From NCBI RefSeq assembly GCF_015732185.1, contig NZ_WIQM01000008.1, forward strand, positions 248,001-312,000: a stretch of DNA of 64,000 bases, written 5' to 3'. Numbering within the stretch: the first letter of the stretch is position 1; each line of letters begins with the position of its first letter. Shown here piece after piece: positions 1-64,000 of the stretch. The DNA comes from Pectinatus haikarae (GTDB lineage: Bacteria; Bacillota; Negativicutes; Selenomonadales; Selenomonadaceae). A program made the translations under genes and the position numbers. The notes beneath the pieces are model-generated. The model made no database searches, was not told the DNA's origin, and was given only the letters and a program-made list of their open reading frames with translations.

Positions 1-1
1 T

Positions 2-1972
2 CCATATGTTATGGCCTTTTTTTTTGCAGCTTCTCCCACGGTTTTTGCAGCGGATAACACTGACGATGCAAAAACGGAGGAAGACGACAGCCAAACTTTT
101 GTTTTCGATGAAGTTGTGGTAACTGCACCGAAAATGAAGGAACCATTAAAAGTAGAAACAGATCCGAGACATCCGCGTCAGCCGGTGCCAGCTGCCGATG
201 GGGCCGGTTATTTGAAAAATATTCCGGGATTTTCGATGGTGAGAAAAGGGGGGACAGGTGGTGATCCTATCTTTCGAGGCTTAGGAGGCAGCCGGCTGAA
301 TATAGTGATGAACGGAGGTTATATTTTAGGCGGCTGTCCGAGTAGAATGGATCCTACTACTACCTATGTTTTTCCTGAAACCTTCAGTAAAATAACTGTA
401 TTGAAAGGTCCGGAAAGTGTAGAATACGGCAGCAGCATAGCAGGTTCAATAATGTTCGAAAGGGATACAGAGCCTTTTACAAAACCGGGAACAAGACTTA
501 ATACAAGCCTTCTTTTTGGCAGTGATAATCGAAGAGATCAATTGCTGGATGTTACGCAAGGTGATGAAAAGGGCTATGTACGTATAATCAGGACGAGAAA
601 TAAGGCAGGCGATTATAAAGATGGCAATGGCAATTATATTCATTCTGCATATAAGAGGGACAGTACAACAGGAATAATAGGCTTCACACCGGATAAAGAT
701 ACGTTGCTGGAATTTTCTATTGATACAAGTTCGGGAAGGGCTGCCTACGCAGATCGCAATGTTGACGGAACACAATTTGACAGAGACAGTTATAATTTGC
801 GGTTTGAGAAAAGAAATATTGGCAGTGTTCTGCAAAATATAAAGGTCAATGCTTCCAGAAGCACAATTGATCACATTATGGATAATTATACGCTGCGTCC
901 TTTAAAAGCCGGCACTATGGCAAGTTCAATGGAAGTGAAAAGGACCACTACGAGCGGAAGAATATCATTTGATCTGGCGTTGGCGAAAAATTCTTCAGCT
1001 GTTTTAGGTATGGATTATCAAAAGAATGAACATTCAGGAAATATGATTATGGGTGTGAAAGATTATTCCGCCAAACCATTGTCACCGGATATGACATTTA
1101 CAAATTATGGAATTTTTGCTGATTATAAAACTTATATTGATGATAACAGCCGGATACTGAGCGGTATACGTTTTGATGATCTGGCTGTTAAGTATGCAAA
1201 ATATCCGGGAAGAGAAGATCATGACAGGACATATGCAGCTTTTCTTCGATATGAGCATGATTCTGTGCGCATGCCGGTGACGTCATATGTAGGGATAGGT
1301 CATGCGGAACGTCCGGCAGATTGGTGGGAACGGAGAAAAACAGGAGGGATGTCGGCATCGCCAGAAAAAAACACTCAGCTGGATACAGGCTGGCTTTATC
1401 ATAAAGGAAAAATAAATGCAAATGTATCACTTTTTTATTCAAATGTAGATGATTTTATTTTAGTGACAAATGAAGGAAATGCAGTAAAGAATATTGATGC
1501 AGTATTATACGGCGGAGAGGCCGATTATACATATAAGTTATCTGAAAGATGGACGGCAGGTGCTGCGCTGGCATATACACAAGGGCGCAATAAAACGAAT
1601 GACAGACCTCTTCCCCAAATTGCACCTTTTGAAGCGACATTCAGCCTTAAATCAAATATTGATGATAAATGGGAAGCAGGAATACTATGGCGGCTGGTAG
1701 CTGCACAGAAACAGTATTCTGTGGGAGAAGGAAATGAAATTGGTACAGATATAGGCCCTTCCGGTGGTTTTGGAATTTTGTCTTTGAACGCTTCTTATAA
1801 ACCAAATAAAAATTGGACTATAGCTGCGGGTGTGGACAACCTGCTCAATAAAAATTATGCGGAATTTGTGAGCCGCGGCGGTGTGGATATATCTACACTT
1901 GATATGCCTGCTACTGTACGGGTCAATGAACCGGGAAGAAGTTTCTGGTTAAAGGTAAATTACAATTTTTAG
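2..1972 (+). CDS. TonB-dependent outer-membrane receptor, copper (NosA/OprC) type, 5'-truncated by window
   Basis: Outer-membrane beta-barrel receptor that uses TonB energy to import a ligand. Numbering is from the first in-window ATG (position 11). The remains of a signal peptide end in VFA before ADN (residues 11-14). A TonB box (DEVVVTA, 33-39) is followed by a plug domain and a barrel ending in the aromatic tail NYNF. The plug segment around 107-140 (GGCPSRMDP, YVFPETF, LKGPESVEYG) closely resembles the TonB copper-receptor family. Cys109-x3-Met113 matches the CxxxM copper site known from OprC. The open frame continues to the left edge and the signal peptide lacks its basic start, so the true start lies outside the window. 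Copper specificity is inferred from the motif. Such a receptor implies an outer membrane, unusual for Firmicutes except Negativicutes and Halanaerobiales. Confidence 0.88.
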   Translation, partial: PYVMAFFFAASPTVFAADNTDDAKTEEDDSQTFVFDEVVVTAPKMKEPLKVETDPRHPRQPVPAADGAGYLKNIPGFSMVRKGGTGGDPIFRGLGGSRLNIVMNGGYILGGCPSRMDPTTTYVFPETFSKITVLKGPESVEYGSSIAGSIMFERDTEPFTKPGTRLNTSLLFGSDNRRDQLLDVTQGDEKGYVRIIRTRNKAGDYKDGNGNYIHSAYKRDSTTGIIGFTPDKDTLLEFSIDTSSGRAAYADRNVDGTQFDRDSYNLRFEKRNIGSVLQNIKVNASRSTIDHIMDNYTLRPLKAGTMASSMEVKRTTTSGRISFDLALAKNSSAVLGMDYQKNEHSGNMIMGVKDYSAKPLSPDMTFTNYGIFADYKTYIDDNSRILSGIRFDDLAVKYAKYPGREDHDRTYAAFLRYEHDSVRMPVTSYVGIGHAERPADWWERRKTGGMSASPEKNTQLDTGWLYHKGKINANVSLFYSNVDDFILVTNEGNAVKNIDAVLYGGEADYTYKLSERWTAGAALAYTQGRNKTNDRPLPQIAPFEATFSLKSNIDDKWEAGILWRLVAAQKQYSVGEGNEIGTDIGPSGGFGILSLNASYKPNKNWTIAAGVDNLLNKNYAEFVSRGGVDISTLDMPATVRVNEPGRSFWLKVNYNF

Positions 1973-2026
1973 TTAATAATACAGTCGGCCGGTTTAACCG
2001 GAAAAAATAATTTTACTGCCGAAGCT

Positions 2027-2965
2027 TCAATGTCTGGGAATACACGCAGTCATAATTTTTTCAAAACACATTTTATAAATAGAGCGCATTGTATCCAAAG
2101 TGCCCGCGCCAACGTGCGGGGTGGCGATAACATTCGGCAAGGTTACAAGCTGATTCTGTGAATCGAATGGTTCTTTTTCCCAGACATCGATGCCGGCACC
2201 TAAGAAACGGCCGTTTTTCATTTCCCGGTAAAGGGCATCTTCATTTATAATTCCGCCACGGCCGACGTTGATTATTACGGCAGTATCCTTGATAAGCCCG
2301 AGGTGATCTTCATCTATAAGATTTTTGGTCTGTGGTGAGAAGGGGAGATGGATGCTGATGATATCCGATTTTTGCAGTAAAATATCCAGTGGTTCATATT
2401 TAATGCCGTATTCATATTCAACAGCTTCTGTTTGTCTTGTTCTGTTATAGTAGAGCAGCTTTGAACCGAAAGCTTTGGAAAGCTGTGCTGTCCTTTTTCC
2501 TATATGCCCGAAGCCGATGATACCATGTGTTTTGCCGCGTATTTCAAAGGATGAACCGCGATATGCCCACATAGCCCATTTTTTTTGACGGGCCATTGCT
2601 GCAAGCGGTATGATATTTCGATAAATTGCCAGGATAAGTCCCATTGTAAGTTCGGCTACTCCGTCAGCATTGCCGCCCGGAACATTATCTACCTTGATAC
2701 CTAAAGCCACCGCGGCCGATTTATCAATATTATCTGTTCCCACACCAGTTTTTTGAACTATTTTTAAATTTTTACATTGTTTCATCAAGGCTTTGTCGAC
2801 AATATATGTAGCGGTTAAAAGAGCATCTGCTTTTTCCAGATATGTAGAACGTTCTTTTTCATTCAGATCATTTAGAAAGAAAAGTTGTGCATTTTCAGGT
2901 ACGGCAAGCCGTATTAAGTCCTCGGTCAATTTATCTACTGTATCTAAAAAAATACATGTTATCAT
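2027..2965 (-). CDS. D-2-hydroxyacid dehydrogenase, NAD-binding
   Basis: Cytosolic NAD(P)-dependent oxidoreductase of the D-2-hydroxyacid dehydrogenase family (glycerate, phosphoglycerate and lactate relatives), 312 aa. The Rossmann motif GFGHIG lies near residue 150. The catalytic Arg is in NVGRGGIIN, a downstream Glu in the WEKEPF segment, and the catalytic His in ATPHVGAGT near the C-terminus. It is shorter than PGDH enzymes and lacks an ACT domain, so a 2-keto-acid or hydroxypyruvate reductase is more likely than SerA. It is transcribed divergently from the CstA-family gene. Substrate cannot be assigned. Confidence 0.85.
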   Translation of the reverse strand: MITCIFLDTVDKLTEDLIRLAVPENAQLFFLNDLNEKERSTYLEKADALLTATYIVDKALMKQCKNLKIVQKTGVGTDNIDKSAAVALGIKVDNVPGGNADGVAELTMGLILAIYRNIIPLAAMARQKKWAMWAYRGSSFEIRGKTHGIIGFGHIGKRTAQLSKAFGSKLLYYNRTRQTEAVEYEYGIKYEPLDILLQKSDIISIHLPFSPQTKNLIDEDHLGLIKDTAVIINVGRGGIINEDALYREMKNGRFLGAGIDVWEKEPFDSQNQLVTLPNVIATPHVGAGTLDTMRSIYKMCFEKIMTACIPRH

Positions 2966-3041
2966 ATCAAATTCCCCCTGGTATCTTCCTTATATATAAA
3001 CAGTATAATTCGCCGAAATTAAGGAAAAAGCTTTTTTTATT

Positions 3042-3130
3042 TCTAAATTGTCAAATTATAACCTCAATAATAAATTTTAATTATTATAAAATAAACTGCA
3101 AAATATTTAAATTATTATAGACAATTTAGA
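3042..3130. promoter_or_regulatory. Spaced 11-bp inverted repeat in divergent promoter region
   Basis: The 11-mer tctaaattgtc (3042-3052) has its exact reverse complement gacaatttaga at 3120-3130, 67 bp apart, in the AT-rich divergent region between the dehydrogenase and the CstA-family gene. The right copy sits about 45 bp before the CstA start. The arrangement suits a regulator binding both half sites or looping, but AT-rich DNA gives such repeats by chance. Confidence 0.3.
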
Positions 3131-3175
3131 ATGTTTGTGCTAAATTATATAAAATAAGAAGGGGGAGATATTACC

Positions 3176-5020
3176 ATGAATGGAGTCTATCTTGTCATTA
3201 TTACGGCTTGTTTTCTTATTTTAGCATATCGTTTCTATGGAGCATTCATTGCAGCCAAGGTGCTGACACTGAATGAATTCAAGACACCGCCGTCTATTCG
3301 GCTTGAGGATGGGCATGACTATGTACCAACAAATAAATGGGTGGTATTTGGTCATCATTTTGCAGCTATTGCCGGAGCGGGACCATTGGTAGGACCGGTT
3401 ATCGCTGCACAGTTCGGTTATTTGCCGGGAACGTTGTGGATTTTATTTGGTTCAGTGCTAGCCGGTGCTGTACATGATATGGTTATACTTTTGGCTTCTA
3501 TACGCCATGACGGCAAATCCATAGCAGAGATAGCAAAAGCTGAGATCAGCAATCTGGCGGGGACAAGTGCCCTTTGGGCGACCTTATTTCTTCTTATCAT
3601 AACTGAAGCCGGTATGGCTGTGGTGGTAGCCAATTCTTTGTTCAACAGTCCATGGGGAGCATTTACCGTGGGAGCAACTATTCCTATTGCAATTTTTATC
3701 GGTCTTTATCTCAGATACCTGCGTCCTGGTAAAATTCGGGAAGCTACTGTGATTGGTGTCGGACTTATACTGCTGGCTGTGGGAGTAGGTCCGTATGTGA
3801 GAGATTCAGCTGTATTGGCTCCGTATTTTACGTTCAGTGTAGTTCAGATAGAAATAGCGATAGCTGTTTATGGTTTTTTTGCGTCTGTTCTTCCTGTATG
3901 GCTTTTATTGGCACCGCGGGATTATCTTAGCACTTATATGAAAATAGGCACTATAGCGGCTTTGGCTTTAGGTATACTTATCGTTGCGCCCGAAATACGC
4001 ATGCCTGCCACTTCGCAATTTCTCTGGGGAGGCGGACCTGTAATAAAAGGGTCAGTAATACCTTTTGTTTTTATTACTATCGCCTGTGGTGCATTATCCG
4101 GATTTCATAGTCTGATATCTACGGGCACTACACCAAAAATGATAGTTAATGAACGCCAGATCCTGCCAATAGGTTACGGCGCTATGCTTACGGAAGCGTT
4201 TATTTCTATGATGGCCCTTATTGCTGCTACGAGTCTGCATCCATCTGATTATTTTGCAATAAATTCCACACAGCAGGCTTTCAACGCACTTGGACTTAAT
4301 GTACAGGATCTGCCGATGCTGTCAAATCTGGTCGGTGAAAATCTTATGCATAGACCGGGCGGTGCGGTATCGCTTGCGGTAGGAATGGCGGATGTTTTTT
4401 CCAAGATTCCTTTTATGGATCAATTTATGGGTTTTTGGTATCATTTTTGCATAATGTTTGAAGCTTTGTTCATTTTGACATTAATAGATGCCGGTTCTCG
4501 TGTAGGTCGTTATCTCTTGCAGGAATTGATGGGCAGAGTGTATAAACCGTTCGGTGATACTGAATGGTGGCCGGGCATTATTTTTTGCAGTGCTATGATC
4601 AGCCTGTGCTGGGGATATCTGGTGCTGCAGGGAAATATAGGAGAAATATGGCCGCTGTTTGGTGTTTCCAATCAACTGTTGGGCACTATTACTTTGGCAA
4701 TAGGAACGTCATATATTTATCGTACGGGTCGGGGGCGTTACGCATGGGTAACTATGATACCGTGCTTATTTATAGGTTTTATTACTTGTTATGCCGATTA
4801 TTTGAATATTTTTACCAATTATATACCTGGCGATAAATGGCTTTTGGTAGGAATAAGTGTTATTATGCTTATTCTTGTTGCAGTGGTTATGGTAGAGTCG
4901 ATACGCAGCTGGCTTCATTATGCGAAGACTGTAAAACAGGACTATCGCACGCGAGAGGAATTGGAAGCCGAAACGAAAGCTGAACTTGAAAAAAGCGGAC
5001 AATTGGCTGAGGTTGAGTAG
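3176..5020 (+). CDS. cstA: CstA-family carbon starvation transporter
   Basis: Large polytopic inner-membrane protein (614 aa, roughly 16 hydrophobic segments) of the CstA/BtsT family. In enterobacteria these import pyruvate or peptides during carbon limitation. Typical family segments are visible: an early NKWVVFGHHFAAIAGAGPLVG stretch near residues 44-65, a GSVLAGAVHDM segment near 95-105 and GFHSLISTGTTPK near 317. The start follows a strong gaagggggag Shine-Dalgarno. The charged C-terminal tail (last ~30 residues, Glu/Lys-rich) is cytoplasmic. It is monocistronic, ending at the bidirectional hairpin at 5076. Pyruvate versus peptide cannot be decided from sequence. Confidence 0.9.
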   Translation: MNGVYLVIITACFLILAYRFYGAFIAAKVLTLNEFKTPPSIRLEDGHDYVPTNKWVVFGHHFAAIAGAGPLVGPVIAAQFGYLPGTLWILFGSVLAGAVHDMVILLASIRHDGKSIAEIAKAEISNLAGTSALWATLFLLIITEAGMAVVVANSLFNSPWGAFTVGATIPIAIFIGLYLRYLRPGKIREATVIGVGLILLAVGVGPYVRDSAVLAPYFTFSVVQIEIAIAVYGFFASVLPVWLLLAPRDYLSTYMKIGTIAALALGILIVAPEIRMPATSQFLWGGGPVIKGSVIPFVFITIACGALSGFHSLISTGTTPKMIVNERQILPIGYGAMLTEAFISMMALIAATSLHPSDYFAINSTQQAFNALGLNVQDLPMLSNLVGENLMHRPGGAVSLAVGMADVFSKIPFMDQFMGFWYHFCIMFEALFILTLIDAGSRVGRYLLQELMGRVYKPFGDTEWWPGIIFCSAMISLCWGYLVLQGNIGEIWPLFGVSNQLLGTITLAIGTSYIYRTGRGRYAWVTMIPCLFIGFITCYADYLNIFTNYIPGDKWLLVGISVIMLILVAVVMVESIRSWLHYAKTVKQDYRTREELEAETKAELEKSGQLAEVE

Positions 5021-5075
5021 GGCTGTTTTAGTATGTGCAGATTTGGATAATATATTTATATTGACTGAATAATTC

Positions 5076-5126
5076 AATAATAGCAGGCTGTATTATTTTT
5101 ATGAAGCAATACAGTCTGCTATTATT
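5076..5126. terminator. Bidirectional intrinsic terminator
   Basis: An inverted repeat pairs aataatagcaggctgtatt (from 5076) with aatacagtctgctatt (from 5108). Both ends are T/A-rich. It lies between the convergent CstA-family and MFS genes and can serve both. Confidence 0.8.
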
Positions 5127-6422
5127 TTATGAAACCTTTATTGGTTTAAGCTCTTTCATTCCCAAACCGTATGATAAAGCACCAATGAGGCACGCTATGC
5201 CTGAAAGTACTAGAGCTGGTATGAAATTTCCTGCGGAAGTTATGATATAACCGGTAATTATAGGTCCTAATATACCACCAATATTACCAGCACAATTTTG
5301 AATGCCTCCTAAAACGGACGTCATGTTTCTTGGTGCGACATCTCCGGGTAAAGACCATAATGCAGCTCCTGCGAATGCTAAACCTGCGTAAGAAAAACAC
5401 AATAATGCCATTATTGCGGCCGTCGACTCGATCAAACCTGCAAATGCCACAGATGTAGCGATGAACATTCCGGCAACAAGGTTTATTTTCCGTGCACGTG
5501 TTAAATTACCAGTGGTTTTATAGGTATGATCAGTGAACCAACCGCCGAACCATTGCACTAAAACACCAGAAAGAGGGGGCAGCATTGCCAGCCAACCCAT
5601 TGTGGTCATTTGCAGACCACGGTCATGTACCAGATATGTTGGAAACCATGTAACAAAAAAGTATATGGCATAGTTTAAGCAGAAAAATCCCAAGCACATT
5701 GCGCGTACATTTCTATATTTCAGCAATTGGTACCATTTCATAGGCTGGATAGTATCTATTCCTTCCTTTTTAGCCTGATGACTGCGAATGTAGTTTAATT
5801 CTACAGAATTTATGAACTTACTTCGTTCGGGGTCATTGTAGTAAGCAAGCCATGCAATGATCCATACAAGTCCTATACTGCCGCTTATAATGAAAGGCAG
5901 CTGCCAGCCATATGTGACGACCATCCATGTGACGAACGGCATAGTGAAAGCAGTGCCAAACTTGCTACCGCTGTCGAACAGTGCGGCTACTTTCCCACGC
6001 TCATTGTCAGGAAACCACTTTGCACATATTCCGGCATTGCAGGGATATACTCCGGATTCACCCATACCCATGAAAAGTCTGGCACTTATCAGATGACTGA
6101 CACTGCGAGCTCCTGCTGTTAAGGCGGTTGCGACTGACCACCAGAGAACGGCAATGGCCAGACACATTTTTTGACCAAGTTTATCAGCTAACCAGCCGGA
6201 AGGAATTTGACAAAGGGCATAGCTGAAAAAAAACATGGACATGATATATCCCATTTCTGAGGGACCTATATTTAAATCTTTCATCATGGCGGGGGCGGCC
6301 GCAGACATGACAGTTCTATCCAGATAATTTATAGCAATAACGCTCACCATGAGCAAAGCGACAACATATCTGGCCTTAGTTGGCTTAACGGCAGAGCTTT
6401 TTTCAGAATTTTGTAAAACCAT
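5127..6422 (-). CDS. MFS transporter, anion:cation symporter family
   Basis: Twelve-helix major facilitator protein of about 431 aa. The N-terminal region has the family hallmark NYLDRTVMSAA in TM1 and GWLADKLGQK in loop 2-3, as in hexuronate, glucarate and galactarate transporters (ACS family). The ATG at 6422 is chosen because aaggagg lies about 12 nt upstream; the longer open frame has no support. It probably imports a sugar acid or other organic anion with protons. No catabolic genes adjoin it, so the substrate is open. Two palindromes lie upstream (6502-6567). Confidence 0.87.
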   Translation of the reverse strand: MVLQNSEKSSAVKPTKARYVVALLMVSVIAINYLDRTVMSAAAPAMMKDLNIGPSEMGYIMSMFFFSYALCQIPSGWLADKLGQKMCLAIAVLWWSVATALTAGARSVSHLISARLFMGMGESGVYPCNAGICAKWFPDNERGKVAALFDSGSKFGTAFTMPFVTWMVVTYGWQLPFIISGSIGLVWIIAWLAYYNDPERSKFINSVELNYIRSHQAKKEGIDTIQPMKWYQLLKYRNVRAMCLGFFCLNYAIYFFVTWFPTYLVHDRGLQMTTMGWLAMLPPLSGVLVQWFGGWFTDHTYKTTGNLTRARKINLVAGMFIATSVAFAGLIESTAAIMALLCFSYAGLAFAGAALWSLPGDVAPRNMTSVLGGIQNCAGNIGGILGPIITGYIITSAGNFIPALVLSGIACLIGALSYGLGMKELKPIKVS

Positions 6423-6501
6423 AGTAAAAGTAATCCTCCTTAGTGTATTTATCAATTATTGCATGATAGACATTAATGAAAATACTAATAATGTGTAATA
6501 T

Positions 6502-6567
6502 ATTTGTCAGACTGATGCTGACAAATGTTTTATCGACCATCCTTTTTAATAAGACTGCAGTCTTATT
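6502..6567. promoter_or_regulatory. Two palindromes upstream of the MFS gene
   Basis: atttgtcag-N7-ctgacaaat (6502-6526) and the uninterrupted 20-bp palindrome aataagactgcagtcttatt (6548-6567) lie 80-145 bp upstream of the minus-strand MFS start. Neither has a T-tract, so they look like operators rather than terminators. No regulator gene adjoins them. Confidence 0.4.
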
Positions 6568-6700
6568 TTGTAAATTTATTTTACATGATCGGTATAATAT
6601 CAACTATATTGGGATAAAATTTAATAATTATATAATTTACATAATTTATGTTATTATTTGTATTTTTCAATATTGAATTTCATGAACTTCCATTTTGAAA

Positions 6701-6742
6701 TACTAAAGCCGGAACCGCAATATAGCGGTTCCGGCTTTAGTA
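6701..6742 (-). terminator. Intrinsic terminator of gpmA
   Basis: A perfect stem tactaaagccggaaccgc/gcggttccggctttagta (arms 6701-6718 and 6725-6742) with a six-base loop lies 20 bp past the gpmA stop. Confidence 0.85.
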
Positions 6743-6761
6743 TTTGGCAATCAGGATAAAA

Positions 6762-7502
6762 TCAAGCTTTACCCTGTGCAGCTACACTGTTGATTTTTGA
6801 TTGGACAGTGGCTTCATCACCCAGATAGTATTTATCTTTAATTTTCCAGCTCTTATCAAATTCATAAACTAAAGGAACACCTGTAGGGATGTTGACACCT
6901 ACTATTTCTTCAGCGGAAAGATCGTCCAGAAGTTTTACCAGCGCTCTGAGGGAATTACCGTGCGCGGCGACGACGACTTTTTTGCCGTCTTTCATATCGC
7001 GAAGGATATTTTCCTGGTAATAGGGAACTACTCTTGCAATGGTATCTTTTAGGCTCTCACCAAAGGGAAGTTCGTTTTTATCAACGTCCCTGTAGGCTGA
7101 AAGTACTGCCGGATTTCTTTCGTCGGTTTCCGTCAGGAGAGGCGGACGCACATCAAAAGAACGGCGCCATATTTTTACTTGATCTTCGCCGTATTTTGCG
7201 GCTGTTTCAGATTTGTTCAATCCTTGTAAAGCACCGTAATGACGTTCATTAAGTTTCCAGGTTTTGATGACGGGCAGCCATGTTCTGTCAAGTTCGCTCA
7301 GCACAAGATCAAGAGTGTGGATGGCTCTTTTAAGATATGATGTATAGCATACATCAAAGTCAAATCCCTTCTCTTTCAGCCAAACACCTGCCGTTTTAGC
7401 TTCTTTGCGGCCCTTTTCAGTGAGTTCAACATCTGTCCAGCCCGTAAAAAGATTTTTTTGATTCCATTCACTTTCACCATGTCTTATCAAGACTAATTTC
7501 AT
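6762..7502 (-). CDS. gpmA: 2,3-bisphosphoglycerate-dependent phosphoglycerate mutase
   Basis: Glycolytic and gluconeogenic interconversion of 3- and 2-phosphoglycerate. At 246 aa it matches the usual dPGM length. The phospho-histidine motif [10 protein letters not shown] is at residues 4-13. The second catalytic His is in [11 protein letters not shown] near 182. [14 protein letters not shown] and the [12 protein letters not shown] block are typical. A good Shine-Dalgarno (gaggggaac) precedes the ATG at 7502. The perfect terminator at 6701 closes the unit, and the OYE gene upstream could share its transcript. Confidence 0.96.
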
Positions 7503-7553
7503 TATGTTCCCCTCTTTCCATAGATTTTAATATATGTGCAGAAAATATGACGA

Positions 7554-8573
7554 TCAGCGATGATACGCCCGTTCATAAGCTTGCGGCAGATAACCAGCTA
7601 TATTATATTTCAATGCAGCCTGAAGGGCAAAGTAAGGGTCGCGCAGAAGCTTCCTGCCGAAAGCAATAAGATCAATATTATCGTTGTGCAGAGCCGCTTC
7701 AGCTATCTCCGGATCGTTTAAAAGACCGACAGCCATTACAGGAATTTGGCAGTGTTCTTTTATTACTTTTGCCAATGGAAGCTGATAACCCGGATAGGAG
7801 GCCACAGGATCGGGAAGCAGACCGCCTGAACTGACATGAACCAGATCAATGAGCTCTTTTACGGAATGCAGAATGTCGATCATCATATTTCCATTGATAC
7901 CGTTTTTATTATAATCGGAAGCGGACACTCTCAGCCATATGGGCTTTTTTTCGGGCCAGACACTGTGGATATTTTCCAGAACTTCCCGCAGCATCCGGAC
8001 ACGGTTTTCCAGGCAGCCTCCGTATTCGTCAGTGCGTTTATTCGTAAGCGGTGACAGAAATTCATGAAGCAGATAGCCGTGTGCCGCATGAATCTCAATG
8101 CCGTCAAAACCGGCTTTATCAGCGCGGGAGGCGGCCTTGCGGAAACTGTCAGCAATATCAGCTAATTGGATTTTTGTAAGCTCAGCGGGCTGCTGGTATT
8201 CATTGCTGAAGGCTAAGGCACTGGGAGCCAAAGGCTGCCCGCATGCAGACTGGCTTTTTCGGCCGGCATGGCTTATCTGGATAGCAATTTTTGCTCCCTG
8301 AGCGTGACACGCATCAACTACTTTTTTCAAGCCGGAGATTTGGTCATCGTTCCAAATGCCAAGATCATTATCTGAAATGCGCCCTATTGGGCTGACTCCT
8401 GTTGCCTCGACGATTATCAGTCCGGTGCCGCCAATAGCTCTCGATGCATAGTGCATGAGGTGAAAATCGGTGGCCTTGCCGTCAGCTGCCGCAGAATACA
8501 TACACATTGGCGGCATGACAATACGATTTTTTAAAGTCATATTTTTAACTTTGAATTGGTCAAATAGTTTCAT
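7554..8573 (-). CDS. Old Yellow Enzyme family NADH:flavin oxidoreductase (NamA/YqjM-like)
   Basis: FMN-dependent ene-reductase of about 339 aa, a TIM barrel reducing activated C=C bonds. Visible family features are LKNRIVMPPMCMYSA near the N-terminus (YqjM-type Cys in the MCMYSA region), the substrate-binding block HAGRKS, GFDGIEIHAAHGYLLHEFLSP, and a C-terminal GRKLLRDPYFALQ flavin-phosphate loop. The start at 8573 follows a modest gaaagtggtgat site, and it aligns with family N-termini; the 24 upstream in-frame residues do not. The natural substrate is unknown. Confidence 0.9.
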   Translation of the reverse strand: MKLFDQFKVKNMTLKNRIVMPPMCMYSAAADGKATDFHLMHYASRAIGGTGLIIVEATGVSPIGRISDNDLGIWNDDQISGLKKVVDACHAQGAKIAIQISHAGRKSQSACGQPLAPSALAFSNEYQQPAELTKIQLADIADSFRKAASRADKAGFDGIEIHAAHGYLLHEFLSPLTNKRTDEYGGCLENRVRMLREVLENIHSVWPEKKPIWLRVSASDYNKNGINGNMMIDILHSVKELIDLVHVSSGGLLPDPVASYPGYQLPLAKVIKEHCQIPVMAVGLLNDPEIAEAALHNDNIDLIAFGRKLLRDPYFALQAALKYNIAGYLPQAYERAYHR

Positions 8574-8723
8574 TGTATCACCACTTTCGTTCGATTTTTG
8601 TATAAGAAAAAGAGAAAATATCGGCTTTTTGAAAAAGAATCTCAATTACTATTGTTATTATATAATTCTGATGATCGAATTTCAATATTCTCTTATTATT
8701 ATATCAAGTGAATTTTATTTATA

Positions 8724-9332
8724 TTAGTCTATAAAATTTGTCATGATACGTTCTTCCGGCAGAGGTGAAAAAGAATTTTCTGTGTTTTTCAGCAGCCATG
8801 ACATATTATGCCCAAGAATACGCATCGTCTGTAGTCCCTCAAGATCTTTTTTTACATCGGCAGGTGAAAATCCGTGGACGGAATTCCAATATTGCGATGT
8901 TGCCACAGGCATTTGGTTGATAGTGAAATATTTATTGAGCCGATCAAATGCGGAACTTGCACCGCCACGGCGGCAGCTCACGATGGCAGCGGCGGGTTTT
9001 CCCGCTATAGCTTCTCCCCCGGAAAAAAATATACGGTCAAGCAGTGCACATAAAGCACCGTTCGGAGCAGCATAATATACAGGTGAGCCGATGACGATTC
9101 CGTCGGCGGTTTTCATTTTTGCAAGGATAGTGTTTGCCGGGTCATCCTCAAAAATACATCTCTTCAGAGCAGTACATTTTCCACAAGCTATGCATCCATG
9201 TACAGGTTGATTGCCTATATGAAGAATTTCTGTTTCAATGTCTTCTGCCTTGAGCTGACCGGCGACTTCATTCAGCGCAGTATAGGTGCACCCTTCCTTA
9301 TGAGGACTTCCGTTAATCAGTAAAACTTTCAT
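8724..9332 (-). CDS. NADPH-dependent FMN reductase / flavodoxin-fold iron-sulfur flavoprotein-like protein
   Basis: Flavodoxin-fold oxidoreductase of 202 aa. The N-terminal FMN phosphate loop INGSPHKEGCT is followed by a Cys-rich segment (HGCIACGKCTALKRC, around residues 46-60), which resembles iron-sulfur flavoproteins. A second FMN loop, GSPVYYAAPNGA, lies near 83. The ATG at 9332 follows aaaagggg; the longer frame runs back into the structured leader and is not supported. Partner and substrate are unknown. The leader at 9351-9457 suggests expression control at RNA level. Confidence 0.85.
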   Translation of the reverse strand: MKVLLINGSPHKEGCTYTALNEVAGQLKAEDIETEILHIGNQPVHGCIACGKCTALKRCIFEDDPANTILAKMKTADGIVIGSPVYYAAPNGALCALLDRIFFSGGEAIAGKPAAAIVSCRRGGASSAFDRLNKYFTINQMPVATSQYWNSVHGFSPADVKKDLEGLQTMRILGHNMSWLLKNTENSFSPLPEERIMTNFID

Positions 9333-9350
9333 GAATATACCCCTTTTCAC

Positions 9351-9457
9351 GGAACCATTTAACCAAACAGCTGTCCCAATATGTTCTGCCCGCAAAAAAT
9401 TTGCGGGCAAAAGAAAAATATGGTACTGTTGTGACAGCTGTATTGATCATCGGTTCC
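9351..9457 (-). ncRNA. Structured 5' leader of the FMN reductase gene, riboswitch-like
   Basis: Read on the minus strand, nested complementary arms enclose one another. Outer GGAACC (from 9457) pairs with GGTTCC (9356-9351). Then acagctgtc (from 9441) pairs with gacagctgt (ending 9367). Then ccatat (from 9423) pairs with atattgg (9382-9376), with one bulge. Finally tgcccgcaaa/tttgcgggca (9409-9400 and 9396-9387) forms the apical hairpin. The outer stem ends about 18 nt before the start codon, next to the Shine-Dalgarno. I could not match it to FMN, THF, fluoride or other riboswitch consensus sequences by eye. RNA function is inferred from the architecture only. Confidence 0.5.
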
Positions 9458-9696
9458 CTATTTTTTGTAGAATTTTATGGATATTATTATTCTATATAGT
9501 AATAAAATTTTTAGCAAGAATAAGTATGAGCAAAAAAGAACAAAATATGAACGTAAAAGGTGAATATGTGGATAAATGGGCGGTCTTTGTTTATGTTTTA
9601 AAAAAATAACATAGATTTAATAAATACTTAACAGCATATATTTTTTAGTCCTTTAAAATAAAAATAAAACATTATTTCCATTGGAGGGGATTTTCG

Positions 9697-11421
9697 GTGA
9701 AAGAAGAAAAAAGTGTTTTGGATCTGTTTGCGGAAAGAAATCATGGCATAAGCCGCCGCTTTTTTTTGCAAAGCTGTGGGGCGGCTCTGGCAGTGGCCAG
9801 TATGCCTATCAATCTTACTAAAGTTTTTGCTGCCGATGCATTTTCCAGACAGCCTGTACATACGATGCTTACATGGACGCTTGATCCCCGCACGACGCAG
9901 ACTCTTGCATGGACTACATCTGTGACTGCGGATAAAGGCATATTACAATATACTGATACGAATAATTATAAGAAAGACGGCTGGAAAGCCGCAGTTTCCG
10001 TGCAGGGAAATACGGAAGAATTTGATACCAATGAGGACTATGTGAAACTGCACTATGCTACTGCGCAAAAGCTTAAACCAGGTACAGAGTATACATATAG
10101 AGTAGGATATGACTCTAATTGGAGCCAGCCTCAGTCTTTTTTGACTGAAGCTGACAATAGGTCGGAATTCAAGTTTCTTGTGTTCGGTGATTCACAAAGT
10201 GGATTACCGGCAAATCCTGAATATGGACCGTGGAAAAAAACAATAGAAAATGCGTATGCGGCAAATACAGATGCGGCATTTTTCATGAATATCGGTGATC
10301 TTGTGGAAGTAGGGCAGGATTTTTCCCATTGGAAGAAATGGTATAGCGCGGCTGAAAATGTTCTCGAAAAAATTCCGGGTATGGCCGTTGCAGGGAATCA
10401 TGAAACCTATGATGTACCAAAGGAAAATCATTCCACGCTGCCGGTGTATTTTAAGAAACAGATCCATCTGCCGTTAAACGGACCGGAAGAATTGAAAGGG
10501 CAGGTTTATTCCTTTGATTATGGCAATGTTCATTTTGCAGTGCTCGACAGTCAGGAAAATGAAGAAGGAACATATATTGAAAATATGCTGCAGAAAGAAG
10601 CAGATTGGCTTGACCGGGATTTGACTTCATCAAAACAGCTGTGGAAAATGGTATTTTTCCATAAGACACCTTATTATAATAAAGCGGAACGCTCCAATGA
10701 GAATGTAAAAAGAGCGTTTACACCGATCATAGATAAGCATCATGTCGATATGGTAGTGAACGGGCACGACCATGGCTATTCCAGGACATATCCGATTTAC
10801 AATGATGAATTTGTCAGCAGTCCGGATAAGGGAACAGTGTATCTTGTTACCGGCCGCAGCGGAAATAAATATTATACAGATCTTTCACAAAAAATATGGG
10901 ATGCGTTCTTTTTTGATCCTCAGGCAGAACCTAATTATGTCGTTATGTCAGTGAAGGGAGCCCAATTGGTGGTATCCGCATATACACAAAGCGGCAGCTG
11001 CATAGATGTTTATACCATAGACAAGAATAGGAAGACAGATACACCGTGTACAGTTTTGCCGGGGAAGGCAAATTATACGCGTCTGGCGATATGGGGCAAT
11101 CTTTTGCAGACACCGCTTATTCCTGTGTCTCCGCAGCAGATAGATAATATTTGGTATCTGCCTTTGAACAGCTTTATTGATTTTATAGGCGGGGATATGG
11201 ATCTGAGAAATAGTGCTATAGCTATTTCCTATAAAAAAGACGTTATTTCCTTACAGCTTGACAGCAGTGATGCGGTAGTCAATAACAATACCGTGTCTCT
11301 GGCGCATCCTGTAAAATTTGTGAAGGATACGCCGATGATTGCTGCTGATGATCTCAAACCGCTCCTGAAGTTTGATAATAAGTATGACGCATTGCTGAAT
11401 GTTCTTTTTTTAGTAAGATAA
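9697..11421 (+). CDS. Tat-exported metallophosphoesterase, purple acid phosphatase-like
   Basis: A 574-aa exported phosphoesterase. The N-terminus has a twin-arginine signal (S19-R20-R21-F-F-L followed by a hydrophobic stretch ending in VFAAD). Next come a fibronectin-like purple-acid-phosphatase N-domain (about 50-150) and a calcineurin-like catalytic domain with FGDSQ, NIGDLVEVG, GNHETYD and NGHDHGYSRTYP, the dinuclear metal motifs in order. The last ~110 residues resemble a copper-amine-oxidase N-like module common in Firmicute surface proteins. The start is a GTG preceded by ttggagggga. Export by Tat implies folding with metals in the cytoplasm. Natural substrate is unknown. Confidence 0.88.
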   Translation: MKEEKSVLDLFAERNHGISRRFFLQSCGAALAVASMPINLTKVFAADAFSRQPVHTMLTWTLDPRTTQTLAWTTSVTADKGILQYTDTNNYKKDGWKAAVSVQGNTEEFDTNEDYVKLHYATAQKLKPGTEYTYRVGYDSNWSQPQSFLTEADNRSEFKFLVFGDSQSGLPANPEYGPWKKTIENAYAANTDAAFFMNIGDLVEVGQDFSHWKKWYSAAENVLEKIPGMAVAGNHETYDVPKENHSTLPVYFKKQIHLPLNGPEELKGQVYSFDYGNVHFAVLDSQENEEGTYIENMLQKEADWLDRDLTSSKQLWKMVFFHKTPYYNKAERSNENVKRAFTPIIDKHHVDMVVNGHDHGYSRTYPIYNDEFVSSPDKGTVYLVTGRSGNKYYTDLSQKIWDAFFFDPQAEPNYVVMSVKGAQLVVSAYTQSGSCIDVYTIDKNRKTDTPCTVLPGKANYTRLAIWGNLLQTPLIPVSPQQIDNIWYLPLNSFIDFIGGDMDLRNSAIAISYKKDVISLQLDSSDAVVNNNTVSLAHPVKFVKDTPMIAADDLKPLLKFDNKYDALLNVLFLVR

Positions 11422-11462
11422 TAAAGTCTGGATTAAATTAATCAACTGGTAAAGAGGTGGGA

Positions 11463-11501
11463 AAAGGCAGCTGTGCAGTTTGGGCGCAGCTGCCTTTTTA
11501 T
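11463..11501 (+). terminator. Intrinsic terminator after phosphoesterase
   Basis: aaaaggcagctg pairs with cagctgcctttt around a 12-nt loop, followed by a T-rich tract. Confidence 0.85.
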
Positions 11502-11574
11502 TTTTTCTTTACATAGTAAAAATGTAGATTTATACTAACGAGTGTAAAGTACACAAAATAGGAGATGGTTTGTG

Positions 11575-12858
11575 ATGGAAGAGTATGTAAACGTAAAGCT
11601 TCCTTATGACAAAACGGTTATAAATGCCAGTATAAAAAAAGTCAATCTGGCAGGGGTGCTTTCTTCTAAAGCTGCTGATTTTCATGCTGCACTGCCGGAA
11701 AATGAAATTGTGGAACAATCGCTGGATAGCCCTATTGGATCGGCAGGTCTTGAGGATTTGGCCAAAGGGAAAAAGAATATTGTCATCATAAGCTCAGATC
11801 ATACCAGACCTGTTCCATCAAAAATAATTATGCCGATATTGCTGCGGCGTATACGCAGCGCCGCACCGGAAGCTCAGATAACTATTTTGGTGGCCACGGG
11901 TTTTCATCGTGCGTCCACAAACGAAGAACTGATCGATAAATATGGAAGCGATATAGTGGACAATGAGAATATCGTGATGCATGTGTCAGATGATGATGCC
12001 GCCATGACGGCAATAGGGACATTGCCGTCCGGCGGGCCGTGTATTATAAACAAGATTGCGGCACAAGCGGATCTGCTTATTGCAGAGGGCTTTATAGAAT
12101 CCCATTTCTTCGCAGGCTTTTCCGGAGGACGAAAGTCTGTATTGCCGGGGATAGCTTCTTATAAAACTATTATGGCGAATCATTGCGGTGAATTTATAGC
12201 TTCGGAAAAGGCACGCACAGGAAATTTGGAGAACAATCCCATACATGAAGATATGATTTATGCAGCCCGGGCTGCTAATCTTAGATTTATAGTGAATGTG
12301 GTATTGGATGAAGATAAAAAGATAATAGCGTCTTTTGCGGGTGATTGTGATAAAGCGCATTTGCAGGGCTGCGAATTTTTGCAGGATTTGGCAAGAGTAC
12401 CCAAATGTCCGTGCGATATAGCTGTATCCACCAATGGCGGGTATCCTCTTGATCAGAATATATATCAGGCAGTGAAAGGAATGACGGCTGCCGAGGCTAC
12501 TAACAAGGAGGGCGGTGTAATAATAATGGTCGCTGGCTGTGCCGATGGGCATGGCGGTATAGGCTTTTATAAAAATATTGCCGATGCAGAAACACTGGAA
12601 GCGTTTTTGCGCCAGTCACTGGCTACTCCGCGTCAAGAAACTGTACCGGAGCAATGGACCTCACAAATTTTGGCAAGAATCTTGGTACATCATCATGTGA
12701 TACTTGTTTCTGATCTTATTGATCCGGAAATAGCACATAATTTGCATATGGAAACAGCCGAAAACTTTGAGCAGGCTTTGGCAAGGGCTTTTGAATTACA
12801 AGGAGAAGATGCCAGGATAACCGTGATCCCGGATGGCCTTTCCGTTATAGTTGAATAA
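11575..12858 (+). CDS. larA: LarA-family nickel-pincer enzyme (lactate racemase or related 2-hydroxyacid racemase/epimerase)
   Basis: About 427 aa, the LarA family size. Hallmarks are SSDHTRPVPSK (about 74-84) and ATGFHRAST, followed by ESHFFAGFSGGRKSVLPG (around 178-195). The Lys of that last block is the residue that binds the nickel-pincer nucleotide in LarA; the His pair includes the later ANHCGEF. The family racemizes lactate or related 2-hydroxyacids. GTG (11572) and ATG (11575) are adjacent after ggagatgg; the ATG is chosen. The larB, larC and larE cofactor genes are not in this window, so the pincer must be made from another locus. Substrate within the family is not resolved. Confidence 0.85.
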   Translation: MEEYVNVKLPYDKTVINASIKKVNLAGVLSSKAADFHAALPENEIVEQSLDSPIGSAGLEDLAKGKKNIVIISSDHTRPVPSKIIMPILLRRIRSAAPEAQITILVATGFHRASTNEELIDKYGSDIVDNENIVMHVSDDDAAMTAIGTLPSGGPCIINKIAAQADLLIAEGFIESHFFAGFSGGRKSVLPGIASYKTIMANHCGEFIASEKARTGNLENNPIHEDMIYAARAANLRFIVNVVLDEDKKIIASFAGDCDKAHLQGCEFLQDLARVPKCPCDIAVSTNGGYPLDQNIYQAVKGMTAAEATNKEGGVIIMVAGCADGHGGIGFYKNIADAETLEAFLRQSLATPRQETVPEQWTSQILARILVHHHVILVSDLIDPEIAHNLHMETAENFEQALARAFELQGEDARITVIPDGLSVIVE

Positions 12859-12947
12859 AATGCTAAAAAAATATTGCACATAAAATGATGATTTTAGAAT
12901 AAATAAAATATAGATGTATACATCTTTCTTGTAATATTTTATGTAGA

Positions 12948-12992
12948 AGTCTTGCTGTATAAAAGAAAAATTCCTTATACAGCAGGACTTTT
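12948..12992 (+). terminator. Intrinsic terminator after larA-family gene
   Basis: agtcttgctgtata pairs with ttatacagcaggact around a short loop, then TTTTTT. A separate 14-bp palindrome, agatgtatacatct, lies just upstream at 12912-12925. Confidence 0.8.
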
Positions 12993-13105
12993 TTGGAGGA
13001 CATTCAGAATGCACATGCTTTTATGCGTTTTAAAGGCATATTATATTTTAGTATAAACTCTTTTTACTGTCTTTTACTGAGAGAAAAACGAAAAACAATG
13101 TATAC

Positions 13106-13190
13106 TTGACAATAGCAGCGGAAGCCTTTTATAATATAGCTCGTTGGGTTAGGCAAGGGCGCTTATCTTTAAGGATAAGTGTCATTTTTT
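13106..13190 (+). promoter_or_regulatory. Strong promoter and short terminated leader of the DUF3100 operon
   Basis: Consensus -35 TTGACA (13106-13111) and -10 TATAAT (13130-13135) are separated by 18 bp. About 20 nt after the expected start, cgcttatc (13160-13167) pairs with gataagtg (13174-13181), followed by tcaTTTTTT. That is a terminator-like hairpin 75 bp before the first gene, so transcription of the operon is probably attenuated, or a ~50-nt RNA is released. No known aptamer was recognised in the short upstream part. Confidence 0.55.
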
Positions 13191-13221
13191 ATATCCGGAT
13201 AGAAATTATATTATTTTTTAT

Positions 13222-13248
13222 AATGTATAATTAATATTATTATACATT
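13222..13248 (+). repeat. 10-bp hairpin abutting the ribosome-binding site
   Basis: aatgtataat (13222-13231) and attatacatt (13239-13248) form a perfect stem ending 2 nt before the gcggaggg Shine-Dalgarno of the DUF3100 gene. It could be an operator, an mRNA-stabilising hairpin or a translation control element. Confidence 0.4.
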
Positions 13249-13264
13249 GCGGAGGGAGTCAATT

Positions 13265-14038
13265 ATGGATTTAGTCAAAAATTGGAAAATTCATCTGTTT
13301 GCCCTGCTTCTTGTTATTGTTGCGGAAAGGATCGGTATACAGAAGTTTGGGTTGGTAGTTTTTCTGCCGTTATTTTATGCGTTGGCCTTAGGTGGAGTCA
13401 TAAGTGTACCGAAATTTAAAATATTGTCAGTTGCCAATATGGAGAGAGCCGGTCAGTTCATGCCGATCGCCATGCTGGTGCTTATGGTAAAAATAGGGCT
13501 TGGCATAGGACCCAATCTTCATATGCTTTTGAATTCAGGGTTGGCACTTATTATGCAGGAATTCGGTCATTTTTTCGGGACGCTGCTGTTTGGGCTGCCT
13601 GTAGCACTTTTATTGAAAATGAAACGCGAAGCAATCGGTGCATGTTATTCAATCGACAGAGAACCTAATGTTGCTATTATTGCCGAAAAATTTGGTATTT
13701 TTTCACCGGAAGGACGCGGTGTCATGGGAATGTATATCTGTGGCACACTGTTTGGTGCGCTTTGGATATCTGTGCTGGCAGGCATTATAGCAAAATTGGG
13801 TATATTCCATCCTTATGCCTTAGCTATGGGAGCTGGGATAGGCAGTGCCAGTATGATGGCTGCTGCAACAGGCTCAATCGTGGCTTCATTTCCGGCCGAG
13901 GCCGAAAAAATACAGGCGTATGCGGGCGCAGCCAATCTTATGACATCCGTTATCGGTGTTTATTTTGCGCTGTTTATTTCTTTGCCCGTAACGATCAAGG
14001 TGTATGAATTTATAACCGGAAATAAAAGTGTTAAATAA
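13265..14038 (+). CDS. DUF3100 family integral membrane protein
   Basis: About 257 aa, polytopic with roughly 7-8 hydrophobic segments. The start-proximal sequence (KNWKIHLFALLLVIVAERIG) and the SIDREPNVAIIAEKFG loop (around 138-153) fit DUF3100 proteins. These often neighbour M20 amidohydrolases, as here. The start at 13265 follows gcggagggag. With the next membrane protein (15-bp gap) it probably forms one transporter whose substrate is processed by the downstream amidohydrolase. Transport function is inferred from context. Confidence 0.75.
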   Translation: MDLVKNWKIHLFALLLVIVAERIGIQKFGLVVFLPLFYALALGGVISVPKFKILSVANMERAGQFMPIAMLVLMVKIGLGIGPNLHMLLNSGLALIMQEFGHFFGTLLFGLPVALLLKMKREAIGACYSIDREPNVAIIAEKFGIFSPEGRGVMGMYICGTLFGALWISVLAGIIAKLGIFHPYALAMGAGIGSASMMAAATGSIVASFPAEAEKIQAYAGAANLMTSVIGVYFALFISLPVTIKVYEFITGNKSVK

Positions 14039-14052
14039 GGAGAGCTGAACAA

Positions 14053-14508
14053 ATGAAAGATACATGGCCTGATATAATTTTTATATTAATAACTACAGCA
14101 GTTCTTGTACTTGTTTCCAACATAGTGGGATACGGCGGGAGTGTTCAGAGAGATTTGGTGGGAGCATTATTGCTTGCAGTCATAGCCGCTGCCGGTATCT
14201 TTCTTGCCAAGCTGCCTGTTTTGAATAAATTGCCTATTGTTTTCTGGGTGTCGGCGCTTGCCGTGGTTTTATCCATCCCGGGAGTACCGGGAGCCGATTG
14301 GATAGTGGCAAGAACAAAGGATATAAACTTTTTGGCCACAACCACGCCTATATTGGCATATGCAGGGCTTGCGCTCGGCAAGGAAATAGAAGGATTTAAA
14401 AAATTATCTTGGCGCATAGTACCGATATGTCTGGCCGTATCAGCGGGATCATTTATTTGTGCGACATTGATGGCGGAAATCATGCTGCATTTAGAAGGCA
14501 TATTTTGA
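14053..14508 (+). CDS. Small integral membrane protein paired with DUF3100 protein
   Basis: 151 aa with five or so hydrophobic helices and few charged residues, starting after aaggagagctgaac. It sits between the DUF3100 gene and the amidohydrolase with short gaps, so co-transcription is very likely. I do not recognise a named domain by eye. Size and position suggest the second subunit of a two-component permease. Confidence 0.7.
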   Translation: MKDTWPDIIFILITTAVLVLVSNIVGYGGSVQRDLVGALLLAVIAAAGIFLAKLPVLNKLPIVFWVSALAVVLSIPGVPGADWIVARTKDINFLATTTPILAYAGLALGKEIEGFKKLSWRIVPICLAVSAGSFICATLMAEIMLHLEGIF

Positions 14509-14537
14509 AATTGATATAAACTGGGAGATGCAGATCA

Positions 14538-15845
14538 ATGACTAAAGATGAATTGAAGGCAATGGTTTGTGCCGCTATCGATAAACGGTACAACGATATC
14601 GTTGCTCTGAGCAATGATATTTATAGTAACCCGGAACTCGGTTATAAAGAGCATAAGACGTCTGCCAAGGTGCAGGCAGTTTTTGACGAATTAGGCATAG
14701 ATTATACTGCAGGATGGGGTATGACCGGAGTAAAGGGGCGTATAAAAGGCAGAAATTCAAAACGCACTGTTGCTATGCTTGGTGAACTGGATGCGCTTGT
14801 ATGCCGCAATCATCCTGATGCGGATGAAGAAACCGGCGCTATGCATTGCTGCGGACATAATGTGCAGATAGCAAATTTGGCTGCCGTTGCCATGGCTTTT
14901 AAGGATACTGATGTCATGCGGCATCTTGACGGCGATTTAGTCGTGTTTGCTGTACCGGCTGAGGAATGCATAGAGATAGAATATCGTAGTACACTTCGGC
15001 AAAAGGGGAAAATAAAATACCTCGGAGGCAAAGAAGAAATAATTGCTCAGGGCGGTTTTGATGATATTGATGCGGCTATGCAGATGCATGTGAATCCTAC
15101 TGAGAAAATAAACGGTGAAATACAAGTGGCAGGCAGCAGTAATGGCTTTATAGCTAAAATTATCGAATATAAGGGCAAAGCCGCTCATGCGGCGTTTTCA
15201 CCTTCGGAGGGCATTAATGCGCTGAATGCCGCCATGCTGGGCATAATGGGCGTCAACGCCTTGCGGGAAACGTTCAAAGAAGCTGATTGCGTGCGATTTC
15301 ATCCTATAATAAACAGCGGCGGTGATCTGGTCAACGTGGTCCCGGATTATGTTCAGATGGAAAGCTATGTCAGAGCTGCTAATGTGAATGCTTTGAAGGA
15401 AAGCAATATAAGAGTGAATCGTGCGCTGAAAGCCGGCGCTGATGCTGTCGGCGCCGAATGCATAATTAAAGATATGCCGGGGTATCTGCCATTGTTTAAT
15501 AATAAGCAGATGAGTGCTCTTTTGCGAAATAACAGTGAAGAATTTTTTGCACCGGCAGATATTTACGATGGGGAACATTCTGCGGGCAGTACAGATATGG
15601 GGGATGTATCGCACCTTATGCCTGTGCTCCATTCATGGGTCGGTTGTGTACATGGTGCGCTGCATAGTGCACAATATGATTTATTTGACAAGGATACCGC
15701 ATATGCTAAATCACCGAAGGCAATGGCTATGACGATCATTGATCTTCTTTATGATAATGCGGCCGAACTGGAAGAAATTCTTGCAAATAATAAACCGCTT
15801 ATGACCAAGGAAAGTTATCTTAAATATATGGAATCCATTAAATAA
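14538..15845 (+). CDS. M20 family amidohydrolase, AbgB-like
   Basis: Zinc-dependent amidohydrolase/peptidase of 435 aa. The metal-binding segment HCCGHNVQIANLAAVAMAF (about 98-116) and the catalytic PAEECIEIEYR Glu pair are present. The long insert before the dimerisation domain and overall size resemble AbgB, a subunit of p-aminobenzoyl-glutamate hydrolase. A lid/dimer segment GKAAHAAFSPSEG is near 214. The last gene of the DUF3100 operon, it is followed by a strong terminator. A likely role is hydrolysis of an imported acyl-amino acid or folate breakdown product; the exact substrate is unknown. Confidence 0.85.
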   Translation: MTKDELKAMVCAAIDKRYNDIVALSNDIYSNPELGYKEHKTSAKVQAVFDELGIDYTAGWGMTGVKGRIKGRNSKRTVAMLGELDALVCRNHPDADEETGAMHCCGHNVQIANLAAVAMAFKDTDVMRHLDGDLVVFAVPAEECIEIEYRSTLRQKGKIKYLGGKEEIIAQGGFDDIDAAMQMHVNPTEKINGEIQVAGSSNGFIAKIIEYKGKAAHAAFSPSEGINALNAAMLGIMGVNALRETFKEADCVRFHPIINSGGDLVNVVPDYVQMESYVRAANVNALKESNIRVNRALKAGADAVGAECIIKDMPGYLPLFNNKQMSALLRNNSEEFFAPADIYDGEHSAGSTDMGDVSHLMPVLHSWVGCVHGALHSAQYDLFDKDTAYAKSPKAMAMTIIDLLYDNAAELEEILANNKPLMTKESYLKYMESIK

Positions 15846-15874
15846 TCTTCATGTGCTCATAAAATGACAACAAC

Positions 15875-15966
15875 AAAAAGCACTGCCGTAAATAATGAAG
15901 TGATCCCGCAAGGTTAGGTTTTAATCAAACTTGCGCGGGAGCAGGTTCATAACGGCAGTGCTTTTT
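15875..15966. terminator. Long bidirectional terminator hairpin
   Basis: aaaaagcactgccgt (15875-15889) pairs perfectly with acggcagtgcttttt (15952-15966). An inner stem tcccgcaaggtt/aacttgcgcggga (about 15904-15940) extends the structure. It separates convergent genes and ends 10 bp from the small minus-strand gene. Confidence 0.8.
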
Positions 15967-15976
15967 ACTTACGGTA

Positions 15977-16213
15977 TCAGCGATAGTGCTGTGTTTTGCG
16001 ATCGTGTTTTTCATGATGTTGTTTATGATGTTTTGCTTTGTGGTATTTTTTATGCGGTGCCGGTTTTTGGTTATGAGGAGACAATTGCTGTATTCGATTC
16101 TGCGGATAGTGATCTTGCGGAGAGGCATTTGCGACGGCGCCTCCTGCTATACCGGTAAACATGACTGCACTGATTATGAAAACGGATAATCTTTTTAGAT
16201 TGAATTTTATCAT
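15977..16213 (-). CDS. Small exported His/Lys-rich protein
   Basis: 78 aa. A classical signal peptide (MIKFNLKRLSVFIISAVMF, then a small-residue stretch with ANA before SPQ) is followed by a mature region of about 50 residues that is very rich in His, Lys and Gln, with HH pairs. The ATG at 16213 follows ataaggagtgg. It is likely periplasmic and basic, with metal (Ni, Cu, Zn) binding or nucleic-acid/anion binding as possibilities. No named family is recognised. It has its own terminator at 15875. Confidence 0.65.
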   Translation of the reverse strand: MIKFNLKRLSVFIISAVMFTGIAGGAVANASPQDHYPQNRIQQLSPHNQKPAPHKKYHKAKHHKQHHEKHDRKTQHYR

Positions 16214-16328
16214 GATAGCCACTCCTTATCTGTAAATAATTATTTACCAATTATTGATTTTATTGTAGCAGGGTTCGTTTAATCATATGTGTTATTTTTA
16301 TGAAAAAATGATGAAAAATATAAAATGA

Positions 16329-16603
16329 GTCCTGTTATATGACAGGACCCATGAATATGTTATCTCGCCAGTATATGGTCGCTTTTAGTCAGGATGTTAG
16401 TTGGGGGAAACATCAGAATAGTGATCATGCTGGCGATGACAGCGATGTAAGTGCATCGATCATAATCAGTACAGAAGGAGTGAGATACTGATCATAATCG
16501 ATGCTTCTATCAGATAATTAGTAAGTTTTTACTTACTAATTATCTGATATTATAACATCAGGAATAAATAAAGTAAATATTTATTTACTTTATTTATTCC
16601 TGA
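16329..16603. repeat. Cluster of inverted repeats, including two long perfect palindromes
   Basis: The gap 16214-16751 contains no intact gene but several inverted repeats. gtcctgt/acaggac is at 16329-16348. A near-palindrome from gcatcgatcataatcagta to tactgatcataatcgatgc spans about 16453-16504. A perfect 19-bp stem with a 4-nt loop (arms start tatcagataattag) is at 16508-16549. A perfect 22-bp stem with a 2-nt centre (arms start tcaggaataaataaag) is at 16558-16603. The last two could form cruciforms or be operators of a lost regulator gene. Confidence 0.75.
16360..16480 (-). pseudogene. Possible decayed membrane-protein gene fragment
   Basis: The minus strand encodes a hydrophobic tail (YIAVIASMITILMFPPTN, then a stop at 16360-16362). 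Directly upstream another frame reads VLIMIDALTSLS, joinable by one frameshift near 16450. Together they look like the last transmembrane part of a transporter. There is no intact gene, and the region is broken by palindromes. Low confidence: short hydrophobic readings arise easily in AT-rich DNA. Confidence 0.2.
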
Positions 16604-16751
16604 CAGATCAAAATCGCCAGCGAAAAAGATGTGGGCAGCTCTAATTTTAAAAATTTGTGCTATAATATATTCAGTTTTCATAAAAAGAGTACATTAATAA
16701 AATGATGTATTCCGGATCTGGCGGAGAATTTATATATGGGGTGTAAACTTT

Positions 16752-17912
16752 ATGCAGCAACGGTTGTGGACACAGGAGTTTTTGGGGATGAGCTTCAGCA
16801 GCTTGTTTCAATATATGACACATTATTCATTGGTCACAGTTTTGCCCATCCTGGTAATTAATCAATTTTCAGGAAATGTTTTTCAAGCGGGCTTGGCGAT
16901 GACGTTCTTTCAGGTCGGAGCGATAGTTTCACGTCCTTTGGCAGGGAAATTGGTAGATTCCTGTAACAAAAGGAAAATATTATTATTTTTTCTGGGAGCT
17001 TTTTTTGTAATAAATATGCTGTACTATTTTATAAATAATATAAACTTTTTATTGGGATTGCGATTTTTTCATGGGATAGCATTTGCTGTCGGTACGACAT
17101 CAGTTGCAACTGTTGCGGCATTGGTGCTGCCGGACAGCCGTAAGGGGGAAGGTATAGGCTATTTTGCTGTATTTTCTAATCTGGCAATGGTCATTGGTCC
17201 TTTTATGGGATTGTTATTTTTATCGCGTTTTGGGTATACATTATTTTTCTTTTATATATTTTTGTTAGGAGTTTTAGTATTTTTTACAGGTATATACAGA
17301 AAACTGCCGGAGCATGTAATCCTGCCTTCTAAAAAGAAAAATAAGACATTATCCATATCAGATTTTTTGGAACCAAAAGTTTTTTCGATAGCCTTTGTGA
17401 GCGGGATGGTCTTTTTTGCATATTCAGGTCTTTTGGTATTTATTCCGCTGTATTTAAAATCACTTAATATGGTGGAATATTCCAGTCTTTTCTTTGCAAC
17501 ATTTGCGTTGGTGATAGTTTTGACAAGACCGATCGTCGGCAAAATTTTCGACAGATTCAGCGAAAATTGGATCATTTATCCGGGGCTTATTTTATTTTTC
17601 TGCGGACTCATTTATTTAAGCTTTACGCATACGACATTTGGCCTGATAGTCAGTGCTGTTGTGATCGGTGCGGGATTTGGGGCACTGGGGCCTTCTTTTC
17701 AAACGATGGCTGTACAGAGTGTCCCCTTGGAAAGAGCGGGAGTAGCTACAGCTACTTATTTTTTCGCCTTGGATGTAAGTGTCGGTTTGGGTTCGTTCTT
17801 TCTCGGACTGCTGGTAAAATATATAGATTACAGTGGAATGTATCAATTCACAGCGGCTGTTATTGTTTTGACGGGAATTATATTCTTTATGATTTTCAGA
17901 AAGAAAAAGTGA
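16752..17912 (+). CDS. MFS transporter
   Basis: 386 aa, about 12 transmembrane helices, with the MFS loop 2-3 signature seen as RPLAGKLVDSCNKRKIL (around 56-72) and a repeated RPIVGKIFDRFSENW in the second half. It is similar in size and layout to drug:H+ antiporter-like YfcJ/YwoG proteins. The start follows a weak tatggggtg site. It stands alone; a promoter for the next operon lies 65 bp downstream. Substrate unknown. Confidence 0.82.
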   Translation: MQQRLWTQEFLGMSFSSLFQYMTHYSLVTVLPILVINQFSGNVFQAGLAMTFFQVGAIVSRPLAGKLVDSCNKRKILLFFLGAFFVINMLYYFINNINFLLGLRFFHGIAFAVGTTSVATVAALVLPDSRKGEGIGYFAVFSNLAMVIGPFMGLLFLSRFGYTLFFFYIFLLGVLVFFTGIYRKLPEHVILPSKKKNKTLSISDFLEPKVFSIAFVSGMVFFAYSGLLVFIPLYLKSLNMVEYSSLFFATFALVIVLTRPIVGKIFDRFSENWIIYPGLILFFCGLIYLSFTHTTFGLIVSAVVIGAGFGALGPSFQTMAVQSVPLERAGVATATYFFALDVSVGLGSFFLGLLVKYIDYSGMYQFTAAVIVLTGIIFFMIFRKKK

Positions 17913-17976
17913 ATCGGGCAGAAGAATATTGAATGGATGGTAATGCAGAAGCCTTATGTGTCTTAGCTGTCGGCTA

Positions 17977-18128
17977 TTGACAGACAAAATTTATTCGGGT
18001 AATATAATATCTAATAAAGAAAGACAGTTGATCATAAAAAATGAAGACTGGGCTGTAAAAAACATCTTGCGGTATTTGTAAATAATGCAGGGCCATTGGA
18101 AAATGTTTTTTGGCGGCTCAGTTTTTTT
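17977..18128 (+). promoter_or_regulatory. Promoter and intrinsic-terminator-like attenuator ahead of amidohydrolase-metNIQ
   Basis: TTGACA (17977-17982) and TAATAT (18000-18005) are 17 bp apart. Arms 18047-18065 (starting actgggctgt) and 18102-18121 (ending ggcggctcagt) pair over 19 positions with G-U pairs and one bulge, followed by seven Ts, about 45 bp before the first start codon. It could attenuate the operon or terminate the upstream MFS transcript. No SAM-box or T-box consensus was seen. Confidence 0.5.
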
Positions 18129-18169
18129 ATTGTAGAAAGAGTATATGTGAAAAGGGCAGGTTGAGCGGT

Positions 18170-19312
18170 ATGATAGATGATAAGTCTATAGAAAAGAAAA
18201 TATGTGAGGAATTTTATTGGTTTCACAGGCATCCCGAATTATCCTATGAGGAAATTAATACAACAAAAAGAATAAGACAGGATCTGCAGAACGAAGGTAT
18301 ACAGATTCTGGATCTGCCATTGAATACAGGCGTGGTGGCGCAAATCGGTTCCGGAGACCAGCCGGTGGTAGCTGTTCGCTGCGATATTGATGCTCTGCCT
18401 ATACAGGAAAAGACAGAGCTGGTATATAAGTCAGAAACTAACGGGAAAATGCATGCCTGCGGGCATGATTTTCATATTGCCGTAATTTTAGGGGCGGCAT
18501 ATAAATTAAAACAAAACGAAAGTGATTTAAAAGGTACGGTCCGCATCATATTTCAACCGGCAGAAGAGGCTCCGGGAGGGGCGCTGGATGTTTTGCGCAC
18601 AGGAGTGCTGGATGATGTGCAGGCTATTTTCGGACTGCACAGTTCTCCGCTGTTTTCTGTTGGCAGTGTGGGAATTAGGGAAGGTGCCGTTACCGCAGCT
18701 GTAGATCATTTTGAGATCAATTTTAAGGGGAAAGGTACACATGCCGCTCATCCGCAGAACGGCATTGATCCTATAGTGGCAGCGTCGGCATTTGTATCGT
18801 CGATCCAAACGGTGGTCAGTCGTAATGTGGACCCGTTTGCGGCCGATCTTATCAGTATCACTCATTTTCAGAGTGGCAATACATGGAATGTTATTCCGGA
18901 AACGGCATATTTGGAAGGAACGGCACGCACCTTGAGGCCGGAAGATCGTCAGCTGGTGCGCCAAAGAATATATGAGATGGCCGAAAATACGGCAAAGGCG
19001 TATGGAGCAAAAGCTGAAGTCATCTGGCATGACGGTCCGCCGGCAACGAATAATGATGGAGAATGGGCTGCCTTTGCAAAAGAACAGGCACAAAAAATTG
19101 GTTTGGATGTAAAGGATTCTCCATATTCTCTGGGAGGAGAAGATTTTGCTTTCTATCAGGAAAAAATTAAGGGAGTTTTTGTGCAGATAGGGACAGGAGA
19201 GTCGTATTCAAACCATAATCCGCATTTTCAGGTCGATCCTGCAGCAATTTTTCCGGCTGCTGAATATATGGCAGGCATGGCTGCCGATTCATTGGGAAAA
19301 ATTAAAAAATAA
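18170..19312 (+). CDS. M20 family amidohydrolase (N-acyl-amino-acid hydrolase type)
   Basis: 380 aa, zinc-dependent peptidase/deacylase. It has FHRHPELSYEE near the N-terminus, HACGHDFHIAVILGAA (about 92-107) with metal ligands, the catalytic Glu pair in PAEEAPGGA, and the dimer-domain GKGTHAAHPQNGIDPI. The ATG at 18170 aligns with family starts; the upstream open frame does not. It is followed 21 bp later by metN and probably co-transcribed. The context suggests deacylation of an imported N-acyl-methionine or similar sulfur compound, as in Bacillus amidohydrolases next to sulfur transporters. This is inference. Confidence 0.87.
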   Translation: MIDDKSIEKKICEEFYWFHRHPELSYEEINTTKRIRQDLQNEGIQILDLPLNTGVVAQIGSGDQPVVAVRCDIDALPIQEKTELVYKSETNGKMHACGHDFHIAVILGAAYKLKQNESDLKGTVRIIFQPAEEAPGGALDVLRTGVLDDVQAIFGLHSSPLFSVGSVGIREGAVTAAVDHFEINFKGKGTHAAHPQNGIDPIVAASAFVSSIQTVVSRNVDPFAADLISITHFQSGNTWNVIPETAYLEGTARTLRPEDRQLVRQRIYEMAENTAKAYGAKAEVIWHDGPPATNNDGEWAAFAKEQAQKIGLDVKDSPYSLGGEDFAFYQEKIKGVFVQIGTGESYSNHNPHFQVDPAAIFPAAEYMAGMAADSLGKIKK

Positions 19313-19333
19313 TGGAGACCGGAGGTGCCGATT

Positions 19334-20356
19334 ATGATAAAATTTATTGATATCAGTAAAACTTTTATGGTAAAAAAGCAGGAAATAAATGCTTTGCGTC
19401 ATGTATCACTTGACATACATGACGGCGATATATTTGGCGTTATCGGCTTCAGCGGTGCAGGAAAATCCACGCTGCTCCGAATGGTCAATGCTTTGGAGAC
19501 ACCGACGGAAGGAATCGTGGAGATAAACGGAAGCGATATAAATAAGCTGTCTTTCAATGAGCTGCGCAAAGTACGCAAAGATATAGGTATGATATTTCAG
19601 CAATTTAATCTTTTGGAATCAAAAACGGTCTATGATAATATTGCGATTCCGTTGGTATTGAAACGTATGAGCAAGGCAGATATAGAAAAGCGAGTTTCCC
19701 GGCTGCTGGAATTTGTTGAACTGTCAGATAAGAAGAATGCTTATCCCGCACAGCTGTCCGGAGGGCAGAAACAGCGTGTCGGCATAGCGCGCGCTTTGTC
19801 TACAGATCCTTCTATTTTATTATGTGACGAAGCGACAAGCGCACTTGATCCCGAAACAACAGATTCTATTCTTCGGCTGCTGGAAAAAATCAATCGAGAA
19901 CTCAATATTACTATTTTGATAGTAACACACGAGATAAATGTCATTCAGCGCATTTGTAATCAGGTGGCTGTGATGGAGCAGGGAAATGTGGTAGAAAGCG
20001 GCTCTGTTTTATCGGTATTCAGCAAACCGGAACAGGGGATAACAAAGCGGTTTATCAGTACGGTAATGCCTGATAAAATACCGGATAGTGTTATGGAAAA
20101 GCTCAAACAGGATATAAGGCATTATAAAATTATTAAAATGCGCTTTCTCGGAGATAATGTCGATGAAAATGTGCTCTATTTTATCAATCGGCATTTTGCT
20201 GCCGAAACGAATATGCTTTTTGCATCGGTCAATGAACTGCAAAAGGCAGTAGTGGGCATTTTCATACTTCAGATAATAGGCGACGACACAGAAATCGATA
20301 AAATAACAACATATATCAGTGAGCATAATATACAATGGCAGGAGGTAAAATTATGA
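19334..20356 (+). CDS. metN: Methionine ABC transporter ATP-binding protein MetN
   Basis: ATPase of the MetNIQ importer, 340 aa. It has Walker A GFSGAGKST (about 33-41), signature LSGGQKQRVGIARAL (about 138-152), Walker B ILLCDEATSALD, and the H-loop IVTHEINV. The C-terminal ~100 residues form the NIL regulatory domain that senses methionine in this family. The start at 19334 follows ccggagg. The stop overlaps the metI start by four bases (ATGA), so the two are translationally coupled. Confidence 0.95.
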   Translation: MIKFIDISKTFMVKKQEINALRHVSLDIHDGDIFGVIGFSGAGKSTLLRMVNALETPTEGIVEINGSDINKLSFNELRKVRKDIGMIFQQFNLLESKTVYDNIAIPLVLKRMSKADIEKRVSRLLEFVELSDKKNAYPAQLSGGQKQRVGIARALSTDPSILLCDEATSALDPETTDSILRLLEKINRELNITILIVTHEINVIQRICNQVAVMEQGNVVESGSVLSVFSKPEQGITKRFISTVMPDKIPDSVMEKLKQDIRHYKIIKMRFLGDNVDENVLYFINRHFAAETNMLFASVNELQKAVVGIFILQIIGDDTEIDKITTYISEHNIQWQEVKL

Positions 20357-21012
20357 TTGATCTGGGTGTGCCTTATTCACAAATATTGTTGGCTGCAGAA
20401 CAGACATTATATATGGTATTTATATCTCTGGCAATAGGAACTTTTATAGCGATTGTTTTATCAGTTATATTGGTGTTGACAAATCCGAGTGGAATATTAA
20501 AAAATACAGTTGTTTATAATCTGGTGAATACCGGTGTGAATATTATACGCAGTGTGCCCTTTATTATTCTGATGGTATTTATTTTACCTCTGACAAAAAT
20601 GATCGTCGGCACTCGTGTGGGAACTACCGCAGCACTGGTGCCATTGGTAATTTTTATAGCTCCCTATCTTACAAGACTATTTGAAAATTCGATACTGGAG
20701 GTAAACAAGGGTATCATAGAGGCCGCACAGGCTATGGGCGCATCTCATTTTGAAATAGTATGGTATTTTATTTTACCCGAGGCACGCGGGTCCCTGATTT
20801 TATCTGTTACGACAGGCACTATTGGCCTGATAGGGGCAACAGCTATGGCAGGAGCGATAGGAGCCGGGGGTGTGGGCGATCTGGCCCTTACGTATGGTTA
20901 TGAACGTTTGAATTTTCCTCTTATGCTTTTTACTGTTATCGTGCTGATTGTTTTTGTGCAGGTGATACAGTCTGTCGGAAATTATTTTTCCGCTAAGGTA
21001 CGGGGACATTAA
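20353..21012 (+). CDS. metI: Methionine ABC transporter permease MetI
   Basis: 219-aa inner-membrane permease with five or so helices. The EAA loop is visible as EAAQAMGASHFEIVWYFILPEA (about 131-152), the contact for MetN. It starts at an ATG four bases into the metN stop, behind aggagg. The length matches MetI proteins. Substrate range (L-/D-methionine, derivatives) is set by MetQ. Confidence 0.95.
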   Translation: MIDLGVPYSQILLAAEQTLYMVFISLAIGTFIAIVLSVILVLTNPSGILKNTVVYNLVNTGVNIIRSVPFIILMVFILPLTKMIVGTRVGTTAALVPLVIFIAPYLTRLFENSILEVNKGIIEAAQAMGASHFEIVWYFILPEARGSLILSVTTGTIGLIGATAMAGAIGAGGVGDLALTYGYERLNFPLMLFTVIVLIVFVQVIQSVGNYFSAKVRGH

Positions 21013-21045
21013 TAATTATATTTTATAGAAAGAAGGATAAAGCAT

Positions 21046-21867
21046 ATGAAATTGAAAAAAATGGGTACGGCACTGCTGGCACTGATCGTCGGTGGAGTTT
21101 TGTTTGCGGGCTGCGGCGGTGATACTGCGTCAGATAACAATAAAAAGGAATTGGTATACAGCAAATCACAGGGGCCGTATTCAGAGTTGTTTGAACAGGG
21201 AATTAAGCCGATTTTGGAGAAAAAAGGCTATAAAATAACAGGTAAGGATATGTCTGATCTGCTGCAGGCTGATGTGGCCCTTAATGAGGGTGAAGTTGAT
21301 TTCAACGTGGAACAGCATACCGCATATATGGAAAACTTTAACGAAAAACAAAACGGTCATTTGGTAGCTCTCACAGCTATCCCGACTGTTCCGGCTGGGA
21401 TTTATGCAGGTTCAAAAACCTCACTTGATCAGATCGCTGACGGAGATCGCATAGCGGTGCCCAATGATGCATCAAATACGGCACGTGCATATGCGCTGCT
21501 GCAAAAGGCAGGCTGGATAAAACTCGATCCGAATAAAGAATTGACGACGGTCACAAAACAGGATATTGTGGAAAATCCGCATAATCTTGAATTTGTGGAA
21601 ATGAAATCGTTGAATATTCCTGCGGTACGCGGTGATTTTTCTTATATTGTAATAACCGGCTCAATCGTATATAATGCGAAAATAGATCCTTCGACGGCAC
21701 TTTTGAAAGAAGATATTTTACACCATTTGCTTTTGCAGCTGGTAGTCAATGAAAAAAATAAAGATGCTCAGTGGGCCAAGGATATTGTTGCGGCCTATCA
21801 TTCCGATGAATTTAAGGAATATATTAATAAAAACAATAATGGTCTGTGGTTTATTCCTGAGAAATGA
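21046..21867 (+). CDS. metQ: Methionine-binding lipoprotein MetQ (NlpA family)
   Basis: 273-aa substrate-binding lipoprotein. The signal peptide ends in lipobox LFAGC with the lipidated Cys at 23. The mature part follows the NlpA fold: YSKSQGPYSELFEQGI at its start, the FNVEQHTAYMENF segment (about 87-99) and VPNDASNTARAYALLQKAGW (around 143-162). It is the last gene of the operon, 33 bp after metI, and a perfect terminator follows. Confidence 0.95.
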   Translation: MKLKKMGTALLALIVGGVLFAGCGGDTASDNNKKELVYSKSQGPYSELFEQGIKPILEKKGYKITGKDMSDLLQADVALNEGEVDFNVEQHTAYMENFNEKQNGHLVALTAIPTVPAGIYAGSKTSLDQIADGDRIAVPNDASNTARAYALLQKAGWIKLDPNKELTTVTKQDIVENPHNLEFVEMKSLNIPAVRGDFSYIVITGSIVYNAKIDPSTALLKEDILHHLLLQLVVNEKNKDAQWAKDIVAAYHSDEFKEYINKNNNGLWFIPEK

Positions 21868-21897
21868 TATTTTGGAGAAATGAATATTAATGGTATA

Positions 21898-21948
21898 ACT
21901 GCCCCCGGCAATTGGTTTTTAAGCCAATTGCCGGGGGCAGTTTTTTTG
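21898..21948 (+). terminator. Strong intrinsic terminator of the met operon
   Basis: actgcccccggcaattgg (from 21898) pairs perfectly with ccaattgccgggggcagt, followed by seven Ts. Confidence 0.95.
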
Positions 21949-21957
21949 AGTTTCAGA

Positions 21958-22037
21958 AGTAAAATAATAAAAAGCTTTTATTATTTTACTATTTAGTATA
22001 TACTATATAAAAATATTTATTTAATTAGCATATGCTA
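21958..22037. promoter_or_regulatory. ppsA promoter region with three palindromes, candidate CcpN operators
   Basis: A 15-bp-arm palindrome (agtaaaataataaaa, 21958-21990) is followed by two 12-bp palindromes: tagtatatacta (21994-22005), which overlaps a likely -10 TATACT, and tagcatatgcta (22026-22037), next to the Shine-Dalgarno. The two are 32 bp centre to centre. TATGCTA within the second also occurs at the promoter of the downstream ccpN-like gene (24443-24449) and resembles the published CcpN site TRTGHYATAYW. Binding is inferred. Confidence 0.45.
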
Positions 22038-22052
22038 AATGGAGGGATAATG

Positions 22053-24410
22053 ATGGAAAAGGAAAAAAATTTAATTCTCTGGTTTGAAAAGATAGGCAGA
22101 CAGGATACAGATCTTGTCGGCGGGAAGTCAGCATCATTGGGGGAACTTACAGCCAAGACTGCAGTTCCGGTACCATATGGTTTTGTAACTACGGCAGATG
22201 CTTACAGATATTTCATGGAAAAAAGCGGCTTGAATAATAGAATAGCTGAATTACTGACAGAATTGACGGATGTGGAAAACAGTCTTACGCTCCGACGAGT
22301 CAGTGCACAGATTCGCAGAGAAATCATTGAAGCTGAAATGCCGGGAAAATTATCGGAAGCTATACGGAAGTCCTATGATGAACTGGGAAAAAAGATGAGG
22401 GAACATTCTCCATATGTGGCGGTGCGGTCCAGTGCCACGGCTGAAGATCTCCCGGATGCGAGCTTTGCCGGGCAGCAGGAAACATACCTGAATATAAAGG
22501 GCGCAGAAGATGTGATCGGCAAAGTAAAGGAATGTTATGCATCTGCATATACGGATCGTGCCGTTTATTATCGTACAAAACAGGGTTTTGACCATCTTGA
22601 TATGGCACTGAGCGCTGTTGTTCAAATGATGGTATTTTCCAAAGCCGCAGGGGTGATGTTCACCGTAAATGTAATCACAGGGGATGATACACATATAATG
22701 ATCGAGGGGGCATGGGGACTCGGTGAGTACATAGTGCAGGGGATTGTCACGCCGGACAGTTATCTGATAAATAAAAATACATTGATTGTGGACGGCAGGA
22801 AAATCAATGAAAAAAAAGTAAAATTTGTCCGGCTGCAGACAGGCGGATGCGAAGAAAAAGCAGTTCCCGAGAATATGATAAACACGGCTGTTTTGACACG
22901 GGAGCAGCTGCGCGAATTGGCAGAGTACGCATTGGCTATAGAAAAACATTACGGCTGTTACATGGATATAGAATGGGGCATAGATGAAAGAAATGACAAG
23001 ATATGGATATTGCAGGCGCGTCCGGAAACTGTATGGTCAAACAAAAAGGAAATAAAGCAGAATAATGTAAAGATTGCTGAAACCGGAAAAGTTCTGGTGA
23101 AGGGAATGCCGGCAAGTCCCGGTATGGTAGCGGGGAAAGCCAGAGTGATAAATGATCCGGAAAAAATAGATGATTTTCAGATAGATGAAATTTTGGTGAC
23201 AGAAATGACGGCGCCGGACTGGGTGCCGGTAATGAAAAAAGCGAAGGGTATCGTGACGGATGCGGGAGGGATGACCTGTCATGCTTCTATTGTGAGCAGA
23301 GAACTGGGCATACCGTGTATTGTCGGAACCAAAAGCTGTGGAAGCGCGGGAACCGCGGTCATAAGAGACGGTATGACGATCACTGTGGATGCTTCCCATG
23401 GAGTGGTATATGCGGGCAATCTGGCAGCTGCGGCAGACGAAAAAGAAAAAAAGCAGGAAATGGCAAACCATGGACAGGAAAATTTCCCCGTGACGGGAAC
23501 AAAAATTTACATGAATCTGGGGGATCCGGCGCTGGCGGAAAAATATGGGACGCTGCCATGTGACGGTGTGGGCCTCATGCGCGAAGAATTTATTTGGACA
23601 ACATATATACATGAACATCCGCTCCATATGATAGACGAGGGCAGAGCACAGGAAGCTGTGGACAAGCTAGCCGAGGGTATTGGCAAAGTATGTGCGGCAA
23701 TGTCACCGCGTCCGGTCACACTGCGGTTCAGTGATTTCAAATCCAGCGAATACAGAGCGCTTAAAGGCGGTGATAAGTATGAACCGCATGAACCGAGTGC
23801 ATTGTTGGGCTGGCGCGGAGCTTCACGCTACTACGATCCTAAATATATAGAAGCATTCAGGCTGGAAATAAAGGCCATAAGAAAAGTACGCGAAGAATAT
23901 GGTTTAAAGAATCTGCATGTGATGATACCTTTTTGCCGTTCGGTGGAAGAAGCGCGCAGGGTAACAGAAATAATGAAGGATGGAGGACTGCGGCGCAGCG
24001 CGGATTTTAAAGTATGGTTAATGGCAGAAATTCCGGCTAATATTATTCTGGCTGACCAATTTAATCAATTTGTCGACGGATATTCGATCGGGTCAAATGA
24101 TCTTACTATGCTCATTTTAGGATGCGATCGCGACAATGATGCCATATCACATTTATTTGATGAGAGAAATACGGCGGTGAAAAGGGCCGTGCGGCATTTA
24201 ATAGAGGCTGCGCATAAGGATGGAAAAACAGTATCGATATGCGGGCAGGCTCCCAGTGTATATGCTGATTTTACGCAATTTTTGGTTGAAAACGGCATAG
24301 ATTCTATTTCTGTGAATCCGGATATGGTCGGCTGCACTAAAAAAAATGTTGCACAGATAGAGCAGCGTATCATCTTGAACAACGCTCTTGGTTTGGGCAG
24401 GATGAAATGA
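22053..24410 (+). CDS. ppsA: Phosphoenolpyruvate synthase
   Basis: Converts pyruvate and ATP to PEP, AMP and phosphate in gluconeogenesis; 785 aa. The N-terminal ATP-grasp domain contains VRSSATAEDLPDASFAGQQET (about 125-145). The mobile phospho-His domain has GGMTCHASIVSRELGIPC with His410. The C-terminal PEP-binding barrel has SNDLTMLILGCDRDN and the Cys-containing ICGQAPS segment. Several ATGs lie close together; 22053 is best spaced from ggaggg. The downstream CcpN-like repressor and PpsR-like kinase/phosphorylase confirm a gluconeogenic control unit. Confidence 0.93.
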   Translation: MEKEKNLILWFEKIGRQDTDLVGGKSASLGELTAKTAVPVPYGFVTTADAYRYFMEKSGLNNRIAELLTELTDVENSLTLRRVSAQIRREIIEAEMPGKLSEAIRKSYDELGKKMREHSPYVAVRSSATAEDLPDASFAGQQETYLNIKGAEDVIGKVKECYASAYTDRAVYYRTKQGFDHLDMALSAVVQMMVFSKAAGVMFTVNVITGDDTHIMIEGAWGLGEYIVQGIVTPDSYLINKNTLIVDGRKINEKKVKFVRLQTGGCEEKAVPENMINTAVLTREQLRELAEYALAIEKHYGCYMDIEWGIDERNDKIWILQARPETVWSNKKEIKQNNVKIAETGKVLVKGMPASPGMVAGKARVINDPEKIDDFQIDEILVTEMTAPDWVPVMKKAKGIVTDAGGMTCHASIVSRELGIPCIVGTKSCGSAGTAVIRDGMTITVDASHGVVYAGNLAAAADEKEKKQEMANHGQENFPVTGTKIYMNLGDPALAEKYGTLPCDGVGLMREEFIWTTYIHEHPLHMIDEGRAQEAVDKLAEGIGKVCAAMSPRPVTLRFSDFKSSEYRALKGGDKYEPHEPSALLGWRGASRYYDPKYIEAFRLEIKAIRKVREEYGLKNLHVMIPFCRSVEEARRVTEIMKDGGLRRSADFKVWLMAEIPANIILADQFNQFVDGYSIGSNDLTMLILGCDRDNDAISHLFDERNTAVKRAVRHLIEAAHKDGKTVSICGQAPSVYADFTQFLVENGIDSISVNPDMVGCTKKNVAQIEQRIILNNALGLGRMK

Positions 24411-24432
24411 AGCGTTGGCAGCGGTTTAACCA

Positions 24433-24456
24433 TTGACTTAAATATGCTATTATAAT
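24433..24456 (+). promoter_or_regulatory. Promoter region of the ccpN-like gene with TATGCTAT element
   Basis: TATAAT at 24451-24456 makes a good -10. TATGCTAT (24443-24450) directly precedes it and matches the element in the ppsA region. The nearby TTGACT (24433) is only 12 bp away and so is not a proper -35. A repressor bound here would block the promoter, consistent with autoregulation. Confidence 0.4.
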
Positions 24457-24505
24457 ATGAGAGAAATTTTTGAAACAAGGCAGATGCTGTTTGAGGGGGG
24501 CGATA

Positions 24506-25159
24506 ATTATTTCACTGACGGAAAGACAGCAGGCAATTGTCGACATAGTTCAGAAGGGCGGTCCTGTCACGGGCGGACAAATCGCAGAGCGGATGCATGT
24601 CACACGGGCGGCTCTGCGAGCGGATCTGGCTGTTCTGGTCATGAGCGGATTATTGGGTTCTCGTTCCAAAGTAGGGTATTTTTATACAGGCAAAAGCCTG
24701 CTGTCATTTTTTACAGAAGACCTCGATTCTGTCCGGGTGCGTGATATTCAATCTGTACCGGCGGTGCTGCCAAAGGAGTCGACAGCTTATGATGCGGTGG
24801 TGTCGCTGTTTCTTGAAGATGTAGGCAGCGTGTTTGTGGTTGAAGGACAGGGCTTGCTGGCGGGGGTGGTATCCCGCAAGGATTTGCTTAAAGCCTCGCT
24901 GTCATCGGGCGGCGATCTGGCAAAAATTCCGGTGCAGATGGTCATGACGCCGCTGGCAAAGCTGATTGTCACCGAGCCGGATGAATCTGTAGCGGCTGCG
25001 GCGCAAAAAATCATCGATAATGAGATAGATGCCTTACCGGTGGTGAAGGTCCTGCCAAAGGGAAAGCGCTCATATGAGATTGTCGGACGCCTTACTAAAA
25101 CAAATTTGACACGATTGATAGTGGATCTGGCTAAGGGCAAAAGGGGGTATTCATCATAG
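24506..25159 (+). CDS. ccpN: CcpN-like HTH-CBS transcriptional repressor
   Basis: Represses gluconeogenic genes in Firmicutes. About 217 aa: an N-terminal winged helix (LTERQQAIVDIV to MSGLLGSR, then VGYFYTG) and two CBS domains (about 70-200; nucleotide sensing). The start is uncertain. The only good Shine-Dalgarno, gagggggg (24493-24500), is followed in frame by ATT codons at 24506 and 24509 rather than ATG/GTG/TTG. Starting at 24506 gives an N-terminus the length of B. subtilis CcpN. The nearest conventional in-frame start is a TTG at 24470, which has no Shine-Dalgarno and sits only about 14 nt after the -10. Its stop overlaps the next GTG by one base. Confidence 0.85.
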   Translation: MISLTERQQAIVDIVQKGGPVTGGQIAERMHVTRAALRADLAVLVMSGLLGSRSKVGYFYTGKSLLSFFTEDLDSVRVRDIQSVPAVLPKESTAYDAVVSLFLEDVGSVFVVEGQGLLAGVVSRKDLLKASLSSGGDLAKIPVQMVMTPLAKLIVTEPDESVAAAAQKIIDNEIDALPVVKVLPKGKRSYEIVGRLTKTNLTRLIVDLAKGKRGYSS

Positions 25160-25977
25160 TGAAATTGCCGGTTATTTATATAATAACTGAATCTCTGGGA
25201 GAGACGGCTGAAGCAGTCGTCAGGGCCACTGCCAGCCAGTTTGATTCAGGGAATTTCGAAATTATCCGCATTCCGTATGTGGACTCGACCGGCGTGCTGG
25301 AAAGTGCTTTGCGGGAAGTGGCGAAACGGAATGCCTTTGTCTGCCATACTTTGATTTCTCCTGATCTGCGGAAGGCTTTCAATAGATTGGCGGATGAATA
25401 TAATGTTGTATTTGTCGATATTCTGGGACCGATGCTGGCGACTGTACAGAAACTTTCCGGTATGCAGCCCAAAAATCAGCCGGGGCTGACGCATATGCTG
25501 AATCGGGATTATTTCAAACGGATTGAGGCTATTGAATTTGCCGTGAAATATGACGACGGTAAAAGTCCTGCCGGTTTGCTGAAAGCAGATGTTGTCCTGA
25601 TAGGTGTGTCACGGACTTCAAAAACGCCCTTAAGTATGTATCTGGCACATAAAGGACTCAAGGTGGCAAATGTGCCGCTTATTCCGGGGATAGCACCGCC
25701 GGAAGAATTGCTGGATACTCCTGCACAGAAAATAATAGGACTTATTGCCGATCCTGTGAAACTTAATGAAATACGTATGGAAAGATTGAGGGCAATAGGT
25801 CTTATGCCGGATGCCAGCTATGCAAAACTGACCTGTATTGCGGAAGAAATGGAGTACGCAAAGGCTGTTATGAGACGGCTGAAGTGTCAGGTAATAGATG
25901 TGTCGAATAGTGCCATAGAAGAAACCGCACATATGATATTGGAGCATTACGGGAAATTTTTGGAAATGAACAGCTGA
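25159..25977 (+). CDS. ppsR: Pyruvate,water dikinase / PPDK regulatory protein (Ser/Thr kinase-phosphorylase)
   Basis: DUF299-family bifunctional ADP-dependent kinase and Pi-dependent phosphorylase that switches PEP synthase or PPDK off and on by modifying a residue next to its catalytic His. At 272 aa the P-loop-like GVSRTSKTPLSMYLA (about 151-165) is diagnostic. A GTG start overlaps the ccpN stop, preceded by aaaggggg. With PEP synthase two genes upstream, that enzyme is the likely target. A hairpin terminator follows at 25989. Confidence 0.93.
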   Translation: MKLPVIYIITESLGETAEAVVRATASQFDSGNFEIIRIPYVDSTGVLESALREVAKRNAFVCHTLISPDLRKAFNRLADEYNVVFVDILGPMLATVQKLSGMQPKNQPGLTHMLNRDYFKRIEAIEFAVKYDDGKSPAGLLKADVVLIGVSRTSKTPLSMYLAHKGLKVANVPLIPGIAPPEELLDTPAQKIIGLIADPVKLNEIRMERLRAIGLMPDASYAKLTCIAEEMEYAKAVMRRLKCQVIDVSNSAIEETAHMILEHYGKFLEMNS

Positions 25978-25988
25978 TCTGAAATATA

Positions 25989-26020
25989 AAACTCCAGCCG
26001 ATGAGTGGCTGGAGTTTGCT
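25989..26020. terminator. Intrinsic terminator after ppsR
   Basis: aaactccagcc (25989-25999) pairs with ggctggagttt (26007-26017). The minus-strand aldo-keto reductase ends 16 bp on, so it may serve both. Confidence 0.75.
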
Positions 26021-26035
26021 GTATTCGAAGAATTG

Positions 26036-27181
26036 TCAGACAGTCTGCGGTGTTTCAAATAAATCAGTGACTTCTTTGAGCCAGTCAATTATTTGAATAT
26101 GCTGCGGGCACATTTTTTCACATTGTCCGCAGTTGATGCAGTCGGAAGCCTTGCCAAAAGTTTTTGCATAATTATTATAATAAACATTTTCAATACTCAT
26201 TGCCGGTTTCTGAGGCATCATGGAGTGTTGTTTTTTTGTATTGTACAAAGAAAAATAATTTGGTATGGCAATGTTTTTAGGACATCCCTTTACACAATAC
26301 TGGCAGGCTGTACAGGGGATGGCTATGGATTCATTTATGATACTGACTGCCTTGTCTATTATGGTATATTCTTCCTTGGATAATGGTTGAAAATCCTGCA
26401 TATAGTTTGTATTATCTGTCAGCTGAGCCAGACTGGACATACCTGAAAGCACCATCATAACGCCTTCCTGGCTTGCGGCGTAACGGACGGCCCAGGAGGG
26501 CGCAGACATATCAGGCTGATATTCTTTAAATAAAGCTGCTGCTTTTTCCGGAATATTTGCCAGCATACCGCCTTTTACAGGTTCCATGATGACAATAGGT
26601 TTATTGTGTTTTCTGGCTGTTTCATAGCATTTCCGTGACTGTATACTTTCATTTTCCCAGTCAAGATAATTTATTTGCAGCTGCACAAAATCAACCTCGG
26701 GATGAGCTGTCAGAATTTCATCCAGAAGGACAGCTCTGTCATGGAAGGAAAAGCCTATATTTTTTACTTTGCCGCTGCTTTTCTTTTCGGATATAAAATC
26801 AAAACTATTAAAATTCTGAGCTGTTTTATAATTTTCAACACCAAGATTGTGCAGCAGATAATAATCAAAATAATCAACACCGCACTTTTGCAGCTGCTCA
26901 TCAAAGATACGCTTCTGATCATCAGGTGATTTCAGCATCATTGTCGGCAGTTTTGTAGCCAGCGTGAAACTGCTGCGCGGGTGGCGCTTGACGAGAGCTT
27001 CACGGAGTGCAGTCTCACTTTGAAAGGCATGATACATCCATGCGGTGTCAAAATAAGTAAAACCCTTGGACAGAAAAATATCGACCATTTTTTCTATTTG
27101 CGGCATATCGAAGCTGGCCGGTTCGTTTTGATCTTTCAAAGGCAGGCGCATAAAGCCAAACCCAAGTTTTTTTGCATTCAT
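26036..27181 (-). CDS. Aldo/keto reductase with C-terminal 4Fe-4S ferredoxin domain
   Basis: 381 aa. The N-terminal ~290 residues are an aldo-keto reductase barrel: GFGFMRLP at the start, catalytic Asp/Tyr in [10 protein letters not shown], and HNLGVENY and VMEPVKGG blocks. The C-terminal part carries [12 protein letters not shown] and [12 protein letters not shown], two 4Fe-4S clusters. This fusion is common in anaerobes and may couple NADPH or ferredoxin to carbonyl reduction. The ATG at 27181 is correctly spaced from cggagga; the 45 residues upstream in frame are unsupported. Substrate unknown. Confidence 0.9.
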
Positions 27182-27384
27182 AATCATTCCTCCGCTTATA
27201 TTGTCTGATTGCCATTTATTATGGCTGTGAAGAATAGCTGATAAAAGAATTGGAGAGCATGGATACTTTTTGCAGCGGACAATTCGTTTGATCAGCATTC
27301 CGATGAAATAGAGCAATATTCCAATAATATATTAGTATGAACACTACTGATTTATTTTAGCACTTGAAGTTTACTCCATGTCAA

Positions 27385-27426
27385 TAGAAAAATGGACTGC
27401 CACTATAGAAAATAATGACAGTCCAT
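27385..27426 (-). terminator. Terminator of the ethanolamine operon
   Basis: On the minus strand atggactg and cagtccat (outer arms 27419-27426 and 27392-27399) pair, extended by tca/tgg, then a T5 run. It lies 66 bp after cobT. Confidence 0.7.
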
Positions 27427-27491
27427 ATATGTTCTCTGTATTTCTGGATAAGATGATAAGATAAATGAAGATTATGCAGCGAAGATGGAGG

Positions 27492-28517
27492 TCATGCCTC
27501 CCTGGAGATATGGGAAAGGTCCTGCGGCTCAGTCAATTCGGACATTTTGGGGACCTGGCAGATAGCTGCGATCACAGAACGCAGCATAGTTACTGCCAAA
27601 ACGGCACCGCTGCCTTCACCGAGGGCAAGATCCGCTCTGATGGGAACCTCTGCTTCTTCTATACCGCCCAGATGTAAAGCATAAGCCATACCCGGCTCTC
27701 TTGACATGTGTGAGGCAAATCCGTAGTCAGAAATACTCGGGTCCATGCGTACTGCACAAGCAAAAGCTGCCGCTGTGATAAATCCGTCCAGAACGAAAGG
27801 TATGTTTTTCTGTTTACAGGCGAGCATTGCGCCACACATAGCCGCAATATCAAAACCGCCCACACAGCGGATTATTTCTGCCGGATCAGTGAAAAGCCTG
27901 CCGTAAATATTTCCGGCTGCTGCCACGACTTCCCGTTTTCTTTTGATAACTTCAGGATATTGAGCATTTGCTCCGCAGCCGACGATAAATTCCGGGGCTA
28001 TCTGAGTCAAGCCATGAAGAACGGCAGATGATGTCGTGGTGTTGCCGATGCCCATTTCACCGAGGGAAATGAGATTGCAGTCTTTTGCCCGGCTGACCAT
28101 TTCCTGTCCGGAAGCAAAGGCCTGCTGATATTCTTCTCGTGTCATGGCAGGCTCTTTCAGAAAATTTTTGGTTCCTTTGGCAGTTTTTCTGTTGATTCCT
28201 ACAGATAAATCATTATTTATGCCTACGTCTATTACTTGGTAGGGAATGTTATTTGTCTGACAAAAAACACTTATCACCGCTTTGCCCGCTGCCATGTTCT
28301 GCGCCTGCCGATAAGTGATATCCTGTGACTGTCTTACCACGCCTTCTTCAATGATACCATTGTCGGCTGCAAAGATCAGATGCAGAGGACGGAGCTGTTC
28401 AGGCGTAGACTGCCAGGCAGTAAAAAGTTTTACCGCCTGCCTGCCGAGCAGACCGAGACTGCCGGACGGTATTGCCATTTCAGCTAATTTTTTCTTTGCT
28501 TCTGTGCTGCTGTTCAT
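27492..28517 (-). CDS. cobT: Nicotinate-nucleotide--dimethylbenzimidazole phosphoribosyltransferase
   Basis: Activates the lower ligand base of cobamides as an alpha-ribotide; 341 aa. It has the family segments GSLGLLGRQAVKL near residue 18, FAADNGIIEEGV and SLGEMGIGNTTTSSAV, and the catalytic Glu in LALGEGSGAV. The start follows aggaggag. It is the last gene of the ethanolamine operon, 20 bp after eutC. That makes sense because ethanolamine ammonia-lyase needs adenosylcobalamin. In Negativicutes that make phenolyl cobamides the base used may not be dimethylbenzimidazole. Confidence 0.94.
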   Translation of the reverse strand: MNSSTEAKKKLAEMAIPSGSLGLLGRQAVKLFTAWQSTPEQLRPLHLIFAADNGIIEEGVVRQSQDITYRQAQNMAAGKAVISVFCQTNNIPYQVIDVGINNDLSVGINRKTAKGTKNFLKEPAMTREEYQQAFASGQEMVSRAKDCNLISLGEMGIGNTTTSSAVLHGLTQIAPEFIVGCGANAQYPEVIKRKREVVAAAGNIYGRLFTDPAEIIRCVGGFDIAAMCGAMLACKQKNIPFVLDGFITAAAFACAVRMDPSISDYGFASHMSREPGMAYALHLGGIEEAEVPIRADLALGEGSGAVLAVTMLRSVIAAICQVPKMSELTEPQDLSHISREA

Positions 28518-28536
28518 GATTAGTTCTCCTCCTGTA

Positions 28537-29304
28537 TCAAAGTTTCAATTCTGTGCCGCTTTTTTTCTCACGCATGAGTACATCTGTGAGGTGTATTATT
28601 TGAGCACCTGCTTCAACCGGAGGAATGCCTTTGCGGTATATATTTGATACCACTGTTCTTTGGGATTCCGGTTTTTTTGAGCTTGATTCATATGCCATGT
28701 AGCAGCTCATACTTTCACCGGTGGCCAGTCCCGGACGTTCGCCTATAAGCTGGATGGTGACCTTTGCATTTAAGGCTTCACTGATTTTGTCCATTGTGGC
28801 GACTCTGCTGTATTTTACAAAAATCGGCGTGCCGACTTTGTATCCTTTTGCGGTCAGACCGTCTGTCAGAATACCAAAAATATCTTCAAGATTGGCATCA
28901 ATGGCATATCCGCTTAAACCGTCGGCGACTATGAGCTGTACATCAGGTGACATGATGCAGTTTGCCTTTATCTGTTCTGTTGTTTCCTTAGAAAAAATCC
29001 TTCCCAGATCAGGACGGCGGATATATTCTTCTTTATTATTGACCTGTGTCTGTACTTTGAAAAAACCCAGACGGTCAATAAGTCCTTCGTCTACATCAGA
29101 CCATACGGCATCCATGGCAATAGCGTGATCGGCGCGGAATTTAAGCAGTGTTTCCGTTTTAAAGCGGCTGCCTGCCCTGCCGATGCAGATACGGGCATTG
29201 GTAGTTTTCTTCAGCTGCCGGCAGAAAGCCGGATTTTGCGGTGTATCTATCAAGACGGTATCTTTGATTTCCTGTGTTGAAATATCTTTTACCATATCAT
29301 CCAT
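28537..29304 (-). CDS. eutC: Ethanolamine ammonia-lyase small subunit
   Basis: Small subunit of the B12-dependent lyase splitting ethanolamine to acetaldehyde and ammonia. About 255 aa from the ATG at 29304, one base after the eutB stop, behind gggag. ARICIGRAGSRFKTETLLKFRADHAIAMDAVW (about 45-75), IVADGLSGYAI and the GERPGLATGESMSCYMAYE block are diagnostic. It is somewhat shorter than E. coli EutC at the N-terminus, and the microcompartment-targeting N-terminal extension is not evident. That agrees with the lack of shell genes here. Confidence 0.95.
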   Translation of the reverse strand: MDDMVKDISTQEIKDTVLIDTPQNPAFCRQLKKTTNARICIGRAGSRFKTETLLKFRADHAIAMDAVWSDVDEGLIDRLGFFKVQTQVNNKEEYIRRPDLGRIFSKETTEQIKANCIMSPDVQLIVADGLSGYAIDANLEDIFGILTDGLTAKGYKVGTPIFVKYSRVATMDKISEALNAKVTIQLIGERPGLATGESMSCYMAYESSSKKPESQRTVVSNIYRKGIPPVEAGAQIIHLTDVLMREKKSGTELKL

Positions 29305-29305
29305 T

Positions 29306-30676
29306 TTATTTCTCCCATCCCTGAAACATTGAAGGATCGCCGGCTTGGGCAGTGAGCTGTCCGTTTTGCATAATACCAAGCTCCTGCATGCGCGCCGCAA
29401 AGGCAGCTATCGGTGTTTTACTGCTCAAGTCGCGCAGTGCGGCTACGTCATGATAGCTTGTTGTCTGATACATGAGCATGACGTCATCACCCGCAGGAAT
29501 TCCCATAATGTAGTTGCAGTCCGCAAGTGTCAGCATCATGGCAAGGTTTTCCAAATCATTTTGATCTGCTTTCATATGATTCGTGTAACAGACATCGACA
29601 CCCATGGGGATGCCGGTGAGTTTGCCCATGAAATGATCTTCAAGGCCGGCTCTGATCATTTGTCTGCCGTCGTATAAATATTCTGGACCGATGAAGCCCA
29701 CCACAGTATTTACCAAAAAAGGATGGTACCGCTTGGCAAAGGCATAGCAGCGTGCTTCCATTGTCAATTGATCGGCACCGTGATTGCCGTCTGAAGACAA
29801 TTCGGAACCTTGCCCGGTTTCGAAATACATAAAATTTTTGCCGCGGGAACTTTTCTTTTCTTTCATCATGGCATAAGCTTCATCCATCAGGCTTACATCT
29901 ATACCGAAGGCTCTGCTGGCAAGTTCTGAACCAGCCAGGCTTTGGAACATCAGATCCATCGGCGCATCCGTTTGTTCCAGGACCTTCATTTGCGTTGTTA
30001 CATGGGCAAGAACGCAGTTTTGCGTGGGCAGCTGCCAATGGTCCATAAAGGATTTAAAATTTTTTAATATTGACGAAACGCTTTCTATGGAATCAACGGC
30101 CGGATTGAGGCCTATAACGGCATCACCGACGCCGTAACTGACACCCTCCATGACAGAAGCCATGATTCCGTTTATATCGTCCGTGGCATGATTGGGCTGC
30201 AGCCGGGAGGATAAGGTGCCGGGCAGTCCTATCGTTGTATTGCAGGTAGCGGTTACGGGCAATTTATGGGCTGCCGTGACAAGATCCATATTGCTCATAA
30301 GCTTGGCTGCCGCAGCTACTATTTCTGATGTCAGACCGCCGCGCACAGCAGCTATTTCTTCAGGTGCCGCTGAAAGTAAAAATTCCCGGAAGGAGCCTGC
30401 CGTAAGGCTTTTTATTTTCGCGAAAGCTTTTTCGTCAACGGCATCCTGATCGGCTCTTGTTACATCGTCAGTTTCATAGGGGACGACAGGATTGTTGCGC
30501 AGGTCTTCAAGTGTCATATCGGCCAGCACAGCTTTTGCCGCAACTCGTTCTACCGTGCTTTGGGCGGCAACTCCGGCTAAAATATCACCGGACTTTTCTT
30601 CATTTGCTTTTGCCAATACATCCTTTACATCACGAAAGGAATATGTCTGGTCAAATAAACGTGTTTTTAATTTCAT
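29306..30676 (-). CDS. eutB: Ethanolamine ammonia-lyase large subunit
   Basis: Catalytic B12-binding subunit, 456 aa, the usual length. FRDVKDVLAKANEEKSGD near the N-terminus, LSSRLQPNHATDD (around 156), GLNPAVDS and CYTNHMKADQND are family blocks. The ATG at 30676 follows aaggtg. It lies between eutA (29 bp upstream) and eutC (essentially no gap). Function needs adenosylcobalamin and EutA reactivation, and both EutA and CobT are encoded in the operon. Confidence 0.97.
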   Translation of the reverse strand: MKLKTRLFDQTYSFRDVKDVLAKANEEKSGDILAGVAAQSTVERVAAKAVLADMTLEDLRNNPVVPYETDDVTRADQDAVDEKAFAKIKSLTAGSFREFLLSAAPEEIAAVRGGLTSEIVAAAAKLMSNMDLVTAAHKLPVTATCNTTIGLPGTLSSRLQPNHATDDINGIMASVMEGVSYGVGDAVIGLNPAVDSIESVSSILKNFKSFMDHWQLPTQNCVLAHVTTQMKVLEQTDAPMDLMFQSLAGSELASRAFGIDVSLMDEAYAMMKEKKSSRGKNFMYFETGQGSELSSDGNHGADQLTMEARCYAFAKRYHPFLVNTVVGFIGPEYLYDGRQMIRAGLEDHFMGKLTGIPMGVDVCYTNHMKADQNDLENLAMMLTLADCNYIMGIPAGDDVMLMYQTTSYHDVAALRDLSSKTPIAAFAARMQELGIMQNGQLTAQAGDPSMFQGWEK

Positions 30677-30705
30677 TTTTTCACCTTTATATCTGTGTAT
30701 TTAAA

Positions 30706-32121
30706 CTATGCCGTGAAAATTAGAGTTTTCACAACTACCGGCACCGCACTGCCAATACTGCGGCCAATATCTATATAATCACCGTCGTGCGCTTTGATGC
30801 GGTCAAGACATATTATCTGCGTATCGGCAAGATAGCGTTTGAGTGTAAGGCCCAGTGCTTTTGCAAAATCGGCCTCCAGAAGAATGACAAGAGGCTGATT
30901 TAACTGTACAGGTATATTTTCCGCTATCATTCGCGCTAAAGTTTTTACGTCTGAATATGAAGGAGCTGCCGTCCCGGCAAGGGCTAATGCCGGCAGATCA
31001 TCAGGGAAAAGCCGGAGCTTCTGCTGCAATATTTTCCCGCTTTTTTCTATATCGGCTGTTGATTGTTCCAGGGAAAGCTGCATGACGGGCAGATTTTTTA
31101 TGGGCAGGACCGATTCGTCCGCCGATATGGTGCTGCCGCTTAGGCAAAGTGAATGAGTGCCGGCTCCGATAACGGTAGCTCTGATTTTTTCCTTGGGTTT
31201 CTGCAGCTGCATACCGTGAGCGGAAAAATAATCCCGGACGGACGAACCCAAAAGAGGGCCTATATCGCCGAATAATGCAACATCTTCTATATTGCGCGGC
31301 GTAAAATCCCTGTATACATATTCGGCCACTCCGCCGGAGATCATTGCCAGCGGCAGTTCAAACGGACCGCATTCATGACCGATAAAAAGCTTTTTTGCTG
31401 CAGGTGTCAGTGTCAGCTGTTTGATGATCCTGTATAGTATTTTGGCAAATGTTCTGGTTAAAAGATGAAGATCAGCAAAATCCGCTTTTTCCCCGGGGTG
31501 TATTTTATCTTCCAGACCAAGTTCCACCAGCAGGTCCTTGATTTTTGCTGATACATAATTTATTGTGCCGTCTTTTTGTAGGCGGAGCAGCCGCCCGCCG
31601 ATATCCAGCGCGAATGTAGATGAGGCTTCTCCGTCGATAAAAAGAGCCGCGTTTGTGGTACCGCCGCCGATATCAAAATTGAGTACGGCTTCACCGTGAT
31701 TTTTTGATTTTTCTCCCGCTCCGGCACCAAGGCCCGCCAACAGAGATTCAAGATCAGGGCCGGCGGTCGCAACAACAAAATCACCGGCAAAATCAGACAA
31801 AGATTGAAGAACAGCCGAGGCATTTTCTTTGCGGGCAGTTTCTCCGGTGATAATAACAGCACCCGTTTGCAAATCATTTTTTTTGATCCCCGCTTTTAAA
31901 TATTCTTTTTCGACAAGATTTTTTAGTGCGGGCAGGTCTATCCTGTTATCGGATAGGACAGGTGTGAAATAAACGGTGCTTTTATAAATTATTTCTTTTC
32001 TGCTGATTTTTACTTCCGGTACGGCTGTGACAGCTTTGTCTTCCAGATAGATGCGGCTGAAAATGATCTGTGTTGTTGTTGTTCCGAGATCTACGCCAAC
32101 GCTCAGCAATGATTCCTGCAT
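30706..32121 (-). CDS. eutA: Ethanolamine ammonia-lyase reactivating factor EutA
   Basis: ATP-dependent chaperone-like factor that replaces damaged cobalamin in the lyase, 471 aa, actin/Hsp70-like fold. It has the N-terminal phosphate loop SVGVDLGTTTTQIIFS (about 6-21) and the second nucleotide motif NFDIGGGTTNAALF (about 168-181). It lies directly upstream of eutB on the same strand. A short hairpin (32152-32173) separates it from the permease gene and may tune expression. Confidence 0.94.
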   Translation of the reverse strand: MQESLLSVGVDLGTTTTQIIFSRIYLEDKAVTAVPEVKISRKEIIYKSTVYFTPVLSDNRIDLPALKNLVEKEYLKAGIKKNDLQTGAVIITGETARKENASAVLQSLSDFAGDFVVATAGPDLESLLAGLGAGAGEKSKNHGEAVLNFDIGGGTTNAALFIDGEASSTFALDIGGRLLRLQKDGTINYVSAKIKDLLVELGLEDKIHPGEKADFADLHLLTRTFAKILYRIIKQLTLTPAAKKLFIGHECGPFELPLAMISGGVAEYVYRDFTPRNIEDVALFGDIGPLLGSSVRDYFSAHGMQLQKPKEKIRATVIGAGTHSLCLSGSTISADESVLPIKNLPVMQLSLEQSTADIEKSGKILQQKLRLFPDDLPALALAGTAAPSYSDVKTLARMIAENIPVQLNQPLVILLEADFAKALGLTLKRYLADTQIICLDRIKAHDGDYIDIGRSIGSAVPVVVKTLIFTA

Positions 32122-32151
32122 GAATTGTCACCTTCAGTTAAAATTCCAAAA

Positions 32152-32173
32152 GGACTGCAGATGACTGCAGTCC
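32152..32173 (-). terminator. Short intercistronic hairpin between permease and eutA
   Basis: ggactgcag/ctgcagtcc forms a 9-bp stem with a 4-nt loop, followed on the minus strand by TTTT. With so few Ts it is probably a partial terminator or processing site. Confidence 0.45.
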
Positions 32174-32180
32174 CTGAAAA

Positions 32181-33554
32181 TTATTTGTCCAGCTCATCCA
32201 ATACACCGAATTCTTCTTCAAAAGGACGAATATGTTTGTTGCCCCAGACGAAATAATAAAGGATCGCTACTGCGTAGACACCAAGTACATAGGGGATCAC
32301 ATCACTTGAAGCTACAAAGAGACTGATCAGGCAAAAAATTGCCATGAGCATGCTTATAACGGGAATGACTGGATAGGAAACCCTAAAGGGACGCTTTAGA
32401 TCCGGTTCTTTGGAACGAAGCACGAACAGGCTGACAAGACTTATGATATACATGACAACGGAACCGAAGGCCGCTATTGTAATAACTACATTTGTAAGAC
32501 CGGTAAGCGCTGTAATCAGGCAGACGATGCCGGGAAGAATAAGTGCCCATACGGGAGTGTGATGCTTATCGTCAAGCTTTGCCAGAAACTTTGGCAGATA
32601 ACCGGTGCGGGCCATTGCATAAGTCTGGCGTGAATAGCCGATTATAATGCCATGCAGAGAGGCAACAAGACCAAAAAGACCGATGCAGCTCATGAGAATA
32701 ACAGGCCAGGAACCCTCACCGAAAACGGCACTTAAAGCCAACGGCAAAGGAAAATCGACGTTATCGACCAGTTTGGTATCGGTAATGCCTGCGGTGATGA
32801 ATAGAGTAAGAAAGGCCATTACAAGAAGCGTTGCCATTCCTGTTAAGAATCCTTTGGAGATATCATGCTGCGGGTCAACCATTTCTTCCGCGCTCATAGC
32901 GCCGCCTTCTATAGCCAGGTAAAACCAAATGGCAAAAGGTACGGCAGCCATTACGCCTTGAGCTCCGTTAGGAAAATACGGTTGAGCCATAACACGGGAA
33001 AGATCAAAATACGGCAAAGCGAGTATCCAATAAATGACCAGGCCGACAAGAGCGATAATAGTCACTGTAAGCTCGAAAGTTGCCGAAACTTTCATTCCCA
33101 GATAATTGATGAAGATAAAAAATAAGAAAGCAACCACTGTGGCGGCCATTACGTTGATACCCGGAATAATGGAGTGGACATATCCGCCGACTGCAAGCGC
33201 GATGGCCGGAGGAGCGAAGACAAATTCTATAAGACAGCTGATGCCGTTCAAATATCCCCCAAATTTACCGAGTGCCCGGCGTGCATATGCCGAGGGACCT
33301 CCGGCATGAGGAATTGCCGTGGCAAGTTCAGAATAGGACAATATGAATGTTACATAAAAAATTGTTACTGGAATGAGTGCCAATGCAAGGCCCATTACGC
33401 CGCCTTCCGCAAATCCGTAGCTCCAGCCGAAGTAATTGCCGGAAATAACCAGACCGACTGCCAGAGCCCATAAATGGATAGGTTTTAAAACGCGGGACAG
33501 ATTTTCTGTTTCTGCATTCTTTTCATGCAGTGCTGCTTTTGTGCTAATTTCCAT
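32181..33554 (-). CDS. eat: Ethanolamine permease (APC superfamily)
   Basis: 457-aa membrane transporter with about 12 helices. The N-terminal HLWALAVGLVISGNYFGWSYG (around 30-50) and AYARRALGKFGGYLNG segments match the ethanolamine permease subfamily of APC transporters. The ATG at 33554 follows aaggagaatgg; the longer open frame reads through the leader terminators and is rejected. It is the first gene of the eat-eutA-eutB-eutC-cobT operon, with leader control described at 33577-33774. Confidence 0.92.
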   Translation of the reverse strand: MEISTKAALHEKNAETENLSRVLKPIHLWALAVGLVISGNYFGWSYGFAEGGVMGLALALIPVTIFYVTFILSYSELATAIPHAGGPSAYARRALGKFGGYLNGISCLIEFVFAPPAIALAVGGYVHSIIPGINVMAATVVAFLFFIFINYLGMKVSATFELTVTIIALVGLVIYWILALPYFDLSRVMAQPYFPNGAQGVMAAVPFAIWFYLAIEGGAMSAEEMVDPQHDISKGFLTGMATLLVMAFLTLFITAGITDTKLVDNVDFPLPLALSAVFGEGSWPVILMSCIGLFGLVASLHGIIIGYSRQTYAMARTGYLPKFLAKLDDKHHTPVWALILPGIVCLITALTGLTNVVITIAAFGSVVMYIISLVSLFVLRSKEPDLKRPFRVSYPVIPVISMLMAIFCLISLFVASSDVIPYVLGVYAVAILYYFVWGNKHIRPFEEEFGVLDELDK

Positions 33555-33576
33555 AAACCATTCTCCTTTTTGACAT

Positions 33577-33617
33577 AAAAAAACCCGCAAACAGGGATAA
33601 TAAGCCTGTTTGCGGGC
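33577..33617 (-). terminator. Leader terminator 2 of the ethanolamine operon
   Basis: On the minus strand, the 12-bp arms cccgcaaacagg (5' arm, + strand 33605-33616) and cctgtttgcggg (3' arm, 33584-33595) pair, followed by a T7 tract at 33583-33577. This ends only about 22 bp before the permease ATG, so it is an attenuator, not an upstream gene's terminator. An alternative stem (33627-33633 with 33598-33604, 7 bp) around a gggcaatgatgccc hairpin could compete. Confidence 0.7.
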
Positions 33618-33661
33618 ATCATTGCCCTTATTATAAATACAGCCAGCATCCACAAAAAAAG

Positions 33662-33713
33662 AAAAAAAGCGCTCCGAAGAGACCTGTGACAGAGGTCTGT
33701 TCAAAGCGCTTTT
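33662..33713 (-). terminator. Leader terminator 1 of the ethanolamine operon
   Basis: On the minus strand aaaagcgct (33713-33705) pairs with agcgctttt (33673-33665). An inner agacct/aggtct stem (33698-33693 with 33685-33680) extends the structure, and the T-tract reaches 33662. It lies between the promoter at 33746-33774 and terminator 2. Confidence 0.65.
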
Positions 33714-33745
33714 GCCGTATTCCTTTGTGAAAACTTATGGAACTT

Positions 33746-33774
33746 ATGATACCCGATACAGCTTTTATTGTCAA
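33746..33774 (-). promoter_or_regulatory. Promoter of the ethanolamine operon
   Basis: Minus-strand TTGACA (33774-33769) and TATCAT (33751-33746) are spaced by exactly 17 bp. The leader from here to the permease start is about 185 nt. Confidence 0.75.
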
Positions 33775-33925
33775 GCAGAGAATAATATTTTTACCGTTGA
33801 AATATATGTGAATATCAAAAAAAGCGGACTTCATAAAAGTCATTACAGAGAGATTTTTTTAATATTGCATACTCTATAGAAATAAACTATAATACAAATT
33901 GACTTTATCATTAAAACATTTGTAA

Positions 33926-34020
33926 AGCTGCGGGCGCATAGGCACCGAGTAAAGTAAGGCGTGCGTTCAGCTGCTATATCGGCCAGCGCTTTTAGGCGCT
34001 GGCCTTAGCTTTTGCGCAGA
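33926..34020 (+). ncRNA. Structured leader of the APC permease gene
   Basis: In the 5' region of the plus-strand permease, agctg...gcgca (33926-33938) can pair with tgcgt...cagct (33962-33973). A strong hairpin ggccagcgc/gcgctggcc (33981-33989 and 33996-34004) follows, then a pyrimidine-rich stretch. GC content is well above the surrounding AT-rich DNA. It ends about 95 bp before the start codon. No known riboswitch consensus was recognised, and function is inferred. Confidence 0.4.
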
Positions 34021-34114
34021 AGGCAGACTTTCTCCGACAATAAGAGCTGCATTATTTGCAGATAACAGGCGGAATTATACATATAATCGCAGAAATAGAT
34101 AAGGAGAACGTACC

Positions 34115-35509
34115 ATGAAATTTTTTCGTACAAAAGACATTGAACAAATGAGAGCACAGGCTCTCGCGTCGGGAATGGCTAAAAATCTTACGGCGGTGGA
34201 TCTCGTTTTGCTGGGGATAGGCGGGGTCATAGGAACGGGCATTTTTGTTTTGACCGGGGTCGCTGCGGCAAAATATGCGGGTCCTGCTGTTGTGTTATCT
34301 TTTATTATTTCGGGATTTGCCTGCGGAATAGCAGGGCTCGCTTATGCCGAATTTGCTTCTATTGTGCCGGCATCGGGCAGCGCATACACATATTCTTATG
34401 CGGCACTCGGTGAATTGATAGCTTTCATTGTAGGCTGGAATCTTGTGCTTGAATATACTGTCACCTCAAGTGCTGTGGCGGCAGGCTGGTCCGGCTATGT
34501 CACGGGGCTTTTCAATTCTGCCGGTGTTCAGCTGCCTTTTGCATTTACGCATGTTCCGGCAGACGGCGGTATTATAAATATACCGGCTATACTGATAACG
34601 TTGCTATTGTCTTTCTTTTTAATCAGAGGAACGAAGGAAAGCACCACGCTGAATCGTATTTTGGTGGGCATAAAGCTTATTGCCGTATTTATTTTTTTGT
34701 TTCTTGCGGGACCACAGGTGGATGTTACTAATTGGCAGCCCTTTATGCCGTTCGGTTTTTCTGGTGTAGCGGGCGGCGCAGCTATAGTTTTTTTTGCATA
34801 TATTGGATTTGATGCGGTCGCCACCACGGCGGAAGAATGTAAAAATCCCGCCCGTGATCTGCCTATAGGGATGATAGGCTCTTTGGTATTGTGCACTATA
34901 TTGTATGTGGTCGTTGCAGCGGTCCTCACAGGTGTGGTTCCCTATTCGTCACTCAATAATCCGGAACCTGTAGCATATGCCCTGCGCTATATAGGTTATA
35001 ATATGGGGTCTGCTCTGGTAGGTGTCGGAGCTATATGCGGTATCACGACCGTACTGCTGGTCTTGCTTTACGGGCAGGCACGCATCTTTTTTGCCATGAG
35101 CAGAGACGGTATGATCCCGGCGGGCATATGCAAGATCCACCCGCGCTATAAAACCCCTTATCTCGTTACGGGTGCAGGCTGTGTGGTAGTTTCCGCAATA
35201 GCAGGTTTTGCGCCTATAGGAGTGATTGCCGAAATGGCCAACATAGGAACATTATCTGCGTTCTTTGTTGCGGCTGCAGGTGTGATGGTTCTGCGTGTAA
35301 GAAGACCGGATCTGCCAAGAACATTCAAATGTCCCGCTGTATGGCTTGTCGGTCCTTTAGCAGTGCTTTCCTGCGGTTATCTTATGTATAATTTACCGGT
35401 TGAAACATGGATACGTTTTATAGTATGGTGTGTAATTGGTTTTGCAATATATTTATCTTATGGTTACAAACATAGCATATTGAATAATAAGCATGTAGTA
35501 AAAAAATAA
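34115..35509 (+). CDS. APC family amino acid permease (CAT/YfnA-like)
   Basis: 464 aa, about 12 transmembrane helices. The start (AVDLVLLGIGGVIGTGIFVLTG, residues ~28-49) is the APC helix-1 substrate loop, and EYTVTSSAVAAGWSGY, FFAYIGFDAVATTAEE and RIFFAMSRDGMIP are characteristic of cationic-amino-acid-transporter-like members. The ATG follows aaggagaacg. It is monocistronic and preceded by the structured leader. Substrate unknown. Confidence 0.9.
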   Translation: MKFFRTKDIEQMRAQALASGMAKNLTAVDLVLLGIGGVIGTGIFVLTGVAAAKYAGPAVVLSFIISGFACGIAGLAYAEFASIVPASGSAYTYSYAALGELIAFIVGWNLVLEYTVTSSAVAAGWSGYVTGLFNSAGVQLPFAFTHVPADGGIINIPAILITLLLSFFLIRGTKESTTLNRILVGIKLIAVFIFLFLAGPQVDVTNWQPFMPFGFSGVAGGAAIVFFAYIGFDAVATTAEECKNPARDLPIGMIGSLVLCTILYVVVAAVLTGVVPYSSLNNPEPVAYALRYIGYNMGSALVGVGAICGITTVLLVLLYGQARIFFAMSRDGMIPAGICKIHPRYKTPYLVTGAGCVVVSAIAGFAPIGVIAEMANIGTLSAFFVAAAGVMVLRVRRPDLPRTFKCPAVWLVGPLAVLSCGYLMYNLPVETWIRFIVWCVIGFAIYLSYGYKHSILNNKHVVKK

Positions 35510-35524
35510 ATATTATGGTGCATT

Positions 35525-36946
35525 TTATAATTGCTTTTTTGGGAAAAATTTTATAAAAAGCAGCATAATGAGTATACTGAAAATGATCGAAGCGGACTGG
35601 GCATTGAATATGCCGAATCCTTTTCCGCTGTTGTAGAATTGCAGGACAATAGTCATCAATACACCACTGCCGGCGGAGAAGAAGGCGGCAGCAGTAGAAG
35701 CTTTTTTGCAGAACAGACCAAAAAGCAGCGGTGCAGTGAGAGATACTGACATCAAAGAGTAGAATATGGACAGCGCAGAAATGACATTGGGCAGTATACC
35801 GGCAAGAAAAATACCGATCAGGCCTGCTGCCGCCGCGGCGAGGCGGCTCATCTGCAAAAGTTTTTTATCTGTGGCAGAGGGATTTATGAAGGATTTATAT
35901 AAATCCTTGCTGAAAGATCCGGTGATCATATATAGTACGGCATCTGCGGCGCTGATTTCTGCCGAGAAGATAGCAGCAAGAGCGACGGCCGATGCCCAGA
36001 AGGGCATACACTCCTTCATTATATAAGGCAGTGCCAAGTCGCTCTGCGGCAGGTCAGGGAACAGCGCATAGGCAGCCATGCCAAGAAATACGGGGACGAT
36101 AGCAAAAGCAAGCATTGCCAGTCCGCAAAAAAAAGTGCTTAAATAAACAGTTTTCTTATCTTTTGCCGCGTATATTTTTCCTATCAGTGCGGGTGACAAA
36201 AAGAATGAAGGGGTAAGCATCAGAAAAAAAACGATTATGGTATTGCTTCCCAATCCGCCCAGACTAAAATAGTCAGCTGTTGCAGCAGCTGAATTGCTAA
36301 GATGGGCGGCAGCTTTTGCATACAGACCATCCAGACCTCCCGCAAAATTCAGTACGAAGGGAACAGCAATAAAAAAACCCAGCAGCTTGACGCACACTTC
36401 TACAATATTTACATACGCTGCCGAGAGCAGACCGCCTGTGCAAAAATAAAGAACTATTACAACAGCGCCTATTAGGATGCCGCTGTTTTTATCTATATCA
36501 GCAATAACGGAAAGTATCCAGGCTATGCCCATGAGCTGTCCCGCAAAAATAGCGACCGTGCCGATAAGCATAAAAGATGAGATAAGACCGCGGAAATTTT
36601 TATTGTATCTGTATTCAAAGTAATCGCCCAAGGTGTAAAAATTATGTTTTTTAGCCAAAGACCATATGTGCGGACCTATTATAAAAGCCAATATGAAGGT
36701 CCCGACAGCAGAAGCGGTGATCCACCATACGGCAGAAAGCCCTGCCTTGAAGCTGAGCCCGGCGACGCCGACAGTGGAGCCGGCTCCAATATTGGGGGCA
36801 ATTAAGGTTATAAACAGGAGCAGCGGTCCGAGCTTTCGTCCACCGACGAAAAAATCATCGGCAGTTTTTACCCGCCGTGACATAAAAGCGCCTATACTGA
36901 TGAGAAACAGGGCATAAAGCGTAATGACGGTGATATAGCTGATCAT
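35525..36946 (-). CDS. Sodium:solute symporter family protein
   Basis: About 473 aa with 12-13 helices. ADDFFVGGRKLGPLLLF (about 28-44) and the GAGSTVGVAG loop are SSS family features. GDYFEYRYNKNFR (around 101) marks the cytoplasmic loop. The ATG at 36946 is preceded by aaaggag, somewhat distant (13 nt). It lies 14 bp from the convergent APC permease stop without a clear terminator between them. Transported solute unknown. Confidence 0.88.
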   Translation of the reverse strand: MISYITVITLYALFLISIGAFMSRRVKTADDFFVGGRKLGPLLLFITLIAPNIGAGSTVGVAGLSFKAGLSAVWWITASAVGTFILAFIIGPHIWSLAKKHNFYTLGDYFEYRYNKNFRGLISSFMLIGTVAIFAGQLMGIAWILSVIADIDKNSGILIGAVVIVLYFCTGGLLSAAYVNIVEVCVKLLGFFIAVPFVLNFAGGLDGLYAKAAAHLSNSAAATADYFSLGGLGSNTIIVFFLMLTPSFFLSPALIGKIYAAKDKKTVYLSTFFCGLAMLAFAIVPVFLGMAAYALFPDLPQSDLALPYIMKECMPFWASAVALAAIFSAEISAADAVLYMITGSFSKDLYKSFINPSATDKKLLQMSRLAAAAAGLIGIFLAGILPNVISALSIFYSLMSVSLTAPLLFGLFCKKASTAAAFFSAGSGVLMTIVLQFYNSGKGFGIFNAQSASIIFSILIMLLFIKFFPKKQL

Positions 36947-37057
36947 GATATCAAAGCAGCTCCTTTTGCGGAAATTCAACTTAGCTTATAATACATGCAT
37001 TGCTGTGAAATGTAAAGGCAGATTGAATTGTCGGTAAAAGTGTGCAGCAACCCATAA

Positions 37058-37139
37058 AAAGCAGCACCGTGCATTCATAATGCACGGTGCTGCTTTCGGT
37101 TGAAATTCAAGGGTATGATGGTTATATCATACCCTTGAA
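37058..37139 (-). terminator. Tandem hairpin terminators after transketolase
   Basis: Two perfect hairpins lie in series. ttcaagggtatgat/atcatacccttgaa (37106-37139) starts right at the tkt stop. aaagcagcaccgtgcat/atgcacggtgctgcttt (37058-37096) is followed on the minus strand by a T-containing tract. Confidence 0.8.
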
Positions 37140-37144
37140 AATGA

Positions 37145-39139
37145 TCAGTGATTTTTTAATACTTTTTTCATGGCAGCGGCTACATTTTCCTTTGTAAAAC
37201 CGAATTTGACAAATAATTTATTTGCCGGTGCAGAAGCACCGAAACCCTTCATAGTAACAGTGGTGCCGCTGAGTCCTGTATAACGTCCCCAGCCAAAATC
37301 GACAGCGGCTTCGACGGCCACACGCGCACAAATATTTTTGGGCAGGATACTTTCTTTATATTCATCGCTTTGCTGTTCAAAAAGATCCATACATGGCATG
37401 CTTACAACACGTACATCAATATTTTCGGCTGCCAGCATTTCCTGAGCCTCCACAGCCAGAGAAACTTCTGATCCGCTGGCGATAAAGATCCCGTCCGGCA
37501 CTTCTTTAGTGGACGGGGCAACAACGTAAGCACCTTTGAGAGCATCTTTGCTGCTGCCGGCAAGCTGCGGCAGATTTTGGCGAGTCAGAACGAGTGCCGT
37601 AGGCGTTGATTTACTGGTGATGGCAAGATACCAGCCGGCAGCGGTTTCCGTGGCGTCGGCTGGGCGGAATATATTGATATTGGGCATGGCTCTGAGCATA
37701 GCAAGCTGTTCCACCGGTTCATGTGTGGGACCGTCTTCGCCCACGCCGATACTGTCGTGTGTGAGAACATAGGTTGTCGGCAGTTTCATTAAGGCAGCCA
37801 GACGCATCATCGGTTTCATGTAGTCACTGAAGACAAAGAATGTGCCTACGTATGGACGCAGACCACCATGCAGAGCAAGACCATTCTCTATACCTGCCAT
37901 GGCAAGTTCTCTTACGCCGAAATGGAGATTGCGGCCGCTGTAATCTGCCTTGCTGAAGCTGGCTTCACCATTCATATGTGTTTTATTGGAAGGCGCCAGA
38001 TCCGCGCTGCCGCCGATGAGCTGCGGCAGGATTTCTTTAATGCGGTTAATCATTATACCGGAAAGGTTTCTGGTTGCCTGCGGCTTATTTTCATATGCCC
38101 AAAAAGCTTCATCATGAAGAAGAGCATCGCTGTCAGCATCTTTATGAAATTTGTCCCATAAAAGCTTTTCCTGAGGGAAATTTTCTGTGTATTCATTGAA
38201 AAGTTTCTGCCATTTTTCCTCAGCAGTTTCACCTTTTGCAGATAATTCACGATAATGTTCATAAACATCATCAGGGACAGAAAAAGCTTCCTGAGAAGGC
38301 CAGCCCAGATTTTCTTTTAAAGCCTTTACATTGTCTTCACCCAATGGTTCGCCATGCGCACTGGCTTTGCCTTGTTTGGCAGGACAGCCGTAGCCGATTT
38401 GTGTTTTGACGGTAATGAAGGACGGGTGTTCTTTATCTGCCTTGGCGGCTTCTATGGCGGCGCCTATAGCAGCCAGATCGTTGCCGTCTTCGACGGTGAT
38501 GATCTGGAAACCGAAAGCTTCCATGCGTTTTTGTACATTTTCCGTGAAAGCGATATCCGTGCTGCCTTCAATGGAAATTTTGTTGCTGTCATATAAAATT
38601 ATAAGCTTGTCAAGACCGAGCGTGCCCGCAAGGGAAAAGGCTTCGGAAGAAATGCCTTCCATCATGCAGCCGTCGCCGCCGAGGGCAAATGTATAATGAT
38701 CGACTATAGGAAATTTCGGTTTATTGAATGTGGCAGCTAAATGAGCTTCTGCCATAGCCATGCCGACTGCCATTGACATACCTGCTCCCAGCGGACCGGT
38801 AGTGGCTTCAACGCCGGTTGTATGTCCGTATTCAGGGTGGCCCGGTGTAAGGGAATTATCCTGACGGAAATTTTTCAAATCTTCAATAGTCAAACCATAA
38901 GAAAACAGATGTAAAAGTGAGTATAAAAGTGCGGAGCCATGCCCCCCTGAGAGAATAAAACGGTCACGGTTGGACCATTTTGGATTTTTAGCATTGTGAT
39001 TCATATGTTTTGCCCAGAGTTCATAAGCCATAGCAGCAGACCCCAGCGGAAGACCAGGATGACCAGAATTAGCTTTTTGAACGGCATCTGCAGACAATAC
39101 ACGGATGGCGTTTACACATTTCATATCAATATTACTCAT
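37145..39139 (-). CDS. tkt: Transketolase
   Basis: Thiamine-diphosphate enzyme of the pentose phosphate pathway, 664 aa, full length. It has the N-terminal SGHPGLPLGSA (about 24-34), the TPP motif GDGCMMEGISSEAF (about 153) ending at the DSNKIS block, and the second-half PTHEPVEQLAMLR motif. The ATG follows aaggagag. It is monocistronic, with strong terminators after it. Confidence 0.97.
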   Translation of the reverse strand: MSNIDMKCVNAIRVLSADAVQKANSGHPGLPLGSAAMAYELWAKHMNHNAKNPKWSNRDRFILSGGHGSALLYSLLHLFSYGLTIEDLKNFRQDNSLTPGHPEYGHTTGVEATTGPLGAGMSMAVGMAMAEAHLAATFNKPKFPIVDHYTFALGGDGCMMEGISSEAFSLAGTLGLDKLIILYDSNKISIEGSTDIAFTENVQKRMEAFGFQIITVEDGNDLAAIGAAIEAAKADKEHPSFITVKTQIGYGCPAKQGKASAHGEPLGEDNVKALKENLGWPSQEAFSVPDDVYEHYRELSAKGETAEEKWQKLFNEYTENFPQEKLLWDKFHKDADSDALLHDEAFWAYENKPQATRNLSGIMINRIKEILPQLIGGSADLAPSNKTHMNGEASFSKADYSGRNLHFGVRELAMAGIENGLALHGGLRPYVGTFFVFSDYMKPMMRLAALMKLPTTYVLTHDSIGVGEDGPTHEPVEQLAMLRAMPNINIFRPADATETAAGWYLAITSKSTPTALVLTRQNLPQLAGSSKDALKGAYVVAPSTKEVPDGIFIASGSEVSLAVEAQEMLAAENIDVRVVSMPCMDLFEQQSDEYKESILPKNICARVAVEAAVDFGWGRYTGLSGTTVTMKGFGASAPANKLFVKFGFTKENVAAAMKKVLKNH

Positions 39140-39472
39140 GATATCTCTCCTTTTTAATCAGCTATATAAAATACATTTTGCTGTCGTAAATTTAGCGGAA
39201 ATACTGATATAAAAGATATCCGGGAAAACAGCATAACCCGAACGGCATGCTTTATTCAATATTTCTTCTGTGCGGATATAGCGATATATGTATTATTTTT
39301 CGAGGGGATTTTTATGCAGGCTATATCCCTGTATATTAGTATATGACATAAATATATATTTTATCAATATATATTTGTATTTTCTTTCTATGGTAAATTA
39401 TCTGGCATATTATGTAGATGAAAGAAAAAATAGAATTGTTTACGAAAAGTTTGTTCAAAATATGAATATGAT
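39140..39472. other. AT-rich intergenic region upstream of tkt
   Basis: Presumably holds the minus-strand tkt promoter. Beyond AT-rich imperfect repeats (atatatattttatcaatatatattt around 39351-39375) I see no gene, RNA or clear palindrome. Confidence 0.4.
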
Positions 39473-39516
39473 AAAAAACAGACATCTGCATGTGAAAATT
39501 GCAGATGCCTGTTTTT
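39473..39516. terminator. Hairpin terminator after the Ser-rich gene
   Basis: acagacatctgca (39478-39490) pairs with tgcagatgcctgt (39500-39512) with one mismatch, flanked by A-run and T-run, so it works on either strand. Confidence 0.75.
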
Positions 39517-39519
39517 CAA

Positions 39520-39888
39520 TCAAATGCTGGAACTAAAAAGACTGCCTGTTAAAGCACTGCTGCTGGCAGAGGAATCGTTGAATCTGTCAAGCTGATTGGT
39601 CGGGGCTGAACTGTTGTTTTTGCTGTTTGCCGTTGAATTCTGGATACTTACTTTAGTTTCAGAAATGACCTTGTCACCCTGAGTTACTATTATGAGCATA
39701 GAACCATCAGCTAATTTTTCCGTAGTAGTTACGGTTTCGTCATCCTGAGTGCTTTCATTTCCGCCGGCTGAGGAGGTGCCTGAAGTACCTGCGGTCGATG
39801 AGGCTGAGGCAGTGGATGATGATGCTTTTTGCGTGGTATACGAATTCAAAAGAGCGGACAGACTGTCCAGAGAGCTTATACTGCTCAT
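39520..39888 (-). CDS. Small Ser/Thr-rich protein of unknown function
   Basis: 122 aa, low complexity: runs of Ser, Ala and Thr (residues ~20-45 and the last 40) flank a short folded-looking core (EKLADGSMLIIVTQGDKVIS, about 57-76). No signal peptide or membrane helix. The ATG at 39888 is well spaced from gaaaggag. It has its own terminator. It recalls linker-rich proteins of Negativicutes near flagellar or surface loci, but I recognise no family and assign no function. Confidence 0.65.
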   Translation of the reverse strand: MSSISSLDSLSALLNSYTTQKASSSTASASSTAGTSGTSSAGGNESTQDDETVTTTEKLADGSMLIIVTQGDKVISETKVSIQNSTANSKNNSSAPTNQLDRFNDSSASSSALTGSLFSSSI

Positions 39889-40199
39889 TGCCATTCTCCT
39901 TTCAATAAAAATAGTTGTTATAAATATGCGTGCATCTCTATTTTCACAGCTGTTTGATATGGTGGCATTAGGACAAAGCTGCTATATAGAGCAGAAAATC
40001 CGCATCCGTGCGGCTGGTGTGTATACAGGCTGTCGTATGGAACAGAAGGCGGCAGCCTGCCTTCTTCCTATATAATAACATACTGTATGAAAATATTGCT
40101 AATCATACATAATATATATCGTAATTACGTGCAAAAAAATTAAGGTCCATTTCAGGGAGAATTTATATCCTGAATATTAAATAAATATTTATGGCAAAC

Positions 40200-40228
40200 T
40201 TGAAAATTATATGTCTTTATGTTACAAT
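40200..40228 (+). promoter_or_regulatory. Promoter of candidate noncoding RNA
   Basis: TTGAAA (40200-40205), 17-bp spacer, TACAAT (40223-40228). It lies about 7 nt before the inferred RNA start and far from any start codon. Confidence 0.55.
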
Positions 40229-40234
40229 ATGCCG

Positions 40235-40443
40235 TATATTGACGGTTTTCAGTAAAGTGACGGTCTGGGCTTTTGCAGATGTTAGTCTGTTGGAAGGCAG
40301 ATTGCGCTTATATACATAATCTTGCATATGATGAAACGAATAAGCAATGTTGTAGATGGATTTTGGAAAGTCGAATAGTGGGCTGTTTTTTGCTTGGGCT
40401 ATATAGACACCTATATCTTTTTTTGATATAGGTGTTTTTTTTT
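40235..40443 (+). ncRNA. Candidate ~209-nt noncoding RNA with own promoter and terminator
   Basis: The stretch between the promoter at 40200 and a strong terminator (acacctatatc, 40407-40417, with gatataggtgt, 40425-40435, then eight or more Ts) contains no coding frame with a Shine-Dalgarno. Internal pairings are visible, for example caga...tctg around 40278-40291 and attgcgcttat (near 40308) with ataagcaat (near 40347). Size and promoter-terminator layout fit 6S-type RNA or another small RNA, but I cannot confirm a family. It could alternatively be a terminated leader for the gene at 40534. Confidence 0.45.
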
Positions 40444-40533
40444 CTGAAATATTTTTATAAAAAGCAATAATAGTATGGTTAATTTGGAGGATCTCTGATC
40501 AATTAAAGAAGAGTGATAGGAGATAATCTTTTC

Positions 40534-41337
40534 TTGATCGGGACTTTCATGAAAATAATGATATCAAAGGAGAAATATTTGTGGTTAAAAAAAAATCTTT
40601 ATCTGCAATCTATTCAATCAATACTGGATTACCAAAAAACACTGAGGCATAATATATATGAGTATTATCAGTTCCCTGAACTGACACAGATAAAGTATAT
40701 AACAGTGGGAAGGCAGGTAGAACTCATTGTTTATGTGGAGTATTTTTCAAAGTGGGAGAAGGTTTTACTGGGTTATGGAGATGAACACAATAATTTTAAA
40801 AAATACTATCCGCTGATCCTGAATTTTATGAAAAAATATGTTTTGCCAAAAAAAGAAAAAGATTATTCATCCCACATCCGCTATTATCATCTGTTTAATC
40901 CCTGTATGCAGCAAACGCTATCATACAGCATCTCGCTCACGGTATATGATGATAATATATTTAAGCATCTTACAAAAGGACAGGGCAGCGGTGACGATTC
41001 TATGGCTGCAGATATATCCAGATATTATCGGGAGCAGAATTTACGCGGACCGGAATGGGTCACGGTTGTGAGCCTTGATAAAATTTTTGTGGCAATTATA
41101 ATAAGCGGTGTTACCTCTCCTTTTTGGCATAGATATCAGCAGGTTTCCTTGGAATCAAGAATATTTTTTAAAGATGCTATAAAGCAGTTGTCAAAAGAGG
41201 CAATTGAATTTTCATTTAAAAATCACAATATTGCAGGAGGACGCATTTTATTCTCTGATTTTCAATGGAAGGAGGATACCATATTTATTGTGGCAATTCG
41301 TGACAAGGAAAGCTGGGAGAAATTATTGAAAGTATAA
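40534..41337 (+). CDS. Hypothetical protein, possibly DUF2294/MpsC-like
   Basis: About 267 aa, soluble. The second half contains LRGPEWVTVVSLDKIFVAII (about 180-200) followed by a Gly-rich turn and a helical region (ESRIFFKDAIKQLSKEAIEF). That weakly resembles the DUF2294/MpsC fold (Gly-x-Gly-Pro then beta strands). The start is uncertain: TTG at 40534 lies 11 nt after aggag; GTG at 40513 and ATG at 40549 are alternatives. It lies 56 bp before a chemotaxis receptor gene and may be co-transcribed. No function assigned. Confidence 0.65.
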   Translation: MIGTFMKIMISKEKYLWLKKNLYLQSIQSILDYQKTLRHNIYEYYQFPELTQIKYITVGRQVELIVYVEYFSKWEKVLLGYGDEHNNFKKYYPLILNFMKKYVLPKKEKDYSSHIRYYHLFNPCMQQTLSYSISLTVYDDNIFKHLTKGQGSGDDSMAADISRYYREQNLRGPEWVTVVSLDKIFVAIIISGVTSPFWHRYQQVSLESRIFFKDAIKQLSKEAIEFSFKNHNIAGGRILFSDFQWKEDTIFIVAIRDKESWEKLLKV

Positions 41338-41393
41338 TTCAAAAATTTTTTAAATAATTTATTGTAATTTATAATTAAAGGGGAGATTTTCTA

Positions 41394-43115
41394 GTGCGAT
41401 GGTTAAATGATTTGAAAGTCGGCGTCAAAATAAGCCTGCTGGGTGTGGGGTCTGTGGTTGTGCTGATTCTTGTTGGGGGGATCGGTTATTACTGTTTGCA
41501 GAGTATTAGTGATGACATGGAAAAAATGTATAGTGAAAAACTCACAGCTGTGCAGTTCATAAATGATACCCGGGCTCAGAACAACAAGATTGATTCGGAT
41601 GTATTTGCTTTGATGGTGGCGCAGCAGGACAGTGAACAAAAGGTATTTATCGATGATATAAGAACGCGCGTGGAATTATTTAATAAAGACTCGGAAGAAT
41701 TCAAGAAAATACCTTTAGGTGATGCTGAAAAGGTAAAATATCAGAAATTGATGGATCAGCTGGCCGCTTATCGGGAGGTCAGAAGTAAAATATTGGATCT
41801 GGCAGTGCAGAATAAAAATCAGGAAGCATTCAATCTTTATATGACGCAGGGAAAACCAATGGCTGAAGGTTTTGTCAAAGATTTAGGCACTTTTTCCGAT
41901 GAAATAAAGAAATCGGCAGATATGATGAACGCAGAAAGCAGAAAAACAGCTGCTTCGGCGGGAATGATATTTGTAGGAATAATTTTATTGTCCATATTGT
42001 TTATGGCAGGCTTTAGCTGGATGATCATAAAACAGATAACAGGCAGACTGCATGACTTTACTAAGTATATAGATATATTGGCAGGCGGTGACTTTTCTAA
42101 GTCAATCAGCCAGAAAAGCCTGGATGATAAAAGTGAATTTGGCACTGTTTCAAGAATGGTAGACAAAATGAAAAATAATATCCATTCTTTGGTAAAAGAA
42201 TTGACTGATATCGCAGAACAGCTAGCAGCCTCTTCTGAAGAATTGACAGCCAACGCTGAAGAATCGGCGCAGGCATCGGATCAGATCGCAAGCGCTGTTT
42301 CCAAAGTGGCCGAAGGATCGGAAAGACAATTGGCCGCGGCTGATAACACGACAAATGTCGTGGAACAGATGTCGACAGCAATCGAACAGGTGGCCGTAAA
42401 TACGGAAACAGTGGCAAATTCTGCGGAAGATACAGCAAATGCCGCCAACAAGGGTGAAGATTCCATTAAAAAAGCTGTAAGTCAGATGGAGATCATAGAA
42501 ACCAAAACCAATGCCACTGCAGATGTAATAGCGGATTTGGAAGAAAAGTCCAAACAGATAGGGCAGATCGTGGATGTTATTTCCAATATTTCAGGACAGA
42601 CGAACCTGCTCGCACTTAATGCCGCAATAGAAGCGGCAAGAGCGGGAGAAGCAGGCAAGGGCTTTGCCGTGGTGGCAGAGGAAGTAAGGAAACTCGCCGA
42701 ACAGTCTCAGGATGCAGCCAAGCAGATTACTGAACTCATCAGTGAAGTGCAGACAAAAACGGATAATGCCGTCATTTACATGAATGACGGTAAAAAAGAA
42801 GTTGATGTAGGAGCAAAGGTCGTATCCGGAGCCGGTGACAGTTTTGGACAAATTTTGAGCATGGTGCGTAATATGACAGGACAAATACATGAAATTTCGG
42901 CAGCAGTGGAAGAAATAACGAGCAGTACACAAGATGTCGTAACATCAGCAAAAAGTGTCAATGAGGAAAGCCAAAGATCTTCGGAACATACGCAGACAAT
43001 TTCTGCATCCGCTCAGGAACAATCATCTTCCATCGAAGAAGTTGCGACAGCAAGCGAACATCTTGCTCAGATGGCAGAAAAACTGGAACATTCCATTCGC
43101 AGGTTTAAAATCTAA
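41394..43115 (+). CDS. Methyl-accepting chemotaxis protein
   Basis: 573-aa transmembrane receptor. TM1 is at about 13-33, an extracytoplasmic four-helix-bundle sensor (~35-185) is Gln/Lys/Glu-rich, TM2 is at about 187-210, then HAMP. The cytoplasmic signalling hairpin has its tip at [20 protein letters not shown], the CheA/CheW contact. The 4HB_MCP-type sensor gives no ligand. The start is a GTG after aaaggggag. Implies a motile cell. A terminator follows at 43193. Confidence 0.95.
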
Positions 43116-43192
43116 AATTGGTAATGAGAGACGGTTTTTGTAATAGCTGTACAGTTTAATATATGCCGTTATTTCAATTGAAATAATGCAAT

Positions 43193-43236
43193 AAAAGGAC
43201 CGCTGCTTTTGTTTGGAAAAGCAGCGGTCCTTTTAT
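43193..43236 (+). terminator. Intrinsic terminator after chemotaxis gene
   Basis: aaaaggaccgctgctttt pairs with aaaagcagcggtccttttat around a short gtttgg loop. Strong and symmetric. Confidence 0.9.
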
Positions 43237-43266
43237 CGACATGGAAGGGGACGGCACGGGATAAAT

Positions 43267-43470
43267 TTACTCAAGATGGATAAAAAAATTGGCATTAAAT
43301 GAAGATAGATCACCGTATTCTGGATACGAAGAGAATTTTTGGCGGGCGATGCAGCGCTGCCGACAACATTTTTTGGCAAGCAATGATTTTTTCTGACCGT
43401 ATGCATCAAGCTTTTTGAGAAGAAAATTAAACAGTCTGCACAAAATAAATGAATTGTATTGATCCGGCAT
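43267..43470 (-). CDS. Possible small Cys/Lys-rich protein
   Basis: 67-aa frame starting MPDQYNSFILCRLF. It has an AAGGGG Shine-Dalgarno 9 nt upstream of the ATG at 43470. The C-terminal half has a CCRQRC cluster flanked by Lys and Arg. It is divergent to the LysR gene and between terminators. Support is only the ribosome-binding site and intact frame; no family recognised. Confidence 0.35.
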   Translation of the reverse strand: MPDQYNSFILCRLFNFLLKKLDAYGQKKSLLAKKCCRQRCIARQKFSSYPEYGDLSSFNANFFIHLE

Positions 43471-43665
43471 GTATATTATCCCCTTAAATTCAACAACACG
43501 ATAGCATGATAAAAGCTTTATAATTATTGGCGCTTTGAGCTTTCTGATGATTAATATTATGAACTCAATATTAGATAAAAGGAAATACAATAATAGAATA
43601 AATATATAGTTAAAAACTATATAAAAATGTATAATGTAAATGAAATGAGGGGAGGAATATATGCA

Positions 43666-44538
43666 GTGAATATAGTTCAAATGCAATATTTTTATGAAGT
43701 ATGCCGATGGCAGAATATAACAAAAGCAGCGGAGCGGCTGCACGTGTCACAGCCGACCGTAAGCGTAGCAATGCAGTCTTTGGAAGCAGAAACCGGACTC
43801 AATCTTTTCAGGAGGAACGGTAAAAAAATTTTTATATCAAAAGATGGAAATTTTCTCCTGACAAGGATACGACCGATTCTGGAAGAAATGGAATATCTTA
43901 AACATGAGATCAATGATCTGGCGCATAAGAGGAATCATATACGCATTGCTCTTCCCCCGCAGATAGGCATACGCATGATGCCACTGCTGCTGGGGCGTTT
44001 TAAAAAAGAACATCCGGAGATAATAGTAGAGATAATTGAGACAGGACCGGTAAATTCGCTGCATATGATCAAAGATGAAAGTTTGGACTTATCAATAATG
44101 AATTATACAGAAGAGTTTGCGGATGGTTTTTCTTACAAAAAACTGGGAAGGACAGAATGCTGTTTTTGTACTTATCCAGGTTCAGGTTTGGACAACAGGT
44201 GCTTCATATCGGTAAAAGATATAGGAAGAGAACCGCTGGTTCTGCTCGACAGTACTTTTAATATCACCCATTTAGTAAATCAGATTTTTGCCAGACAGGG
44301 AATAAAACCCAATATACTGCACTATTCGCCGTATCTTCATACCGTCAGAAATCTTATAGAACAGAAAATTGCTTCATCCTTTCTTATGAAACATGCTGTT
44401 TTAACAGGAGAAGGAATAGTTTCCCTGTCTATGGAAACGCCCCTTTATCTCGACACGGGAATAGTGACGAAAAAGGGGCGGCAGATTTATGCAGATGAAA
44501 AAATTCTTATCAATTTTTTAAGAGAAAATTTTCTGTAA
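43666..44538 (+). CDS. LysR family transcriptional regulator
   Basis: 290 aa. An N-terminal winged helix (YEVCRWQNITKAAERLHVSQPTVSVAMQSLE, about 8-38) is followed by a LysR substrate-binding domain. The start taken is GTG at 43666, ten nt after ggggagg; the nearby ATG at 43661 is out of frame and stops at once, so the GTG is better than the distant upstream ATG. It converges with the fumarase gene and has no obvious divergent target apart from the small frame at 43267. Effector unknown. Confidence 0.9.
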   Translation: MNIVQMQYFYEVCRWQNITKAAERLHVSQPTVSVAMQSLEAETGLNLFRRNGKKIFISKDGNFLLTRIRPILEEMEYLKHEINDLAHKRNHIRIALPPQIGIRMMPLLLGRFKKEHPEIIVEIIETGPVNSLHMIKDESLDLSIMNYTEEFADGFSYKKLGRTECCFCTYPGSGLDNRCFISVKDIGREPLVLLDSTFNITHLVNQIFARQGIKPNILHYSPYLHTVRNLIEQKIASSFLMKHAVLTGEGIVSLSMETPLYLDTGIVTKKGRQIYADEKILINFLRENFL

Positions 44539-44623
44539 TAACCACAGCGCTGTTTAATTCATAGTGAGGAATCCATTTTGTTAATATAGACTTCTATTAA
44601 TATAACGCAAATAAGTCTTAATT

Positions 44624-44661
44624 AACAAAAATCCGCAGGGCTGGATGAAAGCCCTGCGGAT
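44624..44661 (-). terminator. Intrinsic terminator of fumC
   Basis: atccgcagggct (44631-44642) pairs with agccctgcggat (44650-44661). On the minus strand the tail is TTTTTGTTAAT. Confidence 0.85.
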
Positions 44662-44684
44662 CCGACGATATTCTGCGGAAGAAT

Positions 44685-46073
44685 TTAAGCTTCCGGTTTT
44701 ATGAGACGCTCAGGATTCATATAAAAATCAAAATCCTTTTCAGATACATAGCCGGAGCTGAGAGCGGCTTCCTTAAGTGTTATATTTTGTTTTGCCGCCT
44801 TTTTGCCGATTTCAGCGGCTTTGTCATAGCCTATTAGAGGAACGAGCCCTGTGACAAGTATAAGGGAGTTTTCCAGATGTTCTTTAATGCGAGGCAGATT
44901 CGGCTGTATGCCTGCTGCACATTTATGGTTAAAGGAATTTATGGCATCGGACAGCAGGCGTATGCTTTGCACCATATTGTAGGCTATCACCGGCATGAAT
45001 ACATTCAGCTGGAAATTGCCCTGACTGGCAGCTAAGCCTATTGTCGTGTCGTTGCCCATTACCTGGGCGGCAACCATAGTGAGCGCTTCTGCCTGAGTAG
45101 GATTAACCTTTGAAGGCATTATTGAGCTGCCGGGCTCGTTTGCTGGAATGGTTATTTCACTGATGCCGCAGCGCGGGCCGCTGGCGAGCCAGCGGGTGTC
45201 ATTGGCTATTTTCATAAGATCAGCAGCCAGGGCTCTGAGCAGGCCATGCACACAGGCGAGTTCAGATTTACTGGACAATGCCTGAAATTTATTGGGAGCT
45301 GTTTCAAAACTTTCACCCGTAAGCTTACTTATTTCGGCAGCTACACGAACTGCAAATTCAGGATGCGTATTGATCCCTGTACCGACTGCCGTGCCGCCCA
45401 TAGCCAAATAATGGACATATTTCAGTCCTTGTGCCAAGATATCACGGTCTCTTTTCATCATACCGGACCAGCCGCTTATTTCCTGCCCGAGGGTAAGCGG
45501 AGTAGCATCCATCAAATGTGTGCGCCCTATTTTTATTATATCTTTGAATTCTTCAGTTTTTTTGTCGAGTGCCGTAATAAAAGCATCTATTGCAGGAAAT
45601 AGTTGTTCCTTCAGTAAAGTCGCAGTGACCACATGCAGTGATGTCGGAAAAATATCATTTGAGCTTTGAGAATGATTTACATGGTCGTTTGGATGGACTT
45701 TTATATCTTTACCATCCTCGTGCAGAATCTGGGCGGCACGGTGAGCGATAACCTCGTTCATATTCATATTGAATTGTGTGCCGCTTCCGGTCTGCCAGAC
45801 AGCAAGCGGAAAGTTGCCGTCCAATTTTCCTTCATTTATTTCGTCGCAGGCTTTCATGATGGCGTCAGCACGAGCCTGATCAATTAATTTCAGATCAATG
45901 TTTACTTTTGCGGCAGCCTTCTTCAGCCGGGAAAAAACTCTGACCAGCTCTACAGGTATTTTTTCTGTACCAATTTTAAAATTTTCATAGCTCCTTTGTG
46001 TCTGTGCACCCCACAGTTTGTCACAGGGAACTTTTATTTCTCCGATAGAGTCTTTTTCGATGCGATATTGCAT
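44685..46073 (-). CDS. fumC: Fumarate hydratase, class II
   Basis: Reversible hydration of fumarate to malate; 462 aa. The fumarase/aspartase signature GSSIMPSKVNPTQ (with catalytic Ser) lies near 315-327. The N-terminus has EKDSIGEIKVPCDKLWGAQTQRS, and SQSSNDIFPTSLH and GRTHLMDATPL blocks are present. The ATG at 46073 follows aggaggg; the upstream 14 in-frame residues are unsupported. Oxygen-stable class II enzyme in an otherwise anaerobic genome. Single gene. Confidence 0.96.
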   Translation of the reverse strand: MQYRIEKDSIGEIKVPCDKLWGAQTQRSYENFKIGTEKIPVELVRVFSRLKKAAAKVNIDLKLIDQARADAIMKACDEINEGKLDGNFPLAVWQTGSGTQFNMNMNEVIAHRAAQILHEDGKDIKVHPNDHVNHSQSSNDIFPTSLHVVTATLLKEQLFPAIDAFITALDKKTEEFKDIIKIGRTHLMDATPLTLGQEISGWSGMMKRDRDILAQGLKYVHYLAMGGTAVGTGINTHPEFAVRVAAEISKLTGESFETAPNKFQALSSKSELACVHGLLRALAADLMKIANDTRWLASGPRCGISEITIPANEPGSSIMPSKVNPTQAEALTMVAAQVMGNDTTIGLAASQGNFQLNVFMPVIAYNMVQSIRLLSDAINSFNHKCAAGIQPNLPRIKEHLENSLILVTGLVPLIGYDKAAEIGKKAAKQNITLKEAALSSGYVSEKDFDFYMNPERLIKPEA

Positions 46074-46330
46074 GAGAATCCCTCCTGTTAATTTTATTGG
46101 AAAACAGATTATCAAAAGTCAATAAAAAATGTTTTGAGAATTACTCTTAATTACTTTTATAGTACTTCTATGAAAAAAACAAAAATCCTTGGAAAACTTA
46201 AAGCTGAGATTTTAAAAAAATATATATTGCTTTGAAAAAGCAGAGGATTGATTAAATACAAAAATTTTGAAGGAAGAAAAATTTTTGACTGTATATCCTT
46301 CAGGCAGCTCAAAACAGTAAAATGAAATAA

Positions 46331-46684
46331 TTATTTCTTTTTTCCGGCAATTTCTTGTTTTGTTTTTAAATAATCCAGATAATGCCCGATTTCTGTATTT
46401 ATCTCGTCATCTGCAGAAATTATTTCGGTAATGAGGGTTTCCTTCAGCAATGAGAGATGATGAGTGTTTATTAAAAAATCATCATTGCCCATCAGATAAT
46501 CTGTGCTGACATGATAAAATCGTGCGAGCAGGATTATGGTGTCTATGTCCGGTTCATTTCTTCCGGTTTCATAATGGTTATATTTCGTGTAGCCTATATG
46601 AAGTTTTCGAGCAGCTTCTTTTTGTGTTAAACCTTTACTCTCACGAATCTCTCTAAGCCTTGATGTAAATAGGCATTTTAGCAT
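46331..46684 (-). CDS. XRE family transcriptional regulator
   Basis: 117 aa. The N-terminal lambda-repressor-like helix-turn-helix (RLREIRESKGLTQKEAARKLHIGYTKYNHYETGRNEPDI, about 9-47) ends with the usual LARFYHVSTDYLMG. The C-terminal ~45 residues are charged and helical. The ATG at 46684 follows gggaggg. It stands alone; target unknown. Confidence 0.9.
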   Translation of the reverse strand: MLKCLFTSRLREIRESKGLTQKEAARKLHIGYTKYNHYETGRNEPDIDTIILLARFYHVSTDYLMGNDDFLINTHHLSLLKETLITEIISADDEINTEIGHYLDYLKTKQEIAGKKK

Positions 46685-47018
46685 AAAATCCCTCCCTACA
46701 TCAAAAAGTTTAATCTACGTATTATGGAAAAACAATTGAATCTAGTAAATGTATACTTTCGATTGACTAACCCTTATATATAGGCTATTATTTAAATGAT
46801 AAATATACATTATGTAGACAATAACATGTTAAAAATATGTAAAAATCATTTTTCTGTATACTTTTCAGGAGAGACTATTATGAATCGATGACTGAAATGT
46901 ATTTTTCTCAAAACAAATGATAGAAAATAACAAACAAGGAAGGTATTTCCTTTAGCACTATATAATAAAAATACGAAGGAGAAAAATTGTCGCGTTTTTA
47001 TAAATACATATTTCTTAT
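46685..47018. other. AT-rich intergenic region
   Basis: No gene or clear RNA seen. It contains the likely promoter of the XRE gene (minus strand) and AT-rich low-complexity sequence. Confidence 0.4.
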
Positions 47019-47077
47019 ATTTCATTCAGAGTATATAAATATAGAGGACAGGTATATTTATATACTCTGAATGAAAT
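47019..47077 (+). repeat. Perfect 25-bp inverted repeat, terminator-like
   Basis: Arms 47019-47043 (starting atttcattcagag) and 47053-47077 are exact reverse complements with a 9-nt loop gaggacagg, followed by TTT. It lies 290 bp upstream of the EAL protein gene with no gene ending nearby on the plus strand. Could end an unseen small transcript or be a small mobile palindrome. Confidence 0.6.
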
Positions 47078-47364
47078 TTTAAGTATTAAAGTAAAATTTG
47101 TTGATTCCGCATTTTACATTTTAGTAGTGCTTAATATTCAGTGTTTTGCAAGATATAATTTTTTCATATGTAAATTTGTGAATCTGTATTTATAAAACAG
47201 CGGTTTGATTAAATCGTGCCAAAAGATCAGGGCAGGGCTGCGGCATTTTGCAGCAAATTGTAATAGATGGCAGACATTTGAAGTATCAAAGCATTTTTTA
47301 AAATATATATGGCTGTTTGCATGTAGCATATTGCTATATTAAAATTAGAAGGTGGAGGTATTTT

Positions 47365-50238
47365 ATGGAATCAGATCAGCTGCTTGTTTTGACAGAAAAA
47401 CTTATAAATGAATTTTATGGCTTTGGCAGAATAGAGGGTATATTGGCACTATTGGAGGAACCCGTTGTCGGTTTCAGCTGTCACTGCGCCAAATATATTA
47501 TTGGCGAAAATGCCTTTTCCGAATTTTTAAAAAATGAATATGCCTATGTGAATCCTTGCAGAATAATTGATGAGCATTTTTACGAAGATAACGCCGATGA
47601 AGAAAGCATTACCATCAGAAGTGAGCTTATTTTGCATTTGAACGGCAGTCAGATTTTAAAATATTACTATATCCTATTTATCTACAATATAAGAAGATCG
47701 TGTCCTGCGATAAAGGGCATTCATATTGCAGAAGAGAATGACAGTGTCAACAGATATTTTAATAATATGCATAAAACGGCAGACAGCATGTATATGCCTG
47801 CCGGTGGGGAGGCGGCTGCCAATGACTGTGTCAGAAACGGGCATATTATCTATACTATTGGCGGCAGAAATGAGATACGCTACTATAATGATGATTTTGG
47901 CAGCATTTTAGGGTACAGCAGTTCTGATAAACTTAATTATATGGACGAATTGATTTATGCGGGAAATATTGAGGATATACGGCGTGAGCAGCGGCGGCAG
48001 CTGCAAAAGGATAATACATACCAGCTGAGATATCGATTAAAAAATAGAAATGGCAGACCGGTTTCCGTAATAGAATCAGGCTGCTGTATGACAATGGAGG
48101 AAAGCAGCTTTGTCCTTAACAGTGTAATTATAGACATTGGTCCGCTAAAGAAAATCAATGAGCACTTTTTATCTTCACTGTTGTATGATGAATTGACAGG
48201 CATTTATAATAAGGAAACCTTTTATAAAAAGACACGTATGGTTATAGCAGAAAACAGCGGTATATCGTTTGAAATGATGTGTGTGGATATAGAACGGTTT
48301 AAGGTCATAAATGAAATCTTTGGGGAGGAAATCGGAAATCAGCTGCTCAGGCAGATCGCCGAATGTCTCCGCAGTACTGCCGTAACACCTCTGGTTTATG
48401 GCCGGCTGTATGCGGATAAATTTGTTTTATGCTATCCGGCAGAAAATGACAACAGACAGCGTTTTATGGATATACTTAACAAAATGGCCGCAGCATTTAG
48501 ACACAATTATAAAGTTATATTATGCTTTGGTGTTTATGCCGTGAGCAATAGAAGTATAAATGTAAGCGCAATGTGTGACAAGGCCAATCTCGCATTGAAA
48601 AAAGTAAAAGGCCGTTATTTTATGACTTGCGGTGAATATGATGAAACAATGCATCAGCGATTGATAGATGAACAAGGGTTTATCAATGATATGAATAAGG
48701 CATTGACAAATCGCGAGTTTTTGTTTTATTTACAGCCTAAATATGAATTGAGTACAAGTAGAATAATTGGCGCGGAGGCTCTTGTACGTTGGCTTCATCC
48801 GCAAAAGGGATTTATTGAACCAAACAGATTTATACCCATTTTTGAAGAAAATGGTTTTATTTTCAGCCTTGATAAATATATATGGGAAGAGGTCTGTAAA
48901 CTGCTGCGCAGATGGCTGGATGAAGGCAGGCCGATCCATCCTATATCAGTAAATATATCAAGGGTTGATTTATATAGTGATGAATTGGTAGGCTTTTTGG
49001 ATGAGCTTATCAAAAAATATAATATTCCGGCACGGCTCCTAGAACTTGAATTAACGGAAAGTGCCTATTTTAATAATCCTGAACAAATCGTTGATATTAC
49101 TCAAAAATTGCAAAAAATGGGTTTTATTATTCTTATGGATGATTTTGGCAGCGGTTATTCTTCATTGAATATGCTTAAAGATGTAAATGTAAATGTTTTG
49201 AAAGTGGATTTGAAGTTTTTGCAGAATACCAGCCAAAATAACCGCAGTGGCAGAATACTGAATGCTGTGGTATATATGGCGAAATGTTTGGAACTGCCCA
49301 TTATTATAGAAGGGGTGGAAACCTTGCAGCAATCAGAATTTCTGCAATCCATAGGCTGCAGCTGGGTGCAGGGATATTATTATTCCCGGCCTATTCCCGT
49401 TAAAGATTACGAAAAACTCATCGATCAAATGGAATATCTGCCGTCGGCGGCGGAGCTTTGTCCCTGTACGCTGCCTTTGCAGATAGAAGATTTCTTCGAC
49501 CCGAATGCCAAATTTAATCTGCTTTTCAATAGTATAACATGCGGGATAGGGATTTATGAATTTACGAAGGGCAATCTACGGCTTTTGCGGGCAAATGACA
49601 GTTATTTCTATATATTCAAGCATAGTATTAAGAGTTTTTATGCGCTCCAGGACAATGTTCTCGATTATGTGTATGAGGATGATCGTATGGAATTGCTGGA
49701 GAGTATCGGCAAAACCTGTGCAGAAAACGATGTGACACATTGTCATATAAGAAGATATACTTCAGATGGAAGTCTGCTGCATCTGCTGACACATATCAGC
49801 TGTATTGTTAAAGAAAATGATTATCATATCATTTATATGGCGCTGGAAGAGGTTTCACATCAAGGCAGCATTTATGCAGAGATACAGAAAATATTTGACA
49901 ATATACCTGCGGCATTTGGTATATTTGAGCTTTGCGATGATGAACTGTGGGCCAGGCAGGTAAGCAGAAATTTCAACAAGCTGACAGGATACAGGAAAAA
50001 GGCTTTTATGGCGCTTACCGGTGGAAATATGAAAAATCTTTTGGATGAACAAAATCTGGACATGCTGAAAAAGGCTATTTTGCATGCATATGAGGAAAAA
50101 CGGACGGTGATATTGACAGAAGCCTTTACAACGCGCACTGATAAAAGTATATTTATTACGGTTTCAATTAATGCGGTAAAATCAAATAGAGAAACATTGC
50201 TGTGCTATATGTACGTGCATGACGGACGATCTGAATAA
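47365..50238 (+). CDS. PAS-GGDEF(degenerate)-EAL-PAS signalling protein, probable c-di-GMP phosphodiesterase
   Basis: 957 aa, soluble. After an N-terminal sensory region (1-160, unassigned) comes a PAS-like domain (~165-265). Then a GGDEF fold begins at DELTGIYNK (275), but its active loop reads GRLYADKF (346-353) instead of GGDEF, so it is not a cyclase. The EAL domain (~455-700) is intact: EALVRW at 471, ELTESAY, DDFGSGYSS at 592 and EGVET. One or two PAS domains follow (~715-957). The expected activity is c-di-GMP hydrolysis with the GGDEF part as regulator. Start after gaaggtggagg. Confidence 0.92.
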   Translation: MESDQLLVLTEKLINEFYGFGRIEGILALLEEPVVGFSCHCAKYIIGENAFSEFLKNEYAYVNPCRIIDEHFYEDNADEESITIRSELILHLNGSQILKYYYILFIYNIRRSCPAIKGIHIAEENDSVNRYFNNMHKTADSMYMPAGGEAAANDCVRNGHIIYTIGGRNEIRYYNDDFGSILGYSSSDKLNYMDELIYAGNIEDIRREQRRQLQKDNTYQLRYRLKNRNGRPVSVIESGCCMTMEESSFVLNSVIIDIGPLKKINEHFLSSLLYDELTGIYNKETFYKKTRMVIAENSGISFEMMCVDIERFKVINEIFGEEIGNQLLRQIAECLRSTAVTPLVYGRLYADKFVLCYPAENDNRQRFMDILNKMAAAFRHNYKVILCFGVYAVSNRSINVSAMCDKANLALKKVKGRYFMTCGEYDETMHQRLIDEQGFINDMNKALTNREFLFYLQPKYELSTSRIIGAEALVRWLHPQKGFIEPNRFIPIFEENGFIFSLDKYIWEEVCKLLRRWLDEGRPIHPISVNISRVDLYSDELVGFLDELIKKYNIPARLLELELTESAYFNNPEQIVDITQKLQKMGFIILMDDFGSGYSSLNMLKDVNVNVLKVDLKFLQNTSQNNRSGRILNAVVYMAKCLELPIIIEGVETLQQSEFLQSIGCSWVQGYYYSRPIPVKDYEKLIDQMEYLPSAAELCPCTLPLQIEDFFDPNAKFNLLFNSITCGIGIYEFTKGNLRLLRANDSYFYIFKHSIKSFYALQDNVLDYVYEDDRMELLESIGKTCAENDVTHCHIRRYTSDGSLLHLLTHISCIVKENDYHIIYMALEEVSHQGSIYAEIQKIFDNIPAAFGIFELCDDELWARQVSRNFNKLTGYRKKAFMALTGGNMKNLLDEQNLDMLKKAILHAYEEKRTVILTEAFTTRTDKSIFITVSINAVKSNRETLLCYMYVHDGRSE

Positions 50239-50240
50239 TA

Positions 50241-50290
50241 AAAAAAGTTCTTATCTTTAGTTGAATATGCGCTAAAATAAGAACTTTTTG
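50241..50290. terminator. Bidirectional terminator
   Basis: aaaaagttcttatctttag pairs with ctaaaataagaacttttt between two convergent genes. Confidence 0.85.
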
Positions 50291-50324
50291 TGGTTTATAA
50301 ACCTGCATATAATTATGAATAAGT

Positions 50325-51902
50325 TTACATAATATTTTTTTCGGACAAGATATCCTGTAATTTTTCAATTTGATTCTCGTGTATCAGAACATAGATATAA
50401 TCACCGGATTGCAGTCGTGTCTGTCCATCTGGTATGATCTCATCCTCTCCCCGCTTTATATTGACGATAAGACTGTGCACAGGCCACTCGATTGATTTGA
50501 CAAACTTACCATCAGCGGTGCTGCCATTGCCCACAATTCTTTCTAAAAGGAGCCTCTTGTAGTGAAGTTTTTCTTTTATTTTCGGATGGTTGCGCAGCGA
50601 GTGAGTCAGGAGAGAATCATATATCGGCTTGCCCTTCAGCAGATCGGTTATTACGTAAGCCGTCATGGAAACACAGATTAATGCCAGCATGTGCTGAAAA
50701 GACCCTGTCATCTCCATTATCAATATACTGCCGGTCACGGGCGCTTTAACCACAGCGGCAAAATAGGCGGCCATGCCAAAGACTATAAAATTAGTATTGT
50801 AAAAGGCAGCATCGGTACTCAATAATACCGCCAGATGACTGAAAATACTGCCGCCCAGTGCACCGAGAACAAGCATAGGCAGGAAGATACCACCTGGCAC
50901 ACCGGAACCGAAAGACATAGCAGTAAATAAAAGTTTCCCGACATAGAGGATACATAAAAATGCCAGTCCGTAATTTCCTTTCACCAGAACATCGACCAAA
51001 TTATTGCCACCGCCTAAAATTTGAGGCAGTATAAAGCCGAGAACGACAGCTGTAAATAACGGTAAAGCAGGTTTCCACATTTTTTTTAACGGGGTTTGTC
51101 TTTCAAACCAATTCATAGATTTGAAGAGCGAGGCATTAAAGACTATACCTAAAATAGCGATAAATACTCCCAGTAAGAATAACAGGCCGTACATTATTAA
51201 CGGCAGGACGGGCAGGATGCCTGTATGAAATACCGGTGTTTCACCGAAAAATATGGCTGTTACTGCCGCGGCGGTCACCGATGCTGCGGCTGTTCCCATC
51301 AGCACCAGAGGAGAAAAATTTTTATATAGTTCTTCAAAACCAAAGATGATGCCAGCCAGCGGTGCATTGAATGCCGCAGCTAAACCGGCGCATGCTCCAC
51401 TTGTCAGCAGAAGACGTTCTTCCATACGTGAACGCTTTCTGCCGCGGCTTATGCCCTGAGCAAGCGCAGCTCCCAGCTGTACGCTCGGGCCTTCTCTCCC
51501 CAATGACAAACCAGCGCCTATGGCGATAACTCCGCCGACGAATTTGCAGAGCAGTACGCTCAGCCAATTCATATGTATTTTGCCAAGCAGTATACCTTTG
51601 ATTTGGGGGATGCCGCTGCCGGCAGAAAGAGGTTCTTTTTTTACGAGCCAATAAAGTGAAAAGGCAAAAAATAGAATAAAACCGCAATAAACGGCGAATA
51701 AAGGCCAATCAGCCCATGAAAAGTGTTTATACAGCCATGGCCGCAGCAGTTCCGAAGCTTCCAGAAGACCGCGGTAGGCAGAGATGACTAGGCCGGCGAT
51801 TATGCCGATGATTATGCCCTCAATGCAAAGCTGCAGACGAAAGTAGCGGCTGCGACCGCTGCCAAATATACTGACGGCGGTTATTATTTTTGTTTGTTCC
51901 AT
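50325..51902 (-). CDS. ClC-type chloride channel/antiporter with C-terminal TrkA_C domain
   Basis: 525 aa. The transmembrane core has SAGSGIPQIKG (about 96-106), GREGPSVQLGAA with the gating Glu (about 137), and GIFLPMLVLGA (about 300), the three chloride-site motifs. The C-terminal ~75 residues (KRGEDEIIPDGQTRLQSGDYI) form a TrkA_C ligand-binding module. Probably a Cl-/H+ exchanger for acid tolerance, with TrkA_C sensing a nucleotide. The ATG at 51902 is chosen over a 45-residue unsupported extension. Confidence 0.93.
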   Translation of the reverse strand: MEQTKIITAVSIFGSGRSRYFRLQLCIEGIIIGIIAGLVISAYRGLLEASELLRPWLYKHFSWADWPLFAVYCGFILFFAFSLYWLVKKEPLSAGSGIPQIKGILLGKIHMNWLSVLLCKFVGGVIAIGAGLSLGREGPSVQLGAALAQGISRGRKRSRMEERLLLTSGACAGLAAAFNAPLAGIIFGFEELYKNFSPLVLMGTAAASVTAAAVTAIFFGETPVFHTGILPVLPLIMYGLLFLLGVFIAILGIVFNASLFKSMNWFERQTPLKKMWKPALPLFTAVVLGFILPQILGGGNNLVDVLVKGNYGLAFLCILYVGKLLFTAMSFGSGVPGGIFLPMLVLGALGGSIFSHLAVLLSTDAAFYNTNFIVFGMAAYFAAVVKAPVTGSILIMEMTGSFQHMLALICVSMTAYVITDLLKGKPIYDSLLTHSLRNHPKIKEKLHYKRLLLERIVGNGSTADGKFVKSIEWPVHSLIVNIKRGEDEIIPDGQTRLQSGDYIYVLIHENQIEKLQDILSEKNIM

Positions 51903-52095
51903 AAATGATTCCCCGGAAGGAACCTTCCCTCCTTTTAAATAGATGATTATTCCCCAGCAGTATTTTTGCTTGCGGTAACAGGTGAAGAACGGAAAACAGC
52001 ACATCATATACTGCAATTTATTTATATATTTTAACATAATATGATCAGAGTAGACATTCTGCTGATGGCTTTTCTGAAAATTACTGTAATTGCAA

Positions 52096-52130
52096 GTAAA
52101 AAAGCCGGGATTAAAAATAATCCTGGCTTG
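52096..52130 (-). terminator. Terminator of the acid-sugar operon
   Basis: aagccgggatta (52102-52113) pairs with taatcctggctt (52118-52129), with one G-U pair. The minus-strand tail is TTTTTT. Confidence 0.8.
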
Positions 52131-52179
52131 AAATAATGCAATATGAAAAACAGAATGTCGGATAATACATAAAAATCAG

Positions 52180-53517
52180 TTAAAAAACAATCTTAGAAAT
52201 TATCAGTGTGGATATTATTGCCGTTACCGAAGCTATGCATGTAGCAAGCGTGTATGATTTCAGCGCACCCTCCACGGTAAGGCCAAAGTATTCCTTCACT
52301 ATCCAGAATCCCGAATCCGTGACATGGGAGAAGCAGATGGCGCCGGAACCGACGGCAAGGGCAACTACAGCGGGGTCAAGCGATGGATATTGAGCGAGCA
52401 TGGGAGATACTATGCCGGCGGCAGTCATCATGGCAACTGTGGCGGAGCCCACCGAAAAACGCATTACAGCAGCTACTACCCACGCCAGAATAAGGGGACT
52501 CATATCAAGCGAGGTCAGTATATCACCCAGTTTGGTACCAAGGCCGCTGTCAATGAGCACTCTGTTGAATGCTCCGCCGGCACCGATGACGAGCAATATT
52601 CCGGCAACGGGAGCAAAAGACTGATCGGTAAATTTGAGCAGGTCCTGCATAGAAAATCCTCTGTTAATGCCGAGCGACCAATAAGCAAAAAATGCCGATA
52701 TCAAAAGAGCGACTATAGGATTGCCGATAAAATTGATGAGCTCAATATATTGGAAATCTTTGGATGCAGTCAGGTCAAATAAAGTTTTGGACACCATGAT
52801 CAGCATAGGCAGAAGAACGGTGAAAAGCGTAATACCAAAATTGGGAAGCGCGGAGTCGGGAGTTTGCTTCAGCTCCTTTGACAGAGCGGGCAGTTCCGCT
52901 TTTATATTTTTTTTGATGAAACTTGTCCAAATGGGGCCGGCCACCGCAGCGGCAATTATGCAGACAATAAGACCAAGCAGGATCACTTTACCTATGTCTG
53001 CGTGCAATGTAGCGGCTATAGCCATTGCGGCAGGATGCGGGGGCAGCATGCAATGGACTATTTGCAGTGATACACCTATCGGTACGCCGATGGCAACTAT
53101 GGAAAGGCCTGTAGCTCTGGCAACACTTATGACAAGAGGAATCAAAAGGACAAAGCCTACCTGGAAAAAAACAGGTATGCCTGTAATAAGCCCTACTACC
53201 ATCATTGCCCAATTTGCCCGCCGTTTACCAAAGGCATAGATCAGTGTACGGGCAAGTCTTTCCGCACCGCCTGAGGCCTCGAGCATCTTTCCCAGAATAC
53301 TGCCCAGACCGAGCACTGTGGCTAAAAAACCGAGTGTACTTCCCATACCCGCTTCGATTGATGCACAGATCTTGGATAGAGGCATGCCGGTTATAAACCC
53401 GACATAAAGACAGGCAACGACAAGACTGACAAATGCGTGCAGACGGGCTTTCATGATCAAAAACACCACCAGCAAAATCGCGGTAAATAAAGTGCCGACT
53501 AAAAATGCAGTTTCCAT
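52180..53517 (-). CDS. GntP family gluconate/acid-sugar permease
   Basis: 445-aa symporter with about 12 helices. The N-terminal KARLHAFVSLVVACLYVGFITG (about 23-45) and LGSILGKMLEASGG (about 70) match GntP permeases. PPHPAAMAIAATLHAD is the conserved cytoplasmic loop. The ATG follows aggagaaaatg. It is the last gene of the kinase/reductase/aldolase operon. Its partners suggest a four-carbon or six-carbon sugar acid (threonate, erythronate or gluconate-like) as substrate. Confidence 0.92.
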   Translation of the reverse strand: METAFLVGTLFTAILLVVFLIMKARLHAFVSLVVACLYVGFITGMPLSKICASIEAGMGSTLGFLATVLGLGSILGKMLEASGGAERLARTLIYAFGKRRANWAMMVVGLITGIPVFFQVGFVLLIPLVISVARATGLSIVAIGVPIGVSLQIVHCMLPPHPAAMAIAATLHADIGKVILLGLIVCIIAAAVAGPIWTSFIKKNIKAELPALSKELKQTPDSALPNFGITLFTVLLPMLIMVSKTLFDLTASKDFQYIELINFIGNPIVALLISAFFAYWSLGINRGFSMQDLLKFTDQSFAPVAGILLVIGAGGAFNRVLIDSGLGTKLGDILTSLDMSPLILAWVVAAVMRFSVGSATVAMMTAAGIVSPMLAQYPSLDPAVVALAVGSGAICFSHVTDSGFWIVKEYFGLTVEGALKSYTLATCIASVTAIISTLIISKIVF

Positions 53518-53533
53518 TCATTTTCTCCTGAAA

Positions 53534-54397
53534 TTATATTTTGCCTAATGTAAAGCAGTCCAAATATTCTTTTACTGTTGCAGCCATATTTTCTTCAGAG
53601 AATTTGGTCATTGCTTCAAACCGTGTATTTTTATCGGTATGTTCCGCTAAAAATTTTCTGGCTGCCCTTATACCTGTAATAGATATTTCTGTATTAATAT
53701 TTATTTTCCGAATTCCCAGATTAATTGCTTCGCGTAATGCATCGTATGGAATTCCAGAGCTGCCGTGCAGTACCAGAGGCAGCCGTATGGCTTGGTGAAT
53801 TTCCTGCAGGCGTGTAAAATCAAGTACCGGAATTCCTTTATAAATGCCGTGCGCATTACCGATAGCTATAGCTAATGCATCCGCACAGGATTCGGCGGCA
53901 TAAGTTTTTGCCGCCGCTACAGAAGTGTAACCGTGCCGCAAAGCTTTTTCATCGAAAGAGGAGCCATCCTCTTCATTCATATAACCAAGCTCCCCTTCCA
54001 CGCTTGAACCTACGGCATGCGCCAGGGTGCATATGAGCTTCGTCTGTTCTATATTTTTTTGAAGAGGCATGGAAGAACCGTCGTACATTACAGATGTGAA
54101 CCCGCAGTTGAGAGCTCTTTCTATGGTTTTTATATTTCTGCTGTGATCAAGATGAAGAACAAATGAGCGGTTTGTTTTTTGCGTATAAAATTGAACCATG
54201 GCTGCCATAGCTTCCAATGGCATATGCTTATCGTAAGCTTCGCCAAATGAAAGAATGACGGGCACTTTTGTCTTACTGGAACCCTGCAGCACAGCCTGCA
54301 GGGATTCCACATTATAAATATTGAAGGAACCTATTGCTATCCCTTTTTCTTCGGCAAAACGAAGTGCCTGCTGCAGATTGATCAGCATATTTTTCAC
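53534..54397 (-). CDS. Class II ketose-bisphosphate aldolase (GatY/KbaY/FbaA-like)
   Basis: Zinc-dependent aldolase of 287 aa. It has the metal and catalytic residues in FVLHLDHSRNIK (about 78-90), VEGELGYMNEED, AIGNAHGIYKG and LVLHGSSGIP. It is not the AraD-type decarboxylase usually found with DUF1537 kinases, so a retro-aldol cleavage is expected. GTG (54397) and ATG (54388) are both possible starts; GTG is closer to the aaagga site. Preceded by the four-carbon acid sugar kinase. Confidence 0.88.
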   Translation of the reverse strand: MKNMLINLQQALRFAEEKGIAIGSFNIYNVESLQAVLQGSSKTKVPVILSFGEAYDKHMPLEAMAAMVQFYTQKTNRSFVLHLDHSRNIKTIERALNCGFTSVMYDGSSMPLQKNIEQTKLICTLAHAVGSSVEGELGYMNEEDGSSFDEKALRHGYTSVAAAKTYAAESCADALAIAIGNAHGIYKGIPVLDFTRLQEIHQAIRLPLVLHGSSGIPYDALREAINLGIRKININTEISITGIRAARKFLAEHTDKNTRFEAMTKFSEENMAATVKEYLDCFTLGKI

Positions 54398-54407
54398 CTG
54401 AATCCTT

Positions 54408-55832
54408 TCAATGAATGCTGAGCATTCTGACTATGTTATACAACGTGTCTGCAGCTCCCACATTGCCGGGGAAAATGATATAAGACATATCAGGAAATTT
54501 GCTTTCACTGCCTGTTTTCCAGACCGGAATGCCGGGTGCTACCTGACCGAGAACCAAAGCATGTTTGACGGAAAGCCCTTTTGTACCAACATCGCTTGAA
54601 GTGATCCCGCCTTTGGCGATAAGAAAACTTGGCTGGATGGACAAGCGGCTGACTATGTTTGTGATAGCTTCCGAAATCTTGACAGAAAAACGCAGTGATT
54701 CTTCTTCCGAGCCGGCATCAAGACGTGTCCTGCCGGTAAACACAGCTACTGTCTGACCTTTCCTGATAGAAATTTCAGCGGTTTTTATTATTCTGATAAG
54801 CTCCTCTTCCAATTGGGGGGGATCGAGAACTAAAAGGTGATTAAACTCTATGAATTTTATATCTTCATCCTTTTTCAATGCATTAAGCTGTTCTGTGGTT
54901 TTCTGTACATGAGAACCAATGATAATAAGACCGCCGTTTTTATTTCCTGAGGTGACCAGTTCTTTTTTACTCAAGAGAGGCTTATCTGATATATTGCCGA
55001 TCACTTTTGTAAATGCGGCTGCCGTGCGGAACATGAAATTTTTGCCTGCCTTCATAGCATTTAAAAGCGCAGCAGTAAATACCCTGACATCAACATAATC
55101 AATGGCATTAACGATGACCTTATTAAAATCGTTCACTTGCATAAGCTGATGACAGATCGAATCGATGCTGAGTTTCCGCAGATCGTCAAGAGAAATACAC
55201 ACTGTATCTTTTGCCTTATATTCACCATGAGTTTTTTCTTCCACATACATACGCATATCAGAGGCTTTATAACCGAAGGTCTTGTCTTTGGCAAATTCTG
55301 TCTCACCGGCGGGCACAAGTGCAGCGCCTTCCTGCACATAATGAATATTGCCTATCGTATAACGCCCGCCTTCTTTAAAGAAAGGCATTAAGATTTCACC
55401 GTCAATTTTTGCGGGGGTGCCGTTTTCAAGGGTATCACGCAGTACCTTCGTTTCCAGCGGATAATGTCCTCGGAGCGTCGAATCGCTGCGGCTTATAATC
55501 ATAAAGTCCCTGCCCGTTTTTTTGCTTTCCTTTATGATACGCTGTGCTATTTCTTCGTGGATATTTTTAGTATGTTCGGCAGAAAATGCACGTGAATTGG
55601 TCAAAATAAAGAACATAGAACGGCTTTCCGCAAATCCTGCGGCAATGCTTGTGGCAGACCAATCTGTATATACAGAAACATCATGGATGGTCTGCACGCC
55701 GGTAGGGTCATCATCAAGTACTATAATTTTTTTATTAAAATTTGCGAAGGATTCAGCAAGCAGCTCATCAACTTTATTTTCATCAACTGATGGAATCTGC
55801 TTAAAAATATCATTTTTCAGTATTTTCACCAT
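54408..55832 (-). CDS. Four-carbon acid sugar kinase (DUF1537 family)
   Basis: 474 aa, ATP-dependent kinase family acting on erythronate, threonate or their 3-oxo forms. The N-terminal half carries VLDDDPTGVQTIHDVSVYT (about 37-55) and SRSDSTLRGHYPLE (about 113), and the nucleotide-binding C-half has FLIAKGGITSSDVGTKGL (about 400). Together these are diagnostic. The start follows aggaag. It sits between the reductase upstream and the aldolase downstream. Confidence 0.93.
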   Translation of the reverse strand: MVKILKNDIFKQIPSVDENKVDELLAESFANFNKKIIVLDDDPTGVQTIHDVSVYTDWSATSIAAGFAESRSMFFILTNSRAFSAEHTKNIHEEIAQRIIKESKKTGRDFMIISRSDSTLRGHYPLETKVLRDTLENGTPAKIDGEILMPFFKEGGRYTIGNIHYVQEGAALVPAGETEFAKDKTFGYKASDMRMYVEEKTHGEYKAKDTVCISLDDLRKLSIDSICHQLMQVNDFNKVIVNAIDYVDVRVFTAALLNAMKAGKNFMFRTAAAFTKVIGNISDKPLLSKKELVTSGNKNGGLIIIGSHVQKTTEQLNALKKDEDIKFIEFNHLLVLDPPQLEEELIRIIKTAEISIRKGQTVAVFTGRTRLDAGSEEESLRFSVKISEAITNIVSRLSIQPSFLIAKGGITSSDVGTKGLSVKHALVLGQVAPGIPVWKTGSESKFPDMSYIIFPGNVGAADTLYNIVRMLSIH

Positions 55833-55865
55833 AATAAATGCTTCCTGCTTTCTAAAACGATTATT

Positions 55866-56759
55866 TTACTCTTCCGTCTTTACTGTGACTCCGGATATTT
55901 TTTCATAGAATTGAACAATGCCGCTGTGATCATCCATAATATGACCGTCGGCTTTAAGACTGAGCATGATCTGCTGTAATGAGCTCGTGAGAATCAACGG
56001 TACCTCAAGGCTCTTAGCTGTATCCATAACATTTGTAATATCCTTGAGGTTAATAGCGAGAGTTCCGCCCGGTTTAAAATTACGACTATACATCATCGGT
56101 GCCTTTGCATCCAGGACGGTGCTGCCGGCAAGACCGCCGCGGACTGCTTCAAATACTTTTTTAGGATCTGCTCCTGCTTTCTGTGCAAGGACAAGCGCTT
56201 CCGAAACGGCTGCAATGTTGAGATTCACCATGATCTGATTGGCAAGCTTTGCCACCGAACCGCTGCCGTTCGGACCGACAATAGTTATTGATTTGCCCAT
56301 CGCTTCAAAGACATCTTTTATTTTTTCAACATTTTTTTCTTCACCGCCTATCATGAAGGCCAATGTTCCGTCAACAGCACCCGGTTCTCCGCCGCTTACC
56401 GGCGAGTCGAGGAAAGGGCAGCTTTTTTCGGCTGCAAGTCTGGCAAATTCCTGTGAAGCCACAGGTGAAACAGAACTCATATCGACTATTACCGTACCTT
56501 CGGATGCACCGGCAAGAATACCGTTTTCGCCTTCTAAAATATTTTTGACGATGGCTGCATTTGGCACCATTGTGATGACGGCATCTTTATTTACGGCAGC
56601 TTCTTTCGGTGAATCCGCTTTTTTAGCGCCCTGCTTCACAAGCTCTGTCACCGCGATCGTATTGATGTCGTAAACAGTTGTTTCGATGCCTGCCTTGAGT
56701 AAATTTTTTACCATGGGTTTTCCCATAATTCCCAGACCGATAAAACCTATTTTTGACAT
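55866..56759 (-). CDS. 2-hydroxy-3-oxopropionate reductase / beta-hydroxyacid dehydrogenase (GarR/LtnD-like)
   Basis: 297 aa. The N-terminal Rossmann motif GFIGLGIMGKPM (about 5-16) and the substrate-binding DSPVSGGEPGAVDGTLAFMIGG (about 118-139) define the 3-hydroxyisobutyrate dehydrogenase family. Catalytic Lys lies in GSGSVAKLANQIM. The ATG at 56759 follows caaggggg. First gene of the operon. In DUF1537 pathways this type of enzyme oxidises the tetronate to a 3-oxo acid before phosphorylation. Confidence 0.92.
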   Translation of the reverse strand: MSKIGFIGLGIMGKPMVKNLLKAGIETTVYDINTIAVTELVKQGAKKADSPKEAAVNKDAVITMVPNAAIVKNILEGENGILAGASEGTVIVDMSSVSPVASQEFARLAAEKSCPFLDSPVSGGEPGAVDGTLAFMIGGEEKNVEKIKDVFEAMGKSITIVGPNGSGSVAKLANQIMVNLNIAAVSEALVLAQKAGADPKKVFEAVRGGLAGSTVLDAKAPMMYSRNFKPGGTLAINLKDITNVMDTAKSLEVPLILTSSLQQIMLSLKADGHIMDDHSGIVQFYEKISGVTVKTEE

Positions 56760-56795
56760 ATTGAATCCCCCTTGAAATATTTTATAATATATTAC

Positions 56796-56815
56796 ATGTA
56801 GCACGTTGCATGCTA
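56796..56815. promoter_or_regulatory. GntR operator candidate upstream of the acid-sugar operon
   Basis: atgtagcacgttgcatgcta contains tagca-N7-tgcta and shares ATGTAGCA with the element before the gntR gene (57545). It lies about 40-60 bp upstream of the reductase start. Confidence 0.5.
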
Positions 56816-56870
56816 GTTAATATAAAATCAATAACATATTAAATTTATATAATATATTATTGATTTTACA

Positions 56871-57524
56871 TCAAAACATTTTTTTCAGAATATTCCCTGT
56901 TATCAGCATATGCTCAATAAAAATATTTTCGGCTTTTTCGGCATTGCCGCTGCAAATTCCCTCAAAAATTTTTTTATGTTCGGACAGAGCATCTCTGTGG
57001 CGGTTTTTGAAGGTCAATGAATTGACTGTGACCTGTTCCAATCTCGTTCTCATCTGATCCACTGTTTTTATAAAATACATATTTTTTGTAAAGTGCACAA
57101 TGATCCCATGGAATTCTATATCAGCCTTCATGTACTTATAATGGCCAGTGGATTCTTCTAAAAGGCTTTCTGTTTCGTTCAGACAGGCCAGCAATTGTTT
57201 AAGTGATTTTTGGCCTTCTGCTGAAGTGATACGTTCCGTGAGATATTTGACACTGTAGCCTTCTATAGCTGTTCTTGCCTGCAGGATCTGATTTATGTCG
57301 TCAATGGAAATAGGTTTTACACTGATGCCGCGGTTGTTGTAAATTTCGACAAGGCCCTCATGTTTGAGCTGGAGAACGGCCTCTCTTACCGGTGTGCGGG
57401 AAACTTCCAACTGATCAGCGAACATCTGCTCGGAATAAATTTCTCCGGGGTTGATCTCGCCCTTGACAATAGCCTGTTTTAAATATTGATAGACCTGATC
57501 TTTGTATGATACTTTTTTTATCAT
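56871..57524 (-). CDS. GntR family (FadR/FCD subfamily) transcriptional regulator
   Basis: 217 aa. The N-terminal winged helix (DQVYQYLKQAIVKGEINPGE, then VSRTPVREAVLQLKHEGLV, about 9-58) is followed by an FCD ligand-binding domain of helices with His/Asp metal-ligand candidates (ADIEFHGIIVHF). Divergent spacing is absent: it lies directly upstream of and in the same direction as the acid-sugar operon, with its own promoter. Probably represses that operon in response to a sugar acid. Confidence 0.9.
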   Translation of the reverse strand: MIKKVSYKDQVYQYLKQAIVKGEINPGEIYSEQMFADQLEVSRTPVREAVLQLKHEGLVEIYNNRGISVKPISIDDINQILQARTAIEGYSVKYLTERITSAEGQKSLKQLLACLNETESLLEESTGHYKYMKADIEFHGIIVHFTKNMYFIKTVDQMRTRLEQVTVNSLTFKNRHRDALSEHKKIFEGICSGNAEKAENIFIEHMLITGNILKKMF

Positions 57525-57544
57525 TTAAAATTCCTTTCTCTTCA

Positions 57545-57557
57545 GTATGTAGCATAC
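57545..57557. promoter_or_regulatory. GntR operator candidate before its own gene
   Basis: gtatgtagcatac (arms gtatg/catac) is a perfect palindrome about an odd centre, 21 bp upstream of the gntR start. It shares ATGTAGCA with the site at 56796. It suggests autoregulation. Confidence 0.5.
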
Positions 57558-57766
57558 TATTTATCTATTAAAAAGTCAATTGAAATTGACAGTGTTAAAC
57601 GTTGCGGATATAGTATAAAATATTCTCAGTGACCGCCATATTGCATTTTTCCAAAATCAGGAAAAAATGTAGATTAAGTCATTTCTGAAAATTAGAAAAA
57701 GACGATATTAACAAGAGCTCTCTGAAATAATATACTGTAATTGTCGGAGGGGAAAGGAGCTTTAAG

Positions 57767-59701
57767 ATGAAATGGTTTGATACTGAAAACCGCTCAATTA
57801 AAATAATCAAGCTGCTGGAATATAAATCCGAATTTGCCATCGTCGATTTGAGCAGACGCCTTGGTGTCAGCACAAAGACAGTTCAAAATGATATCAGGGA
57901 TATCAATGCAGAACTAAAAGGCAGTGCATTGATTGACTTGAATCGGTCGGTTGCTAAGTTGTATATAACAGACTTCCCCCAATATCAAAAGCAGCGGAGC
58001 AGAATTGAACGAAGAAATTCAAATTTTGATTCACCGCAGATGCGAATGGCATTTATTGTCGATATGCTCATGAATACGGATTCGCCTTATCTCATTGATG
58101 AACTTGCTTATGCAATGAATATAAGCCGGTCTACGCTGATCAAAGATATGAACACACTTAAGGGGATTCTTCAAAATTATAATCTTACTATTCAGGGGCA
58201 GTCCAATATAGGTATCAGTTTGCTTGGTGAGGAGCTGAACCTGCGGTTTTTTGTGCTGGATAATAATTATAATATTATTTGCACTGAACCGGAGCTGCCG
58301 ATTGATATTATGGATATGATAAAAAAAGAGCTCAGTTCTCTTAAGCTTGACAAGATTGTCATTGAGCATTTTTTCCGTTATCTGACCTTGAGTGTTAACC
58401 GCAGCAGACAAGGTCATGCACTTATTTCTCTGGACGTAAAATATCAGGAGCTGGCTAATCATTATTACTATAAATTTTTGCAGAATAGTTTTGACAAGCT
58501 GGAATCAATGCTGGGGATTGTTCTTTCTGTAAATGAAAGATTGTTTTTGACTATACCGCTCATAAGCATGCGCACTCCCTATGATATTTCTTCACTTGAA
58601 TCAAATATAACGGTTTCTGATGATGTGCTGAAGATAACAGAGGAAATCATAGCCGCGATCAAGGAGAAAATGGATATAACATTGGATGAAAAAAATAGTG
58701 ATGTTTTGGATGAATTCGTCTATCACAATTATTTTCTGACAAACAGACTGCGGTATGGATTGACGATGCATAATCAAGGCAATGATGATATCAAGCAAAA
58801 ATATACGGTAGCATATCATATGGCATTGATTGCAAAAAAAGTCATAGAAAAAAGGATGCACTTGCGTATCCCGGAAGATGAAGTAGGTTTTTTGACAGCG
58901 TATTTTCAGATATTCCTGACCGAACAGGAGAGCAGTTCTAATGCATATAAAGTGGCATTGATATGCGGAACCGGCAGAGCAAGGGCAAAGCTCATAATGT
59001 CACAGCTCCAGAAAATTTTTGAACGCGGTACGGTTATTGATATTTTTATATACAATGAACAGCTGAGTGAAAGTGATCTGGAAGGATATGATCTGCTGAT
59101 ATCCACAGTAAAAACGGATATGAACAGACAGATTCCGGTGATTTTTATCAATGAAGTCGTTGATGAGGATTATCTGAAAAATAGTATAGATCGAATAAGG
59201 TATGCCCATCAGCTGCAAATCCCCTTGCTGCATGGCGTCCGGTCTATCGTGTTTAATCTCCTTACTGAAAAAAGAGTAATGGTATTGGGCAGCGATCTCA
59301 ACTATAGCGAGTGTGTGCATACAATGATTGCCGGTTTAATGGATGAAGGGCAGCTGGAAAAAGAGTTTTGGGGCAGGATACAGCAGCGTGAGGCGAAATC
59401 CTCGATGGTTTTGGATCATTGTGTGGCTTTTCCCCATGCCAGATATGACAGTGGGGGTGATATAGTAATTTCTCTCGGAATTATTCCTGACGGGCTGAAT
59501 GATGAACTGTATCCGGAGCTGAAAGTAATCTTTCTGGTAGCCGTTCCTGCAGATCCTAATGATGATGCTATTTTGGTAAAGATATATGATGAAATAATAA
59601 GTATGGCATCAAGTCAGAAGGTTGTTGAAGATATGTCAAAACTTACAAATTATAATGATATATTGATGTATTTTATTAAGGATTGTGATTTATTTAATTG
59701 A
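57767..59701 (+). CDS. PRD-domain PTS-responsive transcriptional regulator (BglG/MtlR type)
   Basis: 644 aa. N-terminal helix-turn-helix domains (IKIIKLLEYKSEFAIVDLSRRLGVSTKTVQNDI, about 12-44, and a second near 100-120) are followed by two PTS-regulation domains (~190-390), an EIIB-like segment with Cys400 in ICGTGRARA, and an EIIA(fructose/mannitol)-like domain with His557 in AFPHAR. Both phospho-acceptor positions are present. It lies 12 bp before gutM and probably activates the glucitol PTS operon. Start after gaggggaaaggag. Confidence 0.92.
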   Translation: MKWFDTENRSIKIIKLLEYKSEFAIVDLSRRLGVSTKTVQNDIRDINAELKGSALIDLNRSVAKLYITDFPQYQKQRSRIERRNSNFDSPQMRMAFIVDMLMNTDSPYLIDELAYAMNISRSTLIKDMNTLKGILQNYNLTIQGQSNIGISLLGEELNLRFFVLDNNYNIICTEPELPIDIMDMIKKELSSLKLDKIVIEHFFRYLTLSVNRSRQGHALISLDVKYQELANHYYYKFLQNSFDKLESMLGIVLSVNERLFLTIPLISMRTPYDISSLESNITVSDDVLKITEEIIAAIKEKMDITLDEKNSDVLDEFVYHNYFLTNRLRYGLTMHNQGNDDIKQKYTVAYHMALIAKKVIEKRMHLRIPEDEVGFLTAYFQIFLTEQESSSNAYKVALICGTGRARAKLIMSQLQKIFERGTVIDIFIYNEQLSESDLEGYDLLISTVKTDMNRQIPVIFINEVVDEDYLKNSIDRIRYAHQLQIPLLHGVRSIVFNLLTEKRVMVLGSDLNYSECVHTMIAGLMDEGQLEKEFWGRIQQREAKSSMVLDHCVAFPHARYDSGGDIVISLGIIPDGLNDELYPELKVIFLVAVPADPNDDAILVKIYDEIISMASSQKVVEDMSKLTNYNDILMYFIKDCDLFN

Positions 59702-59713
59702 GGAGGGGTTTTC

Positions 59714-60175
59714 ATGAATACTATGGCTATTATAATTTTTGGTTTTTTTGCTTTTGTGCTCCAGTATATACTGACCTTTCTGCAAATGAATAAGTTTACC
59801 AAACATTACCGTGAATTCAGGCGGGAAGGCAGGGTCGCTATAGGGAGGTACAGCGGTGTTGTAAGAGCCGGTGTGATAGTGCTCTTTCTGATTGACGGAA
59901 AAGGTGTGATAAAAAAAGGTAAATATGTTCAGGGTGTGACAGTGTTCGCCGGTTACAAAGATATCAATAAATCATTTACAGGTAAATATGTGGGCGGTCT
60001 GACACAGGAAGACTGTAAGGCAGCGCATTATTCCAAGTCGCTGACACAGGCTGTTATGGATGCCCGCAATAATTACAATATAATTACTTCCGGCGGAACT
60101 TTGCCGGAAAGAAAAAGTCCTTTCGGACGACTTCTGGATATGTTTAAATTCAGATCCGTAAAAAAAGACAACTAA
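59714..60175 (+). CDS. gutM: Glucitol operon activator protein GutM
   Basis: 153 aa. One N-terminal transmembrane helix (about 4-24) is followed by a soluble domain with GVVRAGVIVLFLIDGKGVI (about 51-69). Size and position directly before srlA fit GutM/SrlM. RBS gaggaggggt. Its biochemical role is not clear even in well-studied operons; co-occurrence with the PRD regulator is typical of Firmicutes. Confidence 0.87.
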   Translation: MNTMAIIIFGFFAFVLQYILTFLQMNKFTKHYREFRREGRVAIGRYSGVVRAGVIVLFLIDGKGVIKKGKYVQGVTVFAGYKDINKSFTGKYVGGLTQEDCKAAHYSKSLTQAVMDARNNYNIITSGGTLPERKSPFGRLLDMFKFRSVKKDN

Positions 60176-60192
60176 ATTAGGAGGAAAAGATT

Positions 60193-60741
60193 ATGGATTT
60201 TGCAGTAAATTTAGCAGCAGGATTTATGAACCTGTTTACTTTGGGCGCAGAAACTTTTGTTTCCTGGGTAACCGGCATAGTTCCGAAGGTTTTGCTATTA
60301 TTGATTTTTATGAACTCTCTTATCGCTTTTATCGGTCAGGACAAGATCAATAGTTTTGCTAAAGTATGTTCTAAAAATGTATTACTCGCTTACGGCGTGC
60401 TGCCGTTTCTTTCCGCATTTATGCTGGGCAATCCGATGGCTCTTTCCATGGGTAAGTTCTTGCCGGAACGCATGAAACCAAGCTATTACGCATCGGCGGC
60501 CTATCATTGCCATACCAACAGCGGTATTTTCCCGCATATCAATGTCGGAGAATTGTTCATCTGGCTGGGGATCGCCAACGGGATAACAACATTGGGACTT
60601 GATGCTACACCGCTGGCATTAAGATATTTGCTTTTAGGTTTGGTAATGAATTTTTTTGCAGGCTGGATAACAGATTTTACTACTAAAATTGTAATGAAAC
60701 AGCAAAAAATAGAACTCAGTAATAAATTGAAAACAGAATAG
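60193..60741 (+). CDS. srlA: PTS glucitol/sorbitol transporter subunit IIC (SrlA)
   Basis: 182-aa integral membrane protein. Family segments include FMNLFTLGAETFVSWVTGIVPK (about 13-34), NPMALSMGKFLPE (about 80) and YHCHTNSGIFPHINVGELF (about 100-118). RBS ggaggaaaag. It forms the membrane channel with the IIBC protein. Confidence 0.95.
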   Translation: MDFAVNLAAGFMNLFTLGAETFVSWVTGIVPKVLLLLIFMNSLIAFIGQDKINSFAKVCSKNVLLAYGVLPFLSAFMLGNPMALSMGKFLPERMKPSYYASAAYHCHTNSGIFPHINVGELFIWLGIANGITTLGLDATPLALRYLLLGLVMNFFAGWITDFTTKIVMKQQKIELSNKLKTE

Positions 60742-60756
60742 GAAGGAGAGGAAAAA

Positions 60757-61770
60757 ATGATGACAGAATATAGGGCAATTAAAATAGAAAAAGGCAGCGC
60801 CGGTTTTGGCGGACCATTGACAGTTAAACCGCAGGATGGCAAAGATGTTCTTTTGTATATCACGGCCGGTGGGGCTAAACCTGAAATTGCGGACAAAATA
60901 GAACAGCTGACGGGCTGCCGCGTCATAAATGGTTTTAAAACTTCCGTGCCGGAAACAGAAATTTTTCTGGTTATTGTTGATTGCGGAGGCACTTTGCGAT
61001 GCGGCATTTATCCGCAGAAGCGTATCCCGACCATCAATCTTAACCCTGTGGGCAAGAGCGGTCCTCTGGCTAAATATATAACAGAGGACATTTATGTATC
61101 AGGCGTTACACTGGATAACATTAAGCCGGCAGACAGTGCTGCGGTGACAGAAGAAGCTGCGGAAGTTCCGGCTGAAAGCGAACGCAAATTTAAATATTCG
61201 GCAGATAAAAAAGTTTCTCAGACTATGGGTGAAACATCATCCAATACCTTTATCCAAAAAATCGGCATGGGAGCCGGAAAAGTCGTTTCCATATTCTATC
61301 AGGCCGGCAGGGATGCCGTCAATTCTATAATCAACACCATTTTGCCTTTTATGGGATTTGTCGCCATGCTTATCGGTATTATCAACGGTTCCGGTTTTGG
61401 TGACTGGTTTGCCAATTTGCTGGTGCCATTGGCCGGAAATATGATAGGATTGGTAATATTGGGTTTTATCTGTTCGCTGCCGTTTCTTTCACCGTTGCTT
61501 GGTCCCGGAGGAGTCATTGCACAAATAATTGGTACACTGATAGGTGTGGAAATAGGTAAGGGCCATATTGATCCGAATCTAGCATTACCCGCACTGATGG
61601 CAATTAATACACAAAATGCCTGCGATTTTATTCCGGTAGGGCTTGGCCTTGCCGAAGCAGAGGCCGAAACGGTAGAAGTCGGGGTACCGGCAGTTCTTTA
61701 TTCACGCTTCATCATAGGCGTGCCGCGTGTTTTAGTCGGCTGGCTGTTTAGTTTTGGTATGTATAAATAA
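60757..61770 (+). CDS. srlE: PTS glucitol/sorbitol transporter subunit IIB-C (SrlE)
   Basis: 337 aa. The IIB domain (1-120) has the phospho-Cys region [20 protein letters not shown] (around 75-95) and [16 protein letters not shown] intact. The C-terminal IIC part (~180-337) has helices with GWLFSFGMY at the end. Both Cys residues of the motif are present. Adjacent ATGs at 60757 and 60760 follow ggaaggag. This subunit appears normal, unlike the EIIA encoded next. Confidence 0.95.
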
Positions 61771-61858
61771 AAAAGAAAAGGCTTTGTCGGCAGCGTAGAA
61801 TTTTTTTGTGGATGACGAAGTCTTTTCCTTCAATGATAACTATTCTAGGATGGGAATG

Positions 61859-62224
61859 ATGACAATGAAAGTAATTTACAGCAACAAAATTATTAATGCA
61901 GGAAAAGATGTCACCGCTTTTGGTGAAGAAATGGTAATCCTCTTTGGTGACAATGCACCGGATACACTGAAAGATTATTGTTATACCATTCCCATTGTTC
62001 AGACCGTAAAAACGATCAAACCAGGGCAGTTCTTTTCAATAGACGGAGAAAAATTTGAAATACTGCATGTGGGTGAGCTGGCTGAAAAAAATCTCAATGG
62101 ACTCGGACATTTAACGGTAAATTTCACTGCTGAAAAGGACAATAGTCTGCCGGGAGCCATCATTGTGGAAAAAAAATCTCATAGACCTATCAAAATAGGT
62201 ACTGTTATTGAGATAATAGAATAA
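61859..62224 (+). CDS. srlB: PTS glucitol/sorbitol IIA-like protein (SrlB), phospho-His missing
   Basis: 121 aa, clearly SrlB-like: VIYSNKI at the start, NAPDTLKDYCY, GLGHLTVNF and the final IKIGTVIEIIE. In E. coli SrlB the phospho-acceptor is His43 in YCFIHCHG. Here the same position reads YCYTIPIV: Ile44 and Ile46 replace both His. Remaining histidines are elsewhere (LHVGE, GLGHL, KSHRP). So it should not accept phosphate in the normal way. Several ATGs (61856, 61859, 61865) precede the body; 61859 is best spaced from agga. Overlaps the HPr-like gene by one base. Confidence 0.9.
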   Translation: MTMKVIYSNKIINAGKDVTAFGEEMVILFGDNAPDTLKDYCYTIPIVQTVKTIKPGQFFSIDGEKFEILHVGELAEKNLNGLGHLTVNFTAEKDNSLPGAIIVEKKSHRPIKIGTVIEIIE

Positions 62225-62487
62225 TGATCACCCGCAGAATGACTATTGAAAATCCTCTCGGACTGCACGCGGCTTATGCAGCCAGACTGGCCGCTTTTGC
62301 CAGAAAATCGGGCAGCAGTATTTTTTTGCGTAAAAAAGGGAAAAAATTAGCTCGCGCGGCAGATATGGTGGCTGTTCTCGGCATGCTGGTCAGAGCTGGA
62401 GATGAGTTGGAAATTCTGGTAGACGGGCTTGATGAAATTGAAGATATGCAGAAATTTATGGAGCTTATTATCAGTTTGGACAGGTAA
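62224..62487 (+). CDS. HPr-like phosphocarrier protein, divergent
   Basis: 87 aa, HPr fold. His15 is kept in NPLGLHA, but the conserved Arg-Pro after it is replaced by Ala-Tyr (HAAYAAR). The regulatory Ser46 position aligns with Asp47 in RAADMVAVLG, so HPr kinase could not act and the residue may mimic phosphorylation. The ATG overlaps the SrlB stop (TAATG), so translation is coupled. Probably a dedicated carrier for this operon rather than the general HPr. Confidence 0.88.
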   Translation: MITRRMTIENPLGLHAAYAARLAAFARKSGSSIFLRKKGKKLARAADMVAVLGMLVRAGDELEILVDGLDEIEDMQKFMELIISLDR

Positions 62488-62508
62488 ATAACGGAAAGAA
62501 GGATTTTT

Positions 62509-63321
62509 ATGAGCTGGTTAAATATTGAAGATAAAGTAGTTGTGGTTACAGGAGGTGCATCAGGTATAGGTAAAGCGGTAACCGAAGCTTTTCTTGCGCA
62601 GGGCAGCAAAGTAGTGGTCGCTGATATGAATCCGGCTGCACCGGTAATAGACGGAATGAATGAAGACAATTTTCTTTATGCAGTGGCTGACGTTACAAAA
62701 GCGGCATCTGTTAAATCCATGATAGATAAGGCTGTAGAACGGTTCGGCAGTGTAGATGTGATGGTGAATAACGCAGGAATAAACATACCTCGTCTTTTGG
62801 TGGATCCAAAGGATGAAGGCGGTCAGTATGAACTGGACGAAAAGGTCTGGGATCTGGTCTGCAATGTCAATATGAAGGGCGTTTTCTTTTGTGCCCAGGC
62901 AGCGGCACGGCAGATGATAAAACAGGGCGGCGGAGTCATCATTAATATGTCATCCGAAAGCGGATTGGAAGGTTCTGAAGGACAGAGCGTTTATGCTGCT
63001 ACTAAAAATGCTCTTAATTCACTCACAAGATCATGGTGCAAAGAGCTGGGCAAGCATAATATACGTGTGGTAGGCATAGCTCCCGGTATTATGGAAGCCA
63101 CGGGTCTGCGCACAATAAAGTATGAAACCGCACTTGCGTATACAAGGAATATCACGGTTGATCAATTGCGGGCTGGTTATTCAAAAACCTCAACAACACC
63201 TTTAGGCCGCTCCGGCAAACTGAGTGAAGTAGCAGATGCAGTATGTTTTATGAGCAGCGACAGAGCCGGTTATGTACACGGTGTAACACTTAATATAGCC
63301 GGAGGAAAGACCAGAGGCTGA
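62509..63321 (+). CDS. Sorbitol-6-phosphate 2-dehydrogenase (SDR family)
   Basis: 270 aa short-chain dehydrogenase. It has TGGASGIG (about 16-23), NNAGINIP, catalytic Ser in INMSSESG and YAATK (Tyr/Lys about 164-168). The C-terminal block RNITVDQLRAGYSKTS to AGGKTRG closely resembles SorD-type sorbitol-6-phosphate dehydrogenases, converting glucitol-6-phosphate to fructose-6-phosphate with NAD. RBS gaaagaagg. Position after the PTS genes supports the role. Confidence 0.92.
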   Translation: MSWLNIEDKVVVVTGGASGIGKAVTEAFLAQGSKVVVADMNPAAPVIDGMNEDNFLYAVADVTKAASVKSMIDKAVERFGSVDVMVNNAGINIPRLLVDPKDEGGQYELDEKVWDLVCNVNMKGVFFCAQAAARQMIKQGGGVIINMSSESGLEGSEGQSVYAATKNALNSLTRSWCKELGKHNIRVVGIAPGIMEATGLRTIKYETALAYTRNITVDQLRAGYSKTSTTPLGRSGKLSEVADAVCFMSSDRAGYVHGVTLNIAGGKTRG

Positions 63322-63343
63322 TTATCAGAAAGGGGAATTAAGA

Positions 63344-64000
63344 ATGCAATTATTGATCGACGATGCAAATATTGTCGAAATAAAAAAATTAGCGGCTTTT
63401 ATGCCGATAGACGGGGTAACAACAAACCCTTCTATTTTAGCCAAAAACGGAAAAGCCCCATTTTCCGTACTGCGTGAAATACGTGATTTCCTTGGAGAAA
63501 AAGCAATGCTGCATGTTCAGGCAGTTGCCGCTGATGCTGAAGGAATAGTTGAGGACGCACATCGTATTCAGAGGGAATTGGGAGAAAATACATATATTAA
63601 AATTCCTGTGGTCGATGAAGGCCTTAAGGCAATCAAGATGCTGAAAAAGGAAGGAGCCAATATTACGGCAACGGCCATTTACACACAAATGCAAGCCTTC
63701 TTAGCAGGCAAGGCAGGTGCGGATTATGCTGCTCCTTATGTTAACCGGATAGATAATCTTGGCGCTGACGGCATTCGTACGGCTAAGGCAATACATGATA
63801 TTTTCAAGAAAAACCATCTGCATACGGAAGTATTGGCTGCCAGTTTTAAAAATTCACAGCAGGTACTGGCATTGTGTGAATATGGTGTGGGCGCAGCCAC
63901 TGTTGGACCGTCTGTGCTGCGGGGGCTTTTAAAAAATGATTCTGTAGCGGCTGCGGTAAAAGCTTTTACTGATGATTTTGAAAATCTTTGCGGCTCGGGA
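63344..64000 (+). CDS. Fructose-6-phosphate aldolase / transaldolase-like (FSA/TalC), 3' end beyond window
   Basis: 219 codons are visible and the frame is open to the edge; FSA proteins are usually about 215-220 aa, so it is nearly complete. MQLLIDDANI at the start, DGVTTNPSILAK (about 23-34), the Schiff-base Lys86 in YIKIPVV, and TATAIYTQMQAFLAG with the PYVNRIDN block are family hallmarks. Start after gaaagggg. Following a fructose-6-phosphate-forming dehydrogenase, it would either cleave fructose-6-phosphate to dihydroxyacetone and glyceraldehyde-3-phosphate or act as a transaldolase. Confidence 0.9.
   Translation, partial: MQLLIDDANIVEIKKLAAFMPIDGVTTNPSILAKNGKAPFSVLREIRDFLGEKAMLHVQAVAADAEGIVEDAHRIQRELGENTYIKIPVVDEGLKAIKMLKKEGANITATAIYTQMQAFLAGKAGADYAAPYVNRIDNLGADGIRTAKAIHDIFKKNHLHTEVLAASFKNSQQVLALCEYGVGAATVGPSVLRGLLKNDSVAAAVKAFTDDFENLCGSG

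Follow-up and report, generated by a model that had tools for sequence, protein, structure and literature searches.

A His43-less glucitol-type EIIA with a retained GH-motif histidine and an unusual HPr-like protein in a putative sorbitol PTS operon of Pectinatus haikarae

The analysed stretch of DNA, hereafter the window, comprises 64,000 nucleotides of the Pectinatus haikarae genome, and the genes of interest lie close to its end, all on the + strand. The first of them (57767..59701) encodes a GutR-like regulator with HTH, Mga, PRD and EIIA(Mtl/Fru) domains (PF08279, PF05043, PF00874, PF00359); its EIIA domain retains the histidine in the motif VAFPHAR, and a regulator gene of the same kind was found in other PRD-type gut operons. 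It is followed by GutM (59714..60175; PF06923, 91 bits), glucitol/sorbitol IIC (60193..60741; NF049923, 287.7 bits, cut-off 150) and glucitol/sorbitol IIBC (60757..61770; NF049924, 515.1 bits, cut-off 400). The first-pass annotation had called IIB and IIC normal, in agreement with scores above the NCBIfam equivalog cut-offs for both. Thereafter come a glucitol-type EIIA (EIIA-Gut, 61865..62224), an HPr-like protein (62224..62487), an SDR assigned as sorbitol-6-phosphate dehydrogenase (62509..63321; NF004817, 418.5 bits, cut-off 304) and an open reading frame of the transaldolase / fructose-6-phosphate aldolase family, which starts at 63344 and continues beyond the window end at 64000 (L013 7345-8025). 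The latter is homologous to the aldolase adjoining gut operons of Ligilactobacillus, Aerococcus and Enterococcus. The set of a PRD-type gut operon, i.e., PRD regulator, GutM, IIC, IIBC, IIA and sorbitol-6-phosphate dehydrogenase, was thus complete in the window. By its gene content the locus looks like a PRD-regulated sorbitol PTS operon of the gut type, an ordinary sorbitol PTS that would use His82 of its EIIA.

The start of the EIIA gene best supported by homology was the ATG at 61865, in frame with position 61859 chosen in the first-pass annotation, and the stop codon occupies 62222-62224. The protein scored 113 bits against PF03829 (cut-off 25) and 120.2 bits against the narrower TIGR00849, below its cut-off of 189.55. 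In alignment with SrlB taken from an E. coli record, His43 and His45 of SrlB correspond to Ile42 and Ile44 within the motif KDYCYTIPIVQT; the earlier reading of YCYTIPIV, with isoleucine in place of both SrlB histidines, therefore holds. His45 is variable across the EIIA-Gut family anyway, while His43 is what we take to be the usually cited phospho-histidine of glucitol EIIA. What had been overlooked is His82 of the GH motif, the counterpart of His83 in the LGH of SrlB. Both proteins belong to the same Pfam family; of the two, SrlB alone has His43 and His45. An AlphaFold2 model of the window EIIA, made from a two-row alignment, reached a pLDDT of 44, at which the position of His82 is not readable.

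Histidines were compared across the family by reading 117 loci, 115 of which had one EIIA each. Five were from the P. haikarae genome itself, one from P. frisingensis (L073) and eight from plasmid records hand-picked among 55; the rest were the remaining matches from 60 relatives and 398 genomes of the phylum. Two partial matches (G007:C86 and G432:C6) and one below the cut-off (G281:C1) were set aside. Together with typed E. coli SrlB and a typed fragment of 2f9h, which we take to be the solved EIIA-Gut of Enterococcus faecalis, this made 117 EIIA-Gut sequences. The histidine of the GH motif, mostly LGH, was present in every one of them (117/117), and His43 in 104, corresponding to 103 of the 115 locus sequences. 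The 12 locus proteins without His43 carried isoleucine (nine), leucine (two) or glutamine (one) at the site. The GH-motif histidine was the one histidine common to all 12, and in four of them (L107, L113, L114, L143) it was the sole histidine of the protein. The last of these, L143, corresponds to the GutA protein of Pediococcus parvulus 2.6, with its single histidine in LGH. His43 is likewise absent from 2f9h, which has glutamine at that site and retains the C-terminal histidine. It resembles the window EIIA in family, in the absence of His43 and in that C-terminal histidine; it differs in its glutamine, and stands outside our tree. A paper from 2014 proposed that family members are phosphorylated on the invariant C-terminal histidine of 2f9h (PMC4256011).

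Taken together, the invariance of the GH-motif histidine, the single-histidine GutA, the published proposal and the His43-less 2f9h lead us to regard His82 as the putative phospho-acceptor of the window EIIA. The first-pass annotation had described an EIIA without its phospho-histidine, which is probably wrong, since the histidine present in 117/117 sequences is the one proposed in print (PMC4256011) to be phosphorylated. Among the options it had listed, transfer through another histidine is the best supported, with His82 of the GH motif as that residue, and its description of the HPr-like residues stands. Because His43 was found in 103 of the 115 locus sequences, and in 40 of the 41 orphan sequences described below, it matters in most family members. 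Its absence from 11 further locus sequences besides that of the window is the reason why, in our view, it does not define EIIA-Gut; as part of the best explanation we propose that its role is accessory and that the EIIA can do without it. The literature yielded no phosphotransfer result on any EIIA lacking His43, and at the level of titles and abstract openings no determination of the SrlB phosphorylation site was found.

The survey gave some further observations. Orphan EIIA-Gut genes, i.e., those without neighbouring IIB or IIC, were common (41 of 115, a count in which loci at contig edges, e.g., L249, can mimic orphans and which includes L223, as its IIC was unrecognised). Nearly all had His43 (40/41), and all had the GH-motif histidine. 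Examples are found at 7996-8352 (-) of L010 and 8157-8507 (-) of L011. One orphan lies upstream of sucC-sucD in four Pectinatus genomes, and another within an operon of a sugar kinase and a dehydrogenase (L010, L173). Genome G045 contains two copies of a gut-type PTS (L178, 1082-2995; L182, 4449-6360) with IIB and IIC as separate genes; their EIIAs read CLILTPT, without His43, and retain the GH-motif histidine.

A tree of IIC and IIBC from 68 operons was built by a quick method, with SH-aLRT support, no bootstrap and the EIIA sequences not included. In this tree the eight operons having both a PRD regulator and isoleucine at site 43 formed one clade (SH-aLRT 100), consisting of two from Pectinatus, those of Ligilactobacillus salivarius, Aerococcus tenax, Enterococcus faecium and P. 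parvulus, and two from further genomes of the phylum. The operon of Priestia megaterium NCT-2, which has isoleucine and a SorC-type regulator, adjoins the clade with support 95. One change is sufficient to account for the state of site 43 on this tree, from which L178 and L182 are absent owing to their split IIBC, so that the separateness of their loss was judged by motif and gene make-up alone. The His43-bearing L153 was set aside from the PRD group, as its PRD match lies 2.6 kb downstream of the EIIA and the regulator at the head of the operon is of the SorC type, and the PRD label of L170 on the tree refers to a short match on the opposite strand. Since the eight operons form one clade, and its six members from outside Pectinatus have no HPr-like gene over the stretch read, the loss of His43 appears to be old in the PRD operon lineage and not tied to the HPr-like gene. 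Compensation of the lost histidine by the HPr-like protein was considered and ruled out, as six of the eight PRD-type operons were without both over the stretch read. The neighbours of the Pectinatus operon on the tree were mostly operons from lactic acid bacteria, whereas the remaining Pectinatus gut operons lay far away; this placement suggests acquisition by horizontal transfer.

Within the genus, the operon, the motif CYTIPIV and the residues of the HPr-like protein were identical in kind in P. frisingensis (G002, L073, L076), the sole match in a scan of genome contigs (NZ_WIQU01000065.1). Between the two species the EIIA is 74% and the HPr-like protein 63% identical, and pN was far below pS in both (0.16 vs 0.74 for the EIIA and 0.23 vs 0.85 for the HPr-like protein, with synonymous sites saturated). 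The altered residues are thus not due to chance or sequencing error, and the ratios point to purifying selection on the EIIA. Elsewhere the P. haikarae genome encodes four more EIIA-Gut proteins. Each has His43, and the genes of two are orphans with neither IIB nor IIC nearby.

The ATG of the HPr-like gene at 62224 overlaps the EIIA stop codon by one base. The protein belongs to the HPr family by profile, passing PF00381 (57.7 bits, cut-off 23) and narrowly missing TIGR01003 (46.1 bits, cut-off 47.9). Its motif GLHAAYAA keeps His15 and has Ala for Arg17 and Tyr for Pro18, and an aspartate occupies the Ser46 column; one extra loop residue before that site makes it Asp47 in the protein's own numbering. 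An off-by-one misreading of this aspartate was ruled out by the alignment. The first-pass annotation was right about these residues, and the protein is indeed unusual. The combination His15, Arg17, Pro18 and Ser46 was found in 39 of the 47 HPr sequences compared, and Ala, Tyr and Asp at the latter three sites in the two Pectinatus proteins only. With a two-row profile of these, strong matches among 380 genomes of the class were restricted to P. haikarae (175.6 bits) and P. frisingensis (171.5 bits), the next scoring 59.1. The survey of the class for the EIIA/HPr pair, proposed in the first-pass annotation, thus gave strong matches to the HPr-like partner in these two Pectinatus genomes only. 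Among the 398 phylum genomes, a set without the P. frisingensis genome, P. haikarae alone matched strongly (next 61.3). Five Pectinatus genomes were encountered, and two of them had the gene. No relatives of the HPr-like protein were found in plasmids and phages at E 1e-5, none of either protein in PHROGs and none of the EIIA in viral contigs.

The best-scoring solved relative was Crh. In the alignment Crh combines Gln15 with Ser46, and the window protein has the reverse, His15 with Asp46, in addition to lacking Arg17 and Pro18; it does not carry the Crh signature. Other divergent HPr-like proteins (L147, L257, L151) read GVLARQA and GISSRAA, without His15, and GIHAPLA, without Arg17. An HPr gene with ordinary active-site residues immediately follows EIIA-Gut in Priestia aryabhattai (L112, 5536-5799) and in G269 (L238, about 5684-5950), so an HPr gene in this position is no peculiarity of Pectinatus. 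A canonical ptsH-ptsI pair is present in the P. haikarae genome, in which one EI was found. Neither PF07475 nor TIGR00679 matched an HPr kinase there, and both were likewise silent on the Bacillus subtilis control, a genome which has the kinase.

R17A and S46D in E. coli HPr are reported to reduce binding to E. coli MtlR (PMC6763467, PMC5320558). Mutation of Arg17 reportedly impairs HPr towards EI, and S46D lowers its phosphoacceptor activity by a factor of about 2000 (PMC5320558, citing earlier work); S46D in B. subtilis HPr results in permanent catabolite repression (PMC4574613). With Ala17 and Asp46, the HPr-like protein is probably a poor substrate of EI. It may be accessory, perhaps regulatory, a role we assign with low certainty, and the chances seem about even that it acts as a modulator of either the regulator or the EIIA and stays outside the main phosphate flow. 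The reduced binding of both mutants to MtlR speaks against a simple regulator-binding role, though MtlR is a regulator of another kind. A dedicated phosphocarrier for the EIIA, with His15 phosphorylated despite Ala17 and Asp46, would be compatible with the explanation preferred below, and the kept His15, the overlap with the EIIA gene, the conservation in two species and the ordinary HPr genes after EIIA-Gut in P. aryabhattai and G269 all favour it; we nevertheless find it doubtful, given that EI phosphorylates model HPrs poorly when Arg17 is changed and likewise when they carry S46D (PMC5320558) and that the genome has its canonical ptsH-ptsI pair with one EI found. Somewhat less probable still, and speculative, is a phosphomimetic, EI-refractory HPr private to the operon and made one-to-one with the EIIA, its Asp46 serving to lock or unlock the PRD regulator or the EIIA by sorbitol flux, as a mirror image of Crh.

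A comparable operon has been linked to sorbitol use. In one study, P. parvulus 2.6 ferments sorbitol, with very slow growth when it is the sole sugar, and strain 2.6NR, which is without the gut operon and differs further in being EPS-negative, leaves sorbitol untouched (PMC5723342). The gutFRMCBA operon of strain 2.6 shares with Pectinatus the regulator, GutM, IIC, IIBC, the His43-less EIIA and the sorbitol-6-phosphate dehydrogenase, and falls in the same clade of IIC and IIBC; Pectinatus differs in that the dehydrogenase follows the EIIA and the HPr-like gene is added. The statement that no glucitol PTS of this form had been described consequently fails for the EIIA, on account of GutA from this operon (PMC5723342) and likewise of 2f9h.

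The explanation we find likely overall is a sorbitol PTS working through His82 of its EIIA, with His43 lost once in the lineage and the HPr-like protein as an addition. Sequence, conservation, phylogeny and operon make-up are the observations behind it, and from them we infer a functional operon in which phosphate is carried by His82. Phosphate would pass from PEP to EI, HPr, His82 of the GH motif, the IIB cysteine and finally sorbitol. The loss of His43 would have taken place at or near the base of the PRD operon lineage, and the HPr-like protein would be an addition seen only in Pectinatus, its synthesis probably coupled to that of the EIIA through the translational overlap. It is unlikely that the EIIA is instead catalytically dead and structural, with IIB phosphorylated in trans by a His43-bearing EIIA-Gut from elsewhere: the genome does offer four such genes, two of them orphans, but the entire clade is without His43 and yet retains the GH histidine, the EIIA appears to be under purifying selection, and P. 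parvulus 2.6 has a like EIIA and uses sorbitol, GutA being the one EIIA considered (PMC5723342). The novel part of the Pectinatus operon is the HPr-like protein, a genuine but small novelty, while its His43-less EIIA belongs to an existing operon lineage. We consider it very improbable that the EIIA and the HPr-like protein form a regulatory pair which senses the PTS state and controls the PRD regulator, phosphate reaching IIB via the regulator's EIIA domain or another route, since in spite of the weak phosphotransfer predicted from the HPr-like residues and the VAFPHAR retained in the regulator, six of the eight PRD-type operons have a like EIIA and no HPr-like gene over the stretch read, and a transporter that receives its phosphate from the EIIA domain of a regulator is not known to us.

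The HPr-like protein may be viewed as a small natural experiment in what an HPr can do once Arg17 is gone and site 46 is permanently acidic. If the phosphomimetic reading were true, it would be an operon-private HPr with the regulatory state written into its own sequence. For the family as a whole, the survey indicates that the GH-motif histidine is a better candidate for the phosphorylation site than the usually cited His43, which would be dispensable in one operon lineage, and this has a bearing on the annotation of the EIIA-Gut family.
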